Assembly: GCA_001931905.2 (NCBI GenBank)
Contig: MSJI02000812.1
Coordinates: 1 to 36,125, forward strand
DNA: 36,125 nt
Direction of reading: 5' to 3'
Origin: Cladosporium sp. IMV 00045
Taxonomy: Eukaryota > Ascomycota > Dothideomycetes > Cladosporiales > Cladosporiaceae
Shown: in pieces, positions 1 to 36,125 of the stretch
How positions within the stretch are numbered: position 1 is the stretch's first letter
How the letters are laid out: the number at the start of each line of letters is the position of its first letter
Position numbers and translations under genes: made by a program
The notes under the pieces: generated by a model
Databases searched by the model: none
Told to the model about the DNA's origin: nothing
What the model saw: the letters and a program-made list of their open reading frames with translations, nothing else

Positions 1-354
1 TGCCTCTTCGACGGTTGATCGTAATCGAGACCTTGTCTAGGAAGGCCCCCTTTGCTGCTGTGGTTAGGTGTTTGGGGATGCGGCAACTTCCTGTCGGGCC
101 TTGCGAAGGCATGTTCAGGTGTTGTGGGTGACGCGTTCACGGACATGGACTCCTGTGGTAGGAGTGTTATAAGACGCTCCGCGGTTCTTGATATTCAATC
201 TTTTGATTTGTTCATTCTCCGTCTCTATTCAGAACGACTTACTAACCATCGTCATTCCTTAATACACGTTCTTTAATCATCTGTGTTTTCGGTCCTGGAG
301 ACTCTTGCAGCTGTAAAAACCTAAAACACAACAACCCGGACGAACCTCACAATC
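1..354. other. Upstream region of the repeat-peptide gene
   Basis: No gene is recognised here. A 74-codon open frame at 52-276 has no protein-like features and is treated as chance. The last 60 bases before the ATG at 355 are rich in A and C (runs of aaaacc and acaacaac), which is typical of a fungal 5' untranslated leader. The promoter presumably lies in this stretch and beyond the window edge, but I see no specific element that I can name. Confidence 0.5.
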
Positions 355-1710
355 ATGAAGCTCTCGACTTTCATCACAGTCACGGCCGCTGGCTTTGCCG
401 TCGCCGCGCCCATCAACCCTGTCACCCCCGGTCTGAGCGAGAAGTCGCTGACCGTCGAGCCCGCTGAGGTTTCAAGGCGTCAACTTGACCAAGTCACTGG
501 TCTTCTCTCCGGCGGTGGAGCCAGCAAGCGTCAACTCGACCAGGTTACCGGCCTCCTCTCCGGTGGCGGTGCGAGCAAGCGTCAACTCGATCAAGTTACT
601 GGCCTTCTCTCTGGCGGTGGAGCCAGCAAGCGTCAGCTCGACCAGGTTACCGGTCTTCTTTCCGGCGGTGGAGCCAGCAAGCGTCAACTCGACCAGGTCA
701 CCGGCCTCCTGTCTGGTGGTGGAGCCAGCAAGCGTCAACTCGACCAGGTCACTGGCCTTCTCTCCGGCGGCGGCGCAACCAAGCGTCAAGACGTCAGCTC
801 CCTCCTCGGCGAAGAGGAGCAGGACGACGACCTCCCCAAGGAGCCTAAAGAGCCCAAGGTCGTTTCTGGTGAGGGCGAGGACGAGTCCAAGGAAGCTCCC
901 GCTGAGGGTGAGGAAGCTCCCGCCGAGGAGACGCCTGCTGAGGGCGAGGAAGCTCCTGCCGAGGAGGCACCCGCTGAGGGCGATGACGCCGCCTCTCCCA
1001 CCGACGCCACTAGTAGCCTCGGTGGCGTCCTGAAGCGCCAGAGCATCCCCGGCCTCGACGGGCTCATGGGCGGCTCGGAGGACAAGGACGAAGATCTCCC
1101 CAAGGAGCCCAAGGAGCCCAAAGTCGTCTCCGAGGGTGAAGAGGAAGCTCCTCAAGGTCCGCCTGCCGATAAGGGTGCCGCGCCCGCTTCTAACGCAACT
1201 GAGTCTGCTCCCGCTGCTGAGTCCTCTTCTCCCGCCAGCGCCGCCGGCGGTCTTGGAGGTATCCTGAAGAAGCGCCAGAGCATCCCCGGCCTCGACAGCC
1301 TCATGGGCGGCGGGGAGGACAAGGAAAGCGACGTTCCCAAGGAGCCCAAAGAGCCCAAGGTCGTTTCCGAGGGTGACGAGAAAGCTCCCCAAGGCCCGCC
1401 TGCCGAGAAGGGTGCCGCCCCCGCTTCTAACGCGACCGAGTCCGCTCCCGCGGCTGAGTCTTCTTCTCCCGCCAGCGCCGCTGGAGGTCTTGGAGGTGTG
1501 CTCAAGGCGCGCCAGGATGACTTGGTCCCTATCAGCAAGCTCACTGGTGGTATCAAGGAGCGTCAGCTCGGCCTTGATAGCCTGCTCGGTGGCGACAAGT
1601 CTGACAAGGAGGAGAAGCCTGCTGCTGAGGAGGGTAAGCCTGCTGAGGGCAAGCCTGCTCAGGGCGGCGAGTCGCAGACTTGGGCGCCTAACGATGGCAC
1701 CAGCGCGTAG
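355..1710 (+). CDS. Secreted Kex2-processed repeat peptide precursor
   Basis: A single-exon, 451-residue protein. Residues 1-18 form a signal peptide (MKLSTF, then an Ala/Val-rich core ending VAA). A propeptide follows and ends in Arg-Arg at 41-42. Eleven units come next, each starting with Gln after Arg. Units 1-6 (residues 43-144) are QLDQVTGLLSGGGASKR repeated, with the last reading ATKR. Units 7-9 (starting at 145, 229 and 308) carry a Leu-Leu/Met-Gly core, then an acidic Pro/Glu spacer with KEPKEPK and a dibasic end. Unit 10 (387-403) and unit 11 (404-451) follow KAR and KER. There is no Cys or Tyr in the repeats. Layout matches fungal Kex2-processed repeat proteins, in which Golgi Kex2 cuts after Lys-Arg and carboxypeptidase trims the basic residues. 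A role as a secreted signal or surface peptide is inference. It is not a pheromone I recognise, and without Tyr or a DUF3328 neighbour it is unlikely to be a ustiloxin-type RiPP. Confidence 0.85.
   Translation: MKLSTFITVTAAGFAVAAPINPVTPGLSEKSLTVEPAEVSRRQLDQVTGLLSGGGASKRQLDQVTGLLSGGGASKRQLDQVTGLLSGGGASKRQLDQVTGLLSGGGASKRQLDQVTGLLSGGGASKRQLDQVTGLLSGGGATKRQDVSSLLGEEEQDDDLPKEPKEPKVVSGEGEDESKEAPAEGEEAPAEETPAEGEEAPAEEAPAEGDDAASPTDATSSLGGVLKRQSIPGLDGLMGGSEDKDEDLPKEPKEPKVVSEGEEEAPQGPPADKGAAPASNATESAPAAESSSPASAAGGLGGILKKRQSIPGLDSLMGGGEDKESDVPKEPKEPKVVSEGDEKAPQGPPAEKGAAPASNATESAPAAESSSPASAAGGLGGVLKARQDDLVPISKLTGGIKERQLGLDSLLGGDKSDKEEKPAAEEGKPAEGKPAQGGESQTWAPNDGTSA
481..786 (+). repeat. Six tandem 51-bp coding repeats
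   Basis: There are six uninterrupted 51-bp units starting at 481, 532, 583, 634, 685 and 736. Each encodes the same 17-residue peptide ending in Lys-Arg. The units differ at many third codon positions (for example CTT/CTC, CAA/CAG, GTC/GTT, ACT/ACC, GGT/GGC), but only one amino acid changes, Ser to Thr in unit 6. Confidence 0.95.
1039..1512 (+). repeat. Tandem duplication of a 79-residue coding unit
   Basis: Residues 229-307 and 308-386 of the repeat-peptide precursor are two near-identical 79-residue units (237 bp each). Each starts with QSIPGLD, carries KEPKEPKVVSEG, contains an N-glycosylation sequon (Asn-Ala-Thr) in the spacer and ends in a Gly-rich stretch before a basic site (KKR in the first, KAR in the second). 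Confidence 0.9.
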
Positions 1711-2196
1711 AGTGGATGATTCTTCCTTGGGTTGATCCTGAAGACGTTCTTGGTGTTTCTGATCGGGTTTGTCTTGTTTGTAAGCTTCTTTTAGGGGTTC
1801 GAGTGGCGTTTTTCTTTTTTCGGCTGGGGTATGAACAAGAAACATGCGCGGACTGGGTTTTATCTTTCTCTTCTATACCATGTATTTTATCAGCAGCGAA
1901 AAGCTCTTTGTCAAAAAAAGTCAACCATGAATCAGCATCTGCCTGTCATCGAAGGCGATTAAAACATTCGCGCCGCTTGTGAAAAGATGTGGAAACCCCC
2001 GGAGCTATTGAACAGGAAGGGTAGTCAGTCAAGCCTACCTTGCAGGATTGGATGAACGTCCAAGTGATGATGTCGAATGTAAATATTTTAATCGCTATAC
2101 AAAAATGTGGTCATCGGTCCGCTCAAAAATATCAGCACGTATGCTGCGGATGCCAGAAAACAAACGCTCTCTCTCTCTCGGCCATCATATACCCCT
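1711..2196. other. Convergent 3' flanks of the peptide gene and HLJ1
   Basis: The two flanking genes converge here, so this stretch should hold both 3' untranslated regions and terminators. T-rich tracts follow the peptide gene (1780-1830), and A-rich stretches occur around 1900-2000 and 2080-2110. No open frame here looks protein-like. Confidence 0.5.
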
Positions 2197-3355
2197 TCAG
2201 TACGCACGCATGCGACCCCAGCCCTCGAGTTTCTTGCAAGCGGGCATCTGCATCTTCTTCGCGCGCTCCCACTTGACCTCGTCTCTGCTGAAAAAGCCTT
2301 GCGCGTCCTGGAAGGCCCGTTGTCGCTGCGCTTGTTCAAAGTCACACTCCGAGCCTAAACGCGAGATGTACCGATTTTCGACGTAGTTGTCTAAGTCTTT
2401 CCAGTTTTTGGGAGTGTAGTCTGGGACATCTTGGGGGTCTACGTAGTAGTCGACTTTCAGTTTTGCGGATATATGGTGTAGTGTTTGTGGTGGGAGAGGG
2501 TTCTCGAATCGGACTGAGGGGTAGGTGGTGGCTGCGCCGGAGAAGAGGGATGAAAGGAGCGGGACGATGAAGAGGAGAAGCAGCGGGAGAAGGGACTGCA
2601 GAGCGGCGAGTGGTGAGGCTGGCTGTTGGTTTGCGTGGTTGTGTGGGCGTCTTCGCGGTGCGCCGCCGCCGAATTGGTGTACTCTCACTCCGGGTCCTCC
2701 GCCCATGTTGAAAACGAAGCCGTTGCCGCCTGTTGAGTTCTTGTTAGCACAAGAACCTGGAATCGCAATCGCGTGATACATACCCATTCCACCAAATGGT
2801 CCACCAAAGGGACCTCCTCCCATGCCTCCACCAAAGAATTGTCTGAACAACTCTTCGGGGCTGATCTCTTCATCGAACATAGGTCCTCCTCGGGGTGCGC
2901 GCTGAGAAGCAAATCCAGAGAATGGTGATGCGCCCGACGCTGAAGCGCCAGAGAATCGCGACTCTGGATCGCCGCCAAACTTGTCATACTTCGACTTCTT
3001 GTCCGGGTCCGATAATATTTGGAATGCTCGTGAGACCTCTTCAGCGGCTGTTAGCATGTGTCTCCCCTGGAGAGATCCTCGTGGCAAGTGCTCGTCACAT
3101 ACTCTTGAATGCCTCATCTGCGCCAGCGTATCCGTTCTTATCCGGGTGCGTCAACAAACTCAACTTCCTGTAGGCTTTCTTAATCTCTCCATCGGAGCAG
3201 ACTGCCTTCTTCTCCTCCAGACCCAGAATGTCGTAGTAATCCGTGTTGCCGCATTTCTTTACTCGCAGGACGGCGGCTTTTTGTTCTACGGTGTATGCGC
3301 GGGTTGAGGATCCATCGTCGTGAGTGCGGTGTTTAGAGTCGCCATTAGAGGCCAT
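2197..3355 (-). CDS. HLJ1: Hlj1-type ER membrane J-protein (DnaJ plus DUF1977)
   Basis: Three exons, 3355-3103, 3038-2784 and 2729-2197, give 346 residues. Introns run 3039-3102 and 2730-2783 and both have GTATGT donors and GCTAAC branch sites. For intron 1, the acceptor giving FKKVSRAF was preferred over one nine bases earlier because its spacing matches yeast Hlj1. A J-domain occupies about residues 38-100, with His-Pro-Asp at 70-72. A Gly/Phe-rich linker follows, then one hydrophobic segment at about 211-231, then a C-terminal domain resembling DUF1977. In this family (Hlj1, DNAJB12/14) the tail-side helix anchors the protein in the ER membrane with the J-domain in the cytosol, where it stimulates Hsp70 during ER-associated degradation. 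It is transcribed divergently from the small membrane gene at 4122. Confidence 0.9.
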
Positions 3356-4121
3356 GGCAGGCCAGGCGAATGCGGGGAGTGTGTATGGAGAGGCAGAGAC
3401 GTGGGCGGAGAGGCGCGATGCAGGGATAGAGTAGGTCTGCTGGTTTCAGGTATAGGGTGTGTTTGTAGGCGACAGAAGCGCAAAAAGTGTGTTATGTGTT
3501 TGGCCGATCTGTGAAGTGGAGGGATTGCGCCGGCCGGGAGAAGTCGAAGTCGAAGCCGCTGGATGTTGGAGAGAGAAGGGTCCGATTGTGAAGTCCCGCT
3601 GTTCTGGAAATGTGGCTTGATCATCTTATCTTCACGGTGGTGATCACGTTGATGACCTAACAAACCACTTTCATCCAATGGCAGTGTTGAGTATGGTCGC
3701 GATCTCTTATTTACTACTTCTATTTCCATCGTTCGCTGTACTTTGAAGATTGGCTTGATGTGATCGTTTATTATCAGTTAGTAAGTGAACTCCACGCTTG
3801 CGGCCTTCGATCATGCCTATTCGTTCAGGTGAGCACTGTACCGCATAGTCAGTGATGTGTATAGACACATCGCCACATGTATAAAGGAGTAAATATTCTC
3901 CCAATTCTCATCACACGAACGAAGATGTCAAGACGATCGCCTCGTAGGCAATACATGTATGTTCAATCCAAAAATATAGTGCCTGAGGCATCAAAGATCC
4001 ATACAACGTCACTTCAACACCATAGTCGCGTGCCGATCGTTCAAAGGCAATCATCTAGGCCTCTCACTCGTCTGTCAAGGAACCCAATCTCCCAAACTCC
4101 ATATTAAGACCGCTACACACC
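3356..4121. other. Divergent promoter region, HLJ1 and Aim19-like gene
   Basis: This 766-bp stretch lies between the start codons of HLJ1 (reverse) and the small membrane gene (forward), so it should contain both promoters. Open frames in it are short and have no recognisable content. A GATA-type TTATC box and two TGATCA palindromes are present near 3615-3650, but such short motifs are not significant alone. Confidence 0.5.
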
Positions 4122-4577
4122 ATGCCTATGCCAGACAAATCAACCGAAGAGCAGGCCAAGCAGGGCGCTCTGCAATACGCCAAAGCATGGGGAGGTACGT
4201 CGAAGCCCCATTGAACTCCACCAACTGGACTTCACTAACAACCATAACCAGAGAACCCCCTCCCACCCACCCTCCTAGCCACTCTCGTCTTCGCCCAGCA
4301 TGCGCGACCATTCCAGACTCTTCCCATGTTGTTCCCGCCGATCCTACTCTTCTCCTCATACCTCAACATCAACGGCTTCAAAACCGACAGCGCGGGTCTG
4401 ACGTCCGCATGGAGCGCCGCGTATCTGGTCCTGGCAGGAAGGAGGAAGCAGGGTTTTGGCTCGAAGTTCGGTGCGAGAGGTTTGGTGAGAGGTGCGACTG
4501 TTGGCCTTTGTGTTGCGAACGCTGTGAGCGGTGGACTGGCTTATGCTTTTGGAAAGAGGGAGACGGATGATGAGTAG
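4122..4577 (+). CDS. Small conserved membrane protein, Aim19-like
   Basis: Two exons, 4122-4194 and 4252-4577, join in phase 1 across a 57-nt intron (GTACGT donor, AACCAG acceptor) to give 132 residues. The N-terminus is soluble and charged. Hydrophobic stretches follow at about residues 27-45 (starting LPPTLLATLVFA), 46-60 (LPMLFPPILLFSSYL), 70-85 (SAWSAAYLVLAG) and 105-122 (GATVGLCVANAVSGG). The C-terminus is short and acidic. Composition and pattern resemble a conserved ascomycete family that I associate tentatively with Aim19 (altered inheritance of mitochondria protein 19), a mitochondrial membrane protein of unknown function. Exon structure is well supported because the joined frame is hydrophobic and continuous. 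The family name is a recollection, not a demonstrated match. Confidence 0.7.
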
Positions 4578-5096
4578 GCGATCGTTGGGTTTGCGCGGGT
4601 TTGCCCAGAGGTCATGGTTGGCTTGTAACACTACGGCTGGGACAAAGGGCGCCTCATGGTGAGCATTGACAGGAAAGGGCTGCGGAAGGAGAGGCTTTAC
4701 CGGTTTCATGAGATCTGTAAGATACAAATGGCGACAAATGTACATAATGACCCACAGTGAATGACAGATCAGTGCAACACAGCTGCTATGCGCGATCGCA
4801 TGCTAGACACCACTTCTCGTCCATTGAAGCACCTGACTGAATTCACATGAGAAGTGAATACCAAGTCCGCGATGACCTCACCTTCTCGTATGCTGAGACC
4901 GCAATTGGCTTAGGCAGCACGCGCTCACCTGAGCCTACACCGGTCCAGCAATCTCCAAAGTGCTACAGCTCACAGCATCACTTCCGTTAGTCTATCACCT
5001 CGCTACTCCTCACATCTGTCGGCCCACTCAACAGCTACCGCGCACATCGGCAATCATCATACCAACGCAAGCATCGACTTAACAGCAAGCTCTAAG
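4578..5096. other. Intergenic, 3' of the Aim19-like gene to the 2EXR gene
   Basis: The two flanking genes run in the same direction, so this holds the terminator of the first and the promoter of the second. No protein-like open frame or structured element is evident. The segment just before 5097 is C- and A-rich, like other leaders in this window. Confidence 0.45.
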
Positions 5097-5807
5097 ATGG
5101 CCTCCTCCTCGATCCAAGCTCTTCGCAAAGGACAAAAGACCAAATCTACTCCTGCAGGCGTCCCAGCGGCAAAGAAGCGAAAGGCACCGAGCTCCAAAGA
5201 AAGCCGTCGAAGCAAGGCAGCGCACGCCGCTCTTCAAGCCTTCACCACGTCAACACTGTACAAGCTACCACCAGAGCTCCGCAACCGAATCTACAGCTAC
5301 GCACCCGCTACGGATGACGGATGGGTCGACGTCACAGAGGAGAATGGTATTCCAGAGCCCGCTCTGCTGTTCACATGCAAGCACATCCGCAAAGAAGCGA
5401 TTGGCATCTTCTACAACGAAAACAAATTCCTTTTGATAATTAAAGACTGCCACCCTGCAGCGCAGATACTGTGGAACAGAAAACGGGATGCTCTGGCTCC
5501 CAATATTGACATTTCCACAAAACAATATGTGGTGCAAGAGAAGGGATTAAAGCATTGGAATAATCTGAAGAAGTCGCTCCAGGCAGCCCATGGGCAGGAC
5601 ATCGAATTGCAAGACCAAGGAGAATTCAGCGTGGAGCTTTCTACGAATGAAGGGCAAGAGGTAGAGTTTCGATTTGGATTGGAGAAGATGGCCAGTATGA
5701 TGATGTATCAGCCGTGGGAGGAAGTCGAAAAGGTTGTTGACAGCCTATGCATTGGCTTGATCAAAATTCACCCTGGCTGGGCCAGAGACTACACCGACTC
5801 GGATTGA
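5097..5807 (+). CDS. 2EXR / F-box-like domain protein
   Basis: A single-exon protein of 236 residues. Residues 1-50 are basic and low in complexity (KKRKAPSSKESRRSK), a possible nuclear localisation signal. From about residue 54 comes the hallmark YKLPPELRNRIYSYA, then LLFTCKHIRKEAIGIFYNENKF at about 85-110. This LPPELR-NxIY plus (R/K)EAxxxFYxxN pattern is typical of the very large 2EXR / F-box-like family in dothideomycetes and related fungi, whose function is mostly unknown. The remainder is predicted soluble. No partner gene is adjacent. The family assignment is good; the cellular role is unknown. Confidence 0.8.
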   Translation: MASSSIQALRKGQKTKSTPAGVPAAKKRKAPSSKESRRSKAAHAALQAFTTSTLYKLPPELRNRIYSYAPATDDGWVDVTEENGIPEPALLFTCKHIRKEAIGIFYNENKFLLIIKDCHPAAQILWNRKRDALAPNIDISTKQYVVQEKGLKHWNNLKKSLQAAHGQDIELQDQGEFSVELSTNEGQEVEFRFGLEKMASMMMYQPWEEVEKVVDSLCIGLIKIHPGWARDYTDSD

Positions 5808-7588
5808 TTGCTCAGCCACATCGATATTTCCTCAGAGCTTCCGGCTGATTTGCCCCCACCAAACCACTCACAACATCATCTACACATCGCTCGTCATCCT
5901 CCGACCCTCCGCCACCAAGAATGCCGAACGTCACCAAACCTTCAACACACTAGCTGTTGATACCAATCGCTCTCGACAAAAACAGCTCCCATCAAAAAGT
6001 ATTCTCGACATCAAGGATGCTCGCTCAAAGTCCAGTGAACTGGAAGCACGCACTGAGATCCACCCATTCATACCTCACCACCAATCAACGTCCTCAATTA
6101 CAACACCTTCGAATCCGACCAGTCCCAAGTGACAGAACTGCCATCGAGCGCTATGTCAGATTGGCCGTTAGCTTGACCAGTCTTCCAGAGTGGAAGGAGG
6201 CCCGCCTCGTCTCCTCCCTCGACAGATCTCCTACAGTTGACTCGGAGAACTTCACTTAACAACGGCTGCTAGTCTTCAAAAGCGAAGCTCTCCAGTTGTC
6301 TCAGAGTTTGCTTTCTCGAGAACAAAGGGGTATCTTCTTCAGAACTGTACATGACACAGAGCGTAGGGCGCTCAAAAGCGAAACCTTCTGAACATTTCGC
6401 GCTTTCGTTATGGAGAAAGCGAGTACACTCAAAATCTCACTCAACACACTGTTGGCTTCTCTCAATAGCAAAGCTCGCCAGCCACCTCAGCATGCCCTTT
6501 CTCGAGAAGAAAGGAAGTACACGCAAGACTTCACTTACCACAGGCTGCGGAATTCCCAAAAGCGGCGCCCACCAGCCACCTCAGCATTTCCATAGCACGA
6601 TGTACAATAGAGACCCACCAAAATAAAACTGCTTTTCACTCACTCACACTCACACTCACTGACACATGAAACGAAATGAGAAAAGAAAAGGATCATCATC
6701 CAAAAGGTAGCCAACTCAGTCTTATCACTTATCAATTATCAAATGAAAAAGCAAGTAAAAAGTAAACCTAAACCAAAGCCAGAAAAAGCCCATCTAAAAG
6801 ACTTATAAAGTACTGGTAACCCATCAAGCCAACAAGTAAAAATTAGTACCAAACCCATCCCATCCATCCATCCTCTCACTCTCCGAAAATTACCAAGGGG
6901 CCTTATCACACTGCTGGTTTTTTGCCCGCCCAAGCACAATTAATCAACCCTCCCAATCGTTCCCTAACCAGAAGCTCCTATGTACAAAAAACTTCTCCTG
7001 TTCTGTCCTGAAACTGACCAAATTCTTTCTCCCGAGTAACCCAAGCGATGGAACCTAAGAGCAAAAAAGGGAAAAACAAAAGCAGCAAAAGAAAAACTCC
7101 GATAAGAAAAAGGAAAAGTAGTGGGTGGGAAAAGGGGTATCATGTACTTTGTGACCCAAAAGGAAAAGAAAAGGAAAGAAAGCAAGGCAAGGGTGGAAAA
7201 TGCCGGTATCCAAAAATGAACAAAGAAAAGAAAAATGAAATCTGGAGTTGTGCAGGTATCTTCTCCAGGAATGAGAAAGGAACAAAACAGCATGCCCGGT
7301 GATTTGTGACTGCCGTGTGAGTGAGAACGCCGATGCTGATGGACCGAGAATTGTGGAGAGTGGTGAAGTGGTGTTCGCTCTCTTGTTTTTTTGGCGGGAG
7401 CAGTCTGACGGGATGAGTTGAGATGTGGTCTGTGCAGGGGTTGTGACCGCTGTTTGGGGGTGGTAGAACTTCAGAGCCGCGAGTTCCCGTAATGCCAATG
7501 AACTTCAGATTGAGAGTTGTGGTCTTCAACATTTGTTGGAGACCAAAACCTGTCTTTCGTATGCCTGAGACTGCGGGCTTCCGGGGCA
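5808..7588. other. Gene-poor convergent flank with degenerate repeats
   Basis: This 1.8-kb stretch lies between the 3' ends of the 2EXR gene and the Sok1 family gene. It contains a decayed 93-bp tandem repeat (6246-6617), a CACT/CACA microsatellite near 6636-6662 and a strongly purine-rich plus strand from about 7048 to 7290. Open frames of 60-150 codons occur on both strands, but none shows a recognisable domain. Confidence 0.55.
6246..6617 (+). repeat. Degenerate tandem repeat, about four 93-bp units
   Basis: Units begin at about 6246, 6339, 6432 and 6525. Units 1, 3 and 4 share a start like ACTTCACTTAAC or TCTCACTCAAC. Units 1 and 3 share AAAGCGAAGCTC / AGCAAAGCTCGCC and the phrase CTTTCTCGAGAA near their end, and units 3 and 4 share CCAGCCACCTCAGCAT. 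Unit 2 is the most diverged. The unit length is 31 codons. One frame stays open through units 2-4 but has a stop in unit 1. Confidence 0.6.
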
Positions 7589-9607
7589 TTAGAGGCCACG
7601 ATCCTCCGACGAGAAAAAAGGCGTAGGGTTTTCGATGGAGTCTGCTGCATCTTTATCTGCCAAATCCGACTCAGGGTCCGGAGATGGCGCGGGGGTAGGC
7701 ATGCCATTCTCTTCCGAGTCGGTAGTTACAGCGCTGGGAATGAACTTGCGGCCCTGGTCGAATACCGCGCGCGTCACGGGTTCAGGTGATGCAGAAGGCG
7801 GCGGTGAGGAGAGACCATACTCCGGCTCGGGCTCGACGAGGTAGACAAGGTCAGCCCAGACTTGCCAGTGAAGTACGACGATGTGGGCAAAGCGGCGAAC
7901 GAGGTCCATGTCGGGATCGGCAGATTTTGCGGTTGCAACGGGTTCGCAAATGGCGCCCATGCCGAGGGAGTGGGTGGTCGGCGCAGAAGGCATGGGAGGA
8001 ACAAGTGCTTCTTGCAGCTCAATCGCTGTGAATTTGCAGTGCGCGTTGACGCATTGCTTGGTCTTGGGCAAAAGGCGTTCGAGCATTTGTCTCGCATGCT
8101 CACTGAAGACGGCGGACGTAGGTTCCAGATATTCCTGCAGCTTACGCTCTGCATGGCTAATCAAATCTGCGTCATACGGATTGACACGTCCTTCGAGACC
8201 TAGCACGATTCGTACAATTTCCGCAGCGACGTTCTCGATGCGCTCAGTCCAGAGACCCTGCGTACCGACAATTGCGGAGAGGGAAGAGCGCAGTCCATTC
8301 AGTGCATTGGGAATGTCGTATCTCGATGCTCCGAGTTCAATCAGCTCGATGAAGATGTCGCCGCAGATGCGTTGGCAGATCATGTTGTGCATGTCCACGC
8401 GGATGGCCCGCAAGCGTTCGAGGTCGAGGTAGAATGTAGAGGTGAGACTGGTGGTGCTTGAGCAGAAAAGCAAATCGCGCAGCAGAGAGTGCGTAATAGT
8501 GTCGAGGTAAGATGGTAGAACTCCCTCCAAGAGACCCAGGTGTTCGCATTCTTGCTCTAGCCATGACCTTGCAAGCTCCGGGTTCAATTTGCCAAGCCCG
8601 ATGCGGTGGTCGTTGTAGCGCTTCTGGAAGTTGATCGTGTCGGCAATGAGGAGCGGACGAATGTGTCTTATTTGGTGGTTTGCGACATCCAGCTTCATAT
8701 GCTCCAAAAGGTTGAGCAATTGCCGCAGACCACTGACCATGAGCTTTTGATCCGCTTGTTGTGCACCCTCAGTTATGCTCTTCCGCATCTTATCCACAAG
8801 ACCGTCCCTCATTGGTGCGCAGTGATTCTTCAGGACCTTCCCCAGCCAATTCGCAAGATCAACGAGATCGCAAACGCCGTTGTCAATTTGCTGCATAAGC
8901 AGGTCGACATCCAGTCGCTCTCTAATTTTTGCCTGATCTTGATCCGGTACGAGGGTCACGAGGATATCGCGGACCGCCTCGAAAATATTTGGTAGCCTCC
9001 TCCTGCTCTCGCGCATGAGACTTGACCAGTAATCGATGTCAGCTGCTCCGCTGTTCTGTAAGCGCGTCCTTTGCACGAGATCCAGCATGTACAGCTCCGC
9101 TTCCAGCGCTTTCCAGTAGTCGTTCGCCGATTGAATCTTCTGCTGGCCTCGCGCACCGTCCAGATTAGGCCTGAAATGTAGTTCGCGGTCGAAATTGACG
9201 TCATGGCGGAGTTTCGGGTTGTTGATGATCCTGGGCATGTCGAGTTCGGCGAGAGAATCGGGTGTTATGGGCGGCAGTACTGAAGCATCGCGGAACGCTA
9301 CAAGGAGGTCTGCACCGCGGGGACCGCTGGCGAGTAGGTGCTTCTCAATCTCCGCTTGGATGTCGTGCTCTTGAGGCGTGTTCATTGATTGGGACTTTGT
9401 TGATGTGGGTTCTGAGAAATCGGCTTCGAATTGCGCTGAACTCATGGACCCAGTGACGTGGTTCATGTTGTCACAAGGATTAGAGGATCTCCTGATCTTG
9501 TTACGACCTTGTGACTTTCTGGAATTATTGTTGTCGTGAATTGCGGGCGAGGCAGCAGGTGCCTTTTCACGATTGGGCATGCTGTTTGTGTTGGCTGTGG
9601 GTGCCAT
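7589..9607 (-). CDS. SOK1: Tcp11 / Sok1 family protein
   Basis: A single-exon gene. The ATG at 9607 (good context, AACATGG) gives 672 residues; the frame continues open to 9724 but without another ATG. Residues 1-90 are low complexity, with Asn, Ser and Pro. The region from about 90 to 580 is helical and matches the T-complex protein 11 family (for example FRDASVLPPITPDSLAELD, the DYWKALEAELYMLDLVQ region, and LANWLGKVLKNHCAPMRD). The C-terminal 80 residues are acidic and Pro/Ser-rich. In budding yeast Sok1 was found as a dosage suppressor of protein kinase A loss; the biochemical role is not established. It converges with the 2EXR gene and has a gene-free upstream region of 3.2 kb. Confidence 0.85.
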   Translation of the reverse strand: MAPTANTNSMPNREKAPAASPAIHDNNNSRKSQGRNKIRRSSNPCDNMNHVTGSMSSAQFEADFSEPTSTKSQSMNTPQEHDIQAEIEKHLLASGPRGADLLVAFRDASVLPPITPDSLAELDMPRIINNPKLRHDVNFDRELHFRPNLDGARGQQKIQSANDYWKALEAELYMLDLVQRTRLQNSGAADIDYWSSLMRESRRRLPNIFEAVRDILVTLVPDQDQAKIRERLDVDLLMQQIDNGVCDLVDLANWLGKVLKNHCAPMRDGLVDKMRKSITEGAQQADQKLMVSGLRQLLNLLEHMKLDVANHQIRHIRPLLIADTINFQKRYNDHRIGLGKLNPELARSWLEQECEHLGLLEGVLPSYLDTITHSLLRDLLFCSSTTSLTSTFYLDLERLRAIRVDMHNMICQRICGDIFIELIELGASRYDIPNALNGLRSSLSAIVGTQGLWTERIENVAAEIVRIVLGLEGRVNPYDADLISHAERKLQEYLEPTSAVFSEHARQMLERLLPKTKQCVNAHCKFTAIELQEALVPPMPSAPTTHSLGMGAICEPVATAKSADPDMDLVRRFAHIVVLHWQVWADLVYLVEPEPEYGLSSPPPSASPEPVTRAVFDQGRKFIPSAVTTDSEENGMPTPAPSPDPESDLADKDAADSIENPTPFFSSEDRGL

Positions 9608-12600
9608 GTTTGTTGATTGTGAGAGCACTCGCTGGGCTTTTACAGACAGATTTTGTTGATCTTGCCGCAAGGGCGCCGCGACAGTGAATGCTTCTTGCAG
9701 ACGGAAAGTGAAAGCCAGCTGCAACCGAAAGAAATGACGTGTCTAGAACCGGCAGGTAAGACCTGATCAGAAGAAAAGCGAGCGAGCGAGCGATCAAAGA
9801 GACAGGTCGAAAAGCAGACAACCGCCCAATATGCGCTTGCAATTAAAACAGCCTGGGAACACGCATCAGCAAAAGCGCCGAAGTGACACGGGTGAAACGA
9901 GCACAGCATATGGTCGTTGAAACGGAAAGCCGCATGAAGCATGCTGGTGTTCCTCAAGGCCACGATGCCATGAAGGTGCGATCTGAGAACCGGGAATGGA
10001 ATGTTCTGAGCGTACCTCTGTGCTGGCTTCGGCGTGGACAGACTGTTGTGGTTCTGAGGTCTGAGATAGCCGCAAGCAGCTGGTGTGACGGAGGTCGGAT
10101 TAGAGCACAAAGAAAGCGTCGATGGGATGAAACGAGTGTGAACACAGATCGTGCGCTGTGAGTCGCAAGTAGCGGGGCGAGAGGACGACCTGTGTTCTGG
10201 TGGCGATCGAACCGGAAGGAAAGTGAGGTGGCGATACAACGGTATAGAGACAGAGAACGAAGGTAGCGAGAAGTGTTCAAAGGAAACGCAGGTGTAGACG
10301 GAGCGGCACGGGAAGGAAAGTGGAAGTGGGAGAAAGAAAGAGAGGATCGTCTGCTCACGTCACCCGCCGTGAGAGAGTGCGGTAGAGTGAGATGCACGCA
10401 GCAGTCGAGGCAAGGAAGGTCTGGTGTGGTGGTTAGGGTACATTATTACGGTTACGGGGTGGTCCAGCAGGCGCAGATGTTGGATGTGCACGCTGCATGG
10501 ACTCCTTGCATCAGGGGGGTCCGCTGGCTGTCTCACTGCAACGACAGAGAGTGTCAGCGATGGCGGCGGCGGCGACGGCGGCGGCGGGATGACGCCAAGG
10601 GCAGAATGGGTAAGGTAGAGGCAGGCCGAGCGGTCTGCTGGGCGGAAGAAGAAGTTTTTTTGCAGTGCTGATAGTCCGATCTGCTGCTGCTGCAGGAACA
10701 AGTGCACGCGAAGAGAGACTGGTGTGCGGATAGCGGCCGGCGTGCATGAGACAACCATGGATATGGCTGGAAAGACTTGCAAAGAACATCCTGCCGAGAG
10801 ATGCTTTGGCATTCATTCCCGAGACTTATCCGTGAAACCATTCTCGCCATCCTTCTCACGATTGCAGAGAGAGAGGACGGGAGAAGCCGTCACCGCTCCT
10901 TCCTGAAGAATACTTCCATGTCGATGTTTGTGAAGTCAAGCCTGCGCACGCAGGGATATCACCATGTAGCGACATCTCGTCTTCCACTCGATGATTTATC
11001 CTTTACTCTGATAGTACATGCATATGTACCTGATCCCCATGCATGCATACATGCAGTTCTCGCCTTCCATGTCAGCTGATTCGCTTCTAGATGTATTTGT
11101 TTCACATCATCGGTAACCATGCCTTCCCGCGAATACATATATTAAGGCCTTGTATCGTTTGCGAGGCATTCCCAGCCCACTACTGTCTCCCGTCTCAAAC
11201 CTACCCGGCTACGCCAATGCACCTACGGCCTGCGATTTTGGGTTATGCGACCACATGCCAGCGCGCTGCAATAATTTCGGCTCCTCATTTGCTTCTGCGC
11301 GCCGCCAACGGCTATGCATGAACACCTATATTTACAATCTGCCGTTTGCCACTCGCCTCCCTGCTGATCTGAGGCAGCTTTCGGTGTCACCGCCGCCTGC
11401 GCTGAGCTGAGTCGACTGCACTGTATACTTTACATGCGCGTATGCGACCATGTATGCCTATAAGACCACGCTTTCCCGCATGAAATTTGCCTCTCACACT
11501 CACCGAATTCCTGGTCGGAATCACATTCGGGTTTCTGCGCCTTCACCTCCGTACCACGCAACAGTACGGCGTCCGCATGCGTGCGCATTATGATTGCCAC
11601 TCGGCCTCCCGTCCCTCGTGACTCGCTCGTTCGCTCAAGCCGGCATTCGCTCCGCGTTAACCACCTTTTAATCTCGCTCAGGCACGCCTGACCGTGGCCG
11701 ACGCTGTCATGCTGCGCTTAACCGGACTTCCCACAAGCATCACCCGGCACAGACGAATGGTCACTCTGCCAACAGCGTCAGCGTCATCGTTGTTATGTGC
11801 CTCCGCAGCTACTCTAAGGCTGACCGCCTGGAACATGTGATGAATCGTGCAGCAAACGCCGGCTTGAAGGATCGGGTACAGAAACGTGAGGCAAGTCGCA
11901 ATTTGCCATACAAGGCGAACGTTGAACGTGGTTTCGCCTCGCCTTTTCTGCGCCTTACAATCATTCTCACCAGTCAACACGTGAAACCTGGCGCAAAGCT
12001 GCATGGAGGATACAAAACTTTGTAGCCGGACCAAAACTATTACTCACGCATACTACCTGCATTCATTACCACGGTCCTGCGGTCGCCATCACAAACAATG
12101 ATTTGAAATCTTCGGTACCATGTCCAAACTCATATATCGACCTTACCAAACCTGCCTGCATACGAGTCAACATTTGTTGAGAGGCGAAGCCTTGTACACA
12201 GTACAGTACAAGTGAGCATCGTGCTCGCCGGACGCAGACGTCGTGCTCAATATGCTCATGGCTGACGCACACGTGAAATATACACCACATATCGCAGTAG
12301 CTGCTGGCATACAAATCGTTTTCTATAAGCACCAGCTCCGCGATCGGAACTTCACTTGCTCATACGCAGAGCGTCGTCAGCATGCGAGTGCATGCAATAC
12401 ATTGAGTACTTATGAGAGGACCCAATTGGCAGAAGCTCGCAGCAACCTCGGACTACGCCACGTGTAGACGGTACAGTAACCAGTCAGACCTATCAAAGCA
12501 CCTCTGAAATCCTAATCGACCATCCGGCATAACAGAAACGCGCTATGAGAGATCAAAAATACGGTACGGCAATGCAATGCCACCATAATCTACTCACAGC

Positions 12601-12844
12601 GGTGTGACGCCAACGTCGACTCCAACTGACTTTCCGGAACATGCACACCTCCTTCGACTGATCACACAACATACGGAAAGATTGGAAGACGTTGTTTGCC
12701 TAGCTGACCGATTTCAGGAAACACGCGCCCCGGTGTGGCAAGGCTGCATGTCCCCGAAACCAAGCAGCGTACTTCGTATTCTATGTCTATCCACTCCTCG
12801 ATTGTATCTTGACCCCAGCAAACTATCTTTTCCCTTCCTGGCTT
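9608..12844. other. Long gene-free region upstream of SOK1
   Basis: No gene is recognised in 3.2 kb. The SOK1 promoter and a leader, perhaps long, presumably occupy the left part. Simple sequences include a GCGA run at about 9778-9794, a GGC-rich block at about 10561-10588, a CTG run near 10681-10694, and alternating ATGCAT-rich DNA around 11018-11055. The many open frames of 60-150 codons overlap each other on both strands and have no family resemblance. The right part holds the 3' flank of the MARVEL-like gene. Confidence 0.5.
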
Positions 12845-13527
12845 CTATTTCCTCTCTTGCATCGACGACGGAGGGTACCCATGGCTCCTGGGCATCGTCT
12901 GGGGATACGTCGGAGTAGCAGTCGCGACCCCAAAGTTGGATCGAAACATCTTCGCCCGACGGTGAGCCTTGATCGAACAGCCGGCCATCCAAATACAAAG
13001 GATTCTGTGTCCAAGCATGTCAGTAAATGCTCAACGTGAGATTCTTTCATCCACCTATCGATCAACTCACTCCAAAATAATCGCCATAATCAGAATGAAA
13101 GCCTCAACCGCAGCGGCTGACCCTGAAGAGCGACCGAGACCCTTGCCGGTGACTACGAGCACGGCGAGCCAAAAGACGACTTCCAGCGCGTTGAGACTGG
13201 CGTTTGCTTTCGTGCTGGCCCATTTGCGGAAGCGGTCGGTGTGCTCGGTCAAGAGTTGATAGCCGATTACGATGAATGATTTGATGCCCTGGAACGTGAT
13301 CTCGTCAGTGAGTTGCGGTTGGATTGTTGGGCAAAATCCCCTCAGGGATGTTGTTTGGTGATGATACTCACCAAAGTGATAGAGACCATGTTGGCTCTCG
13401 ACGGTGGGGGGCTGGTGATCGTGAATCGACCTATTGACAACCCGATCGCGACGATGATGCAGCATATCTGGGCGATGTGGACGGCGAGCTTCAACTTCTC
13501 GTCGAAGGAGACTATTGCGGATATCAT
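12845..13527 (-). CDS. Four-helix membrane protein, MARVEL-like
   Basis: Three exons, 13527-13372, 13288-13071 and 13004-12845, are joined across introns of 83 and 66 nt (GTGAGT donors, CCAG and ACAG acceptors) to give 177 residues with frame kept throughout. Four hydrophobic segments lie at about residues 15-36 (LAVHIAQICCIIVAIGLSIG), 46-66, 88-108 (LNALEVVFWLAVLVV) and 113-137. The last one crosses the exon 2/exon 3 junction, which supports that splice. A basic cytosolic-like tail of about 40 residues, rich in Ser, Pro and Met, follows. Spacing and pattern resemble fungal MARVEL-like plasma membrane or vesicle proteins of unknown function. An upstream in-frame ATG at 13563 would add 12 residues. 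Confidence 0.7.
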
Positions 13528-14090
13528 GGTCGTTTGATGTGGCTTAATAAGTAAAGGCTTCAATCGTGCAAGTGTAGTTGTTGAAGAGGAATATGTGTGC
13601 TGGCAAGGTTGGAAAGAATCGAATCGACTGAAGACATATCGTTATATATATTCGAATGTCCATCCCAACAACCCATCTGCATGTTGCCATATTATCTGAT
13701 GCCAAAGCCACAGCTAACATTATTCGGGGTACTTTGCGATATAACGTCTGCGAACCCGATGCCTCGCATCCGAATGCGAGGTTTCCGAGACTCGAATCCC
13801 AAGTCGTGATTGGCTCACTGACAGCTTTGCATTGGCTTTCTCCAGCGCCCAGCAGGCTCCAACATCGGCTCAAGTGCGAAGAAGTCGCTATTTTCGAGAC
13901 GTGCTCTGATGTCAGGTCCATAACTTTCTTGTGGCTGAGATACATCGTTTTTCTAGGGCCGTTTTAGACTCTCACAAGGCTGCACTGGCCGACAACCGTA
14001 CATAAGGTGGGTCAGCGCCTGGAAGGTAAGGGAATGCTTTTTCCTCTCTCTGTACACTATACACAATACACGACTTAATACGCCGCGGAG
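13528..14090. other. Divergent promoter region with a hairpin
   Basis: This separates the MARVEL-like gene (reverse) from the glucosyltransferase-like gene (forward). It contains a perfect 8-bp inverted repeat at 13762-13781. The open frames that overlap it are short and not protein-like. Confidence 0.5.
13762..13781. repeat. Perfect inverted repeat, 8-bp arms
   Basis: CCTCGCAT and ATGCGAGG flank the four-base loop CCGA. It lies in the divergent promoter region and could be a palindromic protein-binding site or a chance hairpin. Confidence 0.6.
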
Positions 14091-16752
14091 ATGGAGAAGC
14101 GAGACATGACAACAGCAGCGCCCATAGAGGAAGAGCCTCCACAGTATGGCGACGAGGAAAGATCAGTCATGATCGACAACCTTGGCGAGGCTGTCACGGC
14201 AAAAGGTATACCGTCTACCAATGCCCAGCCGCTGGAGACGACATACTAACAGGCATTTAGAGGACGGCCGCATCGACATTGACATAGACTCAAGACTGAG
14301 CAGAACACTATCAAAGCTTATCACACTTCCGCCTGACGGCAAGGCCACCGCACCACCGCCAGACTATATCCGCTACGCCTCGCCAGACCAATTTCCTCTC
14401 CGGCTCAACATTGTCATCCAAGTGGTCGGCAGCAGAGGCGACGTCCAGCCCTTCATTGCCCTAGGAAATGGGTTGAAGAAATATGGCCACCGCGTACGGC
14501 TCGCCACGCACAACAAGTTTGAGGCCTTCGTCCACGGCGCAGGACTCGAATTCTATCCCATAGGCGGCGACCCGGAGGACTTGATGTCCTACATGGTAAA
14601 GAACCCAGGTCTAATCCCTAGCATGAAATCCGTGCGAGCGGGCGACATCTCCCGCAAGCGCGAAATGATGGTAGAGATGCTCGAAGGGTGCTGGAGCAGT
14701 TGCATCGAACCAGATCCTCACACAAAAGAGCCATTCGTAGCGGACGCCATTATCTCCAACCCACCAGGTTTCGCTCACATCCACTGCGCGGAGGCTCTGG
14801 GCGTACCACTTCACTTGATGTTCACCATGCCGTGGACTGCAACATCATCCTTCCCGCATCCTCTCGCCAATATCACGAACGCCAAAAAGAACCCTAAACT
14901 CGCCAACTACCTATCCTACATCCTAGTCGAAGTCATGACCTGGCAAGGCCTCGGCGATGTGATCAACAAATGGCGCGAAAAAATTGGGCTCGAGCCCGTA
15001 CCGAGCACAGAAGGACCGATGCTGGCTTCCACACTGTCAATCCCTTTCACATACTGCTGGTCACCGGCTTTGATCCCCAAACCCACGGATTGGCCAGCCC
15101 ACATCGACGTCTCCGGGTTCTTTTTCCGCGAAACCCCCAATTACACTCCACCGAAAGACCTACAAACCTTCCTCGACGCCGGACCGCCGCCCGTGTACAT
15201 CGGCTTTGGCTCCATCGTTCTCGACAACGCGGCCGAGATGTCATCACTGCTCCTGGAAGCCGTTACCGCCTGTGGACTGCGAGCCATCATCTCCCGCGGC
15301 TGGAGTCGTCTGGACGGCCCTGAACGGCCAGACGTTTTCTGGCTCGAAGACTGCCCTCACGAATGGCTTTTCCAGCACGTCTCCGCGGTCGTGCACCACG
15401 GAGGAGCCGGCACCGCCGCCTGTGGTCTGCGAAACTCAAGGCCAACCGTGATCGTGCCCTTTTTTGGCGACCAGCCTTTCTGGGGAGACATGGTTGCTGC
15501 TGCTGGCGCGGGTCCAACGCCGATTCCACATAAGACGCTGAATGTTGAGAACCTGACAGCTGCTCTGCAGTTGTGTCAGGAGGAAGCTACTCGAGTCGCT
15601 GCGGCCAAGATCGCAAGTCAGATGGCTGAAGAGGACGGTGTGCAGAGTGCCGTCCTGTCATTCCTCAACCACCTCCCGACTGAGAAAATGCAATGCGATT
15701 TCTTGCCCGAACAGCCGGCTTCCTGGACGCTGAAGATCAACAAGCAGACCAGACGAGTATCCCGCCTTGCCGCGGAAATTCTCGTGCAGGAAGAAGGGGT
15801 GAATCCGAAGAACTTCAAAGCGTGAGTTTGTCTGAACTTCCTTCCCACACGAGTAATGAACACATGGCTGACCCAGTCACTACAGATACCAAAGCAAACC
15901 CATCCTCATCGAGAACCGACGCTGGGATCCCGTGACGGGCACATATCTTCACTCCTGGGCACCTCAACCGACATGGCCGCAGCGACGACAGGTATCTTCC
16001 TAAAACCCGCCGAGGAATATCGACGAGGACGCAGCCGCAGCGCTACCCCCGGGCCCAGCAAAAACAGCCCAGCAGCCAGCCGACAGGCCTCAATAGAAAC
16101 CACGCGCTCCTCGGAGAAAAGCAGCATCAAAACCCTCACACCGGACCACCAAACACAGCCACCACAACGAACACCCTCCCTCGCCCCCTCCACCGCCCCC
16201 CAACAACCCCAAACGAAACAAAAAAACGTCGCCGGCTCCATGGCCCTAGCCTCAGGAAAATCTCTCGGAAAATTCTTCACCACCTACACCAAAGGCGTCC
16301 TCGTCGACATGCCCCTCGCCACGACCGAAGGCTTCCGCGCCCTCCCGGGCCTCTGGGGCAGCGAGACCAAATCCTACGGCCAAGTAACAGACTGGAAATC
16401 CGGCGCCACGGTCGCAGGCAAGACCTTCATCCTCGGCATGCGCGACGGCGTGCGCGACCTCGCACAGCAACCTGTGACAGGAGCGCGGGAGGAAGGCGCC
16501 TGGGGCGCTGTCAAGGGCGTGGCGAAGGGGAGCGGCAGTTTGCTCTCGCATACTGTCAGTGCGGGTTTGGGCGTTGTGGCGTACCCGGGGCAGGGGATTT
16601 GTAAGAGTATCTGGAAGGCGGGGCATGGGGAGACGAAGAGGCGGGTGGGAGAGGCGAGGAGGGCGGAGGGGGCGTGGGTTGTGCAGAGGGCTGGGGTGGG
16701 GAGGAGGAGGGAGGTGGTGAGGGGGTATTATGAGATGAACATTGGGGGATGA
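14091..16752 (+). CDS. Sterol-glucosyltransferase-like GT28 protein, frameshifted
   Basis: Exons are 14091-14205, 14261-15821 and 15886-16752. Intron 1 has a GTATAC donor and TACTAAC branch site, and intron 2 a GTGAGT donor. The N-terminal glycosyltransferase 28 domain starts near residue 88 (VIQVVGSRGDVQPFIALG). The C-terminal nucleotide-sugar site contains HHGGAGTAACGLR, with the His pair at 417-418, and then PFFGDQPFWGDMV. Relatives transfer glucose from UDP-glucose to sterols or other lipids, but the PH and GRAM domains of Atg26 are absent here. After RRWDPVTG the frame runs to a stop at 16001-16003 (597 residues). The conserved C-terminal part (ISSLLGTSTDMAAATTG onward) is in the -1 frame up to 16752, giving about 847 residues if one base near 15940 is missing. 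This looks like a sequencing error or a recent mutation. An intron with a poor donor at 15932 and an acceptor after 16014 would also restore frame. Confidence 0.8.
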
Positions 16753-17266
16753 TGGAAGAGGGTGGCTTGGTGTGGCGAGGTGGGAAAGTAGAAACAATAT
16801 ATCATGCTGATATCGTCAGCTTCTTGCATGCTGGGTGTCAAAGAACCATAGTGCCCTGTTTTGATAAACAGCCATGCGAATTGTTAGCTAGGTAGCCAGC
16901 ACTTCGTGCGCCTCGAATAATCCAGCAATCAAACACGGCAACAAAGCAGGGGGAAGACACAAAATCTCTCTACAAAAGAAACATTTCCTATTTGGGTATA
17001 TGGAGCTTTTTCTCAGCTCGATCTATGCTATTTGTGCAGCGGAAAAGCGCACTTTCTCGTCATTCTTTCGGCGAGTCCTGCTTTTTGCGAGGCTGCCTTT
17101 CTAGTAGTAGGTAAGATAATTGTTGTTGTTGTCGTTGAATTCCCAAGGGTGAAAAGCAAGAACTCCATCCCAAGACCGCGCTCGCATGAAGTAAGAAAAA
17201 GAAAACACCACCCAAGATAAACAGTTCAATGAAAGGATCGCTCCGGATTCATCCTGGACGAGGATT
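16753..17266. other. Convergent 3' flanks of the glucosyltransferase and STS1
   Basis: Both flanking genes end here, so this should hold their 3' untranslated regions. A TTGTTGTTGTCGTTG simple tract is present at about 17120-17135. No protein-like frame is seen. Confidence 0.45.
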
Positions 17267-18322
17267 CTACCATTGTCCAGGACCGACGCCCAGCTCGGGA
17301 GCGCCGTAAGTTCCGGAAAGCAGTTGCTGGCGAATAGCTGCACGCTGGTCCATGGCTGAAGGTTGAGGTGCAGGATGAGTGCTGGGTCCAGGTTGCATGT
17401 AGCCCATTGCGCCTTGGAGCTCGGTCACGGCCTCGCCCATTCTGCCTCCGCTCTTGCTGTTGTGCTCAACCAGCTTTTGATCCCAGTTGCCGAGCTGTAA
17501 TCTGAATCCTCCGGCAGTTTTCGCTGCCTCTCTAATTACCAACGCCCAGGCCCTTCCGATCTCGTCGTAAGCTTCGTTCTTGTGTCGCTGGTTTTGGTAG
17601 GTGTCCCAGTCTGGCAGTCTGTGGATGATGTTCGTAACGGCGTCTAGGTACGTGAGGGAGAGGCCAGTCTGAGTTTCTTGTGGCGGGAGGTAGTAGGGAG
17701 TGTAGTCGCGGAGGGCCTCGATAAGCTGGAGCAGGTTCTGACGCACTCGGTTGTAGGCGTAGTCGGAGGTGGTGCGGTTGCCTAGAGGGAAGGCTTCGCG
17801 AAGGTCGTTCTCGTATTTGGCGAGCACAGAGAGGGTGGACTCGACTGAAGGTCTTGGTGCCTTAGTAACGATAGTCTCTCTGATGTCAGGGCGCTCATTG
17901 CAGATGTTCTGGACCAGGTTGCGGAGCTCGTCCGCTGAGAGGGTCTGAAGGAGTCGAGGCAGAGGAAGTGGTCTCCCAGCTGATGTGTGTGTGCGGGTTC
18001 GTTTAATAGTGCGCTGTGCAGGGAGGCCGCGGTGCTGGATCGAGGGCGAAGCTGTGGGCGAGGTGGACATGCGGTCATTGTTGCTGCGTTCATTGTCTAG
18101 CTCGTCGTCGGCCTTCCTCTTGCGGCCGGACATTGTTTGCTGCTGGTAGGCGTCTGTCGCATGAGTGTTAGCCTGATGCCATATGCTTGATAGACCGCAT
18201 GTGGTGTGGGCGGGGTGCTGCCAAAGGCTATTTGCTGGCGTACCGGAGCGGGAGGGCGAAAGGCGTGGGTCCTGGAAGAGATGCGGAGCGGCCAGCGGGT
18301 TGCTTGGGATCACAGTGCTCAT
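17267..18322 (-). CDS. STS1: Nuclear proteasome tethering factor Sts1/Cut8
   Basis: The ATG at 18322 gives 351 residues if unspliced. The frame is open upstream to 18607, but the family usually starts with a short leader before the conserved HLFQDPRLSPSRS, as here. A probable intron at 18154-18243 (GTACGC donor, GCTAAC branch site, ACAG acceptor) is 90 nt and in frame; removing it joins LSPSRS to DAYQQQTMSGRKRKADD and gives 321 residues. Diagnostic Cut8 features are the basic nuclear signals (GRKRKADDE, RTIKRTRTH), the LPLPRLLQTLSADELRNLV block, SDYAYNRVRQNLLQLIEALRD and AWALVIREAAKTAGG. Sts1/Cut8 binds the proteasome and holds it in the nucleus, for instance for mitotic protein turnover. It is divergent from the transporter at 18919. 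Confidence 0.88.
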   Translation of the reverse strand: MSTVIPSNPLAAPHLFQDPRLSPSRSGTPANSLWQHPAHTTCGLSSIWHQANTHATDAYQQQTMSGRKRKADDELDNERSNNDRMSTSPTASPSIQHRGLPAQRTIKRTRTHTSAGRPLPLPRLLQTLSADELRNLVQNICNERPDIRETIVTKAPRPSVESTLSVLAKYENDLREAFPLGNRTTSDYAYNRVRQNLLQLIEALRDYTPYYLPPQETQTGLSLTYLDAVTNIIHRLPDWDTYQNQRHKNEAYDEIGRAWALVIREAAKTAGGFRLQLGNWDQKLVEHNSKSGGRMGEAVTELQGAMGYMQPGPSTHPAPQPSAMDQRAAIRQQLLSGTYGAPELGVGPGQW

Positions 18323-18918
18323 TGCGACAAGCCGGCTTGCTCCGCGAGGTGATGATAAAGAGGAGGATGGAGTCGGCGGTGAGTGGTGAGTGGTGAGTGG
18401 TGAAGAGGAGCGACGCCGAGCCTGAAGAAGAAGAGAGTTGTGTGAAGGCGCTCGTGCGGCAAGCTTCTGCTGCTGTATGTCATGAGATCCGCCCGCAGAA
18501 GTGGTTGTCGACACAGGTGGCGCTAGGCTCGGGCCGACATACCGCTGACCACTGGGAGCAACGATCCCGAGAATGTGCCGAACTATCAAATGTAGGCGAG
18601 AAGACAATCGAAGTCTCCCGTCACTTCATCACTTCACTTACCTTGCTATTGAATGACTCGTTGCACATCTGAGAGCATTCTGATACTCGCAGTTACGCTC
18701 TCTTACTTTTCTTCGGAAATACCATAAGCTCCTCCTGCTTCTTCTGGAGGAACAGCGCCCAACGTCCGCCCTCTTGGCTGGGTTCCACTCAGGATGGCCC
18801 GGTGAACAAAGCGTCTCGCTTCCCTCAGGCCCCCGGGCGTTGAACAGGCCACGACATCCACACTTCACCACGATTCCCTAATATCACGGGACCAGGCTTC
18901 CCGGCATATGTGCATATC
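18323..18918. other. Divergent promoter region, STS1 and transporter
   Basis: This 596-bp region separates two divergent start codons. An open frame continuous with STS1 extends to 18607 but is Ser/Pro/Arg-rich without family resemblance, so it is more likely leader than protein. A GAGTGGT(GA) short direct repeat occurs at about 18379-18402. Confidence 0.5.
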
Positions 18919-20257
18919 ATGGATTCGCGAGAGCCGCCTTCTGAACACCAACAGCCGCTGCTGGACAGCGACCGGACTAGCCAGGATATTGAGTTATCTC
19001 ACTTGGGCGGCAATGAACGACCTTCACTTCTCCCGGAACCCAAACCGCAGAAAGGCGCCCCAAAGATCTATGTGGCAGCCGCTCTGATAATCGCCATTGC
19101 TGGACTCGTCACACAAACTGAATCTGCGGCTTACTATGAGGACGTGCTGGGTTGGAAGAAGCCTTTCTGCAGTCTGTACATAATGCACAGCTCGCTATGT
19201 CTGCCCTGGCTTCTCCATCTTGGGTATCTTCGTTTCCAGTCTAGGGATAAACCCTACTCTATTTGGGTGAGAGATTACAACAACGAACTTCGGGCATCGG
19301 TGTCGACGGTAGAGGCCTTTGCTGTCAGTGGTCCATCCATTGTTATCAAACGCGCTGGTTCCCTGGGAGGCCCTCTGGACTACCTGGCGACTACCATGGG
19401 CATTGTTACGGTGGTCCTGACAGTGAGCGGTGTCTCCTGGTTCCTTTCTATTGTGTTCACGACTCCTAGTGATCTTACGGCCATTTACAACTGTTCTACT
19501 TTCTTCGCTGCGGCGTTCAGCGTGCCAATATTGCGCCAAAAGGTGGGCTGGATTGGTATCATTGCTGTGGCGCTCTCCATCATGGGCACATTCACCATTG
19601 CGTATGGCGACACCACCGCCCATCCTGCAGACGACGATGAAGAAGCTCCCGCTGTCGGAGCATCTCGCCTGTTCGGAAACATCATTGCGCTCATTGGCGC
19701 GATTGCATTTGGTCTCTACGAAGTCTTGTTCAAAAAGTGGGCTTGCCCTTCGGCATCTACCAGCACAAAATCTAGCTTGAACCTTACGCTTGCCGCGTCT
19801 GCGTTGACTGGGATATACACTTTTGGATTCTTCTGGATCGTGCTTGTGATCATGCACTTCATCGGAGTGGAGCCTTTCGCTCTGCCTAGTCTTCACGTTT
19901 TCGGATATGTCATACTCTCGGTGTCGGCTGGATCGAGTAAGTTCACGCTCTTCGCAAACAATCTTCCCCCTTGTCATGCTAACCAGGTCATAGTATCGAT
20001 GACCGCGCTCCTTGCTGTTGTCACTTGGACAAGTCCCATTTTTGCCTCCGTTGTCTCGGTGTAAGTTCCAAGAGACTTCTTCGATGGCTATATCCACCCC
20101 ACTGACTTCAACCAGGTTGAGTGTCTTCTTCGTTGCTTTGACAGACTGGCTGCTTTTCGGTCTCGACCCCTCACTGGCAACATATGCCGGCGGCAGTATG
20201 ATTATTGTAGCGTTCGGTCTGCTGGCAAAGGAGGAGCTTGGTCACGGTAAACACTAA
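18919..20257 (+). CDS. Drug/metabolite-superfamily (SLC35F-like) transporter
   Basis: Exons 18919-19936, 19994-20060 and 20116-20257 give 408 residues. Introns are 57 and 55 nt, with GTAAGT donors; the first has a GCTAAC branch site, and the CATAG acceptor keeps frame. The first in-frame ATG is at 18919. An N-terminal tail of about 50 residues contains two acidic dileucine-like motifs (QQPLLDS, PSLLPEP), which could direct sorting to the endosome or vacuole; that is inference. About ten hydrophobic helices follow, in the two-times-five layout of the DMT superfamily, with a polar acidic loop in the middle (ADDDEEAP) and a terminal helix ending GLLAKEELGHGKH. It is closest in style to SLC35F-type solute carriers. 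The substrate is unknown. Confidence 0.82.
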
Positions 20258-20537
20258 GTTACCGGTCCTTCGCCGTGTACAGTCGTCGTCTTCGATGTCG
20301 TTGCTAGCAGGTAATACCCATCGTTATGTTCGAGCGAAGCCCCTCGGCATCTTGTATGATATATCGCAGAGGCATTGCCGGATTTGAGATTTTGCCCATG
20401 GATGCTTTCAATCGCCACATCCCACCTCCACTTTTCAGACCCTGCAAGAGAAGAAAGGCATTCGTCGCAACTTGTAATCTCGTAATCGCACCAAAACGCG
20501 TCGTAAAGACCTCATTCATGCTCGCTTGAAAATCCCA

Positions 20538-20738
20538 TCACACAGCAGCAGGCGAAGAGTAATAGATCCGACTCCCGAGACTCTGCTTATCGCCCTCGCC
20601 ACAGCCGGCCTGCAGGATCTTTCCGAAAGCCGTGTAGAAGTAGGTCAAGAGAGCGATCAAAATCAAGCCTGAAAGCACGGTTTCGGGGTGTGTCATTCTG
20701 GTGCTGGAGGGTTGCAAAAACAAGCTGATGGGCTCCAT
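20538..20738 (-). CDS. Possible small single-pass membrane protein
   Basis: A 66-residue frame with a true ATG at 20738; an internal Met at residue 15 (20696) is an alternative start giving 52 residues. It contains one convincing hydrophobic segment at about residues 20-36 (TVLSGLILIALLTYFYTAF), followed by a short polar tail. I do not recognise a family. Small membrane proteins of this size are common and often missed in fungi, but chance cannot be excluded. It converges with the transporter gene. Confidence 0.4.
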   Translation of the reverse strand: MEPISLFLQPSSTRMTHPETVLSGLILIALLTYFYTAFGKILQAGCGEGDKQSLGSRIYYSSPAAV

Positions 20739-22658
20739 ATCTGCGGCGTGGCGAGAGAAAGGGGTCTTAGTGGTAGCGGCGAAGAAATAATTCTCGTTGA
20801 CGCTGCTGACAGTGTTGGTGAGGTTGTTGGTTGGTTCGTAGAGCTTCGTTTTTTCTTGGTGAGTTGAATTCTTGCTCTTTTTCTTTTTGGTTTCTTCTCG
20901 TAGATGTAAGGAGGGTTTCCTGCAGTAGCTAGGCGAATTGTTTCTAAGAAAAGATGCTGCACCTCATAAGTCGTTGTGAGAGTTCCTCTGTAGGTACCTA
21001 AGGTGTTTAGTGCGGCGTCTAGAACGCGAGGCGGGCTTTAGGCGGTTTCGAGTCGACGGCTGAGACGGACGGCTTTTGGGTGTGCCGTGAGCAGATGGAT
21101 TGAGGGTAGAGAAATAGCCTTCTTTGGTGACAATGTTGTACAATGGTGTACAGGGTGCACGAGAGTAGTGCAAAGCTCGCCGACATGAACGAAACCCACC
21201 TGGGAGTAAATCGACTTATTTCTACTGTTCTGGTGCAGACCAAAGAGATGGCGTTACAGTGTCTGTTCCGCAGTCCCAGCCATCATCACTTATGTCTTTC
21301 TAGGCATCACAGGCGACCTGATTGTCAAGCCTGAGGAAGACACCAGAGACGTCAGCCTCTTTCTTGCTGGTTTGGGACGAGGTGGGAGACGAGAACTGCC
21401 CAGGCGCGCGACATTCGTCAATTCCTCGGCTGCTTGATGCCTTTTGGCGGGCGCCATCGTGTTTTGCTTTGTCGAAGACGGAGATAACACATTCGACATA
21501 TACCTGTGCGGAGATGCGAAGTACGCTGCGACAGGGCTACATTCACAGGAATTCAAATGCGGCTACATGCTGCCTTCTATTCTAGTCTTGCGGTGGCGCC
21601 TGCGTCCACAATTCTCACGTGGCAGCGCGGACGACAAAGCACGGAAATTAAATGCCAAACGGCCATTCGCAATCCTCTACTGCAGCGCGGGCGGTCAAGC
21701 CGTTGTATTTATCTCGAATGCCGAATGTGGGAATGCGGGATCTGGAGAGAGTCAGGGGGCTGCAGATTGTTTGGTAGCTTAAATGAGATGCTGCCTGGCC
21801 GTTTGGAAAGTTTGTTTGGCTGGCTGCTTTGATGGCGATTGATGATTGTTGTTATTTGCAAGCGCGAAACTATGCGTAGTAAATGCCATATACGCGTAGA
21901 GCATGCCTTCGAAGAAAAGCGGTCACAAGGTTGTTTGCAAAGGGCTGGTGGATGAGTAGCAGGCTTACTCTAAACGTGATAGAGCTTGGGAAGAGGTCTT
22001 GAGTGAGACAAACGAATCAGCGAGATCGTCAATTCGTGATCAAGTCGAGAGAAACAAGTCGCTTCTGCTCGATAAATTGTTAGTAACACCTTTTACAAAG
22101 AGTTTGCGATAATATTCTGCTGTATGGTATGTGGTAATTTGATGTTGTATTGTGTTATCATTGTTGATGTTTTGTAAATGTGTTGCTGATTAGACTATAC
22201 ATTATTTGACATTATACCAGTATGGTCTCCTTCCGCCACTCGATCTTCTAGCGTGGCCTCCAAGCATCGGCGTGTCTTTCCTTCTCACCAAGCCGCTCTC
22301 GATTGTTCGTCATCATAAGTGTGCTGCCGTGAAGGCAATGTTCTCGGCACATGGCGCGGCTTCTGACTGCAAGAGCCATGCCTCCGCCATGATCGCAGGG
22401 TTCCTTGTGTATCGGTCCTGGCGCGAGGCGGCCATGTCCATGGTCGAGCATCATTTACTGGCCTTGGAGGTGTGGTTGTATGGTTGTATGGTTGTATGGG
22501 TGGATGAGTTAGATGTTCTCATTGCTAACCCGGGTATGGCACTTTCTTTTGTTGTGCCTGTGCGTATGGCGGTATTATGATTATTGATAATAATTCAGTC
22601 GTAAGGAAAATAAAGGATTGTGTATGCACGGCAATGCTCGCCGGCTCATCGATGTCGT
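20739..22658. other. Gene-poor region of 1.9 kb
   Basis: No gene is recognised. The stretch from about 21840 to 22210 is notably A/T-rich compared with its surroundings. A short tandem repeat (GGTTGTAT three times) lies at about 22475-22498. Overlapping frames at 21444-21832 and 22206-22580 lack domain-like content; the latter depends on a TTG start. Confidence 0.45.
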
Positions 22659-23210
22659 TCAGCCACTGCCGAGTCTGGTGTGTCCAGAAGTGTTGCGAGA
22701 GTGGTAGCTGCGGGTTCTCTGGTGCTGCTTGATGTATGCAGGCGCCATGATGAAATCACCGACCGTTTGCTTGGACCGGGCACGTGTGTGCTGAAGGCGA
22801 GAGTAGTTCCTGTTGTGCTTGGGAGTCCAACCTGAGCGGCTGGACTTGTTCCTGAAGTGTGAACGTGCTGGGGTCGTCACACTTTCGGCAGCAGAGTGCT
22901 CTGGGATGGCACCAGCGGCCATGTGCTCCGGTATAGTGAACTGCGACAATCTCTTAGGAAGCGACAGCCTGTTGGTCCAAACTGGACGAGAGAAGTTGAA
23001 TTGGATAGCAGTGCCGGTAATTGGAGTGTCAGGAACAGTCGGTGCAGTAGCCGGTCGAGGAAGAGACAAGTGTTTCTCGTTTAGCTCTTCCACCTCCTCC
23101 GGTGAGCGAATGAAGCGGTTGTAGCAGTAGGCAATAAGGAAAGCAACAGCGATGGAGCAAGTCAATACGGCGAAGATTAGGCCGAGCAGCAGGCCCCAGT
23201 TGGTGGACAT
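22659..23210 (-). CDS. Single-pass membrane protein of unknown function
   Basis: The ATG at 23210 gives 183 residues. A strong hydrophobic helix lies at about residues 4-28 (WGLLLGLIFAVLTCSIAVAFLI). The rest is polar, with a Glu-rich juxtamembrane segment (SPEEVEELNEKH) and a long Ser/Arg/His-rich tail with RTRSYHSRNTSGH near the end, typical of a disordered, possibly phosphorylated cytosolic tail. The frame is open upstream to 23405, but that part covers a direct repeat and reads like translated leader, so the later ATG was chosen. No family is recognised. It is divergent from MTR4. Confidence 0.6.
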   Translation of the reverse strand: MSTNWGLLLGLIFAVLTCSIAVAFLIAYCYNRFIRSPEEVEELNEKHLSLPRPATAPTVPDTPITGTAIQFNFSRPVWTNRLSLPKRLSQFTIPEHMAAGAIPEHSAAESVTTPARSHFRNKSSRSGWTPKHNRNYSRLQHTRARSKQTVGDFIMAPAYIKQHQRTRSYHSRNTSGHTRLGSG

Positions 23211-24004
23211 TGTGAATGAGTGTAGTAAAGACTGTCTGAGGTGAGTAGAGACAACAAGTAAAGACTGTCTGAGTGAGTAGAGACAACAAGAGAACAAGCA
23301 GAAATGAGTGATTAGAGAATGTGATGAGAGTAAGAGACAGTAATGAAACAGAGTGAGAGCAGTAGGTATTTGAAGTCGACGAAGCCTACCTTCGATTCCC
23401 CCCATGATGGGCGTTCGCCTCTATCAGGCGTAAGATTTGCTCGACGGTGTTGGGCGAGCGGTTTGCGTGGAAGAATGAGATGTCTAATGAGGCGTCAACG
23501 ATGTCTCGCCGGCATCAGGCGCAGAGTAGGACGGAAACGGTGAAGAGCGAGCACATCGCAAATGCGAGCGTTGACCAAGTGAGTACAACGACGGATGCAT
23601 GCGTTGGCGAGTGGGCACAGAATAATTGGCATCGTTGAAGAATGACGGCGATGCAAGCTTGAAGAGAGACACGGCGTCTTAACAGAGGCTATATTCATTA
23701 GATCGAGTGAGATGAAGACGGTGCGAATCCACAACGTCTGGCGGCCTCAGGCCCTTCATCTCTTCCAACCCCAACTTCACCTTCTCTTCCACACTTCCCG
23801 ATTCAGCTCGATCTACGCCATCAGCGGCAACTACGCGCGTGCCGTGCCGTCAACCTTAACTGTACAATCTTTACTGTTCCATTTTATGGAAACGCCCTCA
23901 TCTTTGCCAACGCCTTTGCAATCTGGTCGATCGCAATCCACCCGCGCGCCCACACAGCAGCGCGCAGCTTTGAATTCAGCGACACCCGTTCTGGTCACCT
24001 GACC
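23211..24004. other. Divergent promoter region, membrane protein and MTR4
   Basis: This region contains the leader of the reverse gene, with a 33/32-bp direct repeat at 23224-23288, and the MTR4 promoter. The last 300 bases before MTR4 are pyrimidine-rich. No protein-like frame is seen. Confidence 0.5.
23224..23288. repeat. Direct repeat, two copies of 33 and 32 bp
   Basis: The copies at 23224-23256 and 23257-23288 are adjacent. Both begin AGTAAAGACTGTCTGAG and end GAGTAGAGACAACA, and they differ by one G in the middle. They sit in the presumed 5' leader of the reverse-strand membrane protein. Confidence 0.85.
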
Positions 24005-27000
24005 ATGGAGGACGAGCTATTCGACGTGTTCAACGAGAATGCCGCCAAGGCCGGCGGCAGCAAGAGAGAGAAGAGGAACAAGAAGCGCTCGCTGAACGGC
24101 GACATCAAATCGCCACAGCCCGAGGAGAATGGCGGTATCAAGACGGTCGAGGATGACCCTATGGGCGGAACTGCGGACACAGCGGCCGACGACGACGAGA
24201 ACGCGCGAGAGCAGAAGCGCCAGCGCAAAGACGATGAACCGGAACCGTTGGTGACGGATACTTTCGAAACCGAACAGTCGCGCGAAATCGCGGCATCAGC
24301 AGGCCTCCAGGCGCAGAAAGACGACGCTGCAGTCGTTCTGTCACATCAAGTCCGCCATCAGGTCTCTTTGCCTCCAGACTATGAATACGTGCCCATCTCC
24401 CAGCACAAACGCCCGGAGAAGCCTGCGCGCACCTGGCCTTTCACCCTCGATCCTTTCCAGGAGGTGTCTATCGTGTCAATTGAGCGCAATGAGAGTGTTC
24501 TTGTCTCCGCGCACACGAGTGCTGGTAAGACTGTCGTGGCCGAGTATGCGGTTGCTCAGTGTTTGAGGAACAACCAGAGAGTCATCTACACCAGTCCTAT
24601 CAAGGCTCTGAGTAATCAGAAGTACCGTGAGTTCCAGGCTGAGTTCGGTGACGTCGGTTTGATGACTGGAGATGTCACGATCAACCCAACTGCGACCTGC
24701 TTGGTCATGACTACGGAGATTCTGCGTTCAATGTTGTACCGCGGGTCAGAGATCATGCGCGAAGTTGCTTGGGTTGTTTTCGACGAGGTTCACTACATGC
24801 GCGACAAGTCACGAGGTGTTGTTTGGGAAGAGACCATCATCCTGTTGCCCGACAAGGTCCGCTACGTCTTCCTGTCCGCCACCATTCCGAACGCTATGCA
24901 GTTTGCAGAATGGATTACGAAGACGCACAACCAGCCCTGTCACGTTGTCTACACCGATTTCCGGCCAACACCACTTCAGCATTATCTCTTCCCCGCTGGT
25001 GCTGATGGTATTCACTTGGTAGTCGACGAGAAGGGTGTCTTCAGAGATGAGAACTTCAACAAGGCGATGACTGCCGTCAGCGCAAAGGCAGGAGACGACG
25101 GTTCTGATCCTATGGCGAAGCGCAAGGGCAAGGGCAAAGACAAGAAGACGAACAAGGGAGGAAAACAGGACGGGCCTTCTGACATTTACAAGATCGTGAA
25201 GATGATCATGATGAAGAACTACAACCCGGTTATTGTCTTTTCTTTCTCGAAGCGCGAGTGCGAGACCAACGCCCTGCAGATGAGCCAACTCGCATTCAAC
25301 GACGAGTCAGAGAAGGCCATGGTATCGAAGGTGTTCAGTTCCGCGATTGAGATGCTGTCGGACGAAGATAAGGAGCTGCCTCAGATTCAGCACGTGCTGC
25401 CCCTTCTTCGCAGAGGCATCGGCATTCATCACTCTGGACTACTCCCTATTCTCAAGGAGACGATCGAGATTTTGTTCCAGGAAGGCCTAATTAAGGTTCT
25501 CTTCGCCACCGAGACATTCTCCATTGGACTGAACATGCCGGCGAAGACGGTTGTGTTCACTTCGGTTCGCAAGTTTGACGGTTCAGGAATGCGCTGGGTC
25601 ACTCCATCCGAATTCATTCAAATGTCCGGTCGCGCTGGTCGTAGAGGTCTGGATGAACGTGGTATCGTGATCATGATGATTGACGAAGCAATGGAGCCCG
25701 GTGCAGCCAAGGAGATTGTCCGTGGTGAGCAAGACAAGCTCAACAGTGCATTCTATCTTGGCTACAACATGATTCTCAACCTGATGCGTGTCGAGGCTAT
25801 CAGCCCCGAGTTCATGCTTGAGCGTTGTTTCTTCCAGTTCCAAAACGCCGCTTCGGTCTCTGGTCTTGAGAAGCAATTGGTCGAGAAGGAACAGAAGCGC
25901 TCAAGCATGCGCATCCAGAACGAGAACGAGATCAAGGAGTACTACGAGCTTCGTCAGAACATCACCGGCTACACTCAAGACATGAGAGCTGTCATCACAC
26001 ACCCACAGTACCTGCTTAGATTCCTGCAGGGTGGCCGTCTGGTCAAGGTCAAGTACCAAGACCATGACTTCGGCTGGTGTGTTGTGGTCAACTACATTGA
26101 GGAGAAGCCTCAGAAGGGCCAGAAGAAGGAAGATATTCCTGCTGGTCAGCAATACAGGATCGATGTCTTGATGCTGGTCGCAAGCGATTCTATCGCACCA
26201 CCAAAGGGAACCAAGCCTACTGGCAACCTGCCCCCTGGCGTCCGTCCTCCCACAAACGGCGAAAAGGGCAAGATGGAGATCGTTCCTATCTTGAACGGCA
26301 CCATTGAATCCATCGGTCACCTGCGTCTTCACCTGCCCAAAGACCTCCGAACATCAGAGCAAAGGAACACCGTCCGCAAGCAAATGGAGGAGGTCAAGGT
26401 GCGCTTCCCCGACGGCATCGCAGTCCTGGACCCCATCGAAAACATGCAGATCGACGACGAGAGCTTTAAGAAACTGCTGCGCAAGATCGAAGTGCTTGAG
26501 CATAGACTGCTCAACCACCCTATGCACGAGTCCGAGCAGCTTCCCGAACTCTACGACCAGTACGCCGCGAAGGTCGAGCTCGGCAATGAGATTAAGAGTA
26601 TCAAGAAGCAGATTCAGGACGCCCTCTCCGTCCTCCAACTCGACGAACTCAAGAACCGCAAGCGCGTTCTCCGCCGTCTGGACTTCGTCAACGACGCCGA
26701 CGTCGTCCAACTCAAAGCCCGCGTCGCATGCGAGATCAGCACCGGCGATGAGCTCGTGCTCAGCGAGCTGCTCTTCAACCGTTTCTTCAACGAACTGTCT
26801 CCTGAGCTTTGCGCCGCGGCGCTGTCGTGTTTCATCTTCGAGGAGAAGACCAAGGAGGAGGTCTCGCTGAAGGGCGAGCTGGCGAAGCCCTTCAAAGACA
26901 TCCAGCAGCAGGCCAGGAAAATTGCCAAGATCAGCATGGAGAGCAAGGTCCCACTGAACGAAGAGGAGTACGTGCAGACGTTCAAGAAGGAGCTGATGGA

Positions 27001-27293
27001 GGTCGTGTACGCTTGGACTAACGGCGCGAGCTTTGCGACTATCTGGTGAGTCCACCCAAAACAGCAATTCCCTACAGTATTCTGGAGACTCTCATACTAA
27101 CAACTCTCACAGCAAAATGACAGACGTCTACGAAGGCAGCTTGATCCGTCTCTTCAGACGCTTGGAGGAGCTGCTGCGCCAAATCGCCCAGGCGGCCAAG
27201 GTCATGGGCAGCGAGGAGTTGGAGCAGAAGTTCGAGACGGCGCTGGGCAAGGTGCGTCGTGATATTGTCGCTGCGCAGTCTTTGTATCTGTAG
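24005..27293 (+). CDS. MTR4: Exosome/TRAMP RNA helicase Mtr4 (Dob1)
   Basis: Two exons, 24005-27045 and 27113-27293, are joined across a 67-nt intron (GTGAGT donor, ACTAAC branch site) to give 1073 residues, the usual length for Mtr4. The N-terminal 115 residues are acidic and basic low-complexity sequence. Superfamily 2 helicase motifs are complete: AHTSAGKT at 169-176, DEVH at 260-263, SAT at 291-293, and [12 protein letters not shown] in motif VI. The Ski2-like arch (KOW) and helical C-terminal domain follow, ending in [17 protein letters not shown] in exon 2. Mtr4 unwinds RNA 3'-to-5' and feeds it to the nuclear exosome, alone or in the TRAMP complex. A Lys/Gly-rich insert ([16 protein letters not shown]) lies between the two RecA domains. 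Confidence 0.97.
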
Positions 27294-30090
27294 ACTAGTC
27301 TCTCTCCTTCTCTTCTTCCGGTGTTGTCCCCCTGTTTCCTTGGTCACCTTATGTAGACTTGGGCATGTAAAACTCTTAATTTAACAAAAGCGTTGGGATT
27401 GTTCGGTTCAGTTCTTCGCAGGCGATCTTTAGACTGGTCGGAGGTGCTCAGAGGTAGGCAGTTGTGTTGGTAAGTGTCATTGAAGATGAAGTAAGATGCA
27501 GAGAACCATCTTGTCTCCTCGAATATAGCCCTCTTGCGTGAAGATCCCGAGAAATCCACACATGTCCGCCTATCCTGTAACATTCAGTCCGAATGATAAA
27601 TCCGGCAAACTCTAGATAGGCAGTAACAATATCAATGCATAACATGCATCAACTACCCTCGTCACCACCGGGAGAGTGGAGCAATCCCCCCGATGTCGTG
27701 CTTGCAGGTCGGTTTGACGAAATCCCACCAAGGAGAAATCCCACTTTTTCCCATCTATATCGGACTTCAGCTGAGCTTTTGGGTTGAACCATTTGAACGT
27801 ATGTGCTGTGTGCCAAATGATGGGAACAATAATAGGAATGAAATGTTATAACATCTCAATAACCAATCCCATTGAGCAACCTTCCGGACGAAGGAAGTTT
27901 GCAAGTCGCCTTCCATAAATGTAGGTTTTGATGAGGTCTTGATATCAGTATTAGCATGTGAATTAAGAAACGACGATTTCGTTGAATGGTTCGTCCTGGT
28001 TCGAACGTAGATAGGCTCTTGCCCCCAATGGACCTTCATGATGGAATAGTGATAACACACTATCGCCTTCTCTTAAATGAGCCGCGTCGTCGACATCTGC
28101 AGTGCATGATATACAATACCTGCAGGCACAGGAAGTTGTAGCAATTGGCGATGAGAGGACACGGAGAGCGAGGAGGTACGACACTAGTCTCGTCCATTCG
28201 ACAGAACCCGAATATATACATGTACATTTTTTTCGATCACCATGATCTCGAACCCTCCCCTGCACTTCTCCAACCCCCCCATCTCGGCCTTTCTTTGCCT
28301 TCCTCCCACGCTAAACGACCGACTAAAAAACTCCCGACTCGGTGCAATCAAGACGCAGCACAAGCACAAGCACGTGCTATGGCGTGATGCCGCAGCGTGC
28401 ATATAGCGCGCAAGGTCAGGGCGTGGGATCAACCAGCCCTTTCTATTCTGCAGCCTCTTTCTTCTTTTTCGCCTGTGGTGTCTATTCGATTTTGGTTTCT
28501 GCTTTCCGTGATATCCCTACTTACCCGCTCTATCCATCCAACACTTTTCTGTTGTCTTTTCGTGTTCCGTCCTTGCCGATCTGTCGTTCGTTGGTCCGGA
28601 TGTTGAGAACTCGAGACTAGACTCGACTCTACTCTTTAGTTGCAGGAACACCGTGCGTGCGTGTAGTCTGTTCGTTCCTCTCCCTCAACCGTTCTGTGGG
28701 CGTTCATGGGCGTGGAATTTCGACGGGCAGGCGCAAGGGAGTGGAATGGACCCGGTCTAGTAGATGTCTTTTTCTCGTTCGAGGAGAGATAGAGGTTTCG
28801 CTATACCAGCATCTTGCCCGGTCCTCCTCTGCGTTTTCCCGTTTCTTTCGGTGATGACCGTGGGGGACGAATGAGACTCCATCCCGTAGAAATGTGACAT
28901 CCAACAAAATAAGAACATGTCAGCAAGGCCACAACCAGAAAGAAGCAGCCACAAAAATCATCCCATCCCATCCCATCCCACTCCATCCCATTCCCTCCAA
29001 GCCCACAGAACAAAGTAGTCATCAGTTCACACACACACCTCTTTCGCTTAAGAAACTCCACATCCCTCGCGCCACAAGCACCAGACCGGAGAAGCCCAAG
29101 AATAATCACAACCACCAACCAGCCCTCCTCCCTCCTCACCAATCCAAGCCACCCCCCTCGCAGCCCCCACGACCCAGTCCCGGAGAAAGAAAGCAGAGAA
29201 GACGAAAAACGGCAGCGGGTCTCGCCTCGTCACGTCGCGCTTCGCTTCCCTTCGTCCCGCACGAGAATCAACGAGGCGAAGGCGATGGCGATGGCGCAAT
29301 CGACGCAGGGAGCAGGCTAGGGGCCGGCCTGGCCTGGCGTCTACTCTGCAGACCGCACACGATTATCGTCCAGACTAGTAGGTAGGCGAATGGATGGCTG
29401 GCTTGCTTGCTGACAGTGTGAGTGGGTGGGGTGTTCAATTTCGACTTTCTTCTTGAGATTCCTCCCGGTGGTGGCGGTGGGTCTTTTCCCTCTCCCTCGC
29501 GTGTCCTGTTGCTGCGCTGCGCGTGCTGTGCGCAGGCTGGCCCGGATCTCTCTGTTCGTTGAGGAGAGAATTCTTGCTTGCCTTCCTTGGGGGTGTGGCT
29601 GGGCGGATGGGTGGGTGCCAGCTTGTCCTGTCTGTCCAGGCTCGCCTCCTAGGAGAAGGGGCTGTTAGGTCTTGGTGGCGGCCCAGTCTTCTCTCCTGGG
29701 AGTGGTTTAATGTAGTTGGGAGTTTGTGGTAAGTATAACCATCAGAATGCCAATGGTAGGGAATTCAAAGGTGGATCAGTAGCAGAATGCAATCAGCAGG
29801 TTCAGTATGGGCGGGGCTTGTTCTCTTCGCCTGGTTAACTGAAGTAACTGTACGGCAAACGTTTTAGATTGCGTTTCTGTAACTGTCCGCTACTCGGTAT
29901 TTTCTGCCAGTTTCATCCAGCAACTTGGTTCTTTTTCTTCATGTGTATGTTTGGTGCTGGGTAGCAAGATAGGAACAAAAAAGCAAAAAGCAAAATGTAC
30001 TGTAGAAATCATCTTTTGGCATGAACTGCATTTTTCAAAATCAAGAAGACATTCAACAAGAGGCAGCAAAGCAGCAAAAGACATCTCCGT
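27294..30090. other. Gene-free region of 2.8 kb between MTR4 and the bZIP gene
   Basis: The two flanking genes converge across this unusually long gap. It contains a CATCC-type pentanucleotide tract at 28961-28996 and CT-rich stretches at about 28440-28700 and 29420-29530. Open frames up to 163 codons (28894-29385) have a composition dominated by His, Pro, Lys and Arg from simple sequence and do not look like real proteins. An intron-rich or non-coding gene could be hidden here; I cannot support one. Confidence 0.45.
28961..28996 (+). repeat. CATCC pentanucleotide microsatellite
   Basis: About seven imperfect copies of a CATCC/CATTC/CACTC pentanucleotide are arranged in tandem. Confidence 0.8.
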
Positions 30091-30956
30091 CTACGCAGCA
30101 ACAACCTCAGCGCCAGCCTTCTCAGCAGTACCGACACCATCAGTCCTGAGCTCAAGACTTGACTCGGCCTCATCCTTGGCCTGCTTCTCCGACTCCGAGA
30201 ACTTCTTGAACTGCTCGTCCACACCCTTGGCATCACTCTTCTCCGTGATCAGACCCTTCAGCCACTTGTTCTCCATCTCGAGCTGGTGCACTTTGTTCTC
30301 CAGGGAGGCGACCTTGTCGCTCATCTCCTTGGACTTCTTCTCCAGCTCGGCCTCGCGCTGCTTCTTCTTGACGCGGAAGCGCGCGGAGGCGGCCGTGTTG
30401 CGTCGGCGCTTGTCTTCTTCGGCGGCGAAGCGCGATGTCTCTTCCAGGTCGGCGACGGGGGCGACGTTGGCTGCGGAGGCTTTGCGCTTGTCGCCTGGCT
30501 GTTGCTGGGGGAAGTGGTTTTGCTGAGGCGGGTAGGGACCTTGCAGGCCGGCGGACGGGCTGGGTGCCAGACTGGCGGGCGACTCGGCGAGGTGGGGGAA
30601 GGTCTGGAACTCGGAGAATTGGAAGCCGGGGCCTGTTGGTAGTGTTAGTGAAGGTAGGTGGGTGAACAGACATGACGAGTAGACATACCGGTCATGGCGA
30701 CGTTGTTCTGGGATGATTGCTGCTGCTGCTGAGCGGGCTGAGGCGCATGCTGGTTGAGGTCGAGATCGGGCGCAGGGTTGGCGAAGGAGCCGTCGAAGTC
30801 GAAGAAATCGGTGTTGGCGAAGAGGTCGAGGTTGCCGTCGTTGAAGTCGAAGTCGGCCTGGGCAGCGTGCTGCTGGTCGTGCGGGGAGGGGATGGTGTTC
30901 AGGTTGGCGAGGTAGGCGGAGACGTTGGGCGCCTTCCTGGCGTTATAGCTGGACAT
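30091..30956 (-). CDS. metR: bZIP regulator of sulfur metabolism, MetR/Cys-3 type
   Basis: Exons 30956-30689 and 30632-30091 are joined across a 56-nt intron (GTATGT donor, CACTAAC branch site) to give 269 residues. The N-terminal part carries AYLANLNTIP and an acidic aromatic stretch (FANTDFFDFDGSF), both typical of MetR, and likely an activation region. A Gln-rich linker follows. The basic region has the bZIP signature Asn168-x7-Arg176 within RRRNTAASARFRVKKKQRE, and the zipper has heptad residues Leu186, Met193, Leu200, Leu207 and Leu214. MetR/Cys-3 proteins activate genes for sulfate uptake and sulfur amino-acid synthesis under sulfur limitation. The basic-region wording (NTAASARFR, KKKQRE) separates this group from Gcn4 and AP-1 types. 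The precise target set here is inference. Confidence 0.85.
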
Positions 30957-32326
30957 GGCCGTGGTTCGCTGTGAGAGGGAAGAGACCGAAGAGGTGTTTG
31001 CCTCGAGACGCAGACTCTGGAGTGGAGCGGTCTGCGCCTATACACGATCGGCCTTGGAGTGGCTCAGCAGCGAAATGAGAGCGAGGGCAGCGCCTTTGTC
31101 TGGCGCTCTTTTACGAAAGAGCGCGCGTGGCGGATGATGCTGAGAGGGGGACAATGCCGGGAGGGACCGGTGGGAGAACAAAGCGGCGGGCGGGCAGGCG
31201 AGGCGAGGTGGGGTGTATTAGAAGAGTTGGTGTCGGTGTCGTGATCACGCAAGAGGGCAGTAGCAGTAGTAGTATTGGATTGAATGGGATGTGAGGTGGG
31301 AGGGTGGCTAGGTGGATTGGGGGAGTGGGAGTTGGTGAGTTGCGTTAACGTGTGTGGGTGGTGGGGAAGGCAGACGTGGATTGGTAATTGACGGTGGTGA
31401 GCGTCGGGTCCAAGCGGGCGGAGGAAGAAACACACATGAAAGACTCTTGAGGCAGAGACACGCAGAGAGAGTTGCTGCTAGTCAAGCGGCTTCCCTTCTC
31501 TCACTCCTCCTCTCCTCCTCGGTCCTTTTCGGTCAAATCCTACATGGCCAATTACAATCCGCCGTCGACCCTGAATTTCCGTGAGGGTTTCTGGTTTGCT
31601 CAGAGATTATCCCCGGCCGGGTGACTGTGCGCCCTGTGTCATGGACTCTACGGTCGTTCGGATTCTATTTCCTGTTTCGATACACGACAGGCGGATTGCT
31701 TGTTCAGCAACTCGTCTTCATAAGACACCGCTCGCCTTTGCTATATGATATCCTGCTCTGTCTCTAACCTCTCCTCACTCATCTTCGGCTCTCTCCCGAA
31801 GGATGATGATCACTCATCACAGACATCCGAGGTTGTGAAGGGGACTTTCTTCATGATACATCACCATTACCACCATCGTCGGACTGCACACCGCGGATCA
31901 GGATCGTCCACATCATCGCTACGCACGCGGCCGCGCTACCCTTGCGCTTCGTCCGCTACTGCTAGGGCATCGTGAAGAGCCGTCTGATCTCTTTGCGCCC
32001 GTCCGTTGATGAGCATCATTGCAATAATGCTGTAACTCCAAGAGATGTGTGTTTATTGCCGTGCAGCCATTATCCTGGCATCAAATACATATATATTGCT
32101 ACACTGCTATCTGGACTCTGGATCTCCGCTGATCGGCTATTCATGTGCTCAACCTCGAATGGCTTGTCTGCTGTACCTGTGCAGAATGCTCCAATCACGC
32201 CAACACGCACATCGAAGAATTCAAACTGATTTGACATATGAACAATATATCATAACACAACTCCATTCAGTACATTACAGAAAATACATGCAAGAAGCGC
32301 GCAGTCAGCCATGAGAAGCCGATTCC

Positions 32327-32992
32327 TCAAGCGAACAGTACCCCAACCCTAACCCTAAGACAGAAATCTGAACCCTGGATATCTGACGCGAATGCAGTCT
32401 GAAACTGGCGATGGAATCGGGAGGTATGAGGAGGCCACAGGGCTGGATGCTTGAGCTCACCACACACTCGTGCACTGGTAGCTGTAAGGCTGAGTGATGT
32501 GTATCCGATCTCTTGGTTGGCATTATTCCTCCTAACGAGACTTGGCGGGCCGAGGTAGTATACATGCCGGACAGAGGTTCGTCGACAAGGACTATTGAGA
32601 AGCACCCAACGAAGCCAGACCACCCATGGACGATGTATCTGTACATGTAGGTTGTTCGAGCAGCAAGGATTACAACATACATTCGCATCCTCAAGATGAC
32701 ACCTGACACGAGAGGTAGCTAAGTGTCTTGGGAGGAAGCCTTGTGGCTTGTGTTCTAGGAGGAGTGTCAGAGTGTGGGACCCCACTTCTAGACCTATCGG
32801 ACCAAGATCTCGAACACATCTATTGTGAATCGTATGAGCTGCCGCCATCTGTTCGGCAGTAGTGAAACGGCGAGAAAGCCATATCTCAGCATGGGTATTT
32901 GCATGAGCTGTAGAACGCATCAGCATTGTTTCCATAGACAACTTCTCTTTCACGTGCATTGTATATTGTCTCACTTCCAATTCAGGACACAT
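32327..32992 (-). CDS. Unrecognised 221-codon open frame, doubtful
   Basis: A frame of 221 codons with a true ATG at 32992. It is longer than expected by chance in this composition. The composition (many His, Cys, Arg and Trp, few acidic residues) is not typical of the real proteins in this window, and I see no domain, signal peptide or membrane segment. It includes the telomere-like tract near its 3' end. It may be a young orphan gene, a stretch of non-coding transcript or chance. Confidence 0.2.
   Translation of the reverse strand: MCPELEVRQYTMHVKEKLSMETMLMRSTAHANTHAEIWLSRRFTTAEQMAAAHTIHNRCVRDLGPIGLEVGSHTLTLLLEHKPQGFLPRHLATSRVRCHLEDANVCCNPCCSNNLHVQIHRPWVVWLRWVLLNSPCRRTSVRHVYYLGPPSLVRRNNANQEIGYTSLSLTATSARVCGELKHPALWPPHTSRFHRQFQTAFASDIQGSDFCLRVRVGVLFA
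32341..32358. repeat. Short telomere-like tract
   Basis: The sequence CCCCAACCCTAACCCTAA is about two and a half copies of CCCTAA, the complement of the TTAGGG telomere unit used by most filamentous fungi, well inside a gene-bearing region. Confidence 0.6.
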
Positions 32993-33419
32993 ATATCATC
33001 ACAGCGGACTTTTGGCTGCGCTAAGTGAATTGAAGAGGCGGCGCTTGGAGATAGAGCCAGACGTCAGAGAGGAGTCACGGTGCGGCTTGCAGGCGACAAA
33101 GGCGCTTCTTTGGCTCTCTCTGTCAACTACACCACCACCGACAACCGCATACACGCACAAAAACAACACTACAACTTCTCACACTCTCCCCCCTCCCCCT
33201 TCACATACATACACCTTCGCGTACAAAATATTCACAACCCTTTCCCCTCTGCACCCCTCGTTCAACATCACAACCACCTAACATACGACGCGCGCTAGCC
33301 CGCTCCTCCACTCGCCTCCCCACTACATCAAATTCCCTTCAACGCAGCAGTGAGGCGGGCGCCGTTCAGATCTGCCACCTCAACACACTCTCCCCCTCCC
33401 AAATCTCAACTACGCAATC

Positions 33420-35372
33420 ATGGGTCAAACGCTGTCGGAGCCGGTGACTGAGAAGGTATGCTTCCCACACTGCCCAAACCCGCCGCCGCGGTCTCGCCAG
33501 CCCGCCCCGCCCACATCCCACCGTCGCCCACTTCGCCTCCAATATCGCCGCCTCCCCGAACATCACAGTCCACTACCCTTCACACACACAAACTGACCTC
33601 GTGACCCCTTCGCAGCACTCGGACAAGGGTCAGGATGACCGCGTCGCATTTGGTATCAGCGCCATGCAAGGCTGGCGGATAAGCATGGAGGACGCCCACG
33701 CCGCCGTCCTCGACCTGCAGCCGCTCGAGGGCGACGAGGAGCCCAAGCCCGCCGCCTCCGACGTGCGCATATCCTTCTTCGGCGTCTACGACGGCCACGG
33801 CGGCGACAAGGTCGCGATCTACACCGGCGAGAACCTGCACAAGATCATTGCGAAGCAAGAGGCGTTCAAAGACAAGAACTTCGAGCAGGCGCTCAAGGAC
33901 GGCTTTTTGGCCATCGACCGCGCCATTCTTTCCGGTAGGTGAGGGTTTCATTTTGTCACAAGAAAGAACGGGGTGACTGGGATTTTACTTGGCTTTTGTT
34001 GTTCTTTCATTCTCTCTGTGAGTCCTGGCTAACAGCTTGGGCTGAAAAGACCCCAAATACGAGGACGAGGTCTCGGGTTGCACAGCATCCGTCGGCATCA
34101 TCACACACGACAAGATCTTCGTGGTAAGTACTTGACTCGAGGCAGAGATATTCACCGAAGATACATCAAAGAAGGCATGGCTGAGTGAACCAGGGCAACT
34201 CCGGAGATTCACGATCAGTGCTCGGCATCAAGGGCCGCGCAAAGCCCCTCTCTTTCGACCACAAACCCCAGAACGAAGGCGAGAAGGCCCGCATCTGCGC
34301 AGCTGGCGGCTTCGTAGACTTTGGCAGAGTGAACGGCAACCTCGCTCTCAGCAGAGCGATCGGTGACTTTGAGTTCAAAAAGAGCGCGGATCTTCCCCCT
34401 GAGCAGCAAATCGTCACTGCATTCCCTGACGTGACCGTTCACGAGATCGGAGAGGATGATGAGTTCCTGGTCATTGCCTGTGATGGTGAGTTAGAGGCCC
34501 TCTCTCGAACTTTTAGCCCTATCGCTGACAAGCATTTCAGGTATCTGGGATTGCCAGTCTTCCCAGGCTGTCATCGAGTTTGTCCGAAGAGGCATTGCCG
34601 CCAAGCAAGACCTCGCGGCCATCTGTGAAAACATGATGGACAACTGTCTCGCATCCAACAGCGAGACTGGCGGTGTTGGTTGCGACAACATGACCATGAG
34701 CGTGATCGCACTTCTCGGCGGAAAGTCGCTCGACGAGTGGTACAACATGATTGCCGAGCGGGTGAAGAACGGCGATGGGCCTTGCGCGCCACCGGAGTAC
34801 GGCAAGTCTTGATCCATCCGCGCGCTTACTTTTGCGCGTGCCAACCCGTCGCTCGCTTCGATGTGCTCGCTGCAGGAGTGGGGTCGGCGCGGGTAAAAAG
34901 AAGGCTGGTGGGGAGCGCTGGGCTGACTATCTTTGAAGCGGAGTTTAGGGGACCCGGCGTACACCACCGTTTCGACGCATCCGACGAGGACGAATACATG
35001 GACATGGACCAGCGCACGCGCCTGATCGGCGGCCGCGGCGGCCGCATCATCCTCCTCGGTGACGGCACGGAGATCCACACGGGCACGGGCGAGGACGACG
35101 ACGTGGACATGGAGGACCGCGGCGAGGCGGAGGAGGCCGACGACAGCGACATCGAGGAGCAGATCAAGAAGGGCCAGGCGGAGAGCAGTAGCAGTGGCGT
35201 GAATGGCGAGACCGACGCTTCCAGAGCGCAGAGGGAAGAAACACCCGGTCCCAACCGCGGGGCGGAGAAGAAGTCAGAGGAGAAGGAGCAGCCCAAAAAG
35301 GACGACGGACCCTCTTCCACGCCCGAAGAGCCCAAGATGAAGGCACCCACCGACGGTCCCGCGACTGAGTAG
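33420..35372 (+). CDS. PTC2: PP2C-type Ser/Thr phosphatase, Ptc2/Ptc3 group
   Basis: Six exons, 33420-33455, 33616-33934, 34050-34123, 34194-34485, 34541-34801 and 34939-35372, give 471 residues. Introns are 160, 115, 70, 55 and 137 nt. The last uses a GC donor (G|GCAAGT) and a TGAAG acceptor, which exactly restores the conserved PPEY-A-EFRGPGVHHRF. The catalytic domain runs from about 23 to 302, with SAMQGWRISMEDAH (27-40), YDGHGG (70-75), GNSGDSR (144-150), CDGIWD (239-244) and CDNMT (288-292), so the metal-binding Asp residues are present. A possible N-myristoylation site is given by Met-Gly at the start. The C-terminal 140 residues are acidic and Gly/Ser-rich. This group dephosphorylates stress MAP kinases, CDK and checkpoint kinases in yeasts. 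Confidence 0.95.
34802..34938 (+). other. GC-AG intron in the PP2C gene
   Basis: The donor reads GCAAGT instead of GTAAGT; every other intron I placed in this window is GT-AG. Without splicing, the frame stops two codons later (Lys-Ser-stop). Splicing yields the conserved continuation of the Ptc2/Ptc3 family. Confidence 0.88.
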
Positions 35373-36125
35373 TTGCGTGTGCTGAGGGGTTGGCTCTACA
35401 AAAAGTCAAAACCCGATGACACAACAGCATCTCGTCCAAGGTCTACGCCTTACGTCTACGACCGCGTCTGCCTCCTCTTTCTTTCTTTCTTTCCTTTCTT
35501 CATCACCGAGATCCTCTCCTCCCAAAACCACGTTACTATCGAGAAAAACCCGAACGAGAAATTCTACTTTCAGCAGCAGGCAGAAGCATGGAAATGAAGC
35601 ATGAATGATACCCATCTTGCATCTTGCAATGCTCCCATTTTTTCCCTTCTCTTTCCTGTTCTCCTTATATATGCGTTTTGGCAATGACCAGACGTACACC
35701 CTCTCCTCTTGTTGTGATCTGTTTCATGATCCGAGCTTGCTTTCATGTTGATCAGGTCTGCTTCTTGATCCGATTTCAGGGATCATGATGGACATGCTTC
35801 TCCTTGTCTTTCCTATCCGCCTATCAACCCATTTTCCGAGCCTATGCTAGCCCATGCATGCCATGCCACCCTGTGCGGACCCGTGCTAACCTACCTTATG
35901 CATCGCCTACCTCCCCCTCCCCTCCTCCTGACCTCCGTAAAATCCCAGTGCCCCAGTGCGCAAACCCCATCCAACGCGACCTAGTCCGATTCGCATCGAA
36001 TCACCAATCGGCTCTCATTCAGAGAAAACCTTGCAGAAAGCCCCAGACAATTCATCCAACACAACCGTTTCTAGTCTTACGAAAACCTCCATTTCCCAAA
36101 ATCCCAAAGAGTAAAAGCGAAACCC
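35373..36125. other. 3' flank of the PP2C gene to the window edge
   Basis: Starts with a CTTT-rich 3' untranslated stretch (about 35470-35500). The remainder is C- and T-rich, with no protein-like frame. A further gene may begin beyond the window edge. Confidence 0.45.

Follow-up and report, generated by a model that had tools for sequence, protein, structure and literature searches.

A putative Kex2-processed repeat protein of the Cladosporium lineage and the 15-residue peptide that it repeats

Introduction

What would be released from a fungal protein made of a hydrophobic start and eleven units set off by basic residues, and what might such products be for? The question is raised by a locus of Cladosporium sp. 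IMV 00045, whose genus ranks with the most common moulds of the air and of leaf surfaces. The whole stretch of DNA that was analysed (36,125 nucleotides, hereafter the window) carries near its start a gene that a first-pass annotation had assigned to the Kex2-processed repeat proteins (KEPs). It predicted one 15-residue peptide in six copies, the last ending AT, plus five related peptides, took the sequence for neither a pheromone nor a known ribosomally made and modified product (RiPP), although the RiPP class was suggested, and proposed a possible new peptide family.

KEPs have been delimited by two surveys. The pipeline outlined in Le Marquer 2019 (PMC6339444) combines a SignalP secretion signal, the absence of a TMHMM membrane span, at least four fragments after KR/RR cutting, of which at least three are similar, and a motif covering at least 15% of the length. 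Umemura 2020 (PMC7329392), whose survey reports 7878 KEPs, requires three or more tandem repeats between Kex2 sites, each 8 to 100 aa long. The characterised KEP peptides mentioned in PMC9769878 include mating factors, virulence factors and mutualism modulators.

Organisation of the gene and its cleavage sites

The gene is a single intact open reading frame without internal stop, and it can be divided into the following parts:

355..1710, plus strand: KEX2-processed repeat protein precursor (putative), single open frame, 451 aa
355..405, plus strand: signal-peptide-like N-terminus, residues 1-17, from hydropathy; predicted cut site from the AxA rule
406..480, plus strand: propeptide, residues 18-42, 25 aa, C-terminal SRR; boundary holds if the signal ends at residue 17
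481..786, plus strand: six 17-residue units (15-mer + KR), starting at 481, 532, 583, 634, 685 and 736
787..1032, plus strand: unit 7, with 82 aa and a charge of -24; KR comes next
1039..1266, plus strand: unit 8, with 76 aa and a charge of -10; KKR comes next; duplicated in tandem as unit 9
1276..1512, plus strand: unit 9, 79 aa, the last three being the non-dibasic KAR
1513..1563, plus strand: unit 10, 17 residues, the last three being the non-dibasic KER
1564..1707, plus strand: unit 11, 48-aa C-terminus, with the sole Trp of the protein

By hydropathy alone, the only strong hydrophobic stretch of the precursor is its N-terminus, which ends AVA/APIN (15-residue mean of 1.91 from residue 6, at most 0.74 beyond residue 25). 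The protein contains no Tyr, His or Cys and its Phe is confined to the signal region; many units are rich in Gly, Ala and Leu, and the long ones are highly acidic. A structure model (9 sequences, mean pLDDT 46.9) shows no confident fold, which is expected for a precursor destined for cutting. An antisense frame (472-1845) overlaps the gene and leaves the silent-change pattern of the repeat, described below, unexplained.

The precursor holds 12 Arg, and Gln follows all of them except R41, the first of an RR pair, which gives 11 unit starts. Nine of these come after KR, RR or KKR, and the other two after KAR (R386) and KER (R403), neither of which is a classic Kex2 site. When the tandem copies are aligned, the KKR of unit 8 matches the KAR of unit 9, so that the KAR site looks eroded or never completed; some Kex2 cleavage with other residues at P2 is on record (PMC2515848). 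At most 11 products are predicted, or 9 by strict dibasic cutting. Eleven units each following a basic site had been proposed, and this stands in so far as every start follows an Arg, nine of them at dibasic sites; cleavage at all eleven is an overstatement, as KAR and KER are not dibasic. The 'five related peptides' have to be revised, as they are mostly unlike the 15-mer: three acidic units of 82, 76 and 79 aa, a 17-residue unit and the 48-aa C-terminus.

Measured against the two surveys, the precursor has nine dibasic sites and six near-identical units where Le Marquer 2019 looks for fragments, and 6 x 15 of its 451 residues (20%) where a minimum share of the length is set; its six 15-aa units also fall under the definition of Umemura 2020, judged by the stated criteria rather than by the scoring code of that paper. 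As read from the translated frame, the repeats and cleavage sites therefore place it among the KEPs of both surveys, as first annotated. It shares with them (PMC6339444, PMC7329392) a start that by hydropathy resembles a secretion signal and near-identical short units between KR sites, and differs in the long acidic units added behind the short repeats.

Selection on the 15-residue peptide

The six short units measure 51 bp each and are all KR-terminated; five encode QLDQVTGLLSGGGAS and the sixth ends GGGAT, exactly as had been annotated. Among the six, 15 of the 51 columns vary, 14 of them at third positions and synonymous, the remaining one being an S/T change. Units differ by a mean of 7.5 nucleotides per pair, and the 15 unit pairs add up to 108 synonymous against 5 nonsynonymous codon differences, all 5 due to that single S/T. 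When 15 changes were placed at random 20,000 times, the nonsynonymous ones numbered 10.98 on average and never fewer than 5, against 1 observed; the null is rough, as columns are treated as single independent changes, and the contrast is large nonetheless. With 14 of 15 variable columns silent, the 15-mer peptide is held by selection, and the observed value below the chance minimum indicates that the frame is real and the repeat beyond chance. By this measure the repeat is old enough for silent changes to have accumulated while it was held at the protein level.

A family of relatives with a common layout

A search with the whole protein, which scored the 7992 candidates with the most words in common, returned at least 8 proteins, and a second with residues 1-50 of relative P0004 returned 18, P0004 itself included. 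Combined, they give 20 distinct relatives (P0002-P0021), and the two that are named to organism, P0004 and P0015, are both from Cladosporium. P0008, the most distant, has a doubtful N-terminal extension, and P0010 appears frame-shifted near its end. The relatives share one layout: a prepro region, one zone with short units and another with long acidic ones. In 19 of the 20 the first dibasic site is found at residue 39 or 42, and in trimmed P0008 at 46. Across the 21 proteins, 105 of 137 dibasic sites are followed by Gln, a count that includes the doubtful extension of P0008 and the odd tail of P0010. Every relative has at least one unit over 40 aa. With P0010 excluded and P0008 trimmed, 64 of these 67 long units begin with Gln, and a Gly/Leu motif, a pattern picked after viewing the sequences, ends 56 of them.

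The short-unit zone is far more variable. Counted by eye, at least three similar tandem short units occur in three relatives (P0002, P0003 and P0008), two in eight and no repeated ones in nine, so that amplification is not family-wide; the window gene, with six, is the most amplified in comparison with all 20. Identity to the window protein averages 0.57 over the prepro region and 0.41 for the best-matching short unit, and in seven proteins tandem copies of one motif within a gene are 0.82-1.0 alike, against 0.21-0.43 for other short-unit pairs. On this comparison the short peptide differs between relatives, as well as between the two copies in the genome described below, and is near-uniform where it is repeated within a gene. 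The pattern fits a peptide that diverges between lineages yet stays uniform inside each array, and gene conversion with subsequent purifying selection could account for it.

The precursor and the 4 relatives that were scanned have no Pfam match. In the literature, six peptide strings of the family returned no paper, and searches combining Cladosporium with Kex2 or secreted peptides gave nothing on the family in the titles or abstract openings of the matches listed. The portions consulted of PMC8329847 and PMC12048977 hold nothing on this precursor family, and the motif of the 15-mer is absent from the conserved KEP motifs named in the text of PMC6339444. At the level of sequence, 20 relatives, five proteins without a Pfam match and the lack of any mention in the papers searched support the suggested novelty: the gene apparently belongs to a Cladosporium-lineage peptide family that is undescribed so far.

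Genomic context and the second copy

The assembly comprises 49.9 Mb in 954 contigs. Contig C84 encodes precursor residues 1-298 without a difference (100% identity) and then ends, which we read as an assembly overlap and not as a second gene. A second copy lies on C475 and C556, where the contig ends cut it off within its second unit; its peptide reads QLDQVTKLVSGAGSS and differs from the 15-mer at 4 of 15 residues. One of the changes, Gly to Lys, is present in both visible units of this copy with different Lys codons. Over the 68 codons shared with the window gene there are 18 silent and 10 amino-acid differences. Upstream of the gene, the identity between C84 and C475 is 89-90% for the greater part of the stretch and 82% close to the gene; between C475 and C556 it is 100% in the last 10 kb and 94.4% in the preceding 10 kb. 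Downstream, a single high-identity match was obtained for a DnaJ-like fragment and likewise for the MTR4 gene. The diverged upstream copies could reflect a hybrid, partial duplication of the genome or a mixed sample.

In the window, a Pfam scan of 10 proteins gave matches above the curated cut-offs for DUF1977 (in the DnaJ-like gene), Tcp11, a family-28 glycosyltransferase, Cut8, an MTR4-type helicase and a PP2C phosphatase, the last of which appears as two frames; 2EXR/DUF7730 and EamA are slightly below their cut-offs. Two of the neighbours are located as follows:

7589-9724 of the window: Tcp11-like protein
L014 6196-7332 (contig C84), about 1.8 kb before the start codon: MBOAT_2 acyltransferase-like gene

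In a search with the Tcp11-like protein (120 of 881 matches listed), the closest match with an organism name comes from Cladosporium fusiforme at 80% identity, and the next named one stands at 52%; as C. fusiforme is a member of the Cladosporiaceae (Dothideomycetes), this points to Cladosporium or a close relative as the origin of the window. The MBOAT_2 gene is the nearest upstream listed frame of at least 120 aa, and a 239-aa frame without Pfam match and a WD40 protein are also found upstream on C84. It was considered as a peptide acyltransferase for the precursor and set aside, adjacency being its sole support. A rough scan of 125,895 bases (the window, the rest of its contig C809, C84 and the ends of C475 and C556, overlaps included) detected no second KEP-like gene: its matches were copies of the precursor gene and an out-of-frame shadow of its repeat. 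In viral contigs, 23 stretches matched a search pattern and none encoded a relative. A scan for sigma-70 promoters and terminators, which is unsuited to fungi, was empty. Elsewhere in the window, a unit of about 32 bp is repeated 2.1 times with 97% match (23224-23290), near the start of a minus-strand frame (22659-23405).

Outside these contigs, the P_proprotein domain of Kex2-type proteases (PF01483) is found at two places on contig C230 (8001-13000 and 27001-32000), about 19 kb apart and 93.4% identical over 4.9 kb; the pair could stem from segmental duplication or be an artefact of the assembly. PF05096, the glutaminyl cyclase family, has no match in the genome, so that any pyroglutamate would need spontaneous formation or another type of enzyme.

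What the products may be

The best explanation is that the gene encodes a secreted KEP of the Cladosporium lineage that would release linear peptides, of which the 15-mer is the likely active one; we put this at a probability of roughly two in three, with secretion, cleavage, pyroglutamate, activity and target all predicted. The signal peptide would direct the precursor into the secretory pathway, Kex2 would cut after the dibasic sites and a Kex1-type carboxypeptidase would remove the KR. This would release six linear 15-mers (five identical, one ending AT) together with several long, acidic and disordered units. The calculated [M+H]+ of the 15-mer is 1402.717 with free Gln and 1385.691 as pyroglutamate, and that of the AT form 1416.733 and 1399.706, respectively. 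The N-terminal Gln of the products would probably cyclise to pyroglutamate, protecting them from aminopeptidases, as the N-terminal Gln of KEP peptides is found as pyroglutamate in Coprinopsis and Pichia according to PMC9769878. The repeated 15-mer is the probable active product because it is constant within the gene and its counterparts vary from one relative to the next, as would be expected of a secreted cue or interaction peptide. The Coprinopsis cinerea KEP peptides offer a parallel, being linear and in many cases bearing an N-terminal Gln that becomes pyroglutamate; the ones quoted in PMC9769878, a study that also expressed Coprinopsis KEPs in Pichia pastoris, have other sequences and come from another phylum.

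A doubtful alternative is that the products are structural or surface-active and coat hyphae or spores, which would make this a cell-surface gene and not a signal. The model would be Rep1 of Ustilago maydis, likewise a Kex2-cut, multi-unit, repetitive secreted precursor, whose products are described as water repellents that form amyloid-like fibrils (PMC7329392, PMC9769878), and the richness of many units in Gly, Ala and Leu and the acidity of the long units agree with such a role. However, the hydrophobic moment of the 15-mer (charge -1) does not exceed that of shuffled versions, with p = 0.33 as helix and p = 0.29 as strand, and no significant amphipathicity is seen, in a comparison that relies on the description of Rep1. 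For the second-copy variant the helix test gave p = 0.027, a single nominal value out of 20 tests, to which no weight was given. A membrane-active, amphipathic peptide was rejected on these same values.

In a quite unlikely reading, function lies with the long acidic units, and the short peptides from the N-terminal side are by-products or spacers. Long units are indeed universal among the relatives and almost always Gln-initial, and a repeated short unit is missing in nine of the 20. Against this, the 15-mer has remained identical despite the nucleotide differences between its units, whereas the duplicated long units 8 and 9, with 54 codons the same, 15 synonymous and 10 nonsynonymous out of 79, are by these counts less constrained than the 15-mer.

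A diverged alpha-type mating pheromone of the lineage is a highly unlikely identity. Ascomycete precursors of this type have the same plan (a signal peptide, Kex2-cut repeats and linear products), the STE2 pheromone receptor family has matches on contigs C768 and C464, and the canonical pheromone gene was not recovered by two DNA patterns. The first pattern gave no match (backwards control: 1 forward, 1 reverse), and the second gave 7 against 5 in the control, none of the 7 within a frame that has repeated KR-flanked units. Nevertheless, the marks that PMC6339444 describes for alpha-pheromones of Dothideomycetes are two conserved Cys or a PYGxPxG core, and a Ste13 signature XA/XP after the Kex2 site. 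The window precursor has neither Cys pair nor core, and its units start QL, QD or QS in place of XA/XP. The pheromone was set aside on core motif and Ste13 signature, in line with the earlier judgement.

Equally remote is a dikaritin-like RiPP precursor with peptides cyclised by UstYa-type enzymes. The dikaritins ustiloxin, phomopsin and victorin also derive from secreted precursors with repeated, Kex2-cut cores, and the genome holds four UstYa matches (DUF3328, PF11807). These lie on C46, C678, C783 and C784, and none on C809, C84, C475 or C556, the contigs of the window gene copies; the linkage scan took in about 14 kb upstream on C84 and longer upstream stretches for the second copy only. 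Furthermore, the protein lacks the Tyr, His and Cys already mentioned, and its sole Trp is in unit 11. Tyr is the residue at which dikaritin cores are usually cyclised; as it occurs in 65.6% of UstYa-linked KEPs (PMC7329392), it is common rather than universal in them. The missing Tyr and the missing UstYa linkage together led us to set the dikaritin aside, and they leave the suggested RiPP class unsupported.

Implications for the Cladosporium lineage

If the gene is a secreted KEP with the 15-mer as its active product, its role can be approached by analogy. Knockouts of six Coprinopsis KEPs had no apparent phenotype in pure culture, as reported in PMC9769878, and by analogy with that study a role towards neighbours is weakly favoured, with low confidence, over an essential function in the fungus itself. 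A more specific proposal, which we regard as unlikely, is that peptides diverging between lineages, uniform within each gene and capped by pyroglutamate would act as a lineage-identity cue in the sensing of self or neighbours, through a receptor distinct from that of the mating pheromone.

Should the peptide prove inert, it would be one more orphan KEP among thousands. The occurrence of the family in several members of the Cladosporium lineage would nevertheless provide a defined molecule that can be synthesised to probe the roles of orphan KEP peptides, and the two diverged copies in one genome, together with relatives carrying other cores, supply natural variants for this purpose. With fewer than three similar short units each, most relatives lie below the repeat thresholds of both KEP surveys, which suggests that families of this kind are under-counted.
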